Shown in pieces: positions 1 through 64,000 of a DNA stretch of 64,000 nucleotides. Location of the stretch: positions 1 to 64,000 of the forward strand of contig DGQF01000060.1 of NCBI GenBank assembly GCA_002389675.1, in the 5' to 3' direction. A program made the position numbers and the translations under genes. The notes beneath the pieces were generated by a model. The model ran no database searches. It saw nothing but the letters and a program-made list of their open reading frames with translations, and was not told where the DNA came from. Each line of letters starts with the position of its first letter. The stretch's first letter is position 1. This DNA is from Gammaproteobacteria bacterium UBA4421 (GTDB lineage: Bacteria; Pseudomonadota; Gammaproteobacteria; Pseudomonadales; Azotimanducaceae).

Positions 1-8
1 AGATATCC

Positions 9-1589
9 TCACTCCCACTCAATAGTCGCAGGTGGTTTGCTTGAAACATCATAAACCACTCGCGATACGGCCTCTATTTCATTAATGATTCGATTAGAGA
101 CGAGTTCAATCAAGTCATAGGGCAAGCGCGCACTGCGCGCGGTCATAAAATCGACGGTCTCCACGGCACGCAACGCAATAACATGCGCATATCGCCGCGC
201 ATCTCCAACAACCCCAACGGACTTTACGGGCAAATAAACTGCAAAGGCTTGGCTAACCTGCTCGTAAAGCCCAGCGGCGCGCAGCTCCGTGAGAAAAATA
301 TGGTCTGCACGACGCAAAACATCGGCATATTCCGCTTTGACTTCCCCCAGAATTCGAACCCCTAACCCCGGCCCCGGAAACGGGTGACGAAACACCAGCG
401 AATCTGGCAGACCCAGATGACGCCCAATTCGGCGAACCTCATCTTTGAACAGCTCTCGAAGTGGTTCCACTAAACTAAGGGCCATCCGAGCAGGCAAACC
501 GCCGACATTGTGATGCGACTTGATGACGTGGGCTTTGCCATATTTTGACGCTGCGGACTCAATTACGTCTGGATAAATCGTGCCCTGCGCGAGCCATTTG
601 ACTCCGTCTAACGCCAGGGCTTCTCGCTCAAATACGTCAATAAAAGTATTGCCAATCGCCTTACGCTTATCTTCAGGATCACTTAAACCGGCCAGCTTCT
701 GCATAAATTCATCTTTTGCATCCACGGTTTTTATCTGCAGCGCTAGGCTGCTGCCAATTCCACTATCCGGCGCAAAAGCGGCTTCAACTTCATCGCGCTC
801 ATGCAAACGTAGGAGGCCATTATCAACAAAAATACACGTTAATTGATCGCCTATTGCGCGCGCCAACAAAGCAGCGACCACAGAAGAGTCAACCCCGCCG
901 GAAAGCCCAAGAACAACCCGATCGCTGCCCACCTGAGCACGCACTTGCGCAATGGCATCCTCCACAATGTTTTCGGCAGTCCAACTCCCTTCACATCCAC
1001 AGATGTCCCTAGCGAAAACGCTGAATAGTTGGTCACCTTTGGCCGTATGTGTCACTTCGGGATGGAATTGCACCCCATACAGGCGACGTTGCGGATCTTC
1101 CATTGCCGCGATCGGGGCACTGGCCGTGCTAGCAGTCACCACAAATCCTTCCGGCAGTTTGGTCACCTTGTCACCGTGGCTCATCCAAACGTCCCTATGA
1201 CCAGCTTCAGCACCACCCAGCGCAGAAATAAGCAAACTGGGCTGCTCGGCGCGGATTTGAGCGTGACCAAACTCTCGCTGATCAGAGGCTTGTACAACAC
1301 CACCCAACTGCTCAGCCAACGTCTGCATGCCGTAACAGATGCCCAAAATTGGGACACCCATCGCAAGCATTGCTTCCGGAAGCCTCGGTGTCGACCCCGC
1401 AGTTACTGTCTCGGGCCCTCCCGAAAGGATGACGCCCATTGGCGCATATTCAGCAATGAAGTGATCCGGCACATCAAAAGGGTGGATTTCACAATACACA
1501 CCACACTCACGCACCCGGCGGGCAATGAGTTGGGTATATTGCGAACCAAAATCGATTATCAGCAAACGCTGGTCATGAATATTAGGCAC
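9..1589 (-). CDS. guaA: GMP synthase (glutamine-hydrolysing)
   Basis: Amidates XMP to GMP with glutamine and ATP in the cytoplasm, the last step of guanine nucleotide synthesis. The 526 residues match the usual two-domain enzyme. The N-terminal class I glutamine amidotransferase has the nucleophile Cys85 in GICYGMQ and the His176/Glu178 pair in VQFHPE. The ATP-pyrophosphatase P-loop LSGGVDSS lies at about 229-236, and the C-terminal dimerisation domain ends in the typical PPATIEWE. The start is GTG (GTG CCT AAT ATT), eight bases after the guaB stop, so the two form the usual guaBA operon. I see no clear Shine-Dalgarno, so translational coupling to guaB is plausible. Assignment is secure. Confidence 0.98.
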
Positions 1590-1597
1590 GATAAATT

Positions 1598-3067
1598 CTA
1601 ACTTATGGGGTAATTGGGCGCTTCTTTTGTAATTGTCACATTATGTACATGCGACTCTGTCATGCTTGCCGAGCTGACGCGGACAAACTGAGGTTGTGTA
1701 CGCATTGCAGTCATATCAGCACAGCCGGTATAACCCATCGCGGCACGTACTCCGCCCATCATCTGATGCACAATCGGACCCACCGGTCCGCGGTAGGCAA
1801 CCCGTCCTTCAATGCCTTCGGGAACAAGTTTTCCGCCATCTCCCTCCACTTCCTGAAAATAGCGGTCGCTGGATCCATTGTTCTGAGACATGGCGCCTAG
1901 CGACCCCATACCACGGTAAGACTTATAGGTGCGCCCTTGGTAGAGTTCCACCTCACCTGGCGCCTCCTCGGTGCCCGCCAACAAGCTACCAACCATAACC
2001 ACACTTGCTCCAGCCGCGATCGCTTTGGCGATATCTCCAGAATATCGGATACCTCCGTCAGCGATTACCGGAATACCCGCCGGTTCAGCCGCTCGGCTGG
2101 CCTCAGCCACTGCCGTAATTTGTGGCACGCCAATACCTGAAACAATACGCGTGGTACAAATTGAACCTGGCCCGATTCCTACTTTTATCGCATCCGCACC
2201 TGCATCCATCAGCGCTCTGGCACCGTCGTAGGTGGCAATATTGCCACCGATAACCTCTAGTTCGGGATAAGTTTTTTTGATCCAGCTCACCCGCTCCAAC
2301 ACACCCTGGGAATGGCCATGCGCGGTGTCTACAACCACAACGTCTACGCCCGCCTCTACCAAAGCAGACACACGGTGATCCGTATCGTTGCTGGTCCCAA
2401 CACTGGCACCCACTCGCAGTTGACCCAGTTCATCTTTACAGGCCATCGGGTAAGCTTGCGCCTTGGCAATGTCTTTGACCGTAACCATCCCGGTCAACTC
2501 AAAAGCTTCATTGACCAACAACACTTTCTCGATCCGGTGTGCGTGCAACATTTGTTTAATTGATTCAAAGCTGGTGCCTTCTGGCGCGGTCACCAATCGG
2601 TCTTGAGGCGTCATGACTTCGCTCACTAACGCATGGGTACGCGTCTCAAAGCGCACATCGCGGCTTGTGACAATACCCACCAGCACATTGCCTTGCACAA
2701 CCGGAAGACCCGATATGCCGTTATCAAGCGTCACCTGATACAGGTCCTGCATTGTTGCCGTCGGGGCAATCGTAATTGGATCACGGATAATTCCCGACTC
2801 AAATTTCTTCACCGCACGAACTTTTTTAGCTTGTTGTTCAACGGTCATGTTCTTGTGAACAATCCCCACCCCGCCCTCTTGAGCAATGGCTATGGCTAAG
2901 CGCGCTTCCGTCACCGTATCCATTGCTGAGGAAACCAGTGGAATGTTTAACGCGATACGTTTTGTCAGTTGGGTGCGCAAAGACACCTCTGAGGGCAAAA
3001 CTTGAGAATAAGCAGGCAGAAGCAAGACGTCATCAAAGGTGAGTGCATCAGTTGCGATACGCAGCAT
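1598..3067 (-). CDS. guaB: Inosine-5'-monophosphate dehydrogenase
   Basis: Oxidises IMP to XMP with NAD+, the committed step to GMP. The 489-residue protein has a TIM-barrel catalytic domain interrupted by two CBS domains (about residues 93-203). The active-site loop GPGSICTTR carries the catalytic Cys304. I chose ATG at 3067, giving [13 protein letters not shown], over an in-frame TTG at 3082. The family begins here, and the promoter at 3090-3118 would place the transcript start near 3083, leaving no leader for the TTG. A GGGG run about ten bases upstream may serve as ribosome binding site. First gene of guaBA. Confidence 0.97.
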
Positions 3068-3089
3068 TACGGAACCCCGCAAAACGCCT

Positions 3090-3118
3090 ATTTTATCGAT
3101 ACGCTGCGCTCATGTAAA
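3090..3118 (-). promoter_or_regulatory. Predicted sigma-70 promoter of guaBA
   Basis: On the minus strand, TTTACA (3113-3118) and TAAAAT (3090-3095) are separated by exactly 17 bases; each matches five of six consensus positions. The predicted transcript start near 3083 gives a leader of about 16 bases to the guaB ATG at 3067. It lies between the sulfatase stop and guaB, so guaBA is probably transcribed independently. Confidence 0.6.
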
Positions 3119-3120
3119 AC

Positions 3121-4644
3121 TTAGCGTGTCAGACGACGATCAAATTCTGGTCTGGCGCGGGGAATTGATGCCTTATGACGCGCAACCGCAGCTTCAATCG
3201 CCGCCAACACCTCTGGAAATTCAGCCGCAACGTCATAACGCTCCGCCGGGTCTTTATGCAGATGATGGAGCAGCGCAACGCTATGCTCGGTGCGCGCGGG
3301 CGGCTGCGAATAAGCCCCTTGAGTTACAAAATGTGCTTTCCAAGGTCCAAGGCGATAGGCCATTAACTCACCCGAGCGATAAAAAGGCATTTCTTGTCGA
3401 GGGCTGGCCTTGGACTGCAGCAGCGTTGAGGACAAATCAAAGCCATCCACACCTGAATCACCTGGGGCCCCCGCAAGCGCAGCCACCGTGGGGAAAATAT
3501 CCAGCATCGACCCTAATTCGCTGACAACCGCAGAGCGAATACGCCCCGGCCACCAAAATACCGTCGGCACCCGCATACCACCTTCAAAAGTGGTGCCTTT
3601 GCCCTGCGCCAGCAGCCCTGCCGAACCGCCTTCTGTCTTCATGGTCAACCAAGGTCCGTTATCACTGGTAAAAATCACCAACGTATTTTTTGCCAGCCCA
3701 TAAGCTTCAAGCGTCGCGACAATCTCTCCCACACTCCAATCGATCTCTTCGATTACGTCTCCGTATCGGCCACCCAGGCTACGATCGATGAAGGCCGGAC
3801 TGCGAAATAAGGGCGTGTGAGGCATTGCGTACGGAAGATACACAAAAAAGGGCTCCTCTTGTCCTGCCTTGATAAACTCAATCGCCGCCGCCGTATAACG
3901 CTGAGTCAAAGAGGCTTGCTCAGCAGGCCGTTCGATCTGTTGATCAACATAGTCTCCATCCACCCAACGCGAATGCATCAACGGCACGTTCCAGTAGCCA
4001 TTTTCTGGCGCAGCGTATTTCGCCGCTCGGCCGCCCAAAGAAGCGGCCACCTCAGCCTGTTTGCCCTGTGCGCTCAGCGCAATGATTTCATCAATGCTAA
4101 GTTCATCCACCCAATCCATGTCGTTCGAGTAAGGCAGACCCAACCATTCATCAAACCCATGGCGCGTCGGCCAGGCCGGCTTCGCGTCACCCAGATGCCA
4201 CTTACCAAATATACCGGTGCGATAGCCCTGATCTCGCAGCAGCTCCGCCAACGTCAACTCGCGATCTGGAAAACCGCCGGGGTCATTGGGAAAGTAAACC
4301 GCAATATTCTCACCATAGAGTCCAGTGCGAATCGGCAACCGCCCCGTCAAAAGCGCGCCTCGGCTAGGCGAGCATACGGGCGCCGCAGCATAAAAATCCG
4401 TCCAACGCTGGCCCTGCGCAGCCAAAGTATCAATATGTGGGGTGCGATTGTAGGGATGTCCAAAACTACCCAAGTCGCCATAACCAAGATCATCAGCGAA
4501 CAACACAATAATGTTCGGTTTGTCGGCAATCTGTGCGCTTTCATGGTTTTCTTGTGCCCACGAAAAGCCGATACCGCATAGGCCCACAAGCGCAACCCAA
4601 AGCTGGCTAAGACGACAACCAAACAACATGCTAATCATGCACAA
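3121..4644 (-). CDS. Exported sulfatase (arylsulfatase family)
   Basis: Predicted sulfate ester hydrolase of the type I (formylglycine) family. An N-terminal signal peptide (hydrophobic about 12-29, cleavage near SWAQ) sends it to the periplasm. The modification motif C91-S-P-S-R, followed by LLTGR, marks the cysteine converted to formylglycine. Metal ligands are visible in FADDLGYGD (51-52) and in FTSDNGP, with GKWHLGD in between. Length (507) is typical. The start is uncertain: ATG at 4644, 4638 or 4629; the first two overlap the upstream transporter stop (4631), which suggests coupled translation. The substrate cannot be read from sequence, and no formylglycine-generating enzyme is in the window. 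Confidence 0.9.
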   Translation of the reverse strand: MCMISMLFGCRLSQLWVALVGLCGIGFSWAQENHESAQIADKPNIIVLFADDLGYGDLGSFGHPYNRTPHIDTLAAQGQRWTDFYAAAPVCSPSRGALLTGRLPIRTGLYGENIAVYFPNDPGGFPDRELTLAELLRDQGYRTGIFGKWHLGDAKPAWPTRHGFDEWLGLPYSNDMDWVDELSIDEIIALSAQGKQAEVAASLGGRAAKYAAPENGYWNVPLMHSRWVDGDYVDQQIERPAEQASLTQRYTAAAIEFIKAGQEEPFFVYLPYAMPHTPLFRSPAFIDRSLGGRYGDVIEEIDWSVGEIVATLEAYGLAKNTLVIFTSDNGPWLTMKTEGGSAGLLAQGKGTTFEGGMRVPTVFWWPGRIRSAVVSELGSMLDIFPTVAALAGAPGDSGVDGFDLSSTLLQSKASPRQEMPFYRSGELMAYRLGPWKAHFVTQGAYSQPPARTEHSVALLHHLHKDPAERYDVAAEFPEVLAAIEAAVARHKASIPRARPEFDRRLTR

Positions 4645-5971
4645 GGTCCTCTTTTAAATATTTACCCGCTTGATAAAAATGATACGCCGACCAAATGTTA
4701 ACAAACGAAAATACAAATAAGCTGTAACGCAGCGACTCCTGTCCATAGTCCTCACGCAGCACATCACTGAGAATACCCACTGCCTGAGGACCCAGACCTA
4801 AACCCACAATGTTGAGAATAAATAACAACACCGCTGCCGCGACAGAGCGCATACGCAGGCTCACCAACCCTTGCGTTTGCGAGAATGTAGTTGCTTGGTA
4901 AAAATTACCCAACAGAATCGGTACGATTAAAAACAGGAGCGCCATCGCTGCCGTGTCAGCAAGATAAATGCCAAAAGAAAACGGTGCGCCTAACAGCAGT
5001 GCAACCGACACCACCCACAAATACCAACGCGTGTCCCGCGCGCCGTAACGATCAGCCATCCACCCCCCAAGAGCAATGCCAATGCCCCCGGGGATTCCCA
5101 AAATAAGGCCCAGATAGGTACCAACTTCACCCGTCTCCATGCCAAAAGAGCGTATCAAATAGGCAGGAACCCAGGTCACCACGCCGTACCCTACAAATGC
5201 CGTCAATGCAGCACCAAACGAAAGATGGCGAAACGCCCGCTTCGACCACAAATAGTTAAATGTCTCAAGCACCGTGGGCTGCACACCGACGTCTACCCGG
5301 CCTTCAGCCATACCCCGCATGGGTTCGCGCAAGCTCATGCGGACCACAATAGCTAAGATAATACCCGGCACACCCACCACGAAAAATGCCACCCGCCAGC
5401 CAAAAAACTCGTTCAACCAGCCGCCCGCCACAAATCCAAACAATATGCCTACCGGAATGCCCAGCGAGTAGATACCCAGCGCCGTTGCGCGTTTTTTTGC
5501 CGGGAAGTAATCCGCAATCATTGAATGCGCCGGTGGGCTACAGCCCGCCTCACCCACCCCAACACCAATCCGTGCCAGCAATAGGTGCCAGAAATTTTGT
5601 GCTAACCCCGAGACCGCAGTCATCGCGCTCCATATTGTTAGCGACACAGCGATCAAATTGCGGCGATTACCTTTGTCGGCATAGCGCGCAATAGGAATAC
5701 CAAGCGTGGCGTAAAATAGGGCAAAGGCAAACCCTGTTAGCAGGCCTAGCTGAGTATCCGACAAACCCAAATCTTGTTTGATCGGCTCAAGTAAAATCGA
5801 CAGTATCTGCCGATCGATAAAGTTGAAGGTATACACCACAACCAAAATACTCAGTGCGTAATGGCGTGCTGATTTACTAAAAACACTTGGGTCTGCAGCG
5901 TTCTCCGCTTGGGCCAGCGGGTTGGATGGTGATTCCGGCAATGTATACTCCCCTGTAACTTGAACCGACAT
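4631..5971 (-). CDS. MFS transporter (spinster-like)
   Basis: Inner-membrane secondary transporter with about 12 hydrophobic segments. The opening region VVYTFNFIDRQILSILLEP is characteristic of the spinster-like/hexuronate branch of the major facilitator superfamily, and the loop motif GIPIARYADKGNRR corresponds to the family's RxxDRxGRR-type signature. I favour ATG at 5971 (MSVQVTGEYTLPE, 447 residues). Upstream in-frame ATG 5998 and an earlier start at 6049 would run into the divergent CoA-transferase. It overlaps the sulfatase gene, so it may export or import a sulfated substrate or its product; that link is inference. Confidence 0.85.
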   Translation of the reverse strand: MSVQVTGEYTLPESPSNPLAQAENAADPSVFSKSARHYALSILVVVYTFNFIDRQILSILLEPIKQDLGLSDTQLGLLTGFAFALFYATLGIPIARYADKGNRRNLIAVSLTIWSAMTAVSGLAQNFWHLLLARIGVGVGEAGCSPPAHSMIADYFPAKKRATALGIYSLGIPVGILFGFVAGGWLNEFFGWRVAFFVVGVPGIILAIVVRMSLREPMRGMAEGRVDVGVQPTVLETFNYLWSKRAFRHLSFGAALTAFVGYGVVTWVPAYLIRSFGMETGEVGTYLGLILGIPGGIGIALGGWMADRYGARDTRWYLWVVSVALLLGAPFSFGIYLADTAAMALLFLIVPILLGNFYQATTFSQTQGLVSLRMRSVAAAVLLFILNIVGLGLGPQAVGILSDVLREDYGQESLRYSLFVFSFVNIWSAYHFYQAGKYLKEDLVHD

Positions 5972-7175
5972 GCTAGCGCTTATGTTATTAGAAGGCATCA
6001 CTGTTTTGGACCTTACTCGTGTCGTTGCCGGCCCAGCATGCACGCGCACGCTTTGCGACTATGGCGCAACAGTCATCAAAATAGAGCCTCCCCAAGGCGA
6101 TTTAATGCGCCAGGGTGTGCCCAAAACCAACGGCGTTGCGTTGGGGTTTGCACAACAAAATGTCGGCAAGCAGCATCTGTGTATTGACCTTAGCCAGCCG
6201 CAGGGGCAGGCAATCGCCCGCCAACTGGCCGAAAAATGTGACATCTTGGTCGAGAACTACCGTCCTGGCGTCGCCGCAAGACTGGGACTAGGCTATGACG
6301 CAGTCTGCCAAATCAACCCTGCGGTGATCTACTGTTCAATCAGCGGTTACGGGCAAACCGGCAGCGCCGCGCAACGACGCGCATATGCCCCCATCATTCA
6401 CGCTGAACTGGGTTTGCTCGCTATCAACGCCAGAGAACGCGGCACCGAACCCATGCCCGAAGCGGTCAGCCACGCAGATTTCGCGGTCGGTGCGCAAGCC
6501 GCCAGCGCCATTTTAGCCGCTCTTTTTTCGCGCGAGCGCCACGGCGCCGGGCAATATATCGACGTTTCCATGGCAGAGACCATGCTGGCGACTAACGAAT
6601 TCAGCGCCGTCGAAATCAACGGAGGATTTGGAGACGAAATCAGCCCTTTCCGTCCGGGCAAAGCCGCCCTACTGAAAATGGCTGACGGCAGTTGGGTGCA
6701 GGTTCCCGGAAACCCCACCACCTGGATCTTTGGAGTTGCAAAAGCGCTGGGGAAACAGCAGCAAATGGCAGAACTGGGCTGGCATTCGTCACAGGACACA
6801 CAAGGACAGGACACTCAGGTGCAAACCGTCATGCAATCCTGGGCAAATGCCTTTGACAGCGTCACCGACTTTGAGCGCGCTCTGGACAGCGCGCGCATAC
6901 CACTGGGTAAAGTCAAAAGTGTTGCCGCCGCCGTCAAGGAAAATTGGGCCGTAGATCGTGAGGTGCTATTGGAGGCTGACATAAATGGAACAAAACAAGC
7001 GATCCCTCGGTCACCGGCGCGTTTTTCAGACACTGCGGTTGGGCCACGAAGCGGCGCCTACCTGCGCGGCGCAGACAATCGTGCATGCCTCAAATCACTC
7101 TTAGAGCTGACAGACCAAGAGCTGGATTCGCTAGAGCACCAAGGCGTACTCCAACAAGAGCAACCGATTGCGTAA
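5970..7175 (+). CDS. CaiB/BaiF family (class III) CoA-transferase
   Basis: Predicted to move CoA between carboxylic acids in the cytoplasm. The family pattern is clear: GITVLDLTRVVAGP at the start, DYGATVIKIEPP, LVENYRPGVAARLGLGYD, and SISGYGQTG. A catalytic aspartate candidate is in SHADFAVGAQAA, at the position that forms the aspartyl-CoA intermediate in formyl-CoA transferase. At 401 residues it is full length. ATG 5970 or ATG 5982 may be the start; the latter aligns better with family N-termini. The 5970 ATG shares the tetramer CATG with the start of the divergent transporter. Donor and acceptor are unknown. Confidence 0.9.
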   Translation: MLALMLLEGITVLDLTRVVAGPACTRTLCDYGATVIKIEPPQGDLMRQGVPKTNGVALGFAQQNVGKQHLCIDLSQPQGQAIARQLAEKCDILVENYRPGVAARLGLGYDAVCQINPAVIYCSISGYGQTGSAAQRRAYAPIIHAELGLLAINARERGTEPMPEAVSHADFAVGAQAASAILAALFSRERHGAGQYIDVSMAETMLATNEFSAVEINGGFGDEISPFRPGKAALLKMADGSWVQVPGNPTTWIFGVAKALGKQQQMAELGWHSSQDTQGQDTQVQTVMQSWANAFDSVTDFERALDSARIPLGKVKSVAAAVKENWAVDREVLLEADINGTKQAIPRSPARFSDTAVGPRSGAYLRGADNRACLKSLLELTDQELDSLEHQGVLQQEQPIA

Positions 7176-7183
7176 ACGCCCCC

Positions 7184-8365
7184 CTATGCCGCGCTGAATA
7201 TCGGCAAAATTTCAAAAGGTTGTTTCAGTACAGGTGACGCCGCCACTCCAAGCCAACCTTGGATCGCGGTTGCATAAACCGATCGAAAATCCAGCGTATA
7301 GGCCATGTTATCGCCATCGACTAAATCAGTGAGACTGGGCTGGCGTCCATAATGACCACCACGAACGGGGCGACCGGCTAAAAACATCACGTTTGCACTG
7401 CCGTGATCGGTCCCGAGATTGGCATTTTCTGGCACCCGCCGGCCAAATTCAGAATAAACCATCACCACCACTCGATCAGCGTGGCCCATCCGCTCTAAGT
7501 CTTGAATGAACCCATGTATGCCGTCACAGGCATAACTGAGTAACCGACGGTGCAGTGCCGGCTGCTGCACGTGCGTATCAAATGCATTATTGCGAAAAGA
7601 CACGTGGTAAAGCGGCGTTGACAGTCCAGCGTCAATACAAGCCGCAACTTTAGGCAGATCCATCGGTGCAATACCGTAATCGATCGGTGATTGGTAAGCC
7701 TCCCAGGCCTGTCGAATCCGCTGCGAGGATATCTGTGCACTTTGATTCACCGCACGCAAAAACGCGCGCGCATCATTTTTGCTGGTGACTGAAGTAATGG
7801 CATCTGCAGGAATATCGCTCATCCAACGGTCACGCTGAAAGCGTTGCGGGTCATCAAATACCAGCGGGGTATGACGCGCGCTCTTGACCGCCAACGATTG
7901 TTGCGAGCCAATATTAATCAGCAAATCATCTTGCCTGCGATGCGCAATTTGATCCGCTACTCGGCCCATCCACCCAAATTCATCACCACGATGCGGCACC
8001 CCTGTGTGCCAGTAGGCCATTGCATTGAAATGAGAGTAGGAAGGTCGCTCGTACCCACAACCATGAACGATGGCCAAATCGCCACTCTGCCATAACCGCT
8101 GCAGCCCTAGCATACCGGGATTAAACCCATAGAAATCGTCGAGCTCCAGGGTTGCTGTGCGCTTTATACCCAGCGTCGGCCGACGTTGGTAATACGCATC
8201 GTCCGCAAACGGCACAATGGTATTGAGGCCATCATTACCCCCGGACAATTCCACCGCCACCAGAATCTTATCGGCTGCGTCTCCCCGTGCCGCGGCACTC
8301 AACCAGGGCATTTGGACCATTCCGGCTGCCGCACTGGCAGCGGCTAAAAATTGACGTCTTTTCAT
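7184..8365 (-). CDS. DUF1501 family exported protein
   Basis: A 393-residue protein of the DUF1501 family, related to the sulfatase/alkaline-phosphatase fold. It begins with MKRRQFLAAASAAAG, a twin-arginine signal, so it is probably exported folded. The family block VAVELSGGNDGLNTIVPF follows the signal, and FGRRVPENANLGTDHGSAN lies near the C-terminus. It lies four bases after the DUF1800 gene in the same direction, the conserved partner arrangement of this family. Biochemical function is not established. It converges with the CoA-transferase gene. Confidence 0.9.
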   Translation of the reverse strand: MKRRQFLAAASAAAGMVQMPWLSAAARGDAADKILVAVELSGGNDGLNTIVPFADDAYYQRRPTLGIKRTATLELDDFYGFNPGMLGLQRLWQSGDLAIVHGCGYERPSYSHFNAMAYWHTGVPHRGDEFGWMGRVADQIAHRRQDDLLINIGSQQSLAVKSARHTPLVFDDPQRFQRDRWMSDIPADAITSVTSKNDARAFLRAVNQSAQISSQRIRQAWEAYQSPIDYGIAPMDLPKVAACIDAGLSTPLYHVSFRNNAFDTHVQQPALHRRLLSYACDGIHGFIQDLERMGHADRVVVMVYSEFGRRVPENANLGTDHGSANVMFLAGRPVRGGHYGRQPSLTDLVDGDNMAYTLDFRSVYATAIQGWLGVAASPVLKQPFEILPIFSAA

Positions 8366-8369
8366 AACT

Positions 8370-10193
8370 CTACCCTAATTGGTACTCCGGCAAGCTGAGC
8401 ATCACGTGCAATAGCTTACGCAAGGGATCCTCAAGATAAGTTGCGGCCTCTGGCAATGTATTGCCGCCCAATTCTTTGGATAAAAATGCTGTCAGGCGCT
8501 GTTTGTCAGACGCCTGCAACGGCACCAAAAAAAACGTCTTGGCCAACAGATTTACCGCATCGCGACTCGTCAAACACCCGGCATCCAGCACCCATGCACT
8601 AAGGTTTATCGCCGCAGGGCGCCTAGGTGTTGGCTTCACTCGCTCTAACGCCATCTGCCAGCCTCGCATGCTGCCCAGACGAGTATTAAAGTCTTCATCA
8701 CGATCAGCCATCAGATTAGACGCCGCCATCGTTTGCTCACCACCACTGATCCCGGTTGGCCGAGTGGCAGCGGAAATACTCATGCCCTGACGCAAACGAT
8801 CTTGAACATTGACGATTTCAGCCGTATAGCTGGGATAACGATCGGGGGGCACAAATCCGATATCCGGGTACAACACCTCTAATATAAAATTGTTGCGCTC
8901 AAACATTAGGCTCGGCGTGATCCAGCTGCGGCCCTGCGACCAACCCGCCACGGTCGGCGGATGCATCAATCGTTGACCTAAGGCGCCACTGACCACATTA
9001 AAATCAGGCACACCCGGGACTTCACTCAAGCCCAGAAAGCGATAAGTTGAAACCATCAACTCCACCGGACTTTTGATATGCGATCCTCTGTTGCCTGAAT
9101 CGTAAAAATCATTCGACAGGAACAAGGTGCGCAAAAAAGCGGCGATATCAAACTCCAAATCGCTCAGCAGTCGGCCCAATTGAGCTTCGTCCTCGGCGCG
9201 CAGGTCTTGATTGACAAAATAGCGGTAGAGTTTCGCTCCGATGTACTGGGCCGTCGACGGTTGATCCATAATCAGGTCTATAATCTCAACGCCGTCAAAG
9301 TTGCCGCGACGACCTAAAAAGGTCTTCATCTGTCGATCGTGTTCTTGTTCAACGAGATGAAAATCCAGGCCACGATAATTCCAGCCGGTAAACGCTCGCG
9401 CGGCCTCCTGCACATCTTTTTCACCGTAGTGACCGACGCCCATTGTGAACAGTTCCATGATTTCACGGGCAAAGTTCTCATTGGGTGAATCCTTCACGTT
9501 GACCCCCGCGTCGAGGAACACCAACATTGCGGGATCGGTCGCGACAGCCACCATCAACTCGCGAAAGCGCCCAAGACCCAGATCATGGAATAGCGCCAAT
9601 TGCTGCAACATCTTTCGGTAATCACGTACTTTGTCTTCGTTGGTGGCAAAGTGGCCATGCCAAAACAAAGCTATTTTTTCCTGCAACGGATGGGGCGTCG
9701 AAAGCATCCGGTTGGCCCACCAATAGGCAACCCTATCTGTTTCCAATCGACTGGCACGTAGCCAGTAAAAAAATTTGTTCACGACCGGCTGCAGCGGCCG
9801 ATTACCAGCGGGTTTGACGCTCACACCTAACGCGTGACCCTGTCGTCGCGCTAGTGTGGTTGTCGCTGGCCGGCTTGGGGGGAAAGGATCCAAACCCACA
9901 TCAAAAATATCCGAGGCATCAAATTCCACCGCCAGTGGTTGACCCTTACCCACAATAAATTGCTCAACCGCATCTTGCGCAGACAACAGCGCTAGAGAAT
10001 CTAACTCCTCTTGTGTGGCACCAAAGCCGGCTCTGGAGGCCAAGTGAGCCGCGTTGGAGCGACTCCAATCCGCATCCTGCAGGGGGCTGAGGTCCAACTC
10101 TGCATGGGCCGAAAAAGACAGCATCGATGCGAATACCAAGCCCCTTGGATAACCGCCAAAGGATTTAACAGCGCGTCCACTCAGCATCATCAA
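8370..10193 (-). CDS. DUF1800 family exported protein
   Basis: A 607-residue DUF1800 protein, the usual operon partner of DUF1501. The N-terminus carries a probable signal peptide (FASMLSFSAHA, cleavage before EL). Family features include AAHLASRAGFGAT near residue 50, KIALFWHGHFAT, and the block NENFAREIMELFTMGVGHYGE with the paired FTGWNYRG. The start is one of three consecutive ATG codons at 10193-10185. Function is unknown. The sulfatase and transporter lie only 2.3 kb beyond DUF1501, but a gene on the other strand intervenes. Confidence 0.9.
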   Translation of the reverse strand: MMMLSGRAVKSFGGYPRGLVFASMLSFSAHAELDLSPLQDADWSRSNAAHLASRAGFGATQEELDSLALLSAQDAVEQFIVGKGQPLAVEFDASDIFDVGLDPFPPSRPATTTLARRQGHALGVSVKPAGNRPLQPVVNKFFYWLRASRLETDRVAYWWANRMLSTPHPLQEKIALFWHGHFATNEDKVRDYRKMLQQLALFHDLGLGRFRELMVAVATDPAMLVFLDAGVNVKDSPNENFAREIMELFTMGVGHYGEKDVQEAARAFTGWNYRGLDFHLVEQEHDRQMKTFLGRRGNFDGVEIIDLIMDQPSTAQYIGAKLYRYFVNQDLRAEDEAQLGRLLSDLEFDIAAFLRTLFLSNDFYDSGNRGSHIKSPVELMVSTYRFLGLSEVPGVPDFNVVSGALGQRLMHPPTVAGWSQGRSWITPSLMFERNNFILEVLYPDIGFVPPDRYPSYTAEIVNVQDRLRQGMSISAATRPTGISGGEQTMAASNLMADRDEDFNTRLGSMRGWQMALERVKPTPRRPAAINLSAWVLDAGCLTSRDAVNLLAKTFFLVPLQASDKQRLTAFLSKELGGNTLPEAATYLEDPLRKLLHVMLSLPEYQLG

Positions 10194-10254
10194 CTTCCTC
10201 CCTGGACATATAACAACCCTGAGGCGTCAGCCGAAACTCTATCATTATTTGATC

Positions 10255-10272
10255 CGCGGGGCGCAGCCCGCG
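10255..10272. promoter_or_regulatory. GC-rich hairpin in a divergent promoter region
   Basis: CGCGGG (10255-10260) pairs perfectly with CCCGCG (10267-10272) around a six-base loop, in the 113-base gap between the divergent DUF1800 and aldo/keto reductase genes. A weak -10-like TAGAAT follows at 10273-10278. It may be an operator or a leader hairpin; no function can be proven. Confidence 0.3.
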
Positions 10273-10306
10273 TAGAATCAGGACAATATTTCATTGGACC
10301 TTCACT

Positions 10307-11356
10307 ATGGCAGATTCAATTTTTTCAAGTACCCGTCGCAAATTCTTACAATATGGCACCCTCGCCGGGGTTGGCACTCAAACCTTGTTAAAGTCCGGCA
10401 GTGTAAAAGCATCTGTTTTTGAAGGCAAAGAAGCAGCCGGTATGGGTGAACCCTGGCCGAACATGCAATACCGCACGCTGGGCCGTACTGGACACAAAGC
10501 ATCTCGCCTGGTTTTTGGCTGCGGCGCGACACTTTCCGGCGAACCTCATGATGACCTGCTGGATGCCGCCTTTGATGCCGGCGTGAACACATTTGACGTT
10601 GGATTTAAGCACTACTACGACGATGCGGAAAAAAATCTAGCACCGTTTTTAAAACGTCGCCGCGACGAGATTTTTCTTATCTCAAAAGCATACGTCCCCA
10701 CAGACGTAGACTGGGATGAAGAGATTTCTGTATCTCAGGCCAAAGCCGCAGCACAAGGCTGGGCCGCATACATGGATGAGAGCCTTCAAGAGATGAATGT
10801 CGATCACGTCGACGCCTATTATTACATGGCATCAAATAATGTATCTGTGGTGACCAATGAAGAAATCTACCGCGCCTTCGAGAACGCCAAAGCGGCAGGC
10901 AAGGTCACTCATCTGGGCCTGTCTACCCACCAGAATGCAGCGAACGTACTGGCAGCGGCCACAGAAACCGGATGGTTTGATTTGGCCATGATTGCCATCA
11001 CACCCGGCGGCTGGTACGACTGGAAAGATAAATCCGTATTATCCGGCTCCCCTGCGATGAAAACCCTGCGACCACAGTTAGATGCCGCAAGAGACTCCGG
11101 TATCGGTCTAGTGGGTATGAAAGCCGGCCGTTTTCTAGCAGGGCGCGCATGGTTAGGTTGGGGCAACCCGGATGCCTTTAATGCTCACTACGACCAGAAA
11201 TTGCTCAAAGCCAAACTCTCCGAGTTTCAACGCAGCTATGCGTACGTGCTGGAACACGGCCTGGATGTTGTGAACGCGGACATGCAAAACCTCATGCATC
11301 TCAAGGAAAACTTTATCGCAGCCGCAACCTCAGCGGACTATTTTGACCTTGCCTAG
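10307..11356 (+). CDS. Aldo/keto reductase with Tat-like signal
   Basis: A 349-residue AKR-superfamily protein. The N-terminus SSTRRKFLQYGTLAGVGT is a twin-arginine motif followed by a hydrophobic stretch, suggesting export or membrane attachment. The barrel starts at about residue 55 (YRTLGRTGHKASRLVFGCG). The tetrad Asp, Tyr and Lys positions are visible in NTFDVGFKHYYDDAE and FLISKAYVP. In the strand that normally reads LLHxP the sequence is AYYYMASNN, so the usual catalytic His appears to be Met. It overlaps larC by 14 bases. The substrate and whether it is an active reductase are unknown. Confidence 0.82.
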   Translation: MADSIFSSTRRKFLQYGTLAGVGTQTLLKSGSVKASVFEGKEAAGMGEPWPNMQYRTLGRTGHKASRLVFGCGATLSGEPHDDLLDAAFDAGVNTFDVGFKHYYDDAEKNLAPFLKRRRDEIFLISKAYVPTDVDWDEEISVSQAKAAAQGWAAYMDESLQEMNVDHVDAYYYMASNNVSVVTNEEIYRAFENAKAAGKVTHLGLSTHQNAANVLAAATETGWFDLAMIAITPGGWYDWKDKSVLSGSPAMKTLRPQLDAARDSGIGLVGMKAGRFLAGRAWLGWGNPDAFNAHYDQKLLKAKLSEFQRSYAYVLEHGLDVVNADMQNLMHLKENFIAAATSADYFDLA

Positions 11357-12560
11357 TCCTAACGCGCTTTTCTACCAACCCAGCTGCGGGCTCTCCGGCG
11401 ACATGCACCTCGCTGCGCTGCTGGATCTAGGGGTCCCTCAGTCGTGGCTACGCGAGGCATTGAGCAAACTGCCCGTCACGGCTGAATATGAGCTCATGGT
11501 GGCACCCGGCAAAAAAATGGGCATCTCTGGAACACGCGCTGAGGTAACCACTGTGGACAGCTCAGACCACCGCCATCACAGTAGCATAGTCAAAATGATA
11601 CATGCTGCCGGCTACTCGGCACAGGTTGAATCTCGTGCTCTGTCTATTTTTTCCCACATCGCCAACGCTGAAGGAAAAATTCATGGCGTCTCGCCCGACA
11701 AAGTGCATTTCCACGAAGTTGGCGCGGTCGACTCTATCGTCGATATTGTTGCCGCGGCGTTGTGCATCGACTACCTCAATCCAGAATTTGTGCTGTGCAG
11801 CGCCGTCGAGGTCGGCAGCGGCTATGTTGATTGCGCACACGGGCGCTTCCCCGTGCCAGCACCCGCCACGCAGGAGATGTTAGCGAAAGTGCCTTGCACT
11901 TACGGCAACGTGCGCGGTGAGTCGACCACACCCACCGGCGCGGCGATCCTCGCCGCCAGCGTTGACGAGTATCTGCCCAAAGGCCTATTCCTACCCAGCC
12001 AAGTTGGCTATGGCATTGGTCACAAAGACTTTGAATTACCCAACGTTCTGCGTGTTGTACACGGGGTATATACCCCAACGACACCTGCACGCACGCGCGA
12101 ACACTTTCAGATCGAGGCCAACATTGATGACATGACCGCTGAGGCCTTTGAACCACTCATGGACACTTTATTTGCCGCAGGCGCAGCCGATGTCTTTTTA
12201 ACCCCCATCGTGATGAAGAAAAGCCGCGCCGCGCACTGTCTCACCGTCTTATGCCCTGCGGCCCACAAAGACCTTATCGTTGAAAAAATTCTGAATCAAT
12301 CCAGCACAATTGGCTTGCGAGTATTCACCTTCGCTAAACATGTCCTGCCCAGAGAATCTTTGTCCATCAGCACCTCCTTAGGGCAAATCAGCGTCAAGAT
12401 TGTCACCCAGCCTGACGGACGCCGGCGCTGGAAGAGTGAGCACAACGACATCATAGAACTCGCGCTTACGCATAACTTGGACTACCAGACGGTGAAGGCC
12501 ACCGTTGAATTTGAAGTACGCCAACAGCTGCAAGATGCGCCGCATGGCGCATCTCGCTGA
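11343..12560 (+). CDS. larC: LarC: nickel-pincer cofactor nickel insertion protein
   Basis: LarC is the CTP-dependent nickel insertase that completes the nickel-pincer nucleotide (NPN) cofactor of LarA-type racemases. Here 405 residues show the DUF111 hallmarks: CGLSGDMHLAALLDLG at the start, a His cluster HRHHSS, AEGKIHGVSPDKVHFHEVGAVDSI (broken across residues about 100-125), and STTPTGAAILAA. In the C-terminal half, IEANIDDMTAE is the second family block. The start is probably TTG 11343, inside the AKR gene, implying translational coupling. larA, larB and larE are not in this window. The nearby FMN 2-hydroxyacid dehydrogenase is a conceivable downstream enzyme. Confidence 0.9.
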   Translation: MTLPSPNALFYQPSCGLSGDMHLAALLDLGVPQSWLREALSKLPVTAEYELMVAPGKKMGISGTRAEVTTVDSSDHRHHSSIVKMIHAAGYSAQVESRALSIFSHIANAEGKIHGVSPDKVHFHEVGAVDSIVDIVAAALCIDYLNPEFVLCSAVEVGSGYVDCAHGRFPVPAPATQEMLAKVPCTYGNVRGESTTPTGAAILAASVDEYLPKGLFLPSQVGYGIGHKDFELPNVLRVVHGVYTPTTPARTREHFQIEANIDDMTAEAFEPLMDTLFAAGAADVFLTPIVMKKSRAAHCLTVLCPAAHKDLIVEKILNQSSTIGLRVFTFAKHVLPRESLSISTSLGQISVKIVTQPDGRRRWKSEHNDIIELALTHNLDYQTVKATVEFEVRQQLQDAPHGASR

Positions 12561-12561
12561 G

Positions 12562-13698
12562 CTAAGCGATTGCACCCCTGGCGCGCAGGGCTTGAACGTC
12601 CGCTGCTGATAATCCAAGGGTGGCTAATACCTCATCCGTATGCGCACCCGGCGCCACAGACCCCGGGGGTAACTCGGCAACCGTGCGCGAAAAGCGCGGT
12701 GCAGGGGCCGCTTGCCTAATCCCTTCTTGGGTCACAAATGTCTGACGAGCGTCGTTATGCGGGTGTGAGATCGCCTCATCAAAATCCAGAATCGGTGCAT
12801 AGCAAATGTCCGTGCCTAACATGATGGCATCCCATTCATCTCTGGTTTTTGCGAGGAAAACTTGTGTTAACTTTTCTTGCAGCAGCGGCCAATCTTTGCG
12901 GCTCATTTGCGCGGGTAGATCCGGCACTCGGTCCAAACCGGTTTTTTGCAGCAGCAGCGCGTAAAATTGAGGCTCAATTGACCCAATGGAAACATATTTA
13001 CCGTCTTTGGTCGCATACGTGCCGTAAAAATGCGCGCCACCATCTAACAAATTAGTACCTCGTTCATGGGCCCAACGGCCACTGTTCATGAGGCCAAAAA
13101 CGGCATTCATCAAAATGGCAGATCCGTCGGTCATCGCCGCATCAATCACCTGCCCACAACCCGACTTTGAAGTTTCAAACAAGGCCGCGGCAATGCCGAA
13201 CGCCAAGAGCATGCCACCCCCACCAAAATCGCCCACCAGATTCAGCGGCGGCACAGGCTTACCGCCCGCCTCGCCCATCGCATGCAATGCACCTGATAGC
13301 GAAATGTAGTTGATGTCATGACCCGCAACATGGGCCATTGAGCCGGTTTGCCCCCAACCCGTCATACGTCCGTATACCAAGCGAGGGTTACGCTGCAAAC
13401 ACACCTCGGGCCCTAAGCCCAAGCGCTCCGTCACGCCCGGGCGGAAGCCTTCAATGAGCACATCCGCATTTTCAACCAGTCGCAATACAGTCTCCACACC
13501 CTCAGGATGCTTCAGATCCACGGCAATGCTTTTGCGCCCCCGGGCCAAAATGTCATTTGCATTGGCCTGGTTGCCAACCGCACCCGCTCGATCAACGCGA
13601 ATAATTTCTGCCCCCATGTCCGCCAACATCATGCCGCAAAAAGGACCCGGTCCAATACCCTGCAATTCCACTACCTTCACACCCTGCAACGGTCCCAT
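12562..13698 (-). CDS. Alpha-methylacyl-CoA racemase-like CoA-transferase III protein
   Basis: Predicted to interconvert (2R)- and (2S)-methylacyl-CoA esters, needed before beta-oxidation of branched or isoprenoid side chains. It contains the AMACR catalytic pair seen in the mycobacterial enzyme: His in [13 protein letters not shown] and Asp in [10 protein letters not shown]. The N-terminus [15 protein letters not shown] and [11 protein letters not shown] are typical. I chose ATG 13698 (378 residues), preceded by CAGGGG at a suitable distance, over TTG 13716 and ATG 13704. It converges with larC, the stops being one base apart. Good confidence in family; substrate inferred. Confidence 0.9.
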
Positions 13699-13825
13699 AT
13701 ACATCCCCTGTTTCAATGATTAGTTATTTCTACCCCATCACCCAAAGCATCTACATAAACAGCCCACCTTGCAAGATCGCGAGGGAGCCGTATGATCACG
13801 CGTTCGCCCTAATGGATGCCTTCGC

Positions 13826-14269
13826 ATGGTGGATATCGACGCTCTAAAGCAGCAGTTCCTGAACAAAGACTTTGACAGCAAGACGTTTGTTCTGGATGCA
13901 AATAAAATGGTCACTGTGGCACAAGCCTCTGGCGAGAGCCGACCAGAATTCACTGATCCCGATCACCCAAGTTTTCAAGCGGTACCCGCCTTCATTTGCA
14001 GCCTCGCCTCCGGGCGTCATTTACCCATTGATTTTCCAGCACTGGGCGGTCTGCCGATGGACGGCGGTAAAGCGGTCACCCGCCACGCGCCGGTACGCGC
14101 CGGCACCCCCTTGACGGGCCATACACACCTGGCCGATATCTACGACAAAAAGGGCCGGTCAGGACGAATGATATTAATTGTTGCACGGATGGAGCTGTTC
14201 GATGACAAGCAAAACCACCTTGCAACCACCGATTCACGCATGGTCATCCGGGAGAAATCCAGCACATGA
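13826..14269 (+). CDS. FAS1-like (MaoC N-terminal type) dehydratase subunit
   Basis: A 147-residue single hot-dog protein of the N-terminal MaoC dehydratase type. Such proteins pair with a second MaoC-like subunit to hydrate 2-enoyl-CoA or dehydrate 3-hydroxyacyl thioesters. The segment VAQASGESRPEFTDPDHPSF resembles the family's YAxAxGExNPxYxD region, and GGKAVTRHAPVRAGTPLTG is the hot-dog beta region. Its stop overlaps the next gene's ATG by four bases (ATGA), so the two subunits are translationally coupled. The start has no obvious ribosome binding site. Confidence 0.75.
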   Translation: MVDIDALKQQFLNKDFDSKTFVLDANKMVTVAQASGESRPEFTDPDHPSFQAVPAFICSLASGRHLPIDFPALGGLPMDGGKAVTRHAPVRAGTPLTGHTHLADIYDKKGRSGRMILIVARMELFDDKQNHLATTDSRMVIREKSST

Positions 14270-14685
14270 GTATTCAAACTTTAGCCGACGTCGAATTTGG
14301 CGAGCAGCTGCCCACCTTCACACCCGACACCTCGCTGAACACTGTACGAAAATTTGCGCACGCGGTAGGCTGGCAGGGCGGCCGATTCGAAGATCATGAA
14401 CGCGCTCGAAAAGAGGGTTTTCCCGGCGCCCTTGTCCCCGGAATCATGGGTATGGGATTTCTAACATCCACAGTGCATCAATGGTGCGCAGATGCCCATG
14501 TCGAGCAAATAGACACGGTATTTAGAGCGCCGATGATTGCCGACGAACCCTGTTTCATCGAAGCGGTTGTGACTGACATTGATGAGGAGCGCTCGCTGGT
14601 CGAGCTGGATATGACGCTTAAGAACAATCTTGATGAAACCCGCGTTTTTGGCACCGCTCGGGTGCGCTTACCCAAAGCTGGATAA
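14266..14685 (+). CDS. MaoC-like hydratase/dehydratase partner subunit
   Basis: A 139-residue hot-dog protein overlapping its partner by four bases. The central helix region AHAVGWQGGRFEDHERARKE is followed by GFPGALVPGIMGMGFL, which corresponds to the GFxGxIAPGxM block of MaoC proteins. The usual hydratase signature D-x-N-P-x-H before that block is not recognisable, so the catalytic Asp/His pair may be absent or relocated. Probably works as a heteromer with the preceding protein on acyl-CoA. Confidence 0.75.
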   Translation: MSIQTLADVEFGEQLPTFTPDTSLNTVRKFAHAVGWQGGRFEDHERARKEGFPGALVPGIMGMGFLTSTVHQWCADAHVEQIDTVFRAPMIADEPCFIEAVVTDIDEERSLVELDMTLKNNLDETRVFGTARVRLPKAG

Positions 14686-14734
14686 GCGCAATGCACCCAG
14701 CTGTTGCGCTACATAGCTGAACAGCCCAAGCTAT
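14685..14734. terminator. Probable bidirectional terminator
   Basis: Two inverted repeats fill the convergent gap between the MaoC and SDR genes: AGCGCAA (14685-14691) with TTGCGCT (14704-14710), and ATAGCT (14713-14718) with AGCTAT (14729-14734). Neither is followed by a long T run. Confidence 0.4.
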
Positions 14735-15504
14735 CGATACATATTGGTACCGCCGCAAATGGTCAACGCTTGGCCGGTCATATAGGCGCTGGCATCCGAG
14801 GCTAAGTACACCACAATTCCCTTGAAATCATCGCTTTCGCCCAGTCGCCGTAGTGGAGTAGCTTCGTTCACCCGCGTTACAGCCTCTGGGTTGTCCCATA
14901 AAGCTCGGGCGAACTCTGTGCGCACCAATCCAGGACAAATTGCGTTTACGCGAATCCCTTGAGGCCCCCACTCCAACGCGAGGTTCCTCACTAAGGCGAT
15001 ATCTGCCAATTTTGAAATATTGTAGGTACCTAAGGTTTCCGAACCCGAGAACGCACCGGTACTCGAGGTAATCATAATCGAGCCTCGACCCTTGGCTTTC
15101 ATATCAGGCGCCACCATCTGGCATAGCCAGTGATTAGAACGCACGTTGCTCGCCATGATCTTGTCGAAAGCATCATCCGGAATGTCCGACATCGAGCCGT
15201 AAAATGGATTAACCCCAGCATTGGCCACCAGAGTATCTATGGGACCAAGACGCTCGCGGGTTTGCTCCACCAGTGCCTGCAACTGCTCTTTGTAGCCGAT
15301 ATTGCAAGCCAGCGCGATGGCCCGCTCTTGGCCGCACAGAGAATTAATTTCGTCCGCTACCGCCTCGCATTGATCCAATTTCCGGCTCGAGACCACCACC
15401 CGGCTGCCATGTTCGGCCAGCGCCATGGCCATCGCTTTTCCCATTCCTTTCGACGCGCCGGTCAACAACGCAACCTGCCCGCTCAAATCAAATAACTGAC
15501 TCAT
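14731..15504 (-). CDS. SDR-family oxidoreductase
   Basis: Classical short-chain dehydrogenase of 257 residues, probably NAD(P)-dependent oxidation or reduction of a hydroxyl/keto group on an acyl or cyclic substrate. It has the Rossmann motif TGASKGMGKAMA near the N-terminus, NAGVNPFYGS (the NAG motif), and catalytic Ser and Tyr-x3-Lys in SSTGAF and YNISKLA. The end (MTGQALTICGGTNMYR) is typical of FabG-like members. GGAGG lies just before the ATG. The specific substrate is not predictable. Confidence 0.88.
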   Translation of the reverse strand: MSQLFDLSGQVALLTGASKGMGKAMAMALAEHGSRVVVSSRKLDQCEAVADEINSLCGQERAIALACNIGYKEQLQALVEQTRERLGPIDTLVANAGVNPFYGSMSDIPDDAFDKIMASNVRSNHWLCQMVAPDMKAKGRGSIMITSSTGAFSGSETLGTYNISKLADIALVRNLALEWGPQGIRVNAICPGLVRTEFARALWDNPEAVTRVNEATPLRRLGESDDFKGIVVYLASDASAYMTGQALTICGGTNMYR

Positions 15505-15523
15505 ATCGCCTCCAAATTTAAAA

Positions 15524-15553
15524 ATTAAAACCGTTTCGGGCTAGGAAAGTAAA
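15524..15553 (-). promoter_or_regulatory. Possible promoter of the SDR gene
   Basis: On the minus strand TTTACT (15548-15553) and TTTAAT (15524-15529) are spaced 18 bases apart in the 54-base gap upstream of the SDR; a strong GGAGG ribosome binding site follows. The match to consensus is moderate. Confidence 0.35.
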
Positions 15554-15558
15554 TCCCT

Positions 15559-16713
15559 TTATTTTTGCCAAATCACAGACGCATCGATGTCCTTAACGTC
15601 TGTCAAACCACAAAAGGCGAGCGTCAAATCAAGATCCTGCGCAATGATTTCGAGCACTCGAGTAACACCCTGCGCGCCCAGCGCGCCCAGACCGTGCAAA
15701 AATGCCTTACCTATAAACGTGCCTTGGGCACCCAATGCAAGAGCTCGAAAGACGTCCTGACCTGAGCGTATTCCCCCGTCGAGCCAAATCTCAAGCGCCT
15801 GCCCATCGGGATGACTGCGCACGGCCTCCACAATCTGCGGCAGCACCTCAATGGTCGCCGGCGCCCCATCGAGTTGACGTCCGCCATGATTGGAGACGAT
15901 CAGAGCATCCGCGCCTACATCTACCGCCATTTTTGCATCACGCGGGTCCATAATTCCTTTTAGGATCAGTTTACCGCCCCAAAGATCTCGAACCCAAGCC
16001 ACATCGTCCCAACACATGGTTGGATCCAGTTGCTGCGCCGACCACTGAGACAACGAGTCCAGAGTATCTACCCCTTTTGCGTGCCCCACGATGTTTGCAA
16101 AGTTGCGCCGACGCGTACGCAGCATACCCGCACACCAACGTGGCCGCAGCGCCATGTCTAGCATATTTTTCAACGTAAACCTTGGCGGTGCCGTCATGCC
16201 GTTTTTCAAATCTTTGTAACGCTGGCCCAAAATCTGCAAATCTAGAGTCAGCACCAAAGCCGAACATCGCGCCGCTTTGGCGCGCTCGATCAAGCCGGCC
16301 ACAAAATCCCTATCTTTCATAATGTACAACTGGAACCAGAACGGTTTTTGCGTGTGCGCGGCAACATCTTCTAACGAACAAATACTCATCGTAGACAGCG
16401 CAAAAGGCACCCCAAATTGCTCCGCCGCCTGCGCCGCCAATATTTCTCCATCGGCATGCTGCATACCCGCTAAACCCGTCGCCGCCAGACCAACTGGCAG
16501 GCTCCATTGAGCGCCTAACATTGATGAGGTTAAACTGCGCTCGCTCATGTCCACCGCCACTCGCTGACGTAATTGCAGCCCTTTAAAGGCATCACGATTG
16601 CGGCGCAAGGTCGTTTCTGTCCAAGACCCGGCTTCCGCATAGTCATAAAACATACGCGGTACGCGACGTTGGTGCAGCACCCGCAGATCTTCAACACTGG
16701 TCATCAACGGCAC
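15559..16713 (-). CDS. FMN-dependent alpha-hydroxy acid dehydrogenase (LldD-like)
   Basis: Oxidises an L-2-hydroxy acid (lactate or a relative) to the 2-oxo acid with FMN, usually passing electrons to the quinone pool. At 384 residues it is full length. The catalytic His and Arg lie in SNHGGRQLDGA, and the FMN phosphate-binding region is in LDGGIRSGQDVFRALALGA. The N-terminal FYDYAEAGSWTE matches the family's FDYIDGGA-type opening. Gene context is lipid catabolism, so the substrate could be a longer hydroxy acid rather than lactate. Located near larC, which serves lactate racemase in other bacteria; this is a contextual hint only. Confidence 0.9.
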   Translation of the reverse strand: MPLMTSVEDLRVLHQRRVPRMFYDYAEAGSWTETTLRRNRDAFKGLQLRQRVAVDMSERSLTSSMLGAQWSLPVGLAATGLAGMQHADGEILAAQAAEQFGVPFALSTMSICSLEDVAAHTQKPFWFQLYIMKDRDFVAGLIERAKAARCSALVLTLDLQILGQRYKDLKNGMTAPPRFTLKNMLDMALRPRWCAGMLRTRRRNFANIVGHAKGVDTLDSLSQWSAQQLDPTMCWDDVAWVRDLWGGKLILKGIMDPRDAKMAVDVGADALIVSNHGGRQLDGAPATIEVLPQIVEAVRSHPDGQALEIWLDGGIRSGQDVFRALALGAQGTFIGKAFLHGLGALGAQGVTRVLEIIAQDLDLTLAFCGLTDVKDIDASVIWQK

Positions 16714-16787
16714 ATATTCTCCCTTTCAGCAATCCAATCCAGCCATGATAGAGTATGGCGACTTCGGAGCTGGCTGCAAACCTAATC

Positions 16788-17984
16788 ATGACTGACAGAC
16801 CTCTAGACGGTATTCGTGTAATTGAACTTGGACAACTACTGGCCGGACCTTTCGCAGGCACCATGTTGGGCTATTTTGGCGCTGAGGTTATCAAGGTCGA
16901 ACCCCCCGGCGAGGGCGACCCCATTCGAGGTTGGCGACTGCTTGATGAAAGCGGCACTGCTTTTTGGTGGCGCTCGTTGGGTCGCAATAAGAAGTCGGTC
17001 ACTGCTAATTTACGCACCAAAGGCGGACGCGCTGTGGTCAGGCGACTGCTCGAAAATGCCGATGTTGTGATCGAGAACTTCAAACCTGGCACATTAGAAA
17101 AATGGGGGCTCGGCCCTGACGATCTGGCTCAGGATAACCCTCAACTTATCTTTGCGCGGATCTCTGGTTACGGTCAGACTGGGCCAAACCGCAACAAAGC
17201 TGGCTATGCCTCGGTGACCGAGGCCTATAGCGGATTTCGCTACGTCAATGGCTTTCCCGACGCACCTCCGGTGCGGCCGAACTTGAGCATCGGCGATACC
17301 ATTGCCGGCATTCATGCCGTTGTTGGCATTCTATTAGCGCTTCTGGAGCGTCAACAAAACAGAGGGCACTCTGGCCAAGTCGTTGACGTCGCGCTGTATG
17401 AAGCCATGTTTAATCTTATGGAGGGTGTTGTGCCTGAATACTCCGGTGCAGCTGCGATTCGCGAACCTTCTGGATCGACGATAACCGGCATAGTCCCCAC
17501 TAATACTTATTTATGTGCCGATCATAAACATGTGGTCATTGGCGCAAACGGCGACTCTATATTTATCCGACTAATGCAGGCCATGCAGCGATCCGACATC
17601 GCCTCTGATCCGCGTTACGCAAGTAACGCGGGCCGAGTAGAACATCAAGAATTCATTGATGGCGTCATTGCCGTATGGACCCGTGCCCGCAGTGCCGGCG
17701 AGGTCATTGCCCTACTGGAAGCCGCTGACGTACCCGTGGGCCCCATTTACAACGTTGCAGACATGCTGGCCGACCCCCATTATCAAGCGCGCGAGCTGTT
17801 CGAGCGTGTGCAGACTGATGGGGGTGAACTGGACATACCCGCAATCCTACCCAAATTGAGCGCGAGCCCAGGACGCACCGAATGGCCCGGCGGAGCTGTC
17901 GGGGCACATACGCAAGAAGTGCTTTTAAAGCACGGCTTCAACCCCGATGAACTGAGGGAACTGACCGCGCGAGGCGACATATAA
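16788..17984 (+). CDS. CaiB/BaiF family CoA-transferase
   Basis: Second full CoA-transferase of the window. From ATG 16788 (MTDRPLDGIRVIELGQLLAG) it is 398 residues, matching family N-termini; ATG 16755 is an alternative. Motifs include YFGAEVIKVEPPGEGDPIRGW, VVIENFKPGTLEKWGLG and ARISGYGQTGPN (each shorter than a domain). The candidate catalytic Asp is in LSIGDTIAGIHAVVG. The GDPIRGW variety resembles succinyl-CoA-dependent transferases such as those for citramalate or mesaconate, but this is weak. It is divergent from the FMN dehydrogenase. Confidence 0.9.
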   Translation: MTDRPLDGIRVIELGQLLAGPFAGTMLGYFGAEVIKVEPPGEGDPIRGWRLLDESGTAFWWRSLGRNKKSVTANLRTKGGRAVVRRLLENADVVIENFKPGTLEKWGLGPDDLAQDNPQLIFARISGYGQTGPNRNKAGYASVTEAYSGFRYVNGFPDAPPVRPNLSIGDTIAGIHAVVGILLALLERQQNRGHSGQVVDVALYEAMFNLMEGVVPEYSGAAAIREPSGSTITGIVPTNTYLCADHKHVVIGANGDSIFIRLMQAMQRSDIASDPRYASNAGRVEHQEFIDGVIAVWTRARSAGEVIALLEAADVPVGPIYNVADMLADPHYQARELFERVQTDGGELDIPAILPKLSASPGRTEWPGGAVGAHTQEVLLKHGFNPDELRELTARGDI

Positions 17985-18006
17985 AACCCGCTTTACGTGG
18001 CGGGTT
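17985..18006. terminator. Bidirectional terminator hairpin
   Basis: A perfect 7-bp stem, AACCCGC (17985-17991) with GCGGGTT (18000-18006), and an 8-base loop lie between two convergent genes; the hairpin covers the stop codon of the minus-strand gene. An A-run precedes it on the plus strand, giving T residues downstream on the minus strand. Confidence 0.6.
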
Positions 18007-18643
18007 GATCTATATCCTTGAAAAAATCAATATCTCGTCTTTCCCCCTGCGGTACCGGCACCTCCACCACCCGTTCTTCAACATCATCGAACTCAAGACA
18101 CAGCGCTCGGGTCATCGTCGCGTGCATCTCGTAGGTACAAATGACATAGGTCAACTCAATAATCTGAACTTCACTTAAATGATTTTTCAGCAATTCAAAT
18201 GTGCCCTGTGCAACACGCCCACCCTGAAGCACCAGGTCGTCGGTATACGCTAAAACGGCTCGTTCGCTGGCACTAAACAAATCAGTTGCCGACCAACTGG
18301 GTAGCGCCTGAATTTGTGCCTCGCTAAAGCCCGCCGCACGAAGCGCTTTACAGTGCTGCGAAAATACAAATTGACTGCCCCGGGCAAATCCCGCCCGGGC
18401 CTGGCCTAATTCACGCAGTTGGGGGGGGATTTGTCGCTTTTTGTCACGATAAAACTGAAATCCCTGCACCATATGATGAAGACAGTCAGGCACCTGAGCA
18501 AATACCGTCCACCAATCACCGCGCGTGCCCGTTGCCGTACCGGGGTCTGTCGTTGGGTCGCGCTCTGGACCAAAGAGCGCATCATAATAAGGTTTGACGC
18601 TGGGATGGGCGTCCGCTCTGGCAACTTCCTTTAATCGTGGCAA
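17993..18643 (-). CDS. Carboxymuconolactone decarboxylase/AhpD-like protein
   Basis: A 216-residue all-helical protein of the CMD/AhpD superfamily. The core segment QARAGFARGSQFVFSQHCKA aligns with the AhpD active-site helix, but the redox pair CxxC is missing (Ser and Gln instead), leaving only the His and a Cys after it. It is therefore unlikely to be a peroxidase reductant and may be a decarboxylase-like or uncharacterised enzyme. The start is TTG 18643 with AAGGAG eight bases upstream, which decides the start. Upstream and divergent lies an acyl-CoA dehydrogenase operon. Confidence 0.78.
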   Translation of the reverse strand: MPRLKEVARADAHPSVKPYYDALFGPERDPTTDPGTATGTRGDWWTVFAQVPDCLHHMVQGFQFYRDKKRQIPPQLRELGQARAGFARGSQFVFSQHCKALRAAGFSEAQIQALPSWSATDLFSASERAVLAYTDDLVLQGGRVAQGTFELLKNHLSEVQIIELTYVICTYEMHATMTRALCLEFDDVEERVVEVPVPQGERRDIDFFKDIDQPAT

Positions 18644-18684
18644 AACCGCTTCTCCTTATCCATCAATCAACGAACTTAACGTTT

Positions 18685-18718
18685 GAGTATCTACTTTTCA
18701 CATAGATCACTCTATAGT
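18685..18718. promoter_or_regulatory. Imperfect inverted repeat beside a -10 element
   Basis: GAGTATCTA (18685-18693) and TAGATCACTC (18703-18712) form an inverted repeat with one extra base, immediately before a -10-like TATAGT (18713-18718) oriented to the plus-strand acyl-CoA dehydrogenase. It sits in the only gap between two divergent genes and could be a repressor operator. Confidence 0.35.
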
Positions 18719-18746
18719 AACCCGACAAATAAAAAGGAGAATCAAC

Positions 18747-20045
18747 TTGAGCTGGGGATTTGAAAATGACGAGGAATTTCAACCGGCACTGGATTGGATC
18801 GACGACTTCGTCCGCACCAAAGTTGAGCCTCTAGACTTTATTCTCGAGGATTCCTACGACGTTAAAAATCCAGACTTTATTCGCTTGGTTCGCCCGCTAC
18901 AGGCAGAAGTGAAAAAGATGGGCTTGTGGGCCTGTCACCTTGGCGAAGAGCTCGGTGGCGCCGGCTTTGGCCAACTCAAACTCGCCTTGATGAATGAAAT
19001 CCTCGGCAGGTCGCGCTTTGCACCGATTACCTTTGGGTGCCAGGCCCCCGACACCGGTAATGCAGAAATCTTGGCGCACTACGGGACACCCGAACACAAA
19101 GCTCAATATCTGCAGCCGCTACTCGACGGTGAAATTGTATCGTGCTACTCAATGACAGAACCACATGCGGGCGCAGACCCCACGATGTTCAAGTGTATGG
19201 CCGTTGCCGACGGAGACGATTTTGTCATTAATGGAGAAAAGTGGTTTTCGTCGAACGCGAAATTTGCTTCGTTTTTTATCGTCATGACGGTTACCGATCC
19301 AGACGCGCCACCGCATCAACGCATGAGTCAATTTATTGTGCCCGCCGATACGCCCGGTATTCATATGATTCGCCATGTGGGCATCGGCACTGAACCTCCC
19401 GGCGAAGGCACACACGCATACATTCGCTATGAGAATGTGAGAATTCCTAAAACCAACATGCTCGGCCCACGAGGACAAGCCTTTGCCGTCGCGCAGACCC
19501 GACTAGGCGGTGGACGCATTCACCACGCCATGCGCACACTGGGTCAAATCAAAAAGGCCTTCGACTGGACTTGCGAACGCGTATTGTCTCGAGAAACCAA
19601 AGGTGAGCTGCTCGCCAACAAACAGTCTGTGCAAGAAAAGATCGCCGACTCTTGGATGGAAATGGAACAATTCCGCTTGATTGTGCTGCGTACCGCGTGG
19701 CGAATCGATAAATATCAAGACTACATGAAAGTGCGCAAAGACATCGCTGCCATCAAAGCGCTGATGCCCAAGGTTTACCATGACATTGTATCGCGCGCGC
19801 TACACCTGCATGGCTCATTGGGCGTGTCTAACGAAATGCCCTTCACTCAGATGTTGATCGGCTCTTACACCATGGGGTTAGCCGACGGTCCAACCGAAGT
19901 GCATAAGGTTACCGTGGCACGCCAGATTTTGCGCGAATATGAACCCAACGCCGATCTATTTCCGGATTACCATTTGCCAAAACGCTACAACGAAGCGCGC
20001 GAGCAATATGGCGATCTATTAGAACGCGACCTGTCTGCCTGGTAA
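18747..20045 (+). CDS. Acyl-CoA dehydrogenase (ACAD10/11-like)
   Basis: FAD flavoprotein that introduces a 2,3 double bond into acyl-CoA. It has 432 residues with the three ACAD parts: an N-terminal helical region, the beta domain with CYSMTEPHAGADP and FVINGEKWFSSNA, and the C-terminal helices. The region that normally holds the catalytic Glu reads LADGPTEVHKV, as in ACAD10/11-type enzymes, where the base differs from medium-chain dehydrogenases. The start is TTG at 18747, set by AAGGAG seven bases upstream. First gene of an operon with the next two or three genes. Confidence 0.93.
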   Translation: MSWGFENDEEFQPALDWIDDFVRTKVEPLDFILEDSYDVKNPDFIRLVRPLQAEVKKMGLWACHLGEELGGAGFGQLKLALMNEILGRSRFAPITFGCQAPDTGNAEILAHYGTPEHKAQYLQPLLDGEIVSCYSMTEPHAGADPTMFKCMAVADGDDFVINGEKWFSSNAKFASFFIVMTVTDPDAPPHQRMSQFIVPADTPGIHMIRHVGIGTEPPGEGTHAYIRYENVRIPKTNMLGPRGQAFAVAQTRLGGGRIHHAMRTLGQIKKAFDWTCERVLSRETKGELLANKQSVQEKIADSWMEMEQFRLIVLRTAWRIDKYQDYMKVRKDIAAIKALMPKVYHDIVSRALHLHGSLGVSNEMPFTQMLIGSYTMGLADGPTEVHKVTVARQILREYEPNADLFPDYHLPKRYNEAREQYGDLLERDLSAW

Positions 20046-20047
20046 CC

Positions 20048-21217
20048 GTGCCTACTTGGTCCAACTGGTCGGGCAAGCTTTCGGCCTCTCCCCGCGAAGT
20101 GCGTTTTTTGCGCAGCGAAGCTGATGCTGCGGCCCTTGCACGGGCCGCTGACCAAAACGGACGCCAAATTAGGGTAGCCGGCGCCACGCACAGTCACGCC
20201 CCGCTGGTCTCGCCTACCGATATCCTTGCGGACACACAGGGACTGGCAGGCGTATTTTCTGTTGATCTGGATAAACATACTGCTTGGGTTGGGGCTGGCA
20301 CTCGTATCTATGCGCTGGGTGCAGCCCTGAATCAAGCGGGGTTGGCACTGAGCAATCAGGGTGATATCGATGAGCAGGCCATCGCCGGCGCTACCGCCAC
20401 GGGCACCCACGGCACAGGGGTTAAGCTCAAAAATCTTTCTGCCACCGTTATTGGCGCGCGCATTGCGCTGGCCAACGGTGAACTTGTCGATTGCAGCCCT
20501 GTAGATAACACAGAACTTTGGCAGGCCAGCCGACTACATTTGGGTGCTTTTGGTATCGTGACGAGATTGAATTTACAACTTCAACCCGCCTACTGCCTAC
20601 AAGAAACTGCCTGGCACGATACGCTTAAGGCAACCCTCAATCAGTTCCCGAGCACCGCGAAACAACATCGGCACCATGAGTTTTTCTGGTACCCGCAGAA
20701 TGACCGAGCTCAAGGAAAATCCATCAACATCACCGCGCATGCGCCTCAATACCCCCTCGCCGAGGAAGGAAAACGGTGCGCTTGGAGTCACGAAGTACTG
20801 CCGAATCACCGGCCTCATAAACACACAGAAATGGAATACAGCGTGCCCATCGAGCAAGGTCCCGCCTGTATGGCTGCACTGTGTGAACTGTTAAACTCAC
20901 GCTTTGACCACGTTAGGTGGCCCGTGGAGTACCGCACGCTAGCGGCCGACGACGTGTGGATGTCAACCGCTTACGCGCGAGACACCGTCACGATATCGGT
21001 TCATCAGGACATCCAGCTGGATGACGAAGCCTATTTCCGCGCTTGCGAAGAACTGTTTTTAGAGTTTGAGGGGCGGCCCCACTGGGGGAAAGTCAATTAC
21101 CTCAGCGGCGATCAATTAGCCCAACGCCACCCCCAGTGGGACAACTGGTGGAAAGTTCGCGATCAAATCGACCCCAATCACACGTTTCTCAACGCTTACC
21201 TACAATCGCTAAGGTAG
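20048..21217 (+). CDS. FAD-linked oxidase, D-arabinono-1,4-lactone/gulonolactone oxidase-like
   Basis: A 389-residue VAO-family flavoprotein. The FAD-binding PCMH domain shows RVAGATHSHAPL (a His near the usual 8-alpha-histidyl position), ALSNQGDIDEQAIAGA and TGTHGTGVKL. The C-terminus HWGKVNYL plus HPQWDNWWKVRDQIDPNHTF is the arabinonolactone oxidase domain. It probably oxidises a sugar lactone or an alcohol with O2 or another acceptor. GTG start two bases after the dehydrogenase stop, so it is co-translated. Substrate unknown; in a lipid-catabolism region it may act on a cyclic alcohol. Confidence 0.85.
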   Translation: MPTWSNWSGKLSASPREVRFLRSEADAAALARAADQNGRQIRVAGATHSHAPLVSPTDILADTQGLAGVFSVDLDKHTAWVGAGTRIYALGAALNQAGLALSNQGDIDEQAIAGATATGTHGTGVKLKNLSATVIGARIALANGELVDCSPVDNTELWQASRLHLGAFGIVTRLNLQLQPAYCLQETAWHDTLKATLNQFPSTAKQHRHHEFFWYPQNDRAQGKSINITAHAPQYPLAEEGKRCAWSHEVLPNHRPHKHTEMEYSVPIEQGPACMAALCELLNSRFDHVRWPVEYRTLAADDVWMSTAYARDTVTISVHQDIQLDDEAYFRACEELFLEFEGRPHWGKVNYLSGDQLAQRHPQWDNWWKVRDQIDPNHTFLNAYLQSLR

Positions 21218-21225
21218 ACCCTCAG

Positions 21226-22311
21226 ATGAACGCGCCCACCTCAAAGTATCCCGAACTTGGCTTTTATGGACTACCCGGGCATACACGCACGCCACGCGAC
21301 GTACTGCGGCAGGTACAAGATGCAGAAGCATTAGGTATTGGCAATGTCATGATCTCTGAGCGATCAGACTATAAAGAGATTGCAGCAATCTGCGGCGCTT
21401 GCGCCGCAGTCACCGAGTCAATTTTCATTGGCACCTCAGGAACCAACTTGAATACCCGCCACCCTGTGGTGACCGCATCCATCGGCTCGACCCTGGAACG
21501 TTTATCCCAGGGGCGGTTTGCACTGGGTTTAGCCAAGGGGTTTGCCGGTCGCTGGCGCGCCTGGGGTGTAGATCAACCCACATTTGCCCGCGAACGAGAG
21601 TTTATTGATATTCTGCGTCGGCTCTGGGCGGGCGAAACAGTCATCGATCACAGAGGGCAACTTGGACAGTTTGCGGCGCTCAGTCTCGCTCCGTATGTCA
21701 CCGCAGACATTCCTTTAATGTACGTGGGCTTTGGGCCTAAAAGCCTACACCACGCGGGCCAAATTTATGACGGTGCACACTTGCACACATTCATGAGTGA
21801 TGAAGCCTTATCCAACGCGGTGGCACAATTTCGAGCGGGCGAAGCATTAGCCGGAAAGCCAACGGCAAAGGGCAAGCTGTGGTCCGTGCTGGCCACCGCC
21901 TGTGACGTCAGCGAATCCACTTATTTGAAATACATCATTGCGCGACTCGCCACTTACCTTCAAATTCCCGGTTATGGCGACATGTTGGTAGAGATCAACA
22001 ATTGGGACAAAGACATTCTCGCCCGCTTTCGCGCTGACTCAACGGTAAAAAATATGCGCGGCGCCATCGATAGCGTCGCGACGCTCAGCCAAATTGCAGA
22101 AATAGCCAAGTTAATTCCTGAAGATTGGCGACCTGCTGCAGTGGGCAATGCAAAAACCTGTGCCCAGCGCTGGGTTGACCAATTCACCGCCGGTGCTGAC
22201 GGCATCGTAATTCACGCGAGCACGCCTGAGGAATTTGCGCCGGTGCTGGCGGAATATGACAAAATTCGGCCCACTCATTTATTTTCCCAACGAACCAATA
22301 GACCCGCCTAG
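21226..22311 (+). CDS. LLM-class (luciferase-like) flavin-dependent oxidoreductase
   Basis: A 361-residue protein of the bacterial-luciferase-like superfamily, which includes flavin monooxygenases and F420-dependent reductases. It shows GFYGLPGHTRTP, IFIGTSGTNLNTRHPVV and RFALGLAKGFAGRW, the last near the flavin phosphate loop. I chose ATG 21226 (MNAPTSKYPELGF) because upstream codons overlap the preceding gene, eight bases away. Cofactor (FMN or F420) cannot be decided from this sequence alone. Limonene 1,2-monooxygenase of Rhodococcus belongs to this superfamily. Confidence 0.85.
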   Translation: MNAPTSKYPELGFYGLPGHTRTPRDVLRQVQDAEALGIGNVMISERSDYKEIAAICGACAAVTESIFIGTSGTNLNTRHPVVTASIGSTLERLSQGRFALGLAKGFAGRWRAWGVDQPTFAREREFIDILRRLWAGETVIDHRGQLGQFAALSLAPYVTADIPLMYVGFGPKSLHHAGQIYDGAHLHTFMSDEALSNAVAQFRAGEALAGKPTAKGKLWSVLATACDVSESTYLKYIIARLATYLQIPGYGDMLVEINNWDKDILARFRADSTVKNMRGAIDSVATLSQIAEIAKLIPEDWRPAAVGNAKTCAQRWVDQFTAGADGIVIHASTPEEFAPVLAEYDKIRPTHLFSQRTNRPA

Positions 22312-22324
22312 TGATGAACATCAC
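22311..22324 (+). terminator. Short hairpin after the luciferase-like gene
   Basis: GTGAT (22311-22315) pairs with ATCAC (22320-22324) around GAAC, directly after the stop codon. There is no T run, so termination would be weak. Confidence 0.25.
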
Positions 22325-22385
22325 CATTGACCAACAAAATTAAATCTTAGCCGTGAACTTCTAATCTGTTAGTGAGGCAACCCGC

Positions 22386-23459
22386 ATGAAAAAAATTCTT
22401 CTGTCCTTGAGCGCTGGCGTGCTAGTGATTTTGATCTTTGGGTATGTCTTTAGAGGCCCCCTACTGTCTTTTGTAATCCAATGGCAGATAGGGCCCGAGC
22501 AAACCTTTGCAGAACAGGTTGCCCCCCAGAAGCCGAATTATGAAGACGACGCATTCTGGGCCGCACTGCCCAGCCGAATTGACGCGTCTGATCAGTTACC
22601 CTTGGGCACAACCCGAGAACCCAGCGGTGTTGCGGTGTTTTTCATACACCCTACGTCATATTTCAAACAGACATGGAATCAACCCTTAGACGACGAAGAA
22701 GCCAACTGGGCCGTTGATGAACGGATTCTCAGGCACCAAGCGAGCGTCTTTAACGGCTGCTGTGATGTCTATGCACCGCGCTACCGGCAAGCCACTTTTT
22801 TCTCTTTTTTTGATACCAGCGGCGATGGTGAGCAGGCATTGGGTCTGGCTTACGCCGACGTTGTGGACGCGTTTGAACAATTCATCCGGCGCATAGGTCC
22901 GGGACAGCCCTTTATCTTGGCCGGCCATTCGCAGGGAACTCGACATGCCACACAATTGCTACGCGAGCACATCGCAGATACCGAAAGATTAGACGATATG
23001 GTAGCTGCTTATCTGGTTGGTTTTTCCATTAGCCATGATCAACTCGGCCCTGTACCCGCCTGCAAAGATGCACAACAAACCGGCTGTGCACTGGGCTGGA
23101 ACGCCATGGACGGTCCTGGCGCAGGCGCATTTGGAGATACTGCCAATTTATTGTGCACCAACCCGTTGAGTTGGCGCGTCGACAATACTTATGTCGGACA
23201 CGAGAAGAATTTAGGCGGCATCGGCTTTCCCTCCCAAGGCAAAGGCAAGGAAGGCGAAGACATTACCCAAATGCAGCTTGAAGTGGGCGTCGCTGACGCC
23301 CAATGTATTGATGGCCAACTTGCTGTGCAAGAACTACGCTCTAATGCATTTCCCTCTCGGATGCTCGGCAACAGCATGCACATATACGATTACAGCCTCT
23401 ATCACATGAACATTCGCAAGAATGCAGCGCAGCGCATTGGCCGTCATAAAAGCAATTAA
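22386..23459 (+). CDS. DUF3089 lipase-like alpha/beta hydrolase
   Basis: A 357-residue protein with an N-terminal hydrophobic segment (residues 3-24, LLSLSAGVLVILIFGYVF), so membrane-anchored or exported. VAVFFIHPTSYF and the nucleophile elbow AGHSQGTRH identify the DUF3089 family of lipase-like hydrolases. Conserved Cys residues (GCCDVYAPRYRQ, PACKDAQQTGCALGW) fit an extracytoplasmic protein with disulfides. GAGG lies nine bases before ATG. It is 74 bases after the luciferase-like gene and may be separately transcribed. Substrate unknown. Confidence 0.85.
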   Translation: MKKILLSLSAGVLVILIFGYVFRGPLLSFVIQWQIGPEQTFAEQVAPQKPNYEDDAFWAALPSRIDASDQLPLGTTREPSGVAVFFIHPTSYFKQTWNQPLDDEEANWAVDERILRHQASVFNGCCDVYAPRYRQATFFSFFDTSGDGEQALGLAYADVVDAFEQFIRRIGPGQPFILAGHSQGTRHATQLLREHIADTERLDDMVAAYLVGFSISHDQLGPVPACKDAQQTGCALGWNAMDGPGAGAFGDTANLLCTNPLSWRVDNTYVGHEKNLGGIGFPSQGKGKEGEDITQMQLEVGVADAQCIDGQLAVQELRSNAFPSRMLGNSMHIYDYSLYHMNIRKNAAQRIGRHKSN

Positions 23460-23486
23460 GTCACTAACGAGTGACTCGTGCTTAAT
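23455..23486. terminator. Bidirectional terminator-like hairpin
   Basis: GTCACT (23460-23465) pairs with AGTGAC (23470-23475) around AACG; outer arms ATTAAG (23455-23460) and CTTAAT (23481-23486) extend the symmetry. It lies between convergent stop codons at 23459 and 23491. Confidence 0.5.
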
Positions 23487-23490
23487 CAGG

Positions 23491-24669
23491 CTATCGTAAA
23501 CTTGGGTGATCGCGTAATGACGGCGCGAGACCTGCTCCCATGAGATCAATGAAGTTGTCTCGATAAAACTTTTGCATCGATCTGGAACTAACACCGGGCA
23601 TGTTGTCTGAAAACCGTTTAACAGGATTGCGCCCACCTTCTATATGTGGGAAATCAGAAGAAAATAGCAGCATATCCTCACTGGAATTAGCCAAAATCCA
23701 GCCCGTTGGCTCATGCGCATATGGCGTAACACGAAACTGCCGTTTGGCCATTTCACTGGGTTTCAATGACAGATTCTGCAAACGGGCTTCGCCCTTACGA
23801 AAAGCCCCCCAGGCTGAATCCATAAATTGCAGCCAACTGGGCAACCAGGCGGCACCTAACTCAATCGCACCAAATTTCAAGTTCGGGTGCCGCTCTAGCA
23901 CGCCGTCAAAAATCAGCGCCGCCATAGTCTGCCAAATGGCTACGGGAATACTCATAAAGCTCAGCCCAGTAAAATTTTCTTCTCCCCCATGAAAATCTTT
24001 GACCCGGGGCAAGCCATTGTTGAAATAGGCCTCACTCATTTTTTCCTCGCCGCCCACGTGAAACAATATAGGCACGCCAGCCTCCTGAGCCAGCGACCAA
24101 AGCCGATCCAGATGAATATGGCTGGGGCTGTGCCGCGGCGGACATTTAGATGGAATCATTAACGCCTTACACCCTAAGCGAAGCGCTTGGGCCGCTATTT
24201 CTGGAGCGGCTTCAAGGTCCACCAAGGGCACGTAACCCGTAGCCAACAATCTGTCATCAACTGCACAAAAATCAGCATTCATACGGTTATGCGCCCGCGC
24301 GGCAGCTAACGCCAAATTTGAATCGGCAGTCGCCTCCAAACCATAGTTTCCCAACGCTGCCGTCGTAAACACCAACTGGCTGGTAAACCCCAAAAAATCT
24401 AACGTGCGAGAACGGTCTTCTTTGCGAAAAGCACCTAGCGCCAGGTGGTTTTTGCGCAGCATCAGTTGAGCCTGCGCCTCAGCACAAAAATCCGCATCGT
24501 CGTGGCGAGCGGCCATCGCTTTGAGTTCCGGTGAAACGCGCAGTTTTTCCGCCGCAAAACGTTCAAATTGCAGGCGATACTTCGCCTCGAAAAACTCAAG
24601 AATAGTTTCGGGCATCTCCATCACATGAGAATCAGCATCATGTATGGTCATATTCTCTACGTATGCCAT
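23491..24669 (-). CDS. Amidohydrolase-family protein (amidohydrolase 2, decarboxylase-like)
   Basis: A 392-residue TIM-barrel metal-dependent hydrolase-family protein, similar to ACMSD-type decarboxylases and to enzymes of aromatic or steroid catabolism. The opening IHDADSHVMEMP is the variant of the metal motif found in this group. Later blocks LRLGCKALMIPSKCPP, PILFHVGGEE and LLFSSDFPHIEGGRNP supply other metal and catalytic positions (His and Asp). It is the last gene of a six-gene operon that starts at 29472. It may cleave a carboxylated ring product; the actual reaction is unknown. Confidence 0.85.
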   Translation of the reverse strand: MAYVENMTIHDADSHVMEMPETILEFFEAKYRLQFERFAAEKLRVSPELKAMAARHDDADFCAEAQAQLMLRKNHLALGAFRKEDRSRTLDFLGFTSQLVFTTAALGNYGLEATADSNLALAAARAHNRMNADFCAVDDRLLATGYVPLVDLEAAPEIAAQALRLGCKALMIPSKCPPRHSPSHIHLDRLWSLAQEAGVPILFHVGGEEKMSEAYFNNGLPRVKDFHGGEENFTGLSFMSIPVAIWQTMAALIFDGVLERHPNLKFGAIELGAAWLPSWLQFMDSAWGAFRKGEARLQNLSLKPSEMAKRQFRVTPYAHEPTGWILANSSEDMLLFSSDFPHIEGGRNPVKRFSDNMPGVSSRSMQKFYRDNFIDLMGAGLAPSLRDHPSLR

Positions 24670-24695
24670 GACGGCGCTCCGTTGTTTGCTTGCCT

Positions 24696-25484
24696 TTAGC
24701 GAACCGACTTAAAATCAGGTGCACGTTTTTCCATAAACGCCGCAATCGCCTCCTTGTGCTCAGGCGAACGGTAGGCTTCATTGAGTGCTTGGATTTCCCG
24801 TTTTTGCACCACAGCAAGATCAGCCTCACTGGCGTTTGCGGTGATCAACTGCTTAATCTGGCGTAACGCCGCTGGCGAATGCTCGCCCATTGTGGCGGCA
24901 AGGTCGCAGGCAGCTTTTAAAAGCTCCTCCGGCGCAACAACCTTATCTACCAAACCAACGCTCAAAGCCTCTTGCGCAGCAATGGTTTTACCCGTGAGCA
25001 TCAGTTCACTGGCTTGACCAAAACCCACCCGAGCAAACAAAAAATGTGAGCTCGCCAATTCAGGCACAACCCCCATTTTCACAAAACGGAGCGATAGCTT
25101 GGCGCCGGACGCTGCTATCAGATAATCCATAGGCAAAATCTGCGTCAGGCCCACCCCGATAGCGGGTCCATTAATAGCGGCCACCATCGGCTTGGAGGCG
25201 CGCACCAACGCAACCCAGTCACCTGCACCCTCATCCGCGCCACGCTCTGGGGCGCTTTCCGATTGTGCTTTGAATACCGCTTCTATATCAGCACCGGCAC
25301 AGAAACCACGGCCGGCCCCGGTGAGCACTATCGCACTGACTGCAGGATTGCCATTCGCCGCCTCTACAGCACGACGCAATTCACCCCCCATCTGATAGGT
25401 CCAAGCGTTCAAGCGCTCGGGCCGATTCAGGGTAATCACCTGTACGTCACCATTCATTGTCGTCAACAGAGTTTCATACGCCAT
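24696..25484 (-). CDS. Enoyl-CoA hydratase/isomerase family protein
   Basis: Crotonase-fold protein of 262 residues, likely hydrating or isomerising an enoyl-CoA. The first oxyanion block VLTGAGRGFCAGADIEAVF and the second AAINGPAIGVGL are present. Of the two catalytic glutamates of classical hydratase, only the later seems kept (MGVVPELASSH); the earlier position falls in TQILPMD. This suggests isomerase or specialised hydratase activity. Fifth gene of the operon; 26 bases separate it from the amidohydrolase. Confidence 0.88.
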   Translation of the reverse strand: MAYETLLTTMNGDVQVITLNRPERLNAWTYQMGGELRRAVEAANGNPAVSAIVLTGAGRGFCAGADIEAVFKAQSESAPERGADEGAGDWVALVRASKPMVAAINGPAIGVGLTQILPMDYLIAASGAKLSLRFVKMGVVPELASSHFLFARVGFGQASELMLTGKTIAAQEALSVGLVDKVVAPEELLKAACDLAATMGEHSPAALRQIKQLITANASEADLAVVQKREIQALNEAYRSPEHKEAIAAFMEKRAPDFKSVR

Positions 25485-25518
25485 TTGTCATCATCCTAGT
25501 CAATTTTCAAACCACCGG

Positions 25519-26358
25519 TTACCGCTTATCTGCCTCTTCATTTGCCTCACCCACGGGCGCAAATTGCGGCGACCGCCGCTCCATAAAGGCAGCAGCGCCC
25601 TCTTTTGCATCAGGTGCCGCAACAAACTTAGTCTGCATGCGATCAGCATCATGTAAAGCCAATTCATAGCTCGTCCCAAGATGGTCATAGACCATGCGCT
25701 TGGTGGCAGCGATGGCTTGAGGGGCCGAAATTTTGCTTAATCGCGTTACATATTGCTGAGCTTCAACCAGCAGATCCGAAGCGGCAAACACCCGGTCGAC
25801 CAGCCCAAGATCCAGTGCTTGCGCAGCGGATATTTTGTCACTCATCCACAACAGGTCGAGCGCTTTACTCACGCCAACAAGCCTGGGCAGCAGCCAACTC
25901 GAACCGTGCTCGGCGATCAGGCCGCGTTTCAAAAAAACGGTGGTCAAGACTGCATCCGCACTGGCAAACCTCATATCGCTCAACAGCGCCAAAATAAACC
26001 CGCCACCGGCAGCCACGCCATTCACGGCTGCAATGATCGGTTTAGGTATACGCATAAAATAGCTGAAAATGCCGGGCAGATCTGCCTCTGGGTCCAGCGC
26101 AACAGGCACCACCGACTCATCAGTCGTATTCTGCGTCGCCGCCGCCAGCGCGGCCATGTCCAGCCCAGCGCTGAACCCTCGACCGGTGCCGGTCAGAATA
26201 ATCCCTACCACTGCAGGGTCATCGGCCGCAGACTCAACGGCATGACGGATTTCTTTGAGTGTATGCAGGGTAAACGCATTGAGCTGATCAGGCCGGTTTA
26301 ACGTAATGATTGCGCTCGGCGCATTCACTTCATAGAGGATGTCTTGGTAGCCCTTCAA
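25519..26358 (-). CDS. Enoyl-CoA hydratase/isomerase family protein
   Basis: A 279-residue crotonase-fold protein. IILTGTGRGFSAGLDMAAL and AAVNGVAAGGGFILALLSD give the acyl-CoA oxyanion pocket. A Glu in KRGLIAEHGSSWLLPRLVG is at a catalytic position. This GLIAEHGSS variety is common in hydratases of side-chain degradation. Its ATG overlaps the stop of the VOC gene by four bases (ATGA), indicating coupled translation. A paralogue lies just downstream, so the two may act on successive intermediates. Confidence 0.88.
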   Translation of the reverse strand: MKGYQDILYEVNAPSAIITLNRPDQLNAFTLHTLKEIRHAVESAADDPAVVGIILTGTGRGFSAGLDMAALAAATQNTTDESVVPVALDPEADLPGIFSYFMRIPKPIIAAVNGVAAGGGFILALLSDMRFASADAVLTTVFLKRGLIAEHGSSWLLPRLVGVSKALDLLWMSDKISAAQALDLGLVDRVFAASDLLVEAQQYVTRLSKISAPQAIAATKRMVYDHLGTSYELALHDADRMQTKFVAAPDAKEGAAAFMERRSPQFAPVGEANEEADKR

Positions 26359-27113
26359 ACTAGGTTAATCCGCATCCCGCACAAATAAATTTGATGATCC
26401 CCGCGGCGCGCACCAATGGCTTGTGCAGAAGCTAATATGGCTGCTTTATCAGCAGTAGAAACATCAATCGCCCCTAAACCTTCTGGTCGGCCATCAGTAC
26501 AAGGGACAAAGCGGAGACTGGCATTATCCAAGGTCAAACTGCAGTCTTGATTCACAGAAATTTCTGCAATCTCCCCCCAACGCGCAGCCACTTCGTCCGG
26601 GTGATCACATTGCAGCTCTGCGGCCACGATACCGGTAACACGCTCGGTAGATTTTGCGCGCTGCCAATCGGGCCCGGCCGGCATCCATGGCCCATCCAGA
26701 TCATGCGCGCCCGCACCTTTTTGCTCATCAATTTCAAAAAAGGTTGCACCTGTATCTTTGGGATGAAGTTGCATATTTGAAAAACTCGCGGTGCTAAACT
26801 CGTGTGCCAAACGCACACCAAGCGACTCTACGCGCGCGCGACGTGGCGCGTGCGCATCACATTGGGTAATGACCATATAGCCACCCGGTCCACCGCGACG
26901 TTTCAAATAACGACCAGCCGCCGTAGATTCTTGTGTGGGCGCCACCACTTCTAATAATTGATCACCCACCGGAAGCAGCGCATTTTCCAGACCAAATTGA
27001 CCCACCCCAGGGTCGCGAAAACATACCGTCAATCCCAACACCGTAACCAAAGCTTGCTCGACCGGCGCCAACTGTGGGGCCACCAGCGCAATCTGGCGTA
27101 GACGCAACCACAT
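26355..27113 (-). CDS. VOC/glyoxalase-like domain protein
   Basis: A 252-residue protein with vicinal-oxygen-chelate (glyoxalase-like) repeats. The N-terminal module begins LRLRQIALVAPQLAPVEQAL and continues with LGLTVCFRDPGVGQFGLENALLPVGD; a second module follows near ERVTGIVAAELQCDHPDEVA. The first ATG directly follows the stop of the acyl-CoA dehydrogenase (27114), with no spacer. Members of this kind may be isomerases, hydrolases or dioxygenases, so only the fold is claimed. Its operon position suggests a role in the same acyl-CoA pathway. Confidence 0.78.
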   Translation of the reverse strand: MWLRLRQIALVAPQLAPVEQALVTVLGLTVCFRDPGVGQFGLENALLPVGDQLLEVVAPTQESTAAGRYLKRRGGPGGYMVITQCDAHAPRRARVESLGVRLAHEFSTASFSNMQLHPKDTGATFFEIDEQKGAGAHDLDGPWMPAGPDWQRAKSTERVTGIVAAELQCDHPDEVAARWGEIAEISVNQDCSLTLDNASLRFVPCTDGRPEGLGAIDVSTADKAAILASAQAIGARRGDHQIYLCGMRINLV

Positions 27114-28358
27114 CTACAGAGCACTCGTGGGAATGTCACTAAAGGCAATACCCTTATCGGCACGCATATCTTCAGGCAATCCAAGCACCCGCTCACCGAT
27201 AATATTACGTAAAATCTGATCTGTACCACCTTCTATCCGCACTGCCGGAGAGCGCAACAACATTGCCTGAAACCGAGCAGCCCCCTCAGCCACAGACGGA
27301 TCAACCAAAACCCCCGACAAACCCTGTAGGTCGAGGGCAAATTTAGCGATATCTTGCATCATATTGCCCGCCACTAACTTGCCCATCGAATTCTCAGGGC
27401 CCGGCAGTCCGCCTTTGCTTAATGTTGTAATTTGCCGGGAGGCATTGTTTTTCAAACCTGCAGCTTTGACGTACCAATCAGCCAACTTGGACTTTACATT
27501 GGGGTCCTCTAATGCGGGCCGCCCGTTGAGTTGCGCGGACTGTGCCCATTCCAGAATTTCAGGAAACCCAGTTGCAATGCTTCCACCAATGGCCATTCGC
27601 TCGTTCATCAATGTCGTAATTGCGACGCGCCAGCCCTCGCCGACGCCGCCCACGCGCTGGTCATCGGGGATTCGCACATTCTCAAAATAGACCTCATTAA
27701 ATTCGCTATTACCGTTGGCTTGTTTTATCGGCACAATCCTGACCCCAGGCGATTTCATGTCCAAGAAAAACATGGTTAACCCTTTATGTTTGGCCACCGT
27801 TGCATCCGTACGCGTAATCAGCAACCCATAGTCTGAATGCTGAGCGCCAGACGTCCAAATTTTTTGGCCGTTGACAAGCCATTCATCCCCATCCTTTTCC
27901 GCTTTTGTCCGCAGCCCGGCCAAATCCGAACCGCCGTGCGGCTCGGAAAACAGCTGACACCAGACCTCTTCACCACTGGCCAATTTAGGCAATAGCCGCG
28001 TGTTGTGCGATGGGTCTGCAAACGCCATAAGCGTTGGCGCGCACATACCCTGCCCAATAATAAAGGTCCCGGTAAGCCGCGAATACAAGCCTTCTTCTTG
28101 CGACCAAATGACGTTTTCTATGGGGGATGCGCCGCGCCCCCCGAACTCGGTTGGCCACTGCAAACACGCCCAACCCGCTTGCGCTTTTGTGCGCTGCCAC
28201 TTCTTAGCTTCCGAAAGCGCGTCGTGCTCTCCGGTGTTGGTATGACCAAAGCCGCTTTTGGCTAAATGCTCCGCCAAATAATGAGGGGCGTTAGCGGCAA
28301 TAAAGTCACGTGCTTGCTCTCGGAAAGCAGCCTCTGCGGGGGTATCCGTAAAATCCAT
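27114..28358 (-). CDS. Acyl-CoA dehydrogenase, catalytic (alpha-like) subunit
   Basis: A 414-residue ACAD. CQLFSEPHGGSDLAGLRT and WLVNGQKIWTSGAQHSD form the FAD/substrate beta-domain blocks. The catalytic glutamate candidate is in RIEGGTDQILRNIIGERVLG. It is ten bases downstream of a second ACAD that lacks this motif. In steroid side-chain degradation such adjacent genes encode alpha2beta2 heterotetramers; I infer the same here. It ends directly at the start of the VOC gene. Confidence 0.92.
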   Translation of the reverse strand: MDFTDTPAEAAFREQARDFIAANAPHYLAEHLAKSGFGHTNTGEHDALSEAKKWQRTKAQAGWACLQWPTEFGGRGASPIENVIWSQEEGLYSRLTGTFIIGQGMCAPTLMAFADPSHNTRLLPKLASGEEVWCQLFSEPHGGSDLAGLRTKAEKDGDEWLVNGQKIWTSGAQHSDYGLLITRTDATVAKHKGLTMFFLDMKSPGVRIVPIKQANGNSEFNEVYFENVRIPDDQRVGGVGEGWRVAITTLMNERMAIGGSIATGFPEILEWAQSAQLNGRPALEDPNVKSKLADWYVKAAGLKNNASRQITTLSKGGLPGPENSMGKLVAGNMMQDIAKFALDLQGLSGVLVDPSVAEGAARFQAMLLRSPAVRIEGGTDQILRNIIGERVLGLPEDMRADKGIAFSDIPTSAL

Positions 28359-28368
28359 ATGATAACTC

Positions 28369-29472
28369 CTAAATATTCTCTACTCGCGGTAAGGCTTCAA
28401 CAAGACGCGCCTCCCACTCACTCAAACTACCCAATTCCAACGCTAAATAATTCGACCGTCGATAGTAAAGGTGGCAATCAAATTCCCAGGTAAATCCCAT
28501 ACCGCCGTGCACTTGAATATTGTCCTTGGCGCACAGCTGAAAAGCTTGTGTTGCACTGACTCGCGCAGTTGCGGCCGCCAACGGCAGATCCGCCGTATTG
28601 TTCGCCAATGCCCAAGCTGCGTAATAACAGTTAGATTCAGCCAATTTTAGCGAGACAAACATGTCCGCCAACATATGTTTTATGGCCTGAAACGAACCAA
28701 TGGCACGGCCAAACGCAAAACGTTCTTGAGCGTAGGCAACTGCCATATCCAATGCCCGCTGGGCACCCCCCAATTGCTCGAATGCATACAACACCGCCGC
28801 ACGATTTTGCAGCACCTCTAGCGCGTTCCACCCCTGAGCCACTAACAGCTGAGCAGGCGCATTTTGAAAATTCACCTGCGCAACATCTCGGCTTAAATCC
28901 ACCGAATCTACATTCAACACATCAACCTGAGCGGCACGTTCAACCAAAAACAGGCTCAATTGATCACCATGTTTGGCCATCACCAGATACAAATCAGCCA
29001 CGCCGCCGTCAGTCACTACAACCTTTTTACCGCATAAGGCGCCATTGACTACCTCCGCGTGGATCTGTCCGGGCGTCAACTGCCCAACCGATTCAACCGT
29101 CGCCAGCGCCCCTTTGACCGTTCCGGCACAAATTTGCGGCAACCAATATTCTTGTTGTGCCTGCGAACCCCACAGCAAAAGTGCTTCGGCCACCAGATAT
29201 ACTGTCGAACCAAATGGCACCGGCGCGATATGCGCACCCAACTGCTGGGCCACTAAACACAATTCTGCATAACCTGCACCGGCACCACCATAACTCTCAG
29301 GGACAGCCGTACCCAAAAGCCCCATCCTCGCCAGGCCCTCCCAAACGTCTTGTGCCATACGGGGTGAACCCGTTAACACCTGCCGCACTCGATCCATACC
29401 GCAGTTGTCATCTAAATAACGTTTGACCTGATCAGCCAGCAGTTTCTGGTCATCAGAGAAATCAAAGTTCAT
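28369..29472 (-). CDS. Acyl-CoA dehydrogenase, non-catalytic (beta-like) subunit
   Basis: A 367-residue ACAD-fold protein starting at ATG 29472 (MNFDFSDDQKLLADQ), preceded by GGGGGT; an in-frame TTG at 29484 is less likely. It has the N-terminal helical domain and the C-terminal block NIQVHGGMGFTWEFDCHLYYRR, typical of FAD-binding partner subunits. The EGGT-type catalytic Glu is absent at the C-terminus. First gene of the six-gene operon running to 23491. Homodimer activity cannot be excluded. Confidence 0.9.
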   Translation of the reverse strand: MNFDFSDDQKLLADQVKRYLDDNCGMDRVRQVLTGSPRMAQDVWEGLARMGLLGTAVPESYGGAGAGYAELCLVAQQLGAHIAPVPFGSTVYLVAEALLLWGSQAQQEYWLPQICAGTVKGALATVESVGQLTPGQIHAEVVNGALCGKKVVVTDGGVADLYLVMAKHGDQLSLFLVERAAQVDVLNVDSVDLSRDVAQVNFQNAPAQLLVAQGWNALEVLQNRAAVLYAFEQLGGAQRALDMAVAYAQERFAFGRAIGSFQAIKHMLADMFVSLKLAESNCYYAAWALANNTADLPLAAATARVSATQAFQLCAKDNIQVHGGMGFTWEFDCHLYYRRSNYLALELGSLSEWEARLVEALPRVENI

Positions 29473-29545
29473 ATTTACCCCCAAAGATTAGCCATCATTA
29501 AACCGAATTTCCGGCTAAAAATGAACTGACAAGGCGGTTCCTCTT

Positions 29546-29575
29546 GCGCCTGCGCAATATTGGCCGGTCAGGCGC
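29546..29575. promoter_or_regulatory. Inverted repeat in a divergent regulatory gap
   Basis: GCGCCTG (29546-29552) and CAGGCGC (29569-29575) are perfect inverted arms separated by 16 bases, within the gap of about 190 bases between the ACAD operon and the divergent hydrolase. An operator or a leader hairpin is possible. Confidence 0.35.
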
Positions 29576-29663
29576 ACTGCAAAATCAATAGCCACCCTAT
29601 GCGACAGATGATTTTGGCGTTATCTTGTTTTTTTATTTTTTCTTGCTTAACCGCGGAGCTGCC

Positions 29664-30635
29664 ATGACCACCTGCACCAACTTCCCTCATATTACCAACC
29701 GACGCGTCACTACCAACGGGATTAAACTCAATATCGCGGAGCAGGGACAAGGCCCACTGGTGTTGTTATGTCATGGATTCCCAGAGTCTTGGTATTCTTG
29801 GCGCCACCAATTTCAACCACTGGCCGATGCTGGGTATCACGTTGTCGCACCGGATATGCGCGGTTACGGTGAATCTGATAAGCCCGAGGCGATCAACGCC
29901 TACAATCAGGTAGAGGTGGTTAACGACATTATCGGACTGATCCCCGCTTTGGGATATGAAACAGCGGTGGTATTTGGACATGATTGGGGGGCTCCAACCG
30001 CGTGGAGTTGCGCACTGAACCACCCCAACCGCATAAGCGCAGTGGGCGCTTTATCGGTTCCCTTCACCCCACGGGGCGCAGCACCCCCACTGGATACACT
30101 GCGCCAAATTTTCAAAGATCAGTTTTTTTATCAGCTGTACTTTCAAACACCGGGTCTTGCAGAAGCTGAACTGGAAGCCGACGTGCGCACTTCGCTGCGA
30201 AAGTTTTATCATATGGGGAGCGCGCAAATGGATTTGGCGAGCCTCACACCCAAACCCGCTGACGCTGACCTGTTAAGTGATCTGCCGGATCCAGAAACAA
30301 TGGGTGCTTGGTTGGATGAACAAGATTTACAGTTCTACGTCGATGAATTCACGCACAGTACGTTTCGCGGCCCCCTCAACTACTACCGAAATCACAATTT
30401 AACTTGGTCGCTAACCGAAAACGCCCCCACCGAGATTCACCAGCCTGCGCTATTTGTGGCCGGCGAACGAGATGGTGTGATCATGATGGCTGCCGAGGCC
30501 CTCAAAAGTATGCCTGGCCACGTAAAAGATCTGCGAGCTAACCAACTGATCCCGAATGTCGGTCATTGGACCCAGCAGGAGGCGCCAGAAGCCGTCAACA
30601 CGGCTTTGCTGGCGTTCCTCAATACCCTCACCTAA
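29664..30635 (+). CDS. Alpha/beta hydrolase, epoxide-hydrolase-like
   Basis: A 323-residue soluble hydrolase from ATG 29664 (MTTCTNFPHITNRR) with GGAG six bases upstream; an earlier in-frame start at 29625 would add an unlikely Phe-rich leader. HGFPESWYSW is the oxyanion HGxP block, the nucleophile is the Asp in FGHDWGAPTAW, and the catalytic His is in NVGHWTQQEAPE. These are the soluble epoxide hydrolase or haloalkane dehalogenase-like features; the Asp nucleophile argues against an esterase. It probably opens an epoxide to a diol. Its stop overlaps the convergent SDR stop by four bases. Confidence 0.88.
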   Translation: MTTCTNFPHITNRRVTTNGIKLNIAEQGQGPLVLLCHGFPESWYSWRHQFQPLADAGYHVVAPDMRGYGESDKPEAINAYNQVEVVNDIIGLIPALGYETAVVFGHDWGAPTAWSCALNHPNRISAVGALSVPFTPRGAAPPLDTLRQIFKDQFFYQLYFQTPGLAEAELEADVRTSLRKFYHMGSAQMDLASLTPKPADADLLSDLPDPETMGAWLDEQDLQFYVDEFTHSTFRGPLNYYRNHNLTWSLTENAPTEIHQPALFVAGERDGVIMMAAEALKSMPGHVKDLRANQLIPNVGHWTQQEAPEAVNTALLAFLNTLT

Positions 30636-31396
30636 CGAGGTGCAAAGCGCTGGCCACCGTCTACTCGCAAGGTCGAACCGTTCATCATTGGGCATTCAAA
30701 AATAGCAATTGCCATAGTCGCATACTCATGCGGCTGGCCCATACGGCGCGGAAAAGCCGCGTCTTTCGTCAGTTGCGCAGCGCCCTCATCCGGGATACCC
30801 GCAGTCAAACCCGTATCAAATAAACTCGGCGCAATGGTCATACAACGGATGCCGAGGTTACCCAGGTCACGCGCCATCGTCAGCGTCATGCCAGCAATAC
30901 CCGCCTTCGCCGCAGTATAGGCAACCTGGCCAATTTGACCCTCAAAAGCAGCAATTGATGCGGTGTTCAACATCACACCGCGTTCACCGTCTGCATTGGG
31001 CTCGTTTTTAGCAATATGTTCGGCAGCCAAAGTATTGATATTAAATGAGGCAATTAAATTAAGATCAATAATCCGGCGAAAATCGCTTAAGGAATGTTTG
31101 GTGCCGTCGCGCTTAAGCGTACGTTGCGCCACCCCTCCACCGGCTGTGTTGACGACAAAATGAAGCCCCCCTAGGGCTTCAACGGCTGCATCAATGACCT
31201 GCGCCATACCGTCAAAATCCATCACGTTACACGCAAAAAAATGTCCGCCCAGCGACTCTGCAACAGCGACGCCGTCAGACTGTTCTAAATCTAAAATGGC
31301 CAACTGCCCCCCACCTTCAGCAAATTTAGTCGCGGCCGCGCGACACATCCCTGATGCACCGCCGACGAAAATTGCTTTACTTGTTGCGATATCCAT
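30632..31396 (-). CDS. SDR-family oxidoreductase
   Basis: A 254-residue SDR similar to type-2 3-hydroxyacyl-CoA dehydrogenases. The cofactor loop reads GGASGMCRAAATKF, with Cys where the third Gly of GxxxGxG usually sits; small residues are tolerated there. NTAGGGVAQ gives the NAG-like motif, and YTAAKAGIAGMT the catalytic Tyr-Lys; a Ser lies in LNTASIAAFEGQ. It may oxidise a 3-hydroxyacyl-CoA or a cyclic alcohol. It follows the LEH-like gene by 24 bases in the same direction. Confidence 0.88.
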   Translation of the reverse strand: MDIATSKAIFVGGASGMCRAAATKFAEGGGQLAILDLEQSDGVAVAESLGGHFFACNVMDFDGMAQVIDAAVEALGGLHFVVNTAGGGVAQRTLKRDGTKHSLSDFRRIIDLNLIASFNINTLAAEHIAKNEPNADGERGVMLNTASIAAFEGQIGQVAYTAAKAGIAGMTLTMARDLGNLGIRCMTIAPSLFDTGLTAGIPDEGAAQLTKDAAFPRRMGQPHEYATMAIAIFECPMMNGSTLRVDGGQRFAPR

Positions 31397-31420
31397 AACT
31401 GTCTCCCCTTTTAAATCAGA

Positions 31421-31783
31421 CTAAGCCATCTGTGACGTAAACGTCGCCAGATCAAAATAATCACGCCACGCTTTTATTTTCCCTTCTTCAATCTCAAAAG
31501 TGCCCATAACCGGAATTGAAAGCCCTTTACCATTACTCATAATAAAATTGTCTATACGCTCGGTCAGCACAACGTTGCCATTTTCTGCAATGTGCAGAGT
31601 TTGCCAATCAACCTCCCGAGGCCCCATCGCGGGACCCACCGCAGCCGCAGCAGCCTTGCCGTGAATAGGCTCCATGGGGATATTGTGATAGACCACATCT
31701 TCGGTAAACGCATCCTCTACCGCAGCCCAATCCATATTGTTCCATGCCTGTATAAAATTTAAGACCACTTCCGTATTTGTCAT
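31421..31783 (-). CDS. Limonene-1,2-epoxide-hydrolase-type protein (SnoaL fold)
   Basis: A 120-residue cone-barrel protein. All five active-site residues of the Rhodococcus limonene-1,2-epoxide hydrolase have counterparts at similar spacing: Tyr32 and Asn34 in VYHNIP, Arg76 and Asp78 in TERIDNF, and Asp108 in WRDYFD. It probably adds water to an epoxide in one push-pull step. Mycobacterial relatives act on sterol-like epoxides, so a steroid substrate is equally possible. It lies between two SDR genes in a compact operon, consistent with epoxide to diol to ketone processing. Confidence 0.85.
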   Translation of the reverse strand: MTNTEVVLNFIQAWNNMDWAAVEDAFTEDVVYHNIPMEPIHGKAAAAAVGPAMGPREVDWQTLHIAENGNVVLTERIDNFIMSNGKGLSIPVMGTFEIEEGKIKAWRDYFDLATFTSQMA

Positions 31784-31811
31784 TGCAACTCCGTTTTTTT
31801 ATGAACAAGCT

Positions 31812-32633
31812 CTACGCAGGTTCGATCAAAGGGACCCAACTGGCCAGACCGTTACCGCCGTCAACCACCAAATCAGAACCATTAATATAACGCGCACCCG
31901 GCGAACAGAGAAAGACACACAGAGACGCCGTTTCATCAGCCTCGCCCAGACGCTTAGCAGGAATCTGTGCGATTGCGAGGTCCTCGTAATCCTCTTTATC
32001 CGACGCCGCAAATTCTTCCTCACGAACCCCATCTGTGCTGATAGTGCCCGGAGCTACGCAGTTGATCGTGACATTATGTCTCGCCCAATGAAAGGCGAGG
32101 CTTTTTGTTAGGTTCACAACACCCGCGCGCGCGGCCCCCGAATGCGGAAAATCAGGCGCCCCTCGGGCGTATGAATAAATGTGTACGATATTGACAATGG
32201 CGCCAAAACCACGTGCGACCATATGTCGGCCCACACGATTGGTGACATTCCAGGTGCCGTTAAGATTCAAATCCACCACCGCGCGCCAGCCATTATCAGA
32301 AATATCCAGCGGATTCGCTGGAAATTGTCCCCCTGCATTGTTAATCAGGAAATCTATTTGGCCCATTTGTTCTATGGCCTGCTCAACCAGATTATCAACC
32401 GATTCGGTATCTCTAATATTGGTCGGCACCACCAAACAGCGGCGACCTAACGCCTCTATTTCTGCTGCTGTTGACGCCAGCGCCTCCACTTGGCGACTGG
32501 CTATCACGCAGTCCGCACCCAAACGGGCAAACGCCAGCGCTATCTCGCGACCAATGCCGCGTCCACCCCCTGTAACCAGAACGGTTTTACCTAAGAATAA
32601 ATGATCTGCAAAAATTGACGTTAGGGCCGTCAT
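31812..32633 (-). CDS. SDR-family oxidoreductase
   Basis: A 273-residue classical SDR. TGGGRGIGREIALAF is the cofactor loop, INNAGGQFPAN the NAG motif; the catalytic Tyr is replaced or shifted, since the usual YxxxK region reads HSGAARAGVVNLTKS. Relatives of 2,4-dienoyl-CoA reductase show a similar variation (FPNN, GAARAG), so it may reduce a dienoyl-CoA. It ends VDGGNGLASWVP. It lies 58 bases downstream of the photolyase gene. Confidence 0.85.
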   Translation of the reverse strand: MTALTSIFADHLFLGKTVLVTGGGRGIGREIALAFARLGADCVIASRQVEALASTAAEIEALGRRCLVVPTNIRDTESVDNLVEQAIEQMGQIDFLINNAGGQFPANPLDISDNGWRAVVDLNLNGTWNVTNRVGRHMVARGFGAIVNIVHIYSYARGAPDFPHSGAARAGVVNLTKSLAFHWARHNVTINCVAPGTISTDGVREEEFAASDKEDYEDLAIAQIPAKRLGEADETASLCVFLCSPGARYINGSDLVVDGGNGLASWVPLIEPA

Positions 32634-32691
32634 AAATCTCCCCTAGTGTGCTTTAACATATTCCTATCTAACGCGCGCAAAGCCCTGCAAG

Positions 32692-34086
32692 TTAACGGTT
32701 TGCCTTGAAAAACGCCAGCGCCCGCTCGCGTGCAAAACGATGATCAACAATCGGCGCCACATATTCCGACACACCCGATAAGTGGGGTTCATAAAGATAT
32801 TTACGGGGCACATCCGCCAATTCCGGCACCCAATGTCGAGTAAATTCCCCCTCGGGATCAAATCGTTGCCCCTGTGTAGTTGGATTAAAAATTCGAAAAT
32901 AAGGCTGGGCATCTGTACCGGTAGATGCACTCCACTGCCATCCACCGTTATTCGAGGGGAAATCTCCGTCGACCAGATGTTGCATAAAATACTGCTCACC
33001 CCGTCGCCAATCAATCAATAGGTGCTTGGTAAGAAACATGGCCACCACCATGCGCAAGCGATTATGCATCCAGCCGGTTGCGTTGAGTTGCCGCATAGCG
33101 GCATCCACCAGCGGATACCCTGTTTGACCTTGCTGCCAGGCCATCCAATCGCCCGGTGCATCACGCCAAGGCAGTCGGTCGGTTTCGCGACGGAAGCCGC
33201 ATCCATAATTGACATGTGCAAACAACGCCACGACGTGGCGATAAAAATCCCGCCAAGCGATTTCGCTCAGCCATTTTTCCACACCATTGACTCGCCCACT
33301 ACCGTGCGCCATCTCCGCCCAAGCACGATGCAAACATTGGCGCACGGAGATCTTGCCAACAGCCAGATAGGCTGACAACCCGCTGGTGCCTGGCACAGCA
33401 GGTAAATCGCGAGCCTCGGGGTAATGCTGCACGCGGTCATATAAAAACTCGTCCAACTGGGCGAGCGCACAGTTCTGCGCAGCCGGCCATCGCTGCGCAT
33501 CTAAATCAGCGGCAACGCCGTCCCAGTGTGGCTTACGGCGCTCAAAGGCGAGCCCTGTATTGGCTTGCGGCTGCGGCTCCGGCAGCGGTTTTGGTGTATC
33601 GGCCACCGCAACCTGCCAGCGTTTGAAAAAAGGGCTGAAGACCGTATAGGGCTCGCCCTTAAGTGACAGCACGGAACCGGGAGCCGCCAAAACATCAGCC
33701 ACAAAACGGTGCACCCGTACTCCCAAAGACTGAAGATAGGTGGCCACCGCATCGTCCCGGGTCCGTTCATTCAACGGGTATTCGTCAATAAAATAAACCG
33801 CATCGATCTGATGACTTGCGCACAACTCTCCCAAAGCAGCTGGCACCTGCTCAAACCAAGGGGTCTCCATGATTTTCAGCGGCACGCGCAGGCGTTCCAG
33901 TTGCTGACTGAGATCGTCCAAGGCTCGCATCTGAAAAGCCAGACGCCTGTCACCCATATCGTGGCTGCGCCATTGCGCTGTGCTCACGCAATAACATGCC
34001 ACCACCGAGTCACAGGCCATCGCCTGATATAAGGCAGGATGATCCAGCGTGCGCAGATCATTTTTAAACCAAACTAAGGCAGTCAT
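32692..34086 (-). CDS. phrB: Deoxyribodipyrimidine photolyase (CPD class I)
   Basis: Light-driven repair of cyclobutane pyrimidine dimers with FADH-. At 464 residues it is full length. The N-terminal antenna domain begins ALVWFKNDLRTLDHPAL. The C-terminal catalytic domain has WLSEIAWRDFYRHV, TGWMHNRLRMVVAMFLTK and NNGGWQWSASTGTDAQPY, with FNPTTQGQRFDP near the end. It lies upstream of SDR genes with which it may share a transcript. A perfect palindrome TAAGCGCTTA overlaps its start (34086-34095). Confidence 0.95.
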   Translation of the reverse strand: MTALVWFKNDLRTLDHPALYQAMACDSVVACYCVSTAQWRSHDMGDRRLAFQMRALDDLSQQLERLRVPLKIMETPWFEQVPAALGELCASHQIDAVYFIDEYPLNERTRDDAVATYLQSLGVRVHRFVADVLAAPGSVLSLKGEPYTVFSPFFKRWQVAVADTPKPLPEPQPQANTGLAFERRKPHWDGVAADLDAQRWPAAQNCALAQLDEFLYDRVQHYPEARDLPAVPGTSGLSAYLAVGKISVRQCLHRAWAEMAHGSGRVNGVEKWLSEIAWRDFYRHVVALFAHVNYGCGFRRETDRLPWRDAPGDWMAWQQGQTGYPLVDAAMRQLNATGWMHNRLRMVVAMFLTKHLLIDWRRGEQYFMQHLVDGDFPSNNGGWQWSASTGTDAQPYFRIFNPTTQGQRFDPEGEFTRHWVPELADVPRKYLYEPHLSGVSEYVAPIVDHRFARERALAFFKANR

Positions 34087-34175
34087 AAGCGCTTATCTCA
34101 ACACGTTTTTCACGGCCCTATCGTATTCCTTTCGGTCTTTTGCGGGAACCCAAATAAGCCGGATGGTGCAATACC

Positions 34176-34201
34176 TAGCGCCCAAGCAACTATTGGCGCT
34201 A
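34176..34201. promoter_or_regulatory. Long hairpin between photolyase and a small ORF
   Basis: TAGCGCCCAA (34176-34185) pairs with TTGGCGCTA (34193-34201), nine pairs with one bulged C and a 7-base loop. It lies in the 167-base gap between the divergent photolyase and the small plus-strand gene. T-rich sequence follows on the plus strand but no clean T run, so leader structure or operator is as likely as terminator. Confidence 0.4.
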
Positions 34202-34253
34202 AACTTTTGCTTTACATTAGGGGGCCCAGCACTGGATTGGTTGAGAAAACAAG

Positions 34254-34529
34254 ATGAAAACCGACCTCGACAAACTCCTGCAAAAGAATTCGCAGCTCAA
34301 TCAGCTGGACGCCGCCAAGGTGGTAAGCCACGTACAACGGGAGCGCGAGGAATGGGTCGTAAACACGTTGATGCTCAAAGGCTATGAAGTACCCTTTAAA
34401 TACAGCAGAAAGCGCAAGTATCAAAACCTCAAAGACGCAGTCGTAAACTTAACGTACTACCCTCAAGTTGAAGAGATCGCGGGCATACCCTTTGAATTCA
34501 TGAAGGTGGTGCGTATCCGCAAAAGTTAG
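34254..34529 (+). CDS. Conserved small protein, unknown function
   Basis: A 91-residue protein I do not recognise. It is polar and basic: a coiled-coil-like start (DLDKLLQKNSQLNQLDAAKV), then EREEWVVNTLMLKGYEVPFKYSRKRKYQ, and PFEFMKVVRIRKS at the end. No signal peptide or membrane segment. The basic YSRKRKYQNL region could contact nucleic acid, but that is speculation. It stands alone between photolyase and a convergent PPOX gene; the ribosome binding site is weak. Codon use and length support a real gene. Confidence 0.65.
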   Translation: MKTDLDKLLQKNSQLNQLDAAKVVSHVQREREEWVVNTLMLKGYEVPFKYSRKRKYQNLKDAVVNLTYYPQVEEIAGIPFEFMKVVRIRKS

Positions 34530-34588
34530 CGGCAAACGAGCCAGCAAACAACACATCCGCCAAAAAAAGCATGCTCTGCTCTTGGCAA

Positions 34589-35215
34589 CTAATACAAATT
34601 ATTCTCAGCATCATCCTCAATGGCGTCTACCAGCATCGTCTGCGTCGCTGCGTCTAACGCTAAGTGGCCAGACATCATTTCTGCGAGCGTAGGCACTTTT
34701 TCTTGCGCCCTATAATCATTCTGCCAAAGCTTGGAGCGACGTAAAGCCTTGGAACAATGCCCCATCGCTTCGATTACACTGACCACAATGGCGACCTGTG
34801 GCAGTTTCCCATTCACACTAAATTGCCCCAGCACATCTGGATCTGTCGTGATCACTCCCGTGCCATTCACACGCACCGTTTCCTGCACACCCGGTATCAT
34901 AAACAAGAGGCCCAGATGCGGCTGATTAATGATGTTTATGACACTGTCCAGCCGTTTATTGCCGGGTCTTTCCGGGATAATCAGCGTTCGCTCATCGCGG
35001 ATAGCAACAAATCCAGGCGCATCTCCTCTGGGACTCACATCAGCGGATCCATCCTGTGCATGAGTCGCCAGACACAAAAAAGGCGACATCTCAATGAACG
35101 CTCGCACCGGTTGCGTCAGCGTTGGCGCGCTTTTTGCCAAAACCAGTTCATGTACCGGCTCCCCGAGAATTTCCCTCAACGCCTGTTCCGACGAAACTTG
35201 ATAATCAACACTCAC
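34589..35215 (-). CDS. PPOX-type FMN split-barrel protein (MSMEG_1061-like)
   Basis: A 208-residue flavin-binding split-barrel protein, like the pyridoxamine-5'-phosphate-oxidase-type MSMEG_1061 family. PFLCLATHAQDGSADVSPRGDAPG is the family block, followed by RPGNKRLDSVINIINQP and FMIPGVQETVRVNG. It may reduce or bind a flavin-dependent substrate. The start is GTG, overlapping the upstream gene's TGA (GTGA), so they are coupled. Substrate unknown; the flavin-binding role is inferred from the family. Confidence 0.82.
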   Translation of the reverse strand: MSVDYQVSSEQALREILGEPVHELVLAKSAPTLTQPVRAFIEMSPFLCLATHAQDGSADVSPRGDAPGFVAIRDERTLIIPERPGNKRLDSVINIINQPHLGLLFMIPGVQETVRVNGTGVITTDPDVLGQFSVNGKLPQVAIVVSVIEAMGHCSKALRRSKLWQNDYRAQEKVPTLAEMMSGHLALDAATQTMLVDAIEDDAENNLY

Positions 35216-35535
35216 AAGAAATCTCCAGAAAATTGAAAAAACAACGTACCCAGCACCAGCATACCCACCACATAGACCAAAAAATGCAAGCGAGCCCGGC
35301 GGTGACGAAGCGCGTGCCGCGCAATGGTTATGTTAGATATTTGACCTAGGCGGGCAGCATTTTTGGGCGACAAAAATACCATCGGGATCCTGAACCAAGT
35401 CGGCGAACCCAATGCTGACCAGAGGTCAGGCTCGAGTGTTTTGACCGCTTGGTAATATTGATATTCGGCAACAACACAACGCAGCATGAGAAACGCCCAG
35501 AGCAAAACCAGTGAAACTTCAATATAAACAGTCAT
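35212..35535 (-). CDS. Small membrane protein, UspB-like
   Basis: A 107-residue protein starting at ATG 35535 (MTVYIEVSLVLLWAFLMLR). It has one hydrophobic segment near the N-terminus (about 5-20) and another near the C-terminus (FLVYVVGMLVLGTLFFQF), with a basic middle. The layout resembles universal stress protein B of enteric bacteria, but similarity is moderate. Coupled to the PPOX gene by four bases. Function unknown. Confidence 0.6.
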   Translation of the reverse strand: MTVYIEVSLVLLWAFLMLRCVVAEYQYYQAVKTLEPDLWSALGSPTWFRIPMVFLSPKNAARLGQISNITIARHALRHRRARLHFLVYVVGMLVLGTLFFQFSGDFL

Positions 35536-35619
35536 GGGTATTCTCGCTTCCCGCAATGACCCTTACCAATAGACAAGGCGCCGCTTTCTATCGCAGCCTT
35601 ATGACAACCCAGCGGCTCG

Positions 35620-36315
35620 TCAGGCACAGCCGTAGTCAATATCACCCCCTAAAAATTGCACCGTTTCGTCTAACGGTGCACGCGTGGTGCGGGCCTGATT
35701 GGCCGGCGTGGCAACATTTTCAAAACCAAAGCTTAGGCCATACAACACGGTCATATCGTCTTTCAAACCGAAGGTTTCACGAACCAAATCGGGATAATGA
35801 CCCATCGTGCCCTGTGCACAAGAAGCTAGGCCATGTGCCGTCATGGCAAGCATGAGTGTTTGCGTATACATACCGATATCCGCTGCGGACTGCGCGCCAA
35901 AAATATCCTGCATACAAAAAAACGCAACATGGGGTGCGTCGAATAATTCAAAATTACGTCTACCCGCCGCCGCTCTTGCGGCTTTATCCTCCCATGCAAT
36001 GTCCATCGCGTCATATAAAACCCGGGCGCAATCGCGACGGCGTGTTTTGAAGGGATCCGTTAAACGCCCCTTGCTCTTGTGGTCCGGGTTAGACGGGATA
36101 CCCTGGCTCACCCTGCGCAAAAACTCGGCGCGCATGTCATCGCGTACCGAACCAGAGGCCACATAAACCTGCCACGGCTGCACGTTGGTGCCAGAGGGAG
36201 ACCATTGGGCAAGGTCAAAGACCGTTCTCATGAGGTCTTTAGGAACCGGTTTAGGCAAGAAACCCCTCACCGAACGGCGGTTTAACACGGCCGCATCAAA
36301 ACTCATTACTGTCAT
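35620..36315 (-). CDS. Nitroreductase-family FMN oxidoreductase
   Basis: A 231-residue nitroreductase-fold protein using FMN and NAD(P)H to reduce nitro, quinone or enone substrates. The opening AAVLNRRSVRGFLPKPVPKD and WSPSGTNVQPWQVYV form the FMN-binding start, and LASCAQGTMGHYPDLVRE is the second FMN segment. It lies 85 bases upstream of the small membrane protein gene. Start ATG 36315 or 36306. Substrate unknown. Confidence 0.88.
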   Translation of the reverse strand: MTVMSFDAAVLNRRSVRGFLPKPVPKDLMRTVFDLAQWSPSGTNVQPWQVYVASGSVRDDMRAEFLRRVSQGIPSNPDHKSKGRLTDPFKTRRRDCARVLYDAMDIAWEDKAARAAAGRRNFELFDAPHVAFFCMQDIFGAQSAADIGMYTQTLMLAMTAHGLASCAQGTMGHYPDLVRETFGLKDDMTVLYGLSFGFENVATPANQARTTRAPLDETVQFLGGDIDYGCA

Positions 36316-36396
36316 GTCTTGTCTATCGCTGGGTTGGTCCCGAATTATATCTCAGGCCCCAACGATTCCCAATGCATCTAGCGGGTATTGAGATAG

Positions 36397-37410
36397 TCAA
36401 AGGGCGCGGGCTAATTTTCCCGCTTGGCGTGAGGAAATCTCTCCTGCTGCAAAGAGGCTGGCGATCGCATCTGCCAAAGTGACCTCAACGGGGCGAAAAT
36501 GCATCCCTAAGTCCAACTCGGCACTATGCCGCTCTAGCTTCACCCAACGTGTCGCGTAAACCATACCTTCGCGTGTGACAGGCAAAGCCACCCTCAGGCG
36601 GAAAAATCGCAACCCATCAAAGGCCCGACCGATCAAGCGCATCAAGCCACCAGAGATAAATATTTTTTGCTTAGAGACGCCGGTCAGCTCAGCCAATAAA
36701 TCTGCTAGCTCGGACCAGGGCAGGAAATGCCCCCCAAGTGTAATCCGCCCTGCAGGCATATCTGCTTCGATCAACCTTAAATGTGCCGCAGCCACATCGC
36801 GCACGTCTATCCATTGGCCGCCACTGGGCATCACCGGCACATAACCTGCCAGATACGTCTTTATGCCTTGATGTGGCGCACCGCAGCCGGGGTCATCAGG
36901 GCCGATAACCGAAGACGGATAGGTAATGGAAATAGGCGCGCCAGCCGCTTGCTGGGCACGGACATAGTGCTCGCAGGCAACCTTAGACTGACCGTAGGCA
37001 CCCTGCGCGCGGCCCACTGGGGAATAACCGCTGAGCCCCTGCGCACTGCCGTCATACAGCGCGGCAACACTGGAAACGTAGATAATATGGGTTAAACCCT
37101 GATTAACCGCACTGCCAATTACCAAGCGAGTGCCGCCGATGTTCGTCTCCTGCACCGCGGGTGCGTCGCGTGGATCGACACTGACCTTCGCCGCGCAGTG
37201 GATCACACCCTGACAACCCAAAAGCGCTTGCTTGACCGCAGTTTCATCCGTGACATCACCAACCACAAATTCTTCAATACGGTTACCAAAAAGCTGCCGC
37301 ATTTTGGCTTCGCCGCGGATCAGCAAACGCACCTTATGGCCGGCGTTGAGCAGCGCCCGAACGGTGTGTGCGCCTATAAAACCGGTACCGCCGGTGACCA
37401 GCACCTGCAA
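36397..37410 (-). CDS. NAD-dependent epimerase/dehydratase (extended SDR)
   Basis: A 337-residue extended SDR similar to dihydroflavonol-4-reductase and 3-beta-hydroxysteroid dehydrogenase groups. VTGGTGFIGAHTVRALL is the Rossmann motif; YGQSKVACE provides the catalytic Tyr-x3-Lys, and ITYPSSVIGPDDPG follows. It could oxidise a 3-beta-hydroxysterol-like or reduce a ketone. The start is TTG 37410, with GTG 37404 as alternative. It lies 48 bases after the crotonase gene in the same direction. Substrate not determinable. Confidence 0.85.
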   Translation of the reverse strand: MQVLVTGGTGFIGAHTVRALLNAGHKVRLLIRGEAKMRQLFGNRIEEFVVGDVTDETAVKQALLGCQGVIHCAAKVSVDPRDAPAVQETNIGGTRLVIGSAVNQGLTHIIYVSSVAALYDGSAQGLSGYSPVGRAQGAYGQSKVACEHYVRAQQAAGAPISITYPSSVIGPDDPGCGAPHQGIKTYLAGYVPVMPSGGQWIDVRDVAAAHLRLIEADMPAGRITLGGHFLPWSELADLLAELTGVSKQKIFISGGLMRLIGRAFDGLRFFRLRVALPVTREGMVYATRWVKLERHSAELDLGMHFRPVEVTLADAIASLFAAGEISSRQAGKLARAL

Positions 37411-37457
37411 ATTAAACGACCTGTCTTGCGCGGCTTTTAAGGATCACTCAATCGCAC

Positions 37458-38297
37458 CTAAGACATGCGCCGCTTCGGCGGCAGATCGACAAAGTTCCCC
37501 GAGCGCTGCTCTTTTCGAGCAGCAATCGCTTCTTGTATCTCTCCTGAATTCATCATGCTGGTATTCCAAATGCTGATATAGTCCAGTGCATCTTCGGTAC
37601 TGTGATCACGGGCATAATTGATCATTCGCTTCGAACCATAGATCGCAACCGGAGCCTTTGCTGCAATCTCTGCAGCGACGCCCATAACCCCCTCAAGCAT
37701 TGCCTGTTGATCGTCGAAAACTCGGTTAACCAACCCCACTTGTTGCGCCTCTGATGCCGGCATGGCCCGCCCGGTATAAGCCATCTCCCGCACGACCCCT
37801 TCGGGTAACAACTTTACCAGTCGAGGAAACGTACCCACATCTGCGGTAAGCCCAATGTTGATTTCTTGAATGGTAAAAAACGCATCCTTAGTCGCGTAGC
37901 GGATATCACACGCGGTGGACAAATCCACTCCACCACCTATTGCCCCGCCCTGCACCGCCGCAATCACAGGCAGACGACAGGCTTCCAGGCAATTAAATGT
38001 CTTTTGCATGTGCAGGATGTGATGATAGGACGCCACGGCCCGCTGGTTTTTATTCAGCTCAGGCCCCGACTCGGCGTCAGCCTGACCAAACATACTCAGA
38101 TCCAAACCCGCTGAAAAATGGGGGCCGGTTGATGAGATCACGATCACTCGGGCCCGAGATTGATCATCAATATCATGAATAATCGCTGGCAGTTCGCGCC
38201 AAAAATCGGCATTCATTGCGTTGCGTTTATCCGGTCGGTTTAGGATCACATGCGCAATATTGTGCTCAATTTCAACTTTAAAACAGGTTAACTCCAC
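37458..38297 (-). CDS. Crotonase-family protein (dienoyl-CoA isomerase-like)
   Basis: A 279-residue crotonase-fold protein resembling delta3,5-delta2,4-dienoyl-CoA isomerases (ECH1 type). SSTGPHFSAGLDLSMFG and AVQGGAIGGGVDLSTACDIRY form the CoA-binding pockets; the acidic residue in GGGVDLS replaces the hydratase Glu, as in ECH1, and NIGLTADVGTFPRL carries another Asp. It probably shifts double bonds in a dienoyl-CoA. GTG start. It follows the monooxygenase gene after a 124-base gap in which I see no gene. Confidence 0.87.
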   Translation of the reverse strand: MELTCFKVEIEHNIAHVILNRPDKRNAMNADFWRELPAIIHDIDDQSRARVIVISSTGPHFSAGLDLSMFGQADAESGPELNKNQRAVASYHHILHMQKTFNCLEACRLPVIAAVQGGAIGGGVDLSTACDIRYATKDAFFTIQEINIGLTADVGTFPRLVKLLPEGVVREMAYTGRAMPASEAQQVGLVNRVFDDQQAMLEGVMGVAAEIAAKAPVAIYGSKRMINYARDHSTEDALDYISIWNTSMMNSGEIQEAIAARKEQRSGNFVDLPPKRRMS

Positions 38298-38421
38298 GCC
38301 TCATCCCTACACTCAAATGCTGCAGCTTACGCCGCCTGTAGCATCAACACAAAACCTATGCCCGGCTCGGCGCCGCGCCAAACCTAACGCAATTGCCATT
38401 CGCGCGCGTGACTGAACCTGC

Positions 38422-40035
38422 TCAACCGCCAGCAGCGGCGAAAACAAACCCTTCATAGCGGGCGTCTCGAATCTCTTGGAGCCGCGCGACATAATCAGGA
38501 AAACCCAGGTAGGGCATAAAGACTCTGGGTTTCCCCGGCACATTAGCACCGAGATACCAAGAGTTGCAGCGCGGATAAAGTGTCGCCTGTGAACGCATAT
38601 TGACGACCTCCACCCAGGTCTGCTCTGCCACCGGCTCGGCTTTGATTTCGGAAAAACCTTCCTTGTGTGACCAGGTCAAGAGGTCGCAGATATAATCCGC
38701 ATGCTGTTCAACACCGGTAATCATGTTGGCTAACACCGACGGACTGCCGGGCCCGGTCATCATGAACAAATTGGGGAAACCCGCCGTCATCAAGCCAAGA
38801 TAAGTTTTCGGCCCATCCGCCCACTTATCCTTAAGCGTCAGGCCGCCTTCCCCACGAATTTCCATTTTCAGCAAGCTACCGGTCATGGCATCAAATCCGG
38901 TCGCAAATATAATCGCATCAAACTCATAAAGCGCTTTGTTAACTACCAAGCCGCTGCGGGTGAGTTTTTCAATCGGATGAGCACTGATATCCACGAGGGT
39001 CACATTATCGCGATTGTAGGTCTCAAAATATCCCGTGTCCGCACACAAACGCTTGCAGCCGATGATGGTATCTGGGCACAGGAGTTCGGCGGTTGCAGTG
39101 TCCTTCACCGTTGCGCGGATTTTACTGCGCACAAACTCAGCAGCATAAGCATTTGCTTGTGGATCTAATCCCAAATCGGCAAACGCCCCCATAAACATAA
39201 ATCCGCCATACCCCCAATGCGCCTCAAACCGGCTTTCTCGCTCTTCGGGGGTTGCATCAAAAACAGAGTCGCCGTTTCGGGGGAAATCTGCCCCAAAGGC
39301 AGCCGGCTGGTTTTTATTGCGACGCCGATATTCTTCATAGTTCGCTTTAATTTCAGCAACCCGTGTGGTGTCTATCGGGCCATTTTGCGCTGGAATGCTG
39401 TAATTCGGCGTACGTTGAAAAACTGTTAAATGCTGCGCTTGCGCCGCAATATGCGGGATCGATTGAATCGCAGAAGAACCAGTCCCCACAACCGCTACAC
39501 GCAATCCAGAGACATCTAGTCCCTCGGCAGGCCAAGCACCCGTATGGTGTAACTGACCATCAAAGAGATCCAAGCCAGCAATATCTGGCATATTCGCGGT
39601 AGACAGACAACCCGTTGCCATAATGACATAACGCGCTTGCACAGCTTCACCCGCGGCTGTGCGCACTGTCCACAACCGTGACAGGTCATCAAAATCGGCC
39701 CCTTCAACCGATGTATTGAACGTGAACAAACCCAGAATTTCAAAACGATGCGCGACATGCTCAGCATAGGCCAAAATTTCCGGCTGGGCAGAATAGCGCT
39801 CGCTCCATTGCCAATCTTGCTGCAAGCCATCGGAGAACTGATAAGAATACTCCATACTTTCAACATCACAGCGACACCCTGGATAACGATTCCAAAACCA
39901 AGTGCCACCCACACCGCTGCCGCGTTCAAAACCGCGCACCGTGAACCCTTTACTGCGCAAGAGATGGGCCATGTACATACCACCAAATCCTGCGCCCACC
40001 ACAACCGCATCAAAGGTCTTGCTTGCTTGCCCCAT
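38422..40035 (-). CDS. Baeyer-Villiger-type FAD monooxygenase
   Basis: A 537-residue flavoprotein inserting oxygen next to a ketone to give an ester or lactone, with FAD and NADPH. VVVGAGFGGMYMAHLL is the FAD Rossmann motif, RYPGCRCDVESMEYSY the typical following block, and VVGTGSSAIQ the NADPH site. LFDGQLHHTGAWP matches the BVMO fingerprint F-x-G-x3-H-x3-W-P exactly. I favour ATG 40035 (MGQASKTFDAVVV); ATG 40077 is possible. A longer reading to 40407 would run antisense to the SDR gene. Cyclohexanone/cyclopentadecanone or steroid monooxygenase-like; substrate unknown. Confidence 0.92.
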   Translation of the reverse strand: MGQASKTFDAVVVGAGFGGMYMAHLLRSKGFTVRGFERGSGVGGTWFWNRYPGCRCDVESMEYSYQFSDGLQQDWQWSERYSAQPEILAYAEHVAHRFEILGLFTFNTSVEGADFDDLSRLWTVRTAAGEAVQARYVIMATGCLSTANMPDIAGLDLFDGQLHHTGAWPAEGLDVSGLRVAVVGTGSSAIQSIPHIAAQAQHLTVFQRTPNYSIPAQNGPIDTTRVAEIKANYEEYRRRNKNQPAAFGADFPRNGDSVFDATPEERESRFEAHWGYGGFMFMGAFADLGLDPQANAYAAEFVRSKIRATVKDTATAELLCPDTIIGCKRLCADTGYFETYNRDNVTLVDISAHPIEKLTRSGLVVNKALYEFDAIIFATGFDAMTGSLLKMEIRGEGGLTLKDKWADGPKTYLGLMTAGFPNLFMMTGPGSPSVLANMITGVEQHADYICDLLTWSHKEGFSEIKAEPVAEQTWVEVVNMRSQATLYPRCNSWYLGANVPGKPRVFMPYLGFPDYVARLQEIRDARYEGFVFAAAGG

Positions 40036-40090
40036 TAACGGCACCGTCTTACTGCTTCGATCCACCAAGTTTAACATCTGGGAGAAATAG

Positions 40091-40882
40091 ATGAATGATC
40101 TTATTGGGCAACATGCCATCATTACAGGCGGCGGCAGCGGTATTGGCCTGGCATGCGCTAGGACTTTTTTGCGCGACGGCGCCAGCGTGACTCTTTTGGG
40201 AAGAACCCAAAGCACACTGGAGCAAGCCATTACCACATTAAACGACGACCTTCCCGCAAGATCCGGCGAAGTGCGTTGTTCAGTTGCTGACATCACCGAT
40301 GAGCAAGCGCTCGCCGACGCTATTGCCAACGCCCACCGGCGCCTACCCATAACGCTTGCGGTTGCCAATGCAGGCACCGGCGCGGCCAGTCCATTTTTAC
40401 AAACCACATCTGAGCAATGGGATCAGGTCATCCAAACCAACTTAAATGGCACGTTTTATACCCTCAAACATGCAGGTCAGGCGATCGCGGAGAGCGGTGG
40501 TGGTGCACTTTGCGCCATTTCTTCAATTGCCGGATTACGCACACACAAATTCATGAGTGCCTATTGCACCAGTAAGGCGGCTGTTGACATGCTTGTACGC
40601 AATGCAGCAGACGAGTTAGGCGCCTTGAACGTGCGGGTAAACAGTGTCTGTCCTGGCCTGGTGGAAACCGACCTGTCACAAGGGCTAACCCAAAACAAAC
40701 ACATGCGCGAGGATTATCTCGCTTGTATGCCTTTGTCACGAACCGGTATGGTCCAGGACATCGCACAAGCGGTTCGCTACTTGTGCGGCCCTGAAGCCTC
40801 ATGGGTCACGGGCGTCACTTTACCGGTGGATGGCGGCCATCATTTGCGCCGCGGACCTAACCTGGAAAGATTAAGCGATTAA
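40091..40882 (+). CDS. SDR-family oxidoreductase
   Basis: A 263-residue classical SDR. ITGGGSGIGLACARTF is the cofactor loop, VANAGTGAASPF the NAG motif, and SAYCTSKAAVDML the Tyr-x3-Lys; the Ser is in AISSIAGLR. GGGAG lies six bases before ATG. It diverges from the monooxygenase gene, whose ketone substrate it might make from an alcohol. Its TAA overlaps the convergent PPOX stop by four bases. Confidence 0.88.
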   Translation: MNDLIGQHAIITGGGSGIGLACARTFLRDGASVTLLGRTQSTLEQAITTLNDDLPARSGEVRCSVADITDEQALADAIANAHRRLPITLAVANAGTGAASPFLQTTSEQWDQVIQTNLNGTFYTLKHAGQAIAESGGGALCAISSIAGLRTHKFMSAYCTSKAAVDMLVRNAADELGALNVRVNSVCPGLVETDLSQGLTQNKHMREDYLACMPLSRTGMVQDIAQAVRYLCGPEASWVTGVTLPVDGGHHLRRGPNLERLSD

Positions 40883-41289
40883 CGTATCACGCCATAAATA
40901 CGCACCGGCGACAGCCGTAAGATCACCCTTGACTGCTGCTCTAGCCATTGCGGCAAATTGTCGGGCACGGTATGGCCACTGCCGGCTATATTGGCAAAAA
41001 CCTTACGGGTATCCGCTTCTAATTGTGCTCGGGTCACCATCGCTTTGGCTTCAATGGCGACAAAGTTGAAAGGTTCCGCATTGCTGATCACACACAAATT
41101 GACGCGCTCATCTGCCTCTATTGATGCTCGCTTGAAGGTTGCACCCGGCGTGCTGATGACCAGCTCGTCACCATCGCGCGCATAAGCCACCACAGAACTG
41201 TTGGGTTGGCCTGAGTTGCGCAGTGTGGTCAGTACGGCCCAACGATTCTCGCTAATAAAACGATCCCACTGCAAATTCTCACTCAACAT
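40879..41289 (-). CDS. PPOX-class (F420/FMN) split-barrel oxidoreductase
   Basis: A 136-residue single split-barrel protein. WAVLTTLRNSGQPNSSVVAYARDGDELVIST is the usual opening (strands 1-3), with KRASIEADERVNLCVIS after it. Such proteins reduce substrates with F420 or FMN, or bind biliverdin and heme; cofactor cannot be decided. The 18-base gap to the upstream hydrolase gene suggests a two-gene operon. Confidence 0.8.
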   Translation of the reverse strand: MLSENLQWDRFISENRWAVLTTLRNSGQPNSSVVAYARDGDELVISTPGATFKRASIEADERVNLCVISNAEPFNFVAIEAKAMVTRAQLEADTRKVFANIAGSGHTVPDNLPQWLEQQSRVILRLSPVRIYGVIR

Positions 41290-41306
41290 ACGCTGTCCTT
41301 GTGCGG

Positions 41307-42278
41307 TTAATTGGTTTGATCGATGTCAGCGCCGGCACCATCGAGGACTAGTTCCGCACGCCATTGTAGTTGCGGCACAGCTTCATCAGCCAAAAAGGCC
41401 TTCATCATCGCGTTCACTATTTCAGGTTGCTCCTGCTGCACCCAGTGACTGACTCGGGGCAGATAACGCATCGTCAAATGACGTACGTATTGATCCGTGC
41501 CGTAGGTGGTTTCTTTTGTTAACGCAACATCATCCTCACCCCAGACCATGAGCGTTGGCGTTTCGATTTTCGGAAATCCGAGCGCACGCTGACGCTTGGC
41601 GCCACCACCGCGAACCAGAGCCCGGTAATAATTGACCATCGCCGTGAGCGCACCGGGTTGCATTGCATTGCGACGATAAACCTCACCGACCTCATCGCCA
41701 AAATGACGCTTATCGACCGCAGAGCTGCGCATCATGCCACCCAAGGCTGCGCCGTTGTTCCGGCTCATCAAGAATTCTGCAAGCCCGGGAATTTGGAAGA
41801 AAAAGATATACCAAGATTTTTTCAACTGCGCCAAATTGAATTTTTGCTGCATTGCCTGCGGGTGCGGCACATTACAAATGATTAATTTTTTTAACGGCCG
41901 CACTTGGCGAATCGCAAAATACCACGCAATCACCGCACCCCAATCGTGCGCCACGAGAGTCACCTCGCGCGCGCCGCTGGCATCAATCAACTGAGCCACA
42001 TCTTCCATCAGTTCTTCTATCGCATACGCGCCTTGGGCCTCTGGTTTTGAAGACTGACCATAGCCCCTTAAATTTGGCGCCCAAGCTTCATAGCCGAGAT
42101 CCGCGAACAGGGGTAACTGGAATCGCCAAGAGAAACTATGCTCTGGGAAACCATGCAAACACAGCACCAATTTATCTGACTTGCCACATTGATCGACTTC
42201 AAACCTGAGGCCGTTGGCCTCAACAAATTCTGTGCGTATGCGCGGATCTTTCAGACTCGGTGCAACTACTTCGCTCAT
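41307..42278 (-). CDS. Alpha/beta hydrolase, epoxide-hydrolase-like
   Basis: A 323-residue hydrolase starting at ATG 42278 (MSEVVAPSLKD). LHGFPEHSFSWRFQ contributes the HGxP oxyanion block, the Asp in VAHDWGAVIAWYF is the nucleophile, and the His in PRVSHWVQQEQPE the general base. This is the second such enzyme in the window, about 30-35 percent alike by eye to the one at 29664. It likely hydrolyses an epoxide or similar. Paired with a PPOX gene. Confidence 0.87.
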   Translation of the reverse strand: MSEVVAPSLKDPRIRTEFVEANGLRFEVDQCGKSDKLVLCLHGFPEHSFSWRFQLPLFADLGYEAWAPNLRGYGQSSKPEAQGAYAIEELMEDVAQLIDASGAREVTLVAHDWGAVIAWYFAIRQVRPLKKLIICNVPHPQAMQQKFNLAQLKKSWYIFFFQIPGLAEFLMSRNNGAALGGMMRSSAVDKRHFGDEVGEVYRRNAMQPGALTAMVNYYRALVRGGGAKRQRALGFPKIETPTLMVWGEDDVALTKETTYGTDQYVRHLTMRYLPRVSHWVQQEQPEIVNAMMKAFLADEAVPQLQWRAELVLDGAGADIDQTN

Positions 42279-42398
42279 CGTCAAATGACCTCATCAAATG
42301 CGTTAACAATCCCCCATACGTTACTCGAGGGTAAGGCGGGGGTCGACAAAAACCTTAGGCAGGCAGCGCGGCTGATCAAAACATTAGAATAAACAGCC

Positions 42399-42413
42399 CA
42401 GCTTTTAAAGCTG
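42399..42413. promoter_or_regulatory. Palindrome upstream of the flavin oxidoreductase
   Basis: CAGCTTTTAAAGCTG is a near-perfect palindrome (7-base arms around one T) in the 236-base gap between divergent genes. The octamer TAGGCGTT also occurs twice in this gap (42420-42427 and 42474-42481). Possible operator; no gene is seen in the gap. Confidence 0.4.
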
Positions 42414-42514
42414 TCCGCCTAGGCGTTGAACCGAAACTCAAGCTCGACATTTCACTTGGCTAAGCAGAGAATTTAGGCGTTAATATCCATTGGTGCACCT
42501 TATTGGGAGGATTT

Positions 42515-43654
42515 ATGAAGTCTAAAGCCTGTGAACTGGTTGGCTGTGAGTTTCCATTGTTTGCTTTCAGCCATTGCAGAGATGTTGTTGCCGCCGTCAG
42601 CAAAGCCGGCGGATACGGCGTCCTTGGCGCTGTGGGTCATTCCCCTGAATCATTGGAGATTGAACTGTCGTGGATCGACGAGCATGTTGACGGTCATCCG
42701 TACGGCGTAGACTTGATCGTACCCACTAGCATCGCAGACCGTGAAGGCACCTTGACCGCGCAGGACTTGATTGACCGGGTGCCGGATACACACAAGCGGC
42801 ACGTCGAGCACATTCTAGCAACACACGGGATAGACACTGCTGATTTATGGGATACCCGGTTGCCAGAGGGTTATGGTGACAATATGCGAGAAAGCGGTGC
42901 CAGCGCACAACTTGAAGTCGCGCTGAATCATCCCATTACTAGTGTGGTCAACGCCTTGGGCGCCCCCCCTAAATTCATGGTTGACGCAGCGCGGGCCAAG
43001 GGCATCGCCGTGGGAGCATTGACCGGCTCACGCGAGCATGCGCTCAAGAATGTTGAAGCAGGTGTTGATTTTTTAGTGGTTTCGGGCACTGAGGCCGGCG
43101 GCCATTGCGGCGAAATATCAACGCTGGTGGTCGTTCCAGAGGTTATCGAAACCTTACGCCAGCACAACATGGATGTGCCGGTGCTGGCCGCCGGTGGCAT
43201 CGTTACCGGCAAGCAAATGGCCGCCTGCATGATGATGGGCGCGGCCGGTGCATGGTGCGGATCTGTTTGGCTAACCACAACCGAGGCAGAAACCCTTCCC
43301 AGCATTAAGGAGAAGATGTTATCGGCTAATTCTCGTCAAACCGTCCGCTCAAAAAGTCGAACGGGCAAATATACGCGCCAACTGCGCTCACCGTGGACCG
43401 ACGCATGGCAGGGAGAAGCAGCCCCGGAACCCCTGCCAATGCCGCTTCAAGGTCTGGTCAGCGGCCCGCCTTTGCGGCGCATTGACAAACTCGCTGAATC
43501 CGGCCACGCCGGCGCACGACAGTTGGCCACCTATTGGGTCGGTCAGGGTGTTGGACTGATGAACGACTCCTTGTCCGCGCGCACCGTTGTCATGAACTTC
43601 ATGGAGGACTTCGCTGGCGCGTACGAGCAATTCCAATCCGTTGTGGAGGATTGA
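42515..43654 (+). CDS. Nitronate monooxygenase-like NAD(P)H flavin oxidoreductase
   Basis: A 379-residue TIM-barrel FMN protein of the 2-nitropropane dioxygenase/nitronate monooxygenase family. The start is ATG 42515 (MKSKACELVGCEFPLF), decided by GGGAGG six bases upstream. VVSGTEAGGHCGEIST holds the conserved glycine-rich segment with His, and PVLAAGGIVTGKQMAACMMMGA the FMN phosphate loop. Actual substrates are often quinones or nitronates; in steroid degraders related proteins act as enoyl reductases. Substrate unknown here. Confidence 0.88.
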   Translation: MKSKACELVGCEFPLFAFSHCRDVVAAVSKAGGYGVLGAVGHSPESLEIELSWIDEHVDGHPYGVDLIVPTSIADREGTLTAQDLIDRVPDTHKRHVEHILATHGIDTADLWDTRLPEGYGDNMRESGASAQLEVALNHPITSVVNALGAPPKFMVDAARAKGIAVGALTGSREHALKNVEAGVDFLVVSGTEAGGHCGEISTLVVVPEVIETLRQHNMDVPVLAAGGIVTGKQMAACMMMGAAGAWCGSVWLTTTEAETLPSIKEKMLSANSRQTVRSKSRTGKYTRQLRSPWTDAWQGEAAPEPLPMPLQGLVSGPPLRRIDKLAESGHAGARQLATYWVGQGVGLMNDSLSARTVVMNFMEDFAGAYEQFQSVVED

Positions 43655-43667
43655 GACAATTCTATCG

Positions 43668-43693
43668 GTGGGGGCATCCCAGTTTGCCCCCAC
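43668..43693. terminator. Strong bidirectional terminator hairpin
   Basis: GTGGGGGCA (43668-43676) pairs perfectly with TGCCCCCAC (43685-43693) around an 8-base loop, between the stops of two convergent genes (43654 and 43732). There is no T run, so the stem alone would stall polymerase. Confidence 0.6.
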
Positions 43694-43731
43694 TCAAACC
43701 TTGATTCCGATAAAAATACGGATCTTATGGG

Positions 43732-45279
43732 TCAAATAATCCCACTGTTATGGCTATGCCAGTAACGATCCTTTAGCGTACGTTTATAAAGCTTGCCCGT
43801 TGGCAGCCTTGGCAGTTCTGCCTCGTAGTCTATTGAACGGGGACACTTGTGCCGCGCCAAATGATCGGCGCAGAACGCCATGAGCGTTGCACTGGTGTGT
43901 TCATCCGCAGAAATACCCTCAACCAGCTGAATAACCGCTTTAACTTCTTCGCCCAAATCTTCATTCGGCACACCAAATACAGCAGCATCCATCACCATCG
44001 GATGGGTAATCAATAAATCTTCCGTTTCCTGCGGATAAATATTGACCCCTCCAGAGATAATCATAAATGTTGAACGGTCCGTGAGAAATAAAAAGTCGTC
44101 CTTCAGGTAACCCACATCGCCAACGGTGCTCATTTTGCCATCTGCTGATGTCGCCTCTCGGGTCTTGTCCGCGTTGTTAAAATAGGAAAATGCGGTGGCG
44201 GTCTCGAACCAAATCTCTCCGGGCACTTCAGGTGCAGCCGGTCGCCCCTGTTCATCCAAGATATGCACTTCGCCTAAAATGATTTTGCCCACCGTACCTT
44301 TGTGCGCGAGCCATTCATTCGAATCACAGGCTGCAAAGCCCAACCCTTCTGTGGCGCCATAATATTCGTGAATAATGGGGCCCCACCAATCGATCATCTG
44401 CTCTTTAACTGCCACTGGGCAGGGCGCCGCAGCGTGAATCGCAATTTCCAAGGAACTCAAGTCTTTGTTCTGGCGCAGGTCAGCAGGTAATTTCAACATG
44501 CGCGAGAACATGGTCGGCACGAGCTGACTATGTGTAACCTGATATCGGCTGATTAAATCCAAATAGGTCTCCGGATCAAAGCGTTCCATGACCACCACTG
44601 TGCCGCCACGACGCAGAGCCAAGCCGGTCGCGGCCTGCGGTGCTGAGTGGTACAAAGGCGCCGGGGACAGGTAAACCATATCCTGTCGATACTGCCAGAG
44701 CTGATCTAAAAACGTATACAGCGGCAAAGGATCGGCCGGTTTTTGCTTGGGCAAAGGTCGCAAGATGCCTTTTGGTCGACCGGTTGTACCCGATGAATAC
44801 AACATTGACGTGCCCAATTGTTCATCCGCAACAGGCTCGGTAGGGTATTCACCAAGCATACTTTCATAAGCGTAAAACAAACTACTTTCGTCTTCACCGC
44901 CAACAACTAACACACAGGTCACCGCCGGTGCCTGTCTCAAGGCTTCGCGCGCCACCGCAAGTTTTGCGGTGGATGTAATCAACAGTTTTGCTTCGCTGTT
45001 TTGCAGAATATAGGCCAGCTCATCAGCCTGCAGATAAGCATTAACGCAAGTATAGTAGAGTCCGGTACGCTCGCCCGCCGCACACGTTTCTAAATACGCC
45101 GCATTGTTTTCCATGAAAATGGCGTAATGATCAAGCGGCTGCAAACCTCTATCGCGCAGACAATGAGCCAGTTGATTTGCACGCGCCTCAAACATCCGAT
45201 ACGTAATTTGCTCACCTGTGTTGGCCATAATCACGGCCGGGCGCTCCGGGTGCTGCAAAGCATATTCATTGGGGTACAT
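43732..45279 (-). CDS. Acyl-CoA synthetase (AMP-forming)
   Basis: A 515-residue ANL-superfamily ligase that adenylates a carboxylic acid and transfers it to CoA. The AMP-binding P-loop-like SSGTTGRPKGI, the motif HEYYGATEGLGF, and VGDVGYLKDDFLFLTDRSTFMIISGG are all visible, and the C-terminal Lys is in LPRLPTGKLYKRTLKDRYW. Length and motifs fit FadD3/FadD17-like or fatty acid ligases. It probably activates the substrate of the surrounding catabolic genes. Confidence 0.92.
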   Translation of the reverse strand: MYPNEYALQHPERPAVIMANTGEQITYRMFEARANQLAHCLRDRGLQPLDHYAIFMENNAAYLETCAAGERTGLYYTCVNAYLQADELAYILQNSEAKLLITSTAKLAVAREALRQAPAVTCVLVVGGEDESSLFYAYESMLGEYPTEPVADEQLGTSMLYSSGTTGRPKGILRPLPKQKPADPLPLYTFLDQLWQYRQDMVYLSPAPLYHSAPQAATGLALRRGGTVVVMERFDPETYLDLISRYQVTHSQLVPTMFSRMLKLPADLRQNKDLSSLEIAIHAAAPCPVAVKEQMIDWWGPIIHEYYGATEGLGFAACDSNEWLAHKGTVGKIILGEVHILDEQGRPAAPEVPGEIWFETATAFSYFNNADKTREATSADGKMSTVGDVGYLKDDFLFLTDRSTFMIISGGVNIYPQETEDLLITHPMVMDAAVFGVPNEDLGEEVKAVIQLVEGISADEHTSATLMAFCADHLARHKCPRSIDYEAELPRLPTGKLYKRTLKDRYWHSHNSGII

Positions 45280-45323
45280 ATATTTCCTTAAACAAATGTG
45301 ATGCGGTTCAGTCCGTGCCTGCC

Positions 45324-45346
45324 AGCCCGCTAATACATATCGGGCT
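45324..45346 (-). terminator. Hairpin between VOC and ligase genes
   Basis: AGCCCG (45324-45329) and CGGGCT (45341-45346) form a perfect 6-bp stem with an 11-base loop in the 90-base gap between the VOC gene and the downstream ligase. No T run. Confidence 0.35.
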
Positions 45347-45369
45347 CAGCCAGCGCCAAAAAATAGGTC

Positions 45370-45888
45370 TTAATCGCGAATTGGATCACGCCCATCCCAG
45401 TTTTCAGCGGCCGCAGCAATTTGCTCAAAACGCGCAACCGTTGCGGGGTTTTGGGTGACCACTTCAAGCATACATCCCATTAACGGGCGAGTATCATAGT
45501 ACGCAAACTCCACGGGCCCGACTTTCGCTCGATTGGCCGCAACATAACCCAGGCCTGCCAAATATTGCGTGTCGGCTTCAACATCATCAGACCAGACACA
45601 CATATGGTGGAAACCCATCTGTCCTAGTGGCACGCTGTCTGTGTAAGCGCAGTTATCAACCAGCGGCTGAATCAACTCAATTTGCACCGCTCCCGCCTGT
45701 GCCAACGCCACTTTCATCTCTAGCGTGCCCGGTTTACCCCGATAGATCACATCGGTAAAGACGTTTTGATAGGTTGACAGAAAAAAAGGACCAATACCCC
45801 ATTCATTCACCCACTGCATGCAGGCTTGCTCAACATCAGGTACCACCCAAGCGTTTTGGAATACATTTCGGTTGATCGGCTTTTGCAT
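45370..45888 (-). CDS. VOC-family protein
   Basis: A 172-residue single vicinal-oxygen-chelate protein starting at ATG 45888 (MQKPINRNVFQNAW) with GGAG ten bases upstream; a longer reading to 45987 would overlap the ABC ATPase gene. NAWVVPDVEQACMQWVNEWGIGPFF opens the domain, GFHHMCVWSDDVEADTQYL supplies the conserved His of the second beta-alpha unit, and YYDTRPLMGCMLEVV the Glu. It is like methylmalonyl-CoA epimerase or lactoylglutathione lyase family proteins of lipid catabolism; function unknown. Confidence 0.78.
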   Translation of the reverse strand: MQKPINRNVFQNAWVVPDVEQACMQWVNEWGIGPFFLSTYQNVFTDVIYRGKPGTLEMKVALAQAGAVQIELIQPLVDNCAYTDSVPLGQMGFHHMCVWSDDVEADTQYLAGLGYVAANRAKVGPVEFAYYDTRPLMGCMLEVVTQNPATVARFEQIAAAAENWDGRDPIRD

Positions 45889-45908
45889 CAGTTTTCTCCA
45901 ACATTGGT

Positions 45909-45950
45909 TAGGTGCCTGCAGAATAACCCAAAGGGCGTAGAATGCACCTA
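45909..45950 (-). promoter_or_regulatory. Structured leader of the VOC gene or terminator of the ABC operon
   Basis: TAGGTGC (45909-45915) and GCACCTA (45944-45950) are perfect inverted arms, extendable by two more GC pairs with one bulge; an inner CCC-TTT-GGG mini-hairpin sits in the loop. It lies between the stop of the ABC ATPase gene and the VOC start, on the transcribed strand of both. Confidence 0.35.
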
Positions 45951-45968
45951 CCCTGCGGGCGCTTTCTT

Positions 45969-46760
45969 TCAGGGACGCCGATGCCAAGGCACGATATAGG
46001 GCTGCGCCTGATGTTCTGCTTTGATCGCCTCAATACGATAAACCGCGCTCAAATGCTCAGTGCTCAGCACCTGCTCTGGCGAACCACTTGTCACCACCCG
46101 GCCTGCATCGAGCAACAACAAACGGTCGCAATATCGAGCGGCAAGCGTCAGATCATGTAACACTAAGATCACAGCATGACCGAGCATGGCCTGTTGCGTA
46201 AACAGTTCCATAAAATCCAGCTGAAAGTAAGGATCCAATCCAGCCACCGGCTCATCCGCGAGCAGAATATCTGCTTCCACGGCCAACATTCGGGCAACCA
46301 ATGCACGCATGCGCTCGCCTCCGGATAACGTATTCATGCGACGATGCTGCAACTCAACCATACCCGTTTGCCGCAACGCTGCGGCGACTGCGTCTCGGTC
46401 TTGCTGGCTTTGCCGGCCATAACCACGGGTATGCGGCAGCCGGCCTAATCCCACCGCATGCGCCACCGTGAGCGGCCAATGCATCTGCGCCTGCTGCGGC
46501 AGATAGGCGACCTTGCGCGCGCGCTCCTGCGGCGACAAATCACTCGTGTTTTGCCCGTTGAGCGATACCTGGCCACTATCCGGTGCAAGGACACCCGCCA
46601 ACAGTTGTAGCAAACTGGTTTTACCGGCTCCATTAGGACCAATCAAACCTAAAATTTCGCCACCTGCTACATCAATATCCACATCATCAAGCAGCGACTT
46701 GCCCGCAACCGTCAACGTCAATCCTTGCGCAATTAAACACAGTTCAGAACGCCGACTCAT
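45969..46760 (-). CDS. btuD: Cobalamin/siderophore-type ABC importer ATPase (BtuD-like)
   Basis: A 263-residue cytoplasmic ATPase of a FecCD-type importer. Walker A GPNGAGKTS, Q-loop LPQQAQMH, signature LSGGERMR and Walker B DILLADEP are in order. ATG 46760 overlaps the permease stop by four bases (ATGA); this is the proper start, though the frame stays open to 46949. It forms the third gene of the binding protein-permease-ATPase operon. The short substrate-binding protein and family resemblance favour vitamin B12, but heme or iron-siderophore import cannot be excluded. Confidence 0.88.
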   Translation of the reverse strand: MSRRSELCLIAQGLTLTVAGKSLLDDVDIDVAGGEILGLIGPNGAGKTSLLQLLAGVLAPDSGQVSLNGQNTSDLSPQERARKVAYLPQQAQMHWPLTVAHAVGLGRLPHTRGYGRQSQQDRDAVAAALRQTGMVELQHRRMNTLSGGERMRALVARMLAVEADILLADEPVAGLDPYFQLDFMELFTQQAMLGHAVILVLHDLTLAARYCDRLLLLDAGRVVTSGSPEQVLSTEHLSAVYRIEAIKAEHQAQPYIVPWHRRP

Positions 46761-47770
46761 ATCATCTCCCGGCGCAGACGATAAACCAGCCACAAAAAGA
46801 AAGGGGCGCCGATCAAGGCCGTGACAACGCCAAGCTTCAATTCGTTCTGCGTAGGCATAAGGCGCACCAGAATGTCCGCAGCCAACACCAGTATTGCGCC
46901 TCCCAAAGCACTGATCGGCAATAACTTTCCGGGCAGATAATCCACCCAAGGGCGCAACAAATGCGGAACAACCAAACCCACAAACCCAATCACACCGCTG
47001 ACCGCGACCGCGCTGCCTACCGCGAGCGCCGATCCCATAATCACGTATAACCGCAGGCGTCCAAGATTAACGCCTAAACTGACCGCGGTTTCTTCACCCA
47101 AAGACAACGCCTCCAGCCCTCGGGCAGCGCCCAGTAGCAAGCCCCAGCCCACCAACATGAGCGGCAAACTTAATCCTACATGCTGTAGGCTGCGGTCAGA
47201 CAACGAGCCCATTTGCCAAAAAATAATTTCCAGAAAAGCAAACGGACTGGGCGCTAAATTGAGCACCAGAGCGGTCAACGCCCCAGCCAGTGCGTTAATG
47301 GCAATCCCCGCCAAAATCACTGTTAACAACGTGGCGCGCGCGCCGGATAATAAATACAGCAGCACTACCGCAACCAAGGCGCCCGCGATTCCACCTAAGG
47401 GCAGGGCCATCGCGTATACTCCGCTAAGCCCTGTATAAAACACTAAAACGGCCCCTAGAGCCGCGCACCCAGAAACCCCCACGATGCCCGGTTCAGCCAA
47501 CGGATTGCGCAACAACCCCTGCATAGCCGCACCAGCAAGACCTAAACTTGCACCCACAAACATACCCAATAACGCCCGTGGCACCCGCAATTCGGTAAAC
47601 ACCAATGTACCTGGCGTGATTTCTCCGGCCATCAGTTCTCTCACTGCCTGCAAGACATCCAATGGCCCCCGGCCGATCGACACCGAAACCAACAACAGTA
47701 CCAGCATCAGTAGCCATAGGCTCATACACAGGGCGCGATAGCTAGGGTGCCCGAGCAAGCGCAAGCCCAC
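46757..47770 (-). CDS. btuC: FecCD-type permease (BtuC-like)
   Basis: An inner-membrane permease of 337 residues from GTG 47770, which overlaps the last base of the binding protein gene stop; ATG 47725 is an alternative. About ten membrane helices. ELRVPRALLGMFVGASLGLAG is the typical FecCD entry block, followed by MQGLLRNPLAEPGIVGVSGCA, and GFVGLVVPHLLRPWVDY is the coupling-helix region that touches the ATPase. It forms the channel for the ligand delivered by the preceding periplasmic protein. Confidence 0.88.
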   Translation of the reverse strand: MGLRLLGHPSYRALCMSLWLLMLVLLLVSVSIGRGPLDVLQAVRELMAGEITPGTLVFTELRVPRALLGMFVGASLGLAGAAMQGLLRNPLAEPGIVGVSGCAALGAVLVFYTGLSGVYAMALPLGGIAGALVAVVLLYLLSGARATLLTVILAGIAINALAGALTALVLNLAPSPFAFLEIIFWQMGSLSDRSLQHVGLSLPLMLVGWGLLLGAARGLEALSLGEETAVSLGVNLGRLRLYVIMGSALAVGSAVAVSGVIGFVGLVVPHLLRPWVDYLPGKLLPISALGGAILVLAADILVRLMPTQNELKLGVVTALIGAPFFLWLVYRLRREMI

Positions 47771-48681
47771 TAAACTTTCGCCGCCGCAATAGCCGCATGT
47801 CGCAGAATTTTGATTGCCTCTACCGCATGAGGAACGCCACACGACCAACTTTGCGACGGCACAACAATGGTCTTATGTCCGATAAAAGATTGGCGCAACA
47901 CCGGGTGAGTTAATAGTGCTTGTGCCAAAGAGGGAAGCTGCGGCATATATTCACCCAGAATGAGCAAATCCGGCCGTTCGAGCACCAAAACCTCAAGCGG
48001 TAGCTGGGTGAAATTAGGGTAATTTCGCAGTTGCGCCAGATTTTCCAGACCGGCTACCCGCATGATGTCCGCCACCAGCGTATCACCGCCCGCGGTTAAC
48101 CCATTAGGTTGGTACAACAGTGCGCGCAGACCCGAGGCGTCCGTGGCAAGAGGAGGCAGATTGGCAATATCGTGCTCCATTGCGCGTATTAGGCGCCGTC
48201 CGTAGTCAGCTCGTCCCAAAAGATTGGCAACTTGTTGCACCTGCAATTTGATTGCAGCCACCGTTTTTGGCGGATTCAGCTTGATCACAGGTATACCCAA
48301 GCGTTCGAGCATCACAAGCGTAGCGGGGGCCGTAAAGGCACCCGCCAAAACCAGGTCCGGCGCAAACGCCAAAACCTCTTCTGCGGCACCTTGGTTACTG
48401 GGGTAAGCCTGGGCCGCAGATGCCATCCAAGACAAACTGGGGTCTTTTACCAACCAAGTGACCGACTGAATTTGGTGCGGCTCAGCCAGCGCCAAAAGTA
48501 ATTCATCCGTACACAGATTCAGCGAGACCACCCGCTGAGGAATCTGTTTCATCTCGTTTAACGGCCCGTCTTGGCTTGGCGCGAGCTGCGCCAGCGATTG
48601 CTGAGCCGGGACAGCGCCAACCACGAGGGCCCACAGGCACACCCTGCCGAATCTGACAAAGCAGAAATTTAAACGGGCCAA
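47770..48681 (-). CDS. btuF: Periplasmic binding protein of the BtuF type
   Basis: A class III substrate-binding protein of about 303 residues from TTG 48681. The N-terminus FGRVCLWALVVGAVPAQQSLAQ is a signal peptide; GTG 48642 would also give one, while the open frame to 48864 would overlap the divergent thioesterase. RVVSLNLCTDELLLALAEP is characteristic of BtuF-like proteins, with EEVLAFAPDLVLAGAFTA and LLILGEYMPQLP later. It delivers cobalamin or a similar ligand to the permease. No cobalamin riboswitch is visible upstream and no TonB receptor is nearby. Confidence 0.85.
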   Translation of the reverse strand: MARLNFCFVRFGRVCLWALVVGAVPAQQSLAQLAPSQDGPLNEMKQIPQRVVSLNLCTDELLLALAEPHQIQSVTWLVKDPSLSWMASAAQAYPSNQGAAEEVLAFAPDLVLAGAFTAPATLVMLERLGIPVIKLNPPKTVAAIKLQVQQVANLLGRADYGRRLIRAMEHDIANLPPLATDASGLRALLYQPNGLTAGGDTLVADIMRVAGLENLAQLRNYPNFTQLPLEVLVLERPDLLILGEYMPQLPSLAQALLTHPVLRQSFIGHKTIVVPSQSWSCGVPHAVEAIKILRHAAIAAAKV

Positions 48682-48811
48682 GATGAATCGTTGGGTTTTA
48701 TCATTCAGGTACTTTAACAGCTTATCCTGCTTTGCGTTCCCAGCCGCTAGTGCTAACCTCGCCAAAACTACTGCGATCATTCGCGCCTGCCCAGAGAAAA
48801 GGTGTACCGCC

Positions 48812-49207
48812 ATGCAATCCCTACCCGAACTTCCCTTTAGCATGCCTTTCGCCGATTTGCTCAATATTCAAGTCACCCAGATGCAACCTGAACAAGTCAA
48901 AGGTGAATTACAGGTACGCCCCGAGTTGTGCACCACCGGCGCACGTATGCACGGTGGCGCACTGATGGCTTTCGCTGACAATCTAGGCGCTATTGCCGCC
49001 TTTTTAAACCTACCGGAGGGAAAAAAAGCCACCACCACACTGGAATCAAAAACCAACTTTTTAGGCGCAGCGAAGGTGGGCGAACTCGTTTTCGGAGAAA
49101 CTATACCCGTACACATCGGGCGGCGCACTTCTGTTTGGCAAACTAAAATCACCACAGCGGCGGGAAAAAGTGTTGCTGTGATCACTCAAACCCAGCTTGT
49201 GCTATAG
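48812..49207 (+). CDS. PaaI-family hot-dog thioesterase
   Basis: A 131-residue thioesterase that hydrolyses acyl- or aryl-CoA. ATG 48812 (MQSLPELPFSMPFADLL) is chosen; the open frame to 48683 would overlap btuF. The active block ARMHGGALMAFADNLGAIAAFL has the HGG motif and the catalytic Asp of PaaI/DUF4442-like members, and TTTLESKTNFLGAA and GRRTSVWQTKI complete the fold. Probably drains CoA thioesters from the surrounding pathway; physiological substrate unknown. Confidence 0.87.
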   Translation: MQSLPELPFSMPFADLLNIQVTQMQPEQVKGELQVRPELCTTGARMHGGALMAFADNLGAIAAFLNLPEGKKATTTLESKTNFLGAAKVGELVFGETIPVHIGRRTSVWQTKITTAAGKSVAVITQTQLVL

Positions 49208-49241
49208 CAACACAAGGACAAAAACCGGCGCCATCATTGTC

Positions 49242-49565
49242 ATGACAACCTCATTGGATGATCAATTTGCAGCTTTAGCGCATCAAATTCGTCAAACCAT
49301 CAGTCTACTTGAAGAAGTCGACGACCGTTTCTGGATTACCGCCTTGCAAAGAGCGCTTCGGCAAGTCGAAGAACATCGTCTATCCGGAGCCACTTTTGTA
49401 TTGGGCTGTTACGGCGGCCAGGACACGTTTTCTGACGTTATAATTGCACAAAAATGGGCTGATACAGACCCTCTGAATTACCGTAACGCCAATGCACGAC
49501 TCGCCACGCTGCGCAACGCTATTTTTGAAAGTGCCAATGCGATCGCCAGTCGACGTCACTGGTAA
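49242..49565 (+). CDS. Small conserved protein, DUF6966-like
   Basis: A 107-residue protein starting at ATG 49242 (MTTSLDDQFAALAHQ). The block VLGCYGGQDTFSDVIIAQK resembles the GGMGSFNDLVL segment of DUF6966-type proteins, which are of unknown function. No signal or membrane helix. It stands 34 bases after the thioesterase and 44 before the SprT-like gene, on the same strand, perhaps as one operon. Confidence 0.6.
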   Translation: MTTSLDDQFAALAHQIRQTISLLEEVDDRFWITALQRALRQVEEHRLSGATFVLGCYGGQDTFSDVIIAQKWADTDPLNYRNANARLATLRNAIFESANAIASRRHW

Positions 49566-49609
49566 AACCATTACAGCAGCACCCCCAAACCCCACGCTTG
49601 AAGGTCACC

Positions 49610-50056
49610 ATGGAACTAAAACCTGCCCAAGACCTCGCTGAGACACTCCTCAAAACCCACGGCCTGAGCCACTGGCAAGTGCGCTTTGACCATGCCAGAG
49701 CCCGCTGCGGCTCCTGCAACTTCGATCGGCAAGAAATCACCCTGTCGAAACATTTTGTCGCGTTAAACGATGCGCAAGAATTGCGCCTTACCGTATTACA
49801 CGAAATTGCCCACGCCTTAGTCGGCCCGGCCAATGGACACAATCAGCGTTGGCAAAAAGTCGCTTTTGATATCGGTGCAACCGGTCAAACCACGAATACG
49901 TCTGCGCAGATGCCTAAGCATCGCTGGGGCATACAATGTCAATGCTGCACAGCGATCGTCGGGCGACGCCACCGCAGAAGCCTGAAGCTCCACTGGATGC
50001 GCTGTGGGGTATGCGGCACAGCCTCAGCCAAGCTGCGCTGGATCGCACTGAATTAA
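49610..50056 (+). CDS. SprT-like zinc metalloprotease-fold protein
   Basis: A 148-residue SprT-like protein. The zinc motif HEIAHALVG (HExxH) is followed by a further His in HNQRWQKVA; the C-terminal CQCC and MRCGVC cysteines form a probable zinc ribbon. Family members in eukaryotes cleave DNA-protein crosslinks; in bacteria the role is little known. ATG 49610 with AAGGT six bases upstream; TTG 49598 is an alternative. Its stop overlaps the convergent gene by four bases. Confidence 0.85.
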   Translation: MELKPAQDLAETLLKTHGLSHWQVRFDHARARCGSCNFDRQEITLSKHFVALNDAQELRLTVLHEIAHALVGPANGHNQRWQKVAFDIGATGQTTNTSAQMPKHRWGIQCQCCTAIVGRRHRRSLKLHWMRCGVCGTASAKLRWIALN

Positions 50057-50286
50057 TCAGCACTGACCAGCGGTCGCAGCAAGCCTTCCAAACCGTTTAC
50101 TTTGATTTCATACAGCGTCGCCAATTGCTCACCCAACTGACCCTTGGGAAATCCTTCATTTTTAAACCAGATCACATAAGGCTCTGGCAGATCCAGCAGC
50201 TTACGGTCTTTAAACCGACCAAATGGCATCCGGGTATTCACCAATTTGATCAGCCTCGCGTGCTCTGCCGCACCGTCATCTAACAT
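50053..50286 (-). CDS. DUF3820 protein
   Basis: A 77-residue protein with the family pattern MPFGRFKDRKLLDLPEPYV, then WFKNEGFPKGQLGEQLATLYEIKVNGLEGLL (family reference: fGkykGr, lPe.yl.wf..kgfp.G.LG). Such proteins are common in gammaproteobacteria and were once annotated as a quorum-sensing-regulated virulence factor; function unproven. Convergent with the SprT-like gene by a four-base overlap of stops (TTAA). Confidence 0.85.
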   Translation of the reverse strand: MLDDGAAEHARLIKLVNTRMPFGRFKDRKLLDLPEPYVIWFKNEGFPKGQLGEQLATLYEIKVNGLEGLLRPLVSAD

Positions 50287-50362
50287 TTTGGCTTGATCCT
50301 ATCGGCTTGGCGCTGATTGTATGTCATCAAAATTTTTAACCAATTAATGCCCTCAGCTCACC

Positions 50363-51562
50363 CTAGGTATATCGACGAATTAGCTGCTTGCCTAACGACA
50401 TCATATGCACCTGATCAGGTCCATCTGCCTGGCGACACCAACGCGCATAATTATAGGCTTCAGCCATCGGATAATCGGCCGTCAAACCACCCGCGCCATG
50501 AATCTGCATACATCTATCTATGACCGTTTGGGCCATCAAGGGCACCGTTATTTTCGCGGCAGCAATCAAATCACGAGCGTCTTTTGCGCCAACCTCATCC
50601 ATGCGGCGGGCCGTCTTGAGCGTCAACAAACGGGCCTGCTCAATCTCACTGAAGGATTGTGCGATGTCCTCCAGCACAGATTGGTGCTCGGATAATTTCT
50701 TGCCAAAAGTCTCGCGCGAAACCGCACGCCTACAGGCATACTCCAAGGCGCGCTGAGCGCAGCCAATCAGACGCATACAATGGTGAATGCGACCTGGCCC
50801 CAAACGACCCTGTGCGATCTCGAAGCCACGCCCCTCACCCAGCAGAATATTCTCCTTCGGTACGCGGACATTTTCAAAATGCACTTCAGCATGGCCTAGA
50901 GGAGCGTCATCATAACCGAGCGTTGTCAACGCACGCACTATCTTTACCCCGGGGGTATCTTTTGGCACCAAAATCTGGCTTTGCTGTAAATGGCGATTGC
51001 TGTTTAGTGGGTCGGATTTGCCCATGACAATCAGAATTTTTGTGCGCTCGTATGGGGCATTGGTGATGAACCATTTTTTTCCATTAATGACATAGTCATC
51101 GCCGTCACGTTCGATGCGTGTTTGCACATTTGTCGCATCACTGGAGGCCACATCGGGCTCAGTCATAGCATATGAAGATCGAATTTCTCCGGATAACAAA
51201 GGCGTTAACCACCGCTCCTGTTGCGCGGGCGTGGCGTATTTCATAAATACTTCCATATTGCCTGTATCCGGCGCGTTACAGTTAAACACCTCTGGGGCCC
51301 ACAATACGCGCCCCATAATTTCGGCAAGCGGCGCGTAATCTGCATTACTCAATCCACCATGATCCCGCGGCATCCATAGATTCCACAATCCCGCAGCTTG
51401 CGCTTTGGCTTTCAGCTCTTCCATCAGTGGCACGGTCAGGAAGCGATCAGCTCGATCATTCAACTGTCGATGATATTCTGTTTCATTTGGGTATATATGT
51501 TCATCCATAAACCGCTGCAGAAGATCCTGCAGGATTTGCGGATCCGGGGAACTATGACTCAT
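50363..51562 (-). CDS. Acyl-CoA dehydrogenase (ACAD10/11-like)
   Basis: A 399-residue ACAD. The start is ATG 51562 (MSHSSPDPQILQ), with AAGGA seven bases upstream, rather than GTG 51577. SSYAMTEPDVASSDATNV and YVINGKKWFITNAPY are the beta-domain FAD/substrate blocks. The C-terminal RQADGPDQVHMMSLGKQLIRR has DGPD at the catalytic position, as in its paralogue at 18747. It likely oxidises a branched or 4-hydroxy acyl-CoA, but this is family-based inference. Single gene. Confidence 0.92.
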   Translation of the reverse strand: MSHSSPDPQILQDLLQRFMDEHIYPNETEYHRQLNDRADRFLTVPLMEELKAKAQAAGLWNLWMPRDHGGLSNADYAPLAEIMGRVLWAPEVFNCNAPDTGNMEVFMKYATPAQQERWLTPLLSGEIRSSYAMTEPDVASSDATNVQTRIERDGDDYVINGKKWFITNAPYERTKILIVMGKSDPLNSNRHLQQSQILVPKDTPGVKIVRALTTLGYDDAPLGHAEVHFENVRVPKENILLGEGRGFEIAQGRLGPGRIHHCMRLIGCAQRALEYACRRAVSRETFGKKLSEHQSVLEDIAQSFSEIEQARLLTLKTARRMDEVGAKDARDLIAAAKITVPLMAQTVIDRCMQIHGAGGLTADYPMAEAYNYARWCRQADGPDQVHMMSLGKQLIRRYT

Positions 51563-51654
51563 TTTGGTCCTTATCACTTAATAATTTTAAACACATAGTC
51601 GTCACGCCACCGCTCTATCTATGTGGGTGGAGCAGTGCGCTATGACCCACTAAA

Positions 51655-52065
51655 TCAGGCTTGAGTTGCGATTGCCGGCACACCCTCATCCAGAGTTACC
51701 CAGTTCTGCTTGGTGTCGCACCACACATGAAATTGAGGTTTGAATCCGCTGGTATCGTCCAACGTTCCCGTTTTTAAAAACAATGTGTCGGGCTGAGAAC
51801 CCAACGCGGAGTAAATGGGTGAGCCACAATCACCGCAGAACCATCGCTCCACTTCGTTACCGCTTTTTGTCGCAGCATCGCGGTATAGCTTGGGTTTTCC
51901 GCTGCGCAGTAAAAAGTCTGTCTTGGTTACCCCGGCCAGCGTGGAAAATGCAGAACCAGCCTGTCGCTGACAATTTTTACAATGACAGACCCCCGTCATC
52001 GTCGGTGCTGCCGCTAATTCATACTTGATTTCACCACAAAGACATTGCCCTGTTGCTGTCATCAT
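51655..52065 (-). CDS. GFA-family (glutathione-dependent formaldehyde-activating/CENP-V) protein
   Basis: A 136-residue zinc-binding beta protein. Cysteines in GQCLCGEIKYE, GVCHCKNCQRQAGSAF and WFCGDCGSPIYS are the three zinc-binding groups of this family. It may activate formaldehyde as an S-hydroxymethyl-glutathione adduct or simply bind zinc; only the fold is certain. One of two adjacent ATGs (52065, 52062) is the start. Operon with the SDR gene upstream (29-base gap). Confidence 0.85.
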   Translation of the reverse strand: MMTATGQCLCGEIKYELAAAPTMTGVCHCKNCQRQAGSAFSTLAGVTKTDFLLRSGKPKLYRDAATKSGNEVERWFCGDCGSPIYSALGSQPDTLFLKTGTLDDTSGFKPQFHVWCDTKQNWVTLDEGVPAIATQA

Positions 52066-52093
52066 ACTCTCCTGATTTTCTCGTTTTCGAAGG

Positions 52094-52867
52094 CTAACGT
52101 GCGGTGTATCCGCCGTCCACCGGCAGCACTACACCATTAACAAAACTGGCCTCTTCACTGGCTAAAAAAGAGGCCACCGCCGCGATCTCTTTTGCCTGAC
52201 CCAAGCGACCCATTGGATGCAGCCCGGTGAGGAATGCTTTAGTCTCATCATCTTCCCGGAATTCAGCGGTCATGGGGGTTTCGATGTACCCGGGCGCAAT
52301 AGCATTTACACGCACCCCGTGGCACCCAAAATTGAGCGCAAAGTGCTTCGTCAAACCAACCACCCCGTGTTTCGCGGCAATATAAGCTCCCGCGCCCTCC
52401 TCTAAATCAACCTCACCCAGATCCGCTGGCACAGGGCCGGTGATCAATCCAACCAAGCCGGCAATTGACGCAGTATTGATGATTGCTCCGCCGCCGTTTT
52501 CCGCCAAAAAGGGGGCGCCCATCAACAAGCCGTGGTAGACGCCAGTCAAGTTAATCGCAATGGTGTCGTTCCAGCCATAACCCCCACCAACGCCAGCATT
52601 ATTAAAAATAATGTCCAAACCACCCATCCGTGACGCCGTCGTGTCGATGGCCTGCTGAACTTCACTGCCTTTTGACACATCAAACGCATAGGCATCTGCA
52701 CGTCCGCCAGCCTCTTGGATTAATCCAACCGTACCCTCCGCCGCTTGACTATTGATGTCTGCACACATCACCGCCGCACCTTTTTCTGCCATATCTAAGG
52801 CACTGGCCCGGCCGATTCCACTGCCAGCCCCTGTAATCAGCGCCACCTTACCGGTCAAACTGCTCAT
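52094..52867 (-). CDS. SDR-family oxidoreductase (FabG-like)
   Basis: A 257-residue classical SDR. ITGAGSGIGRASALDMAEKG binds the cofactor, NNAGVGGGYGWND is the NAG motif, and the catalytic Tyr and Lys are in AYIAAKHGVVGLTKHF; a Ser lies in INTASIAGLVG. It resembles cyclopentanol or 3-alpha-hydroxysteroid dehydrogenases as well as 3-oxoacyl reductases. Substrate not predictable. Confidence 0.88.
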   Translation of the reverse strand: MSSLTGKVALITGAGSGIGRASALDMAEKGAAVMCADINSQAAEGTVGLIQEAGGRADAYAFDVSKGSEVQQAIDTTASRMGGLDIIFNNAGVGGGYGWNDTIAINLTGVYHGLLMGAPFLAENGGGAIINTASIAGLVGLITGPVPADLGEVDLEEGAGAYIAAKHGVVGLTKHFALNFGCHGVRVNAIAPGYIETPMTAEFREDDETKAFLTGLHPMGRLGQAKEIAAVASFLASEEASFVNGVVLPVDGGYTAR

Positions 52868-53041
52868 CGTTCTGTCCCCGCTGTCTTTTTCCCTGAGTCT
52901 TCGACCAGCTTAGCAAGGATTACTTTAAACTCGAGCCATTTTTTGCGCGAAACTTACATAGGTCAGCCAACACTCGCGCAACAACACCCCTGACGTCGTT
53001 ACAGCGTATACTGTGGCTTTTGCAGCAGCGAAACCTATAAT

Positions 53042-54850
53042 TTGAGCCTTTTACGTCTGAATCAAGCCGAGCTCGCCTACGGCACCCAGCATATTTTGAA
53101 AGACGCCAGCTTGCAGCTTGAACGCGGCGACAAAGTGGCCTTAATTGGGCGCAACGGCACCGGCAAGTCAACTCTTCTCAAAGCGATCAGCGGTGAAATT
53201 GAACTCGACGACGGCGATCTGTGGCGAGCGCCCGGTCTGGTTGTGGCCAGCCTCAGTCAAGCGCTGCCCGATCCCAGCGACCGTACACTCATACAAGAGA
53301 TCAGCGCCGGCTTACCCAGCATAGCCAGCGGCGAAGAGAATTCTGGCGATTGGCACACCCAATACAAAGTGGAGCGGATGCTCGAACTGTTGAAATTACC
53401 TGGCAAGCAAACCATGGCGGCCAGCTCTGGAGGGATTCGACGGCGCACGATGCTGGCCAAGGCATTAGTGGGTGAGCCGGATATTCTATTGTTGGATGAA
53501 CCCACCAATCATCTAGATATTGATGCCATCGAAGCCCTACAGCAAACCCTGATTAGTCTCGAAAGTGCGCTGGTTCTGGTCAGTCACGACCGCACAATGG
53601 TTGATCTGGTGGCCAGCCAGATTGTTGAATTAGATCGGGGCAAGCTCACCGCCTATCCCGGCAACTTTACAACCTATCTGCAACGCAAGGCCAAAGCAGA
53701 TGCAGAAGAGGCCCTACACAATCGAAAATTTGATCAAATACTGGCCGAAGAAGAGAAGTGGATCCGCCAAGGAATCAAGGCACGCAGAACCCGCAACGAA
53801 GGACGCGTGCGACGTTTAGAGGGACTTCGCAAAACCCGCGCAGAACGCACCCAAAAGCAAGGTAACGTGAAATTATCTCTGGACCGCTCTGAGCGATCGG
53901 GACATCTGGTGGCCAGCCTCGAGGATGTTAGCTTCGGCTATGAGACACCACTGATAGAGCATTTTTCGACCCAAATTATGCGCGGCGATAGAGTCGCCAT
54001 CATTGGTGCTAACGGCTGCGGCAAGAGCACGCTGATTAAGCTGATATTGGGTGAGCTGGCACCAACGACAGGATCCATACATCGCGGCACAAAACTGCAA
54101 ACCGCCTATTTTGACCAACAGCGAAGCGCATTGAACATCAATGAAACCGTGCGCAACAACGTCAGCCCGGGCTCTGACCATGTCACAATCAACGGTAAAA
54201 CCAAACATATCGCAGGCTATTTAGCTGACTTTTTGTTTACACCGGGCAGCCTCAACCTTCCGGTGGCAAAGTTATCTGGTGGAGAACGGAATCGTCTTCT
54301 TATGGCCAAATTATTCACTCAACCGGCTAATTTACTGGTCTTAGATGAACCGACCAACGATCTGGACATGGAGACTCTCGATTTATTCGAAGAACTTTTG
54401 GGAGACTACCCGGGCACATTATTACTCGTGAGTCACGATCGGGCGTTCATCGATGCTGTTGCAACCAGCACAATTGTCTATGAGGCCTCAGGCGGCATTC
54501 AAGAATATGTCGGCGGATTCAGCCAGTGGCAGCGCCAAAAGAAGACACTGCCCGCCGACCTAGGCCAATCCTCGGCCAGCGCCAACCAATCGCAAAACGC
54601 TTCCAATGCAACCGCCGCACCGCGTAAAAAGCGTCTGAGTTATCAGCAACAGCGACAGTTAAATGCGCTTCCCGAGCAGATAGAATCGTTAGAATCTGAG
54701 CAAACGGCACTGTCAGCGCAAGTAAGCGATGGCCAGTTTTATCAGGGTGACGAAGATAGTGTAAAAACCACGCTGGCACGCCTGCAAGCCGTCAGCCAGG
54801 AGATCGAGTCCGCGTATGAGCAATGGGAAAAACTCAGCATGCTGGAGTAA
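53042..54850 (+). CDS. uup: ABC-F ATPase (Uup-like)
   Basis: A 602-residue soluble twin-ABC protein without membrane domains. The first domain has GRNGTGKSTLL, SSGGIRRRTM and ILLLDEPTNHLD; the second GANGCGKSTLI, LSGGERNRLL and LVLDEPTNDLD. The P-site linker region lies between (YLQRKAKADAEEALHNRKF), and a C-terminal coiled-coil arm (about 530-600) resembles that of Uup. It probably binds ribosomes or branched DNA intermediates. TTG start; TATACT at 53007-53012 may be the -10 element. Confidence 0.92.
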   Translation: MSLLRLNQAELAYGTQHILKDASLQLERGDKVALIGRNGTGKSTLLKAISGEIELDDGDLWRAPGLVVASLSQALPDPSDRTLIQEISAGLPSIASGEENSGDWHTQYKVERMLELLKLPGKQTMAASSGGIRRRTMLAKALVGEPDILLLDEPTNHLDIDAIEALQQTLISLESALVLVSHDRTMVDLVASQIVELDRGKLTAYPGNFTTYLQRKAKADAEEALHNRKFDQILAEEEKWIRQGIKARRTRNEGRVRRLEGLRKTRAERTQKQGNVKLSLDRSERSGHLVASLEDVSFGYETPLIEHFSTQIMRGDRVAIIGANGCGKSTLIKLILGELAPTTGSIHRGTKLQTAYFDQQRSALNINETVRNNVSPGSDHVTINGKTKHIAGYLADFLFTPGSLNLPVAKLSGGERNRLLMAKLFTQPANLLVLDEPTNDLDMETLDLFEELLGDYPGTLLLVSHDRAFIDAVATSTIVYEASGGIQEYVGGFSQWQRQKKTLPADLGQSSASANQSQNASNATAAPRKKRLSYQQQRQLNALPEQIESLESEQTALSAQVSDGQFYQGDEDSVKTTLARLQAVSQEIESAYEQWEKLSMLE

Positions 54851-54863
54851 CCTCGTGTGCGCC

Positions 54864-54895
54864 AGGGGCAGCACCTGCGTGCGCATGCTGCGCCC
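54864..54895 (+). terminator. GC-rich hairpin after uup
   Basis: GGGGCAGC (54864-54871) pairs with GCTG-CG-CCCC (54886-54895), eight pairs with a two-base bulge. It lies 14 bases beyond the stop; no T run follows. The rest of the 218-base gap to the next gene shows nothing else I can name. Confidence 0.4.
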
Positions 54896-55068
54896 CCGCA
54901 AACAAGTTTATTGGCTTTCATCACACAATTGTTTAGGTTTAGGCACCGGCAATTGGAAAGGAGGGTGCACAAACGTGGGGAAAAAGAGTCAACACCGGCG
55001 TGATCATAAGCCCCCATTACAGCGAGCTGCCAATCAGATCACGGCGCGACAAACACACCCGAGAGTTC

Positions 55069-56421
55069 ATGATGCAAACCCTTAGCAAGCGTAAGCTGAT
55101 ATTTTTTGGCCTACCGGAATATGCCGTGTACCTGGCCAGCATTCCGGTGGTGTTGTACCTGCCGTTTGTGTATTCCAAAGACTTTGGCTTGAGCCTGACC
55201 GATGTTGGATTAATCCTCATGTTCGGTCGGATTGCCGATGTGGTTACCGATCCCTTGATCGGTTTCTTAAGCGATCGAACACGATCTCGTTTTGGCCGGC
55301 GAAAACCTTGGATTGCCGCGGGCGGTTTGATCATGATGACCTCGGCATTCATGTTGTTCAACCCGGTAATCCAAGTGACCAACACCTATCTCCTGTGCTG
55401 GGCCATATTACTCTGGCTGGGTTGGACCATGGTCAATATCCCCTACTATGCTTGGGGCGCTGAACTCTCAGATGATTACAACGAACGCACCCGAATTACC
55501 GGATGGCGTCAGTTTTTTGGATTTCTTGGCAATGTCAGTGTACTGGCAATACCGGTTTTAAGCGGCCAATTTCTAGGCTATGGCGCCCTACCCAGCGAAG
55601 GTTTGGCCATCATTGGCGGCATGGCCCTAATTGCGTTGCCGGTCCTGATCAGCATAACTTTGCATCAGGTACCCGAGCCAGACCGGTACGGCAAAGCCTC
55701 AAGTTCGCTCCTGCAGAATTTAAAAAAAGTTAAAAAAAATGGCTCCTTCATGCTGCTATTTTGGGCCTTTCTCCTTATGTCGCTGGGCACCGGCTGGGGC
55801 TCAGCGACCTTTATGCTCTTTGCAAGTTTTGTCGTTGAAGCTGAGGGACAAACGCAAGCGATTCTACTGGGCTATTATGGTGCCAACATCATCGCTCTGC
55901 CTATTTGGGTATACATCGCCAATCGCGTCGGCAAAAAAGAGACGTGGATGACTGGCGGCTTGCTGTTTATCGTCGTAACCCCCTGTTTCTTGATCCTGCA
56001 AGCGGGCGATTTAGGTTTGTTCTTTTTGATTCTTGCCTTCTATGGTGTGGCCGGCGGCAATTTTGCCGCCCTGTCAATGTCAATGAAAGCCGACGTCATT
56101 GAAATTGCCGCGCGGCGCGACGGCGAGAATATATCCGGCGCCTACATCGCACTTTGGTCACTGGGACAAAAATTGGTCATGGCACTCGCCCTTGGCATTG
56201 CCTTGCCTTTTCTTGAATGGGTTGGGTTTGACCCTAACGGCGTCAACAGCGCAGCAGAGCTCGATGCACTGAGCTATGTCTATGTCATACCCCCATGGAT
56301 CGCTTACGCTTGCGCCGTCACCGTGTTGTGGAGATACCCGATTACCGAACAGCGCCTGACGCGGATACGCGCGGCCTTACAAGCTCGAGAAGATAGGCGC
56401 GCCAAAAAGACCACCTCATAA
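55069..56421 (+). CDS. GPH-family (MelB-like) cation symporter
   Basis: A 450-residue inner-membrane transporter with about 12 helices, from ATG 55069 (MMQTLSKRKLIFFGL). The conserved GPH segment FGRIADVVTDPLIGFLSDRTRSRFGRRKPWI (cation-binding Asp residues and the RxxRRP loop) is clear, and YNERTRITGWRQFFGFLGN follows. GPH members take up sugars or glucuronides with Na+ or H+; the substrate here is not known. It ends at a terminator shared with the convergent gene at 56506. Confidence 0.9.
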   Translation: MMQTLSKRKLIFFGLPEYAVYLASIPVVLYLPFVYSKDFGLSLTDVGLILMFGRIADVVTDPLIGFLSDRTRSRFGRRKPWIAAGGLIMMTSAFMLFNPVIQVTNTYLLCWAILLWLGWTMVNIPYYAWGAELSDDYNERTRITGWRQFFGFLGNVSVLAIPVLSGQFLGYGALPSEGLAIIGGMALIALPVLISITLHQVPEPDRYGKASSSLLQNLKKVKKNGSFMLLFWAFLLMSLGTGWGSATFMLFASFVVEAEGQTQAILLGYYGANIIALPIWVYIANRVGKKETWMTGGLLFIVVTPCFLILQAGDLGLFFLILAFYGVAGGNFAALSMSMKADVIEIAARRDGENISGAYIALWSLGQKLVMALALGIALPFLEWVGFDPNGVNSAAELDALSYVYVIPPWIAYACAVTVLWRYPITEQRLTRIRAALQAREDRRAKKTTS

Positions 56422-56427
56422 ACGACG

Positions 56428-56460
56428 AAAAGGCCAAGCGCGTTCGCGCCTGGCCTTTTT
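56428..56460. terminator. Bidirectional intrinsic terminator
   Basis: AAAAGGCCAAGCGCG and CGC-CTGGCCTTTTT form a GC-rich stem around TTCG, with a T run on the plus strand and a T-rich tail (TTTTCG) on the minus strand. It ends the GPH transporter gene and serves the MCP-tip gene on the other strand. A second hairpin, CAGGCG (56472-56477) with CGCCTG (56486-56491), lies just beyond. Confidence 0.75.
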
Positions 56461-56505
56461 CAACCTAAATTCAGGCGTATAACCGCGCCTGATTTTGACC
56501 AAATG

Positions 56506-58383
56506 CTAGGCGCTTTTCGCGCCAATGGCATCAATTTTCTTATTGATTTCATCAGTTGCGGTGGCTGTTTGGCCGGCCAGAGTTCTGACATCGTTGGCCA
56601 CCACGGCAAAACCTTCGCCCGCCTGCCCACTCTGCGCAGCTTCAATTGTGGCGTTAAGCGCAAGCAAATTCGCTTGCTGTGCAATGGTATTCATCATCTT
56701 CATCGCGTCACCAATTTCTTGTCCGCTGGTGGATAAGCTTTCCTCTTCAGCGCGCGCCACCTGCGCAGGATCCTTTGCTATATCTTTTGCATTTGCCGCT
56801 GGGTAACTGTGAGGTTCAGCCCAACTTTCTTCGTCATCAGCAATCCACTTTTCATCCTGTGCTGAAGGTTGATGAATGACATCACTCTCACCATCGTTAG
56901 CCGCCAGCGGCGCCGCCAATTGATTTTTAACGTCCTCCGCTTCAAGACTCTCGATGCAGCGACGCAGGTAGAATCCGGCTAACGCCAGCATGACACCGCA
57001 AACCGAGCCAATTAGAGATAGCGAACCAAACCAGAGCAAAGCCACCACGCCGACCATACTTCGATCAACCTCAGTTGCCGAGTCTTTGCCATAGGCATAC
57101 ATGGCCATCCGATAAATCTGGTTTTGATTGATCAACTGGTTGATCTGCGACTGCAAATTACGCTGTTTGTTCTGCAGGACAAATACCTGCTCATCGATCA
57201 CAAAGGCTTTCTCGGTGAATACCGCCATCTCTTGTAATTTGCCGTTTTCGAAACCTGCCAGTTCATCCATTCGCTCCTTGCGAATGCCCGCAAAAAATCG
57301 ACGGTCAGAGGCCGCTTTCGCATATGCTCCGTCGGCAATTGCGTTTGTCTCATCCAAGCGTCTGTTGATTTCCGCTTTAGTGGATTCGATCCGTGCGTTT
57401 AAATCTGCAACTCGACCTTCATACTTGCTGTTAACAAACGCCAACTGCTGACGAAGCTGCGCTTCCATTTGCGCTTGTTGCTCAATCGCTGCTCCGCCCA
57501 GATAGCCTGATGTGACATCAGCAAGCTGCTTTTCTTTAGCTTGTATCAAGCCTCTATATTTGGCATCAACACCGGCTTTCGTGAACAGATTAGCCCCATC
57601 CATGGCCACTGCAAATTCAGATTTCAATGCGGTCAATTCATCCAGCAATCGTGTTCGTTCAGCAGAACTGCCGTTGATATTGCCGAGCAATAACACCGAG
57701 AAACGCTCCTCTACAGCCGCCGTCTCTTCAGCCCACTGGTCATAGTAGCCATCCCGTGTGGCCAACATTTGATCTATTTTCAAACCAAGCTCGTCTTTGA
57801 ACTTGTAGTCTATGCTTCCTAGTTTATTGCGCATGGCAGCGTCAATCTTTACCGCGGCATCCGCAAAGTCACCTTCAACCACCGCGCTCTTACCCTCTAC
57901 ATCAGCGATCAATTCTTCTTCTGTGAACTTGACCACGTGGTTCCGCCGTTTTTCGAGTAATGCAACTTCAGATTCAATACTTTCAATGTTGTTCTTGTGC
58001 ACATCGATGGCGCGATTGAGATTAGAAAAGTTTCGCTCAAAACCATTTAACATCGTCTCGAAGGTGATCAGACAGAGAAACAAAACAAAAGCTAGGAAGA
58101 CGCCCCGCCATATGGGATGTTTGACGGTCATAAACGTATACGTCAAGGGGATTTTACAAAGCTCTACCACCGCAATAAGGATAAAGGGCAGTGCGGCAAC
58201 GCCCACAGCCGGCAAACCTTCCAGCAAGCCCGCGCCGTTTTGGCCACCCAAGGAGTTGAACGCCGAGATGGCAACAACCATCGAAATGGTCAAGCCAATG
58301 GTCACCGCCAAGAACTCTACACACCACGCTAAGCGTATTAGAAACGTCGATTGTTTCGATACATCGGTTCTAGAAAATAACAT
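56506..58383 (-). CDS. Membrane coiled-coil protein with truncated chemoreceptor (MCP) tip
   Basis: A 625-residue protein I cannot assign to a known family. Helices at about 20-41, 57-82 and 94-111 form an N-terminal membrane block; residues about 115-425 are largely charged, heptad-like coiled coil; a further membrane segment lies at 443-473; then an acidic linker (485-545). Residues 555-612 match the methyl-accepting signalling tip ([17 protein letters not shown], then [17 protein letters not shown]), but the long helices that normally flank it are missing and the protein stops 13 residues later. The stop is followed by a terminator, so it is not an obvious frameshift. No che genes are nearby. 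It may be a stress or wall sensor; function unknown. Confidence 0.8.
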
Positions 58384-58710
58384 TAAAATTGCGCCTCTTG
58401 CTGCCTATCGTTAAGGATGCAGGAGCGATCTTTTCTCCTGCGTTATTTGCAGCAAAGTGTAGCGTTCAGACAGGTTGAGCAGACGTGCGTAACCGCACAA
58501 ACCGCTTTGTCGGGCCGCCTTCAGATAGCAGAAATGAGACACTGTCGACGGCAGAAGAGTGCGCCAGTCGACGTCAAGGGATTTGACAAATTATATTGAC
58601 GAGCGCTCTAAAAAGCGCTCGATTTTGCGGGTACCGGTTCGTGCGGAATTAGCACTAAAATCTCAGCCTTGGATCACTCAAGCGCACGCTAAATTTAGAT
58701 GGCAGCAGAC
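58384..58710. other. Structured 327-base non-coding gap
   Basis: No gene found. It holds several inverted repeats: GCAGGAG/CTCCTGC (58419-58441), GTGCG/CGCAC (58485-58498), GTCGACGGC with a bulged partner (58544-58572), and CGAGCGCT/AGCGCTCG (58600-58621). A perfect -35 hexamer TTGACA (58583-58588) lies on the plus strand, with only a poor -10 nearby. Part of it must be leader of the MCP-tip gene. Confidence 0.5.
58600..58621 (-). terminator. Hairpin downstream of DUF6435 gene
   Basis: CGAGCGCT (58600-58607) and AGCGCTCG (58614-58621) form a perfect 8-bp stem with a six-base loop, 90 bases past the DUF6435 stop. A T run is lacking, so efficiency is uncertain. Confidence 0.4.
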
Positions 58711-58878
58711 TTAGAGTGCTTCGATTTTATCGATCTCCGCTTTGATCGTTTGGGCTTGCGCTTCAAGCATGGCATTTTCACGCACGTCACCTCGGCGCAT
58801 CGCATGCATGGCGGCCTCAAGTTTTTGCTGGTAGGCTTTTTTGAGCTTTTTTGTTGGATCTCTTTTGAAAATATTCAT
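58711..58878 (-). CDS. DUF6435 small protein
   Basis: A 55-residue protein starting at ATG 58878: MNIFKRDPTKKLKKAYQQ, then LEAAMHAMRRGDVRENAM and AQTIKAEIDKIEAL. This matches the DUF6435 pattern (short, basic start with DPTKKL, then AMHxxRxGD and a helical end), common in gammaproteobacteria. Function unknown. A longer open frame to 58977 is not supported by the family. It runs head-to-head with the PIF1-like helicase, with a palindrome between them (58894-58909). Confidence 0.8.
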   Translation of the reverse strand: MNIFKRDPTKKLKKAYQQKLEAAMHAMRRGDVRENAMLEAQAQTIKAEIDKIEAL

Positions 58879-58893
58879 AACTGGCCGCCTGAC

Positions 58894-58909
58894 AATGTGT
58901 CTACACATT
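58894..58909. promoter_or_regulatory. Palindromic operator candidate
   Basis: AATGTGT (58894-58900) and ACACATT (58903-58909) are perfect inverted arms around CT, flanked by TGAC on the left and GTCA on the right. It sits 16 bases upstream of the DUF6435 start and 77 upstream of the helicase start, a good place for a dimeric repressor. No regulator gene is nearby. Confidence 0.5.
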
Positions 58910-58986
58910 ACGTCACCAAACGTGAAAATATCGTCAGCTCTGTGCTCACCGGCGGTGCAAAAACAAACCACCATCAATCAAGCTTT

Positions 58987-60429
58987 ATGAGTAAGACCAT
59001 TGATCGACTAACCCGCCAACTCAAAAGCCATACCGCGGGCGTCTTAAAAGACTTTGCGCAAATCTCATCCACCGCAACTAAAGCTCAAAGCTCAGATCGG
59101 CACTCTGAGCGACAAAACCTTGACGGTGCAGTTTCTGAGCAGATTGTATTACCTGATCATTACGCTTTAGACCCGGAAGGTCAGGCTGCTTTCGACGCCA
59201 TTGAGAACAACTCACCCGTTGTATTTGTTACGGGCAGAGCCGGGACAGGTAAGAGCACATTTATCGCGTTTTTGAAAAAAACACTCCAAAAAAACAGCGT
59301 GGTATTGGCACCTACCGGCATTGCCGCCCTGAATATAGGCGGACAGACCATACACTCTTTCTTCAAGTTTCCGCCGCGAATGTTTGAAAACAGAGAGATC
59401 AAATCGCGTAACGATACGCTCATCAATCAGCTGGAATTAATCATTCTAGACGAAATTTCTATGGTCAGAGCCGACTTACTGGATCATATGGATTATGCGT
59501 TGCGCCAATGGCGCCAGCGAAAGGAACCCTTTGGTGGGGTACAAATGCTGCTGGTTGGTGACCTTTTACAATTGCCTCCTGTTATCGCCGGCGCAAAAGA
59601 GCGCACTTACTATGACAGACGCTACGCCAGTCCCTGGTTTTTTAGCGCAGCTGTGTTTCGTAACCTACCCGTGTTTGCCGTTGAGATGAAGCAGGTCCAC
59701 CGACAAACAGAGGCTCACTTCATCGCTATCCTGAATCGAATCAGGACCAATTCAGATCATCGTAGCAGCGTCGCCGAGATCAACCGAACCTGCTTCAGAG
59801 ATCAGTCGGCCGGCGCATCACAGCTGACTTTAACCGCAACCCACCGCCAGGCGCAGACCATCAACCAAAGTGAGCTGCAGTTGCTGAACACGCAATCACA
59901 AGAGTATAACGGCACCACCCGAGGGCATTTTGCCGATGATGAACAACGACTGCCCGCACCGATGCATCTGAACCTAAAACTGGGTGCACAAGTGATGGTC
60001 ACTAAAAATGTCGCGGGTGCGGTTAACGGGACACTCGCGCGGGTGATCTCACTCAATTCACATACGATCGGGATCAGTTGTCTTAATGATCAAACTGAGG
60101 TCATTGTCAGTCGTGAAATTTGGGAGCAATACACCTACCACTGGGATGTGATCGAACAGGGCATCGTCGCAGAGGTTGTCGGCCAGTACGAACAATTTCC
60201 GCTTACCCTTGGTTGGGCGGTAACTATTCATAAGTGCCAAGGCCTAACTTTAGAATCGGTGACGATTGATCTTGGTCGCGGCGCATTTGCGCCGGGTCAA
60301 ACCTACGTCGCACTGAGCAGGTGCCGATCGCTACAGGGCATCACGCTAAAGAAACCCATCGCTATGCGAGATGTTGTCGCTGATGCCACGGCACTGAAAT
60401 TTTATGCGGCTTTGTTTGATGAGCGTTAA
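58987..60429 (+). CDS. PIF1-like (superfamily 1) DNA helicase
   Basis: A 480-residue helicase from ATG 58987 (MSKTIDRLTRQLK); a longer frame from 58699 would overlap DUF6435. Motifs: VTGRAGTGKSTF (Walker A), LIILDEISMVRADLLD (Walker B), GVQMLLVGDLLQLPPV (motif III), GWAVTIHKCQGLTLESV and YVALSRCRSLQG (motifs V-VI). PIF1-like helicases unwind DNA 5'-3' and resolve G-quadruplexes or R-loops in eukaryotes; the bacterial role is little known. Its stop overlaps dusC's by four bases. Confidence 0.88.
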   Translation: MSKTIDRLTRQLKSHTAGVLKDFAQISSTATKAQSSDRHSERQNLDGAVSEQIVLPDHYALDPEGQAAFDAIENNSPVVFVTGRAGTGKSTFIAFLKKTLQKNSVVLAPTGIAALNIGGQTIHSFFKFPPRMFENREIKSRNDTLINQLELIILDEISMVRADLLDHMDYALRQWRQRKEPFGGVQMLLVGDLLQLPPVIAGAKERTYYDRRYASPWFFSAAVFRNLPVFAVEMKQVHRQTEAHFIAILNRIRTNSDHRSSVAEINRTCFRDQSAGASQLTLTATHRQAQTINQSELQLLNTQSQEYNGTTRGHFADDEQRLPAPMHLNLKLGAQVMVTKNVAGAVNGTLARVISLNSHTIGISCLNDQTEVIVSREIWEQYTYHWDVIEQGIVAEVVGQYEQFPLTLGWAVTIHKCQGLTLESVTIDLGRGAFAPGQTYVALSRCRSLQGITLKKPIAMRDVVADATALKFYAALFDER

Positions 60430-61409
60430 CAGCGCAAGCTAACGCCCTGAGCAGAAAACGCCTGAGCAAACTGCTCCGGATATCGATATCGCTTGACCTC
60501 TTGAAAAAAAACCTGCGCCTCTGGGTAGCACATTTGCAAGTAGAACAACCATTGTTTCACCCGATTACCTAAAAATCGTTTTGGATAGGCTCCTTTAGTG
60601 GCCTGATAGAACCCGAACAGAAGTTCTACCACCCGATCCCACGTGAACGGTACAATTGCCAACCCACTGACCTCTGCTTTGATCTGTAGGGCAAGATCCG
60701 GGCAGGCCACCAAACCCCTCCCCAGCATGAAGTCTTCACAATTGCTCTCACTTTTACAGCGACGCCAGTCCTCAAGATTCCATATTTCCCCGTTCGCCAC
60801 CACAGGAATATCTAACGCGGCTACAATCTCAGCGATGCACGACCAATAGGCTGGAGGCCGATAACCATCCGCTCGCGACCGCGCATGCACCACCAACTCG
60901 CTGGCCCCTGCCTCTGCGATGGCCACGGCATTGTCCATGTAGCAACTGCGGTCTTCAAATCCCAGCCTTATTTTTGCCGTCACCGGCACTTTAACTGGGA
61001 CAGCGCGACGAACAGCGCCCACAATATCGCTGATCAGACGAGTATTTTTTAATAAAATCGCGCCGCCTTGACTGTTGTTCACGGTCCTCGCCGGGCAACC
61101 AAAATTCAAATCTATCGCGGCCGCGCCCAGTGTTGCCGCATTGCAAGCGCTGGCTGCGAGCGACTGAGGGTTGCTGCCCAGCAGCTGCACACGCACCGGC
61201 GTTCCGGTGGGGGTGGCACTGCGATCATTCGGGGCCTCCCGCAACCCCCTCAATTCTGGACAATCGCGCAGGAGTGTCTTAGTCGAAATGGGCCGATCGT
61301 TGACCCTCAAAAACTCACTGACACAAATATCGATACCGCCAATCGCACTGTAGATGCTGCGAAAATGATGATCTACAACACCTTCCATCGGCGCTAAAAA
61401 CAGTCGCAT
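60426..61409 (-). CDS. dusC: tRNA-dihydrouridine(16) synthase
   Basis: Reduces U16 in tRNA to dihydrouridine with FMN and NADPH. ATG 61409 (MRLFLAPMEGVVDHHFR, 327 residues) is chosen; the frame is open to 61544 but the family starts here. The SEFLRVNDRP variation and length fit DusC. The catalytic Cys is in NFGCPARTVNNSQGG, and KIRLGFED and HARSRADGYRPPAYW follow. Stop overlaps the helicase stop in GTTAAC. Confidence 0.93.
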   Translation of the reverse strand: MRLFLAPMEGVVDHHFRSIYSAIGGIDICVSEFLRVNDRPISTKTLLRDCPELRGLREAPNDRSATPTGTPVRVQLLGSNPQSLAASACNAATLGAAAIDLNFGCPARTVNNSQGGAILLKNTRLISDIVGAVRRAVPVKVPVTAKIRLGFEDRSCYMDNAVAIAEAGASELVVHARSRADGYRPPAYWSCIAEIVAALDIPVVANGEIWNLEDWRRCKSESNCEDFMLGRGLVACPDLALQIKAEVSGLAIVPFTWDRVVELLFGFYQATKGAYPKRFLGNRVKQWLFYLQMCYPEAQVFFQEVKRYRYPEQFAQAFSAQGVSLRC

Positions 61410-61452
61410 TGCCTCTCCAACCAACGACACGGCAGCGTCATCACATCGACAC

Positions 61453-61869
61453 TCAAATATGCAACGGCTGCAAACGCACAGGTGTTGCCTCACACGCCTG
61501 TGTGCCACCGCTAAACAAAGCGATAAAAGAGTCCGCCCAGCCATATTTTGCGGCTCTCAATCGATGATAATGCCCGTGATTGTCGGGGTCAGGCGCGGCA
61601 TGAAAACGGCGCGCCTGACCGCCCTGCTCCACTGTCAAAACCGGGTCAGCTACAAGCGCTTGCATCCAGAAATCGGTCGCAGCGCCGTGTTCGATCCACT
61701 GCACTTGCGCATCCCCGACAACCCAAACTCGAACGGGGCTGACGCTATTGTCAGCCACCTGGCGATGCAGCACCACTACTTCACCGCCTAACTCACTGAC
61801 CACATAAGTTGACCCAACAATCGCAACCGGGATCAGCAGCAGGCCGATCACTATATTTCGAATACGCAA
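61453..61869 (-). CDS. Membrane-anchored small protein, split-barrel-like
   Basis: A 138-residue protein. Residues 5-24 (NIVIGLLLIPVAIVGSTYVV) are a signal anchor. The rest (PVRVWVVGDAQVQWIEHGA, then VADPVLTVEQGGQARRF and AAKYGWADSFIALF) resembles the nitroreductase/deazaflavin or split-barrel reductase group, of which the AAKYGWAD-like end is suggestive. No catalytic assignment. It lies 32 bases downstream of a PPOX gene on the same strand. Confidence 0.6.
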   Translation of the reverse strand: MRIRNIVIGLLLIPVAIVGSTYVVSELGGEVVVLHRQVADNSVSPVRVWVVGDAQVQWIEHGAATDFWMQALVADPVLTVEQGGQARRFHAAPDPDNHGHYHRLRAAKYGWADSFIALFSGGTQACEATPVRLQPLHI

Positions 61870-61901
61870 AACCTTTCCTTCCTATGTGAGTCAAGGGCCA
61901 C

Positions 61902-62447
61902 CTACGCCTGCTCGCGCGCAAATTGTGCATAGGCTGCAGCCGTGCCCTGAGCCATCTTATCGCCATCAAAGGGAATAGACATCTCCGGCGAAAACTCCAT
62001 CACTACCCGTTCCGGAGTGTCTAAGAAGCGCACAAACATGTCAGGATCCAATCCTCGCGTGAACGCATTACCATCATCTGGGCGAGCAGCCATGCCTTTT
62101 GCCAACAGCGTATACATCCACATTTTGACACTCTGATCTTCGTGAATCACCGTATGACCCTTGTAGGTCACTGTTTTGCCGCCGCCCATTGGCGTTCCTT
62201 TGCTGGTCAATACAACTGAGGAACGCCCGTCTCTGGCAATGGCTTTGACACGCACCCGCTCACGGGTTGCCGTCATCCAGATTTTCCCTTTAACCGGAAC
62301 GTAAGCGGTAATCACGCCTAATGGGTGGCCAGATTTGTTGGCCCAACAAAAAACACACTCGCCTGCACTCTTGAGCAATTCTTCCTCTCGCTCGGGATCT
62401 AACCGGTACTGTTTAACGTCATCATAATTAACGTTTTGTTCAACCAT
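61902..62447 (-). CDS. PPOX-class flavin split-barrel protein
   Basis: A 181-residue split-barrel protein. After a short helical start, AGECVFCWANKSGHPLGVITAYVPVKGKIWMTAT forms the first beta strands, and ERVRVKAIARDGRSSVVLTSKGTPMG the next, in the pattern of pyridoxamine-5'-phosphate-oxidase-like F420/FMN proteins. Fourth member of this superfamily in the window. Substrate unknown. It diverges from the SDR gene at 62567. Confidence 0.8.
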   Translation of the reverse strand: MVEQNVNYDDVKQYRLDPEREEELLKSAGECVFCWANKSGHPLGVITAYVPVKGKIWMTATRERVRVKAIARDGRSSVVLTSKGTPMGGGKTVTYKGHTVIHEDQSVKMWMYTLLAKGMAARPDDGNAFTRGLDPDMFVRFLDTPERVVMEFSPEMSIPFDGDKMAQGTAAAYAQFAREQA

Positions 62448-62566
62448 CTCTACTTCTCTGCTTTTAACCAGCGGTTATTTTATGTTTTTTTCAACTTGAT
62501 TGCCCATTTACCTTGCCCCCTGTTGAGACCTGAGCAAAGATTGGATTTTGCACTCTGGATAATTGC

Positions 62567-63343
62567 ATGGAATTAACAGATCGAGTCGCCGTCATTACCG
62601 GCGGCAGTGGCGGTATCGGACAAGCAATGGCCCGCGCCTTTCTGGCGGCGGGCGCGCGCACGGTTGTTCTGGCCGACTTGGACGAAACCGCTGTGAATGA
62701 CGCAGCTAAAGACATCGGTTGTGAAGGCATGCCCTGCAATGTCACCGACGAATCACAGGTGCGGCAGTTAATTGCAACCACGCTGGAGCGCCATGGGCAG
62801 ATTGACCTCTTGTGCTCAAACGCCGGCGCAGGCGGCGACGGTGTACTGACCGACGCTGATAATGCTGTCTGGCAAAACCAATGGGAATTACACGTCATGT
62901 CCCATTTATACGCGGCACGTGCGGCTCTGCCTAGCATGCTGGCGCGTGGCGAGGGCTATCTGCTAAATACCGCTTCAGCGGCAGGACTATTAGCTGCGCT
63001 GGGAAGCGGTCCTTATACCGTCACCAAAGCCGCCGCTGTCAAGCTTGCCGAATTTCTGGCCATAACCCATGGAGATGACGGTATTCGCGTTTCAGTACTT
63101 TGCCCACAGGGCGTCAATACGCCCATGGCACCCAAAGCATTGGGTGATGGCCAAACAGACGGCATCATTGAGGCCAGCGCACTGGCTGAAGTGGTCGTTG
63201 AAGCGCTGCGCGAGGAACGCTTTTACGTTCTACCTCACCCGGAAGTCGAAGACTATGTGCGGCGCAAAGGGGATAACGTTGATCGCTGGCTAAACGGCAT
63301 GCGCCGTCTGCGGCGTCAATCAATGGCTGATCCTTCGGCCTGA
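62567..63343 (+). CDS. SDR-family oxidoreductase
   Basis: A 258-residue classical SDR. ITGGSGGIGQAMARAFL is the cofactor loop, SNAGAGGDG the NAG motif, NTASAAGLLA the Ser segment and YTVTKAAAVKLAEFL the Tyr-x3-Lys. The C-terminus (VLPHPEVEDYVRRKGDNVDRWLNGM) extends beyond the core, a feature of a separate SDR subgroup also seen with lipid-degradation genes. Substrate unknown. Confidence 0.88.
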   Translation: MELTDRVAVITGGSGGIGQAMARAFLAAGARTVVLADLDETAVNDAAKDIGCEGMPCNVTDESQVRQLIATTLERHGQIDLLCSNAGAGGDGVLTDADNAVWQNQWELHVMSHLYAARAALPSMLARGEGYLLNTASAAGLLAALGSGPYTVTKAAAVKLAEFLAITHGDDGIRVSVLCPQGVNTPMAPKALGDGQTDGIIEASALAEVVVEALREERFYVLPHPEVEDYVRRKGDNVDRWLNGMRRLRRQSMADPSA

Positions 63344-63369
63344 TCTGAGTGGATATGCGGGCATTGCAC

Positions 63370-63398
63370 TTGACACGCTGCTAGACAGCGGCCATGCT
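63370..63398 (+). promoter_or_regulatory. Possible promoter of the DEAD-box gene
   Basis: A perfect -35 TTGACA (63370-63375) and a poor -10 CATGCT (63393-63398) are 17 bases apart. The spacer holds CGCTG-CTAGA-CAGCG (63376-63390), an inverted repeat that could be an operator. Confidence 0.35.
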
Positions 63399-63446
63399 CC
63401 GCGCCCATCGCGCGACCTTACGCCGCGCCCCTCCAAAAGGCATCCA

Positions 63447-64000
63447 TTGAATACACCAAATTTCGACGCGCTCGGCGTCAGTCCCATGTTTACGCCCGCA
63501 CTTGAGCAAGCAAATTTTAAAACACCCAGCGAAATCCAGCACCTAGCCATCCCCGTTCTACTCAAAGGAGAGGACGTTTTGGGTATCGCCCAGACAGGCA
63601 CCGGCAAAACTGCGGCGTTTGGACTTCCTCTGCTCCAGCTACTGCATAACCGCCCAAAAGCCCCACCTAAATGCCCGCAAGCGGTCGTTTTGGCACCCAC
63701 TCGGGAATTGGCAATACAGATCTTCACCGAACTTACGAACTTTGCCAAAGCAACCCAGCTTAGCCTGGCCTGCATTTACGGCGGCGTAGGCCAAGGGCCA
63801 CAAGTAAAAAAATTAATGCAAGGGGTCGATATTTTAATCGCAACCCCGGGCCGTTTGTTGGACCTAACACAACAAAACAAACTTGATCTGTCAGAGGCAA
63901 GCCATCTGGTCCTAGATGAAGCAGACCGTCTCCTGGACATGGGTTTTATCAGAGACGTCAAACGCATCGTCGCACAGATCCCCAAGCGCAGACAATCGTT
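63447..64000 (+). CDS. DEAD-box RNA helicase (3' end cut by the window)
   Basis: The first 184 residues of an ATP-dependent RNA helicase. The start is TTG 63447 (TTG AAT ACA CCA AAT) with AAAAGG seven bases upstream; ATG 63486 is an alternative. The Q motif region FKTPSEIQHLAIPVLL, Walker A AQTGTGKTAA, APTRELA, TPGR and LVLDEADRLLDMGF are in order, as in RhlE/CsdA-type proteins. The C-terminal RecA domain is outside the window, so subfamily cannot be given. Confidence 0.92.
   Translation, partial: MNTPNFDALGVSPMFTPALEQANFKTPSEIQHLAIPVLLKGEDVLGIAQTGTGKTAAFGLPLLQLLHNRPKAPPKCPQAVVLAPTRELAIQIFTELTNFAKATQLSLACIYGGVGQGPQVKKLMQGVDILIATPGRLLDLTQQNKLDLSEASHLVLDEADRLLDMGFIRDVKRIVAQIPKRRQS

Follow-up and report, generated by a model that had tools for sequence, protein, structure and literature searches.

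In the window, which is the whole 64,000-nucleotide stretch of DNA that was analysed, a gene on the minus strand encodes a 625-residue protein in which a conserved membrane protein (hereafter the body) is followed by a linker and by the hairpin tip of a methyl-accepting chemotaxis protein (MCP). Its reading frame was taken from the ORF list, starts with ATG and has an N-terminus that lines up with the starts of its homologues in an alignment. The features of the gene and its surroundings are:

55075..56421, plus strand, MFS_2 sugar transporter, convergent (context)
56428..56459, no strand assigned (folds on either strand), terminator-like hairpin between the 625-residue protein's gene and the convergent MFS gene
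56506..58383, minus strand, whole gene, 625 residues (ORF list, Pfam, N-terminal alignment with homologues)
56509..56748, minus strand, MCP hairpin tip, residues 546-625 (Pfam, MCP alignment, AlphaFold2)
56749..56961, minus strand, acidic linker, residues 475-545, of which 495-537 are of low confidence and taken as disordered
56944..58383, minus strand, body, residues 1-480, a conserved family with no Pfam domain above cut-off
56965..57060, minus strand, membrane segment 4, residues 442-473 (hydropathy)
57064..58038, minus strand, long helical domain of coiled-coil type, residues 116-440, probably periplasmic (AlphaFold2 helices, loop charges)
58048..58104, minus strand, membrane segment 3, residues 94-112, followed by NGFERNF, invariant in 40 sequences (hydropathy)
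58129..58215, minus strand, membrane segment 2, residues 57-85, with E74, K77 and P79 invariant in 40 sequences (hydropathy)
58258..58341, minus strand, membrane segment 1, residues 15-42, with W20 and E23 invariant in 40 sequences (hydropathy)
58699..60429, plus strand, PIF1-like helicase, divergent (context)

This layout, a long helical domain set among four membrane segments and followed by a disordered acidic linker and an MCP hairpin tip, had been read in a preliminary description as three N-terminal membrane helices, a coiled coil, a fourth helix, an acidic linker and an MCP tip, and hydropathy, Pfam and AlphaFold2 all bear it out. The same description gave the gene its own terminator. 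A terminator-like stem of 14 pairs does start 46 bases past the stop codon and beats 200 of 200 shuffles in folding on both strands (z about -4.4 each), in a region with 6 terminator-like sites against 2.5 expected from shuffles; its ownership is less certain, as the stem may serve the convergent MFS gene as well.

Membrane segments were defined by hydropathy and their orientation by the net charge of the loops in 40 family members. The N-terminus is net positive in 34 of them, loop 1 in none and loop 2 in 39; the helical domain is net positive over its first 20 residues in 21 members and over its last 20 in one. Loop charges thus agree with an N-terminus inside and a helical domain outside, the charge being ambiguous at the start of the domain and in the tail. 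Since the first 20 residues of the tail are net positive in only 16 of the 40 members, its inside placement rests on the segment count, by which it should be cytoplasmic. The body is probably an inner-membrane protein of four segments, whose long helical domain probably lies in the periplasm and whose tail varies among members. In transmembrane MCPs it is ordinary for a domain to sit between membrane segments, and the position of the sensor-like coiled coil is not the oddity that had been suggested.

AlphaFold2, run on a 40-sequence alignment in which the tip had no other MCP row, predicts an all-helical protein (mean pLDDT 79, pTM 0.42), with pLDDT below 50 at residues 495-537 and a hairpin made of helices 539-585 and 591-624. 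The tip piece is nearly symmetrical, with about 40 residues on either side of a bend at the place where MCP tips bend, and the stop falls about 38 residues past this bend. When the body fold was compared with the PDB by Foldseek, there were 743 matches at E <= 10, none of which reached E <= 0.001, and the top ones are long helical proteins that are uninformative. A profile search of the body against PDB sequences found 17 matches, all of them weak (best E 0.005). The homologue search and structure prediction proposed at the outset have supplied a body family and an all-helix model, and no informative fold match in the PDB.

The MCP identity of the C-terminal hairpin is clear. PF00015 matches residues 540-622 (E 2.2e-22; 80.2 bits against a cut-off of 34.6) and is covered from position 19 to 100 of 172, which corresponds to the conserved hairpin tip only; by both profile and AlphaFold2, the long antiparallel helices that carry the methylation region beside the tip are absent. 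No Pfam match to MCPs is found in the body. The tip is about 75-80 residues long, rather than the 60 first estimated. From the N-L-L-A-L-N motif to the end, 39 MCPs (of 40 rows listed) have 144-154 residues and the 625-residue protein has 54, the stop codon ending the tip where the compared MCPs continue for about 90-100 residues more. The protein thus resembles MCPs (PF00015) in its tip sequence, in its predicted hairpin and in being a transmembrane protein whose hairpin probably faces the cytoplasm. Unlike them, it has no flanking adaptation helices, no HAMP and no known ligand-binding domain, and several MCP-conserved residues of its tip are changed. A phage family of the PHROGs collection, phrog_8572 (533 positions), also matches the tip (56509-56748, E 6.2e-24), so MCP-like tips occur in that collection. 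Plasmid records that match number 26; among the 15 listed, 14 do so in the tip region and one in the body (Microvirga, 26%, residues 17-216).

A whole-protein homologue search, in which 7996 candidates were scored, placed the body in a family of its own. Among the best 120 of 355 matches, 119 are other proteins, of 455-549 residues and 47-63% identical to the body (residues 1-480). Scanning GTDB contigs turned up 40 loci, of which 39 contain the body and the remaining one, L062, is an MCP match only. Hosts include Shewanella, Glaciecola, Endozoicomonas, Marinomonas, Rheinheimera, Hydrogenovibrio, Litorirhabdus, Luminiphilus, Woeseia-like and other Gammaproteobacteria, as well as two Campylobacterota MAGs and one MAG labelled Alphaproteobacteria. 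Judged on sequence, this is a clearly defined, unnamed family of mostly marine Gammaproteobacteria, whose members, from Shewanella, Endozoicomonas, Glaciecola, Marinomonas and marine Pseudomonadales, are annotated as hypothetical or 'coiled-coil domain-containing'. At cut-off, the 625-residue protein has no match among NCBIfam models, and among Pfam models only that of the tip; DUF948 is its next-best Pfam match and stays under its cut-off (21.1 versus 37.2 bits), and neither HAMP nor a known sensor domain is matched by Pfam at E up to 10. Five other members have no Pfam model at cut-off.

Conservation in the family is strongest at the membrane. Besides W20 and E23, E74, K77 and P79, and NGFERNF, the invariant residues in 40 sequences include N421, Q422, Y424 and R425 before segment 4 and W451, S454 and L455 inside it. 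The 625-residue protein has the full-length similarity of the family, with its membrane segments and its NGFERNF, NQ-YR and W--SL motifs. The other members seen have a short or unrelated tail and, as a norm, no extra domain there, in contrast to the linker and MCP tip found here. Long tails occur in a Cellvibrionales MAG (L042:5950-7875; low-complexity, A/T/D-rich) and in Rheinheimera (L060:5935-7728; valine/lysine-rich). The tail looks like the part of these proteins that is most open to evolutionary change. ORF clustering around the family gene at the 40 loci revealed no constant neighbour across genera. Some neighbours are common within Marinomonas and within Glaciecola, and those crossing genera are ABC-type ATPases in 5 loci and M16-like peptidases in 3, both named from sequence and at varying distance and orientation, together with a response-regulator cluster found at differing distances in two Campylobacterota and six Marinomonas loci. 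Having no fixed neighbour from one genus to the next, the gene looks solitary.

The combination of body and tip was seen in a single protein. PF00015, taken from precomputed annotation, is absent from all 119 other homologues among the best 120 of 355. A junction search with residues 415-625 gave 443 bits for the 625-residue protein and 122 bits for the next one (P0002), over the body only; among the best 120 of 814 junction matches, no other protein joins body and tip, and the sole other PF00015 row is a globin protein (P0121). Within the taxonomic family, 206 genomes were scanned, only 6 candidates being scored where the first look gave more than 6: the body is present in 4 genomes (five genes), bears a tip only in the source genome (G000), and is matched weakly in the coil region in two further genomes (E 6.7e-5 and 2.1e-4). 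The 40 genomes of the genus, scored in full, gave the same outcome. On the GTDB contigs, 38 of the 39 body loci show the C-terminus and none has a tip, as judged by eye and, for L042 and L060, also by Pfam scan; the remaining locus (L040) runs off its contig. In a tree of 40 bodies with a midpoint root only, the gene pairs with P0002 (100/100) amid tip-less relatives, the next fork having 86/86 support and the Rheinheimera branch being very long. A single gain of the tip would be by far the simplest history. Among the orthologues seen the tip is therefore not conserved, which the preliminary description had named as an outcome that would count against it. Its view that the gene is not a truncated or frameshifted copy of a longer MCP holds: the body belongs to an independent family, nowhere else seen with the tip, and nothing MCP-like was found by eye in the 84 bases up to the convergent stop.

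The tip has also departed from the MCP pattern at the residue level. Positions are numbered as in E. coli Tsr, and those of 394, 402 and 404 agree with PMC6954272 and PMC6746300. Among 119 near MCP tips, T375, N381, E385, R388 and G390 are invariant, and the tip here has T375A and R388Q. It also has A389S (A in 118 of the 119), Q at 391 (E in 80, D in 39), E at 394 (R in 64, K in 54, S in one), E402D (E in 118) and R at 404 (K in all 119), the last being the residue of E. coli Tsr. Two blocks, N376-A387 and F396-A400, match the consensus. Of the positions counted as CheW/CheA contacts, E385, F396 and V398 are kept, 394, 402 and 388 are changed, and 404 has the Tsr residue R; for 394, 402 and 404 the contacts come from PMC6954272 and PMC6746300. 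In PMC6954272, simulations of the E. coli core unit bring R394 and E402 into contact with CheW (pairs E18-R394 and R40-E402); the partner of R394 on CheA P4 is E361 (PMC6746300).

In a comparison with 30 non-redundant MCP tips, 39 columns are conserved, and the tip deviates at 7 of them (V364A, I368M, T375A, R388Q, A389S, E402D and K404R), three of these changes being mild (I368M, E402D and K404R). When the 30 tips are left out in turn, 28 depart at 0 or 1 column, P0209 at 3 and P0121 at 6. Relative to its closest listed MCP (P0122), 7 of the tip's differences fall in the 39 conserved columns and another 7 in 19 variable columns, versus a conserved-column mean of 0.58 and a maximum of 4 in 336 MCP pairs with 10-18 differences; as the columns were defined on the same 30 MCPs that supply these pairs, themselves found by likeness to the tip, the query looks more deviant than it would otherwise. 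In 35 tips of the genome's own MCP class, mostly from genomes of the taxonomic family (L001, L010-L017, L020-L022, L062 and L064-L085), 21 have Q385 and 21 have M388, versus E and R in the near MCPs, and the loss of R388 alone is consequently no proof of lost function. The tip has the pattern of relaxed MCP constraint, which by itself does not prove the loss of all function.

The nearest relatives of the tip (best 120 of 283) are MCPs, many with PAS or HAMP, apart from P0121. The closest listed is P0122, a 1006-residue MCP with PAS domains (75% identity), followed by tips at 57-70%. The PilJ-like receptor of the same genome reaches 47%; elsewhere in the taxonomic family, the highest identity across the complete tip is 53%, and one 64% match spans 47 residues at a contig end. 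Such low values in its own taxonomic family make an MCP of a type other than the PilJ-like receptor the probable donor, and capture from the genome's own MCP is unlikely (47% versus 75% for P0122). Some changes in the tip may predate the fusion. The exception P0121 is a globin-domain protein of 353 residues with two PF00015 stretches, each a hairpin tip. It stops shortly past the second of these, has 6 conserved-column deviations in its best tip and is possibly another tip-only design. The literature searched, which included PMC7666581 and PMC10653840, yielded no description of bare-tip proteins; we do not claim that there is none.

We consider it likely that the C-terminus is a captured and decaying MCP fragment on a conserved membrane protein. 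As the tip is missing from the listed relatives and has lost signature residues, the combination is probably an evolutionary accident and not a new kind of receptor. An in-frame fusion in this lineage would have put a piece of an ordinary MCP hairpin behind the tail of a body-family protein. The body may keep its ancestral job without the tip, and we would guess at an envelope-spanning sensor, a tether or a scaffold. The tip would be a passenger under relaxed MCP constraint and might serve at most as a weak ligand for CheW or CheA-P5, or as a helical oligomerisation element. Speaking against a passenger, the reading frame continues uninterrupted through a symmetrical hairpin in which the blocks N376-A387 and F396-A400 keep their sequence, as a hairpin that still folds or binds something would. 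In addition, the protein's 90%-identity cluster comprises 20 member sequences, which may carry the tip as well. If the tip is inert, this is a natural case of an MCP fragment decaying at the end of another gene, and a caution against 'methyl-accepting chemotaxis protein' as a name for such proteins.

An unlikely alternative is a functional receptor with a bare tip, in which the periplasmic helices would sense the state of the envelope and the hairpin would bind CheW or CheA-P5 and modulate ChpA without methylation, the output being Pil-Chp (twitching motility, surface response). The genome (3.07 Mb, 98% complete, a draft of 62 contigs) has two PF00015 matches, the 625-residue protein and the PilJ-like receptor, three CheW domains and one CheA dimerisation domain (PF02895), in a ChpA-like protein of 1765 residues; at this completeness, neither CheR (PF01739) nor flagellin (PF00669) is matched. 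A CheA, which the preliminary description had proposed to look for, is thus present and of ChpA type. The PilJ-like MCP, the three CheW domains and the CheA all lie on contig C16 and the 625-residue protein's gene on C47, in line with the earlier remark that no che genes are near. On C16 (L063:6034-14567, within C16:1-18000 of 35,707 bases), the order is two response regulators, CheW, MCP, ChpA and CheW, a typical Pil-Chp order from which the genes are named. The only CheA match being of ChpA type, signalling, if any, would probably go to the ChpA-like kinase. In favour of a working receptor are this side-by-side set of partners, a tail that should be cytoplasmic and a predicted hairpin, and the missing CheR match would be harmless to a receptor that lacks methylation helices. 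In addition, MCP chains of similar size, 85 residues in 3ur1 and 90 in 4jpb, are present in the PDB. In 4JPB, CheA P4 and P5 are combined with CheW and a TM14 fragment according to PMC6746300, which means that a bare tip can join a CheA/CheW complex. These chains are, however, shortened receptor pieces made visible in structures, with R, E and K at 388, 391 and 394 versus Q, Q and E here.

Several points weigh against such a receptor: the absence of the tip from all other family members seen; E at 394, a contact of CheW (PMC6954272) and of CheA P4 (PMC6746300) that is R or K in 118 of 119 near tips; D at the CheW contact E402 (PMC6954272); and a likeness of only 47% to the co-resident PilJ-like tip. 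That receptor (G000:C16), the genome's only other MCP match and clustered with its only CheA match, has a full signalling domain (profile 2-171 of 172), with Q385 and M388 versus E and Q in the tip. In it, about 190 residues separate the tip from the second membrane segment, which as a helix would measure roughly 25 nm. About 20 helical residues, the 43-residue low-confidence stretch and a hairpin of about 5 nm would span this distance only when nearly stretched. Linker and hairpin would have to reach far to the CheA/CheW layer of the PilJ-like receptor, and the hairpin lacks the long helices that would carry it there. Signalling through CheA/CheW, as first suggested, is then possible in principle with one CheA and three CheW domains, and unsupported by conservation, tip residues and length. 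It would be improbable, in particular, that we are dealing with a minimal adaptation-free receptor, an MCP-unrelated periplasm-spanning helical sensor wired to ChpA by a captured MCP tip. If it were so, a hairpin of about 80 residues on a flexible tether would suffice for a new chemosensory input, and a very small natural module would plug a foreign membrane protein into the CheA/CheW system.

It is also rather improbable that the hairpin was co-opted as a dimerisation or trimerisation module, or as a CheW-titrating decoy, for a non-chemotaxis function of the body. Such a role would fit the two core blocks being kept while the charged positions 388, 391 and 394 change, and a family tail that is variable and long in L042 and L060, but the homologues seen manage without such a module. 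That the junction of body and tip is a chimera of assembly or binning, as a combination confined to one protein of a 62-contig draft genome might suggest, is very doubtful given one open frame through body, linker and tip, followed by the stem 46 bases on and the convergent gene, a GC3 of 0.53 in the tip versus 0.54 in the body (0.40 in the linker), and a protein cluster of 20 member sequences, which may share the junction.

Returning to the captured fragment, its insertion site was searched for in 39 congeners through the flanking helicase and MFS genes, and an empty site was not established. At E <= 1e-60, the PIF1-like helicase has no copy in these congeners and the MFS gene has relatives in 18 of them; beside the MFS relatives of three congeners, neither helicase nor body was found by eye among the neighbouring ORFs. 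The stretch with the helicase (58699-60429) may be a recent acquisition.

Whatever the fate of the tip, the body family deserves study in its own right, with no Pfam model above cut-off in the six members scanned apart from that of the tip. In the two Campylobacterota loci, the body copy (L047:3713-4984 and the matching place in L048) lies 11 bp from a convergent gene, which in L047 encodes a response regulator with GGDEF.
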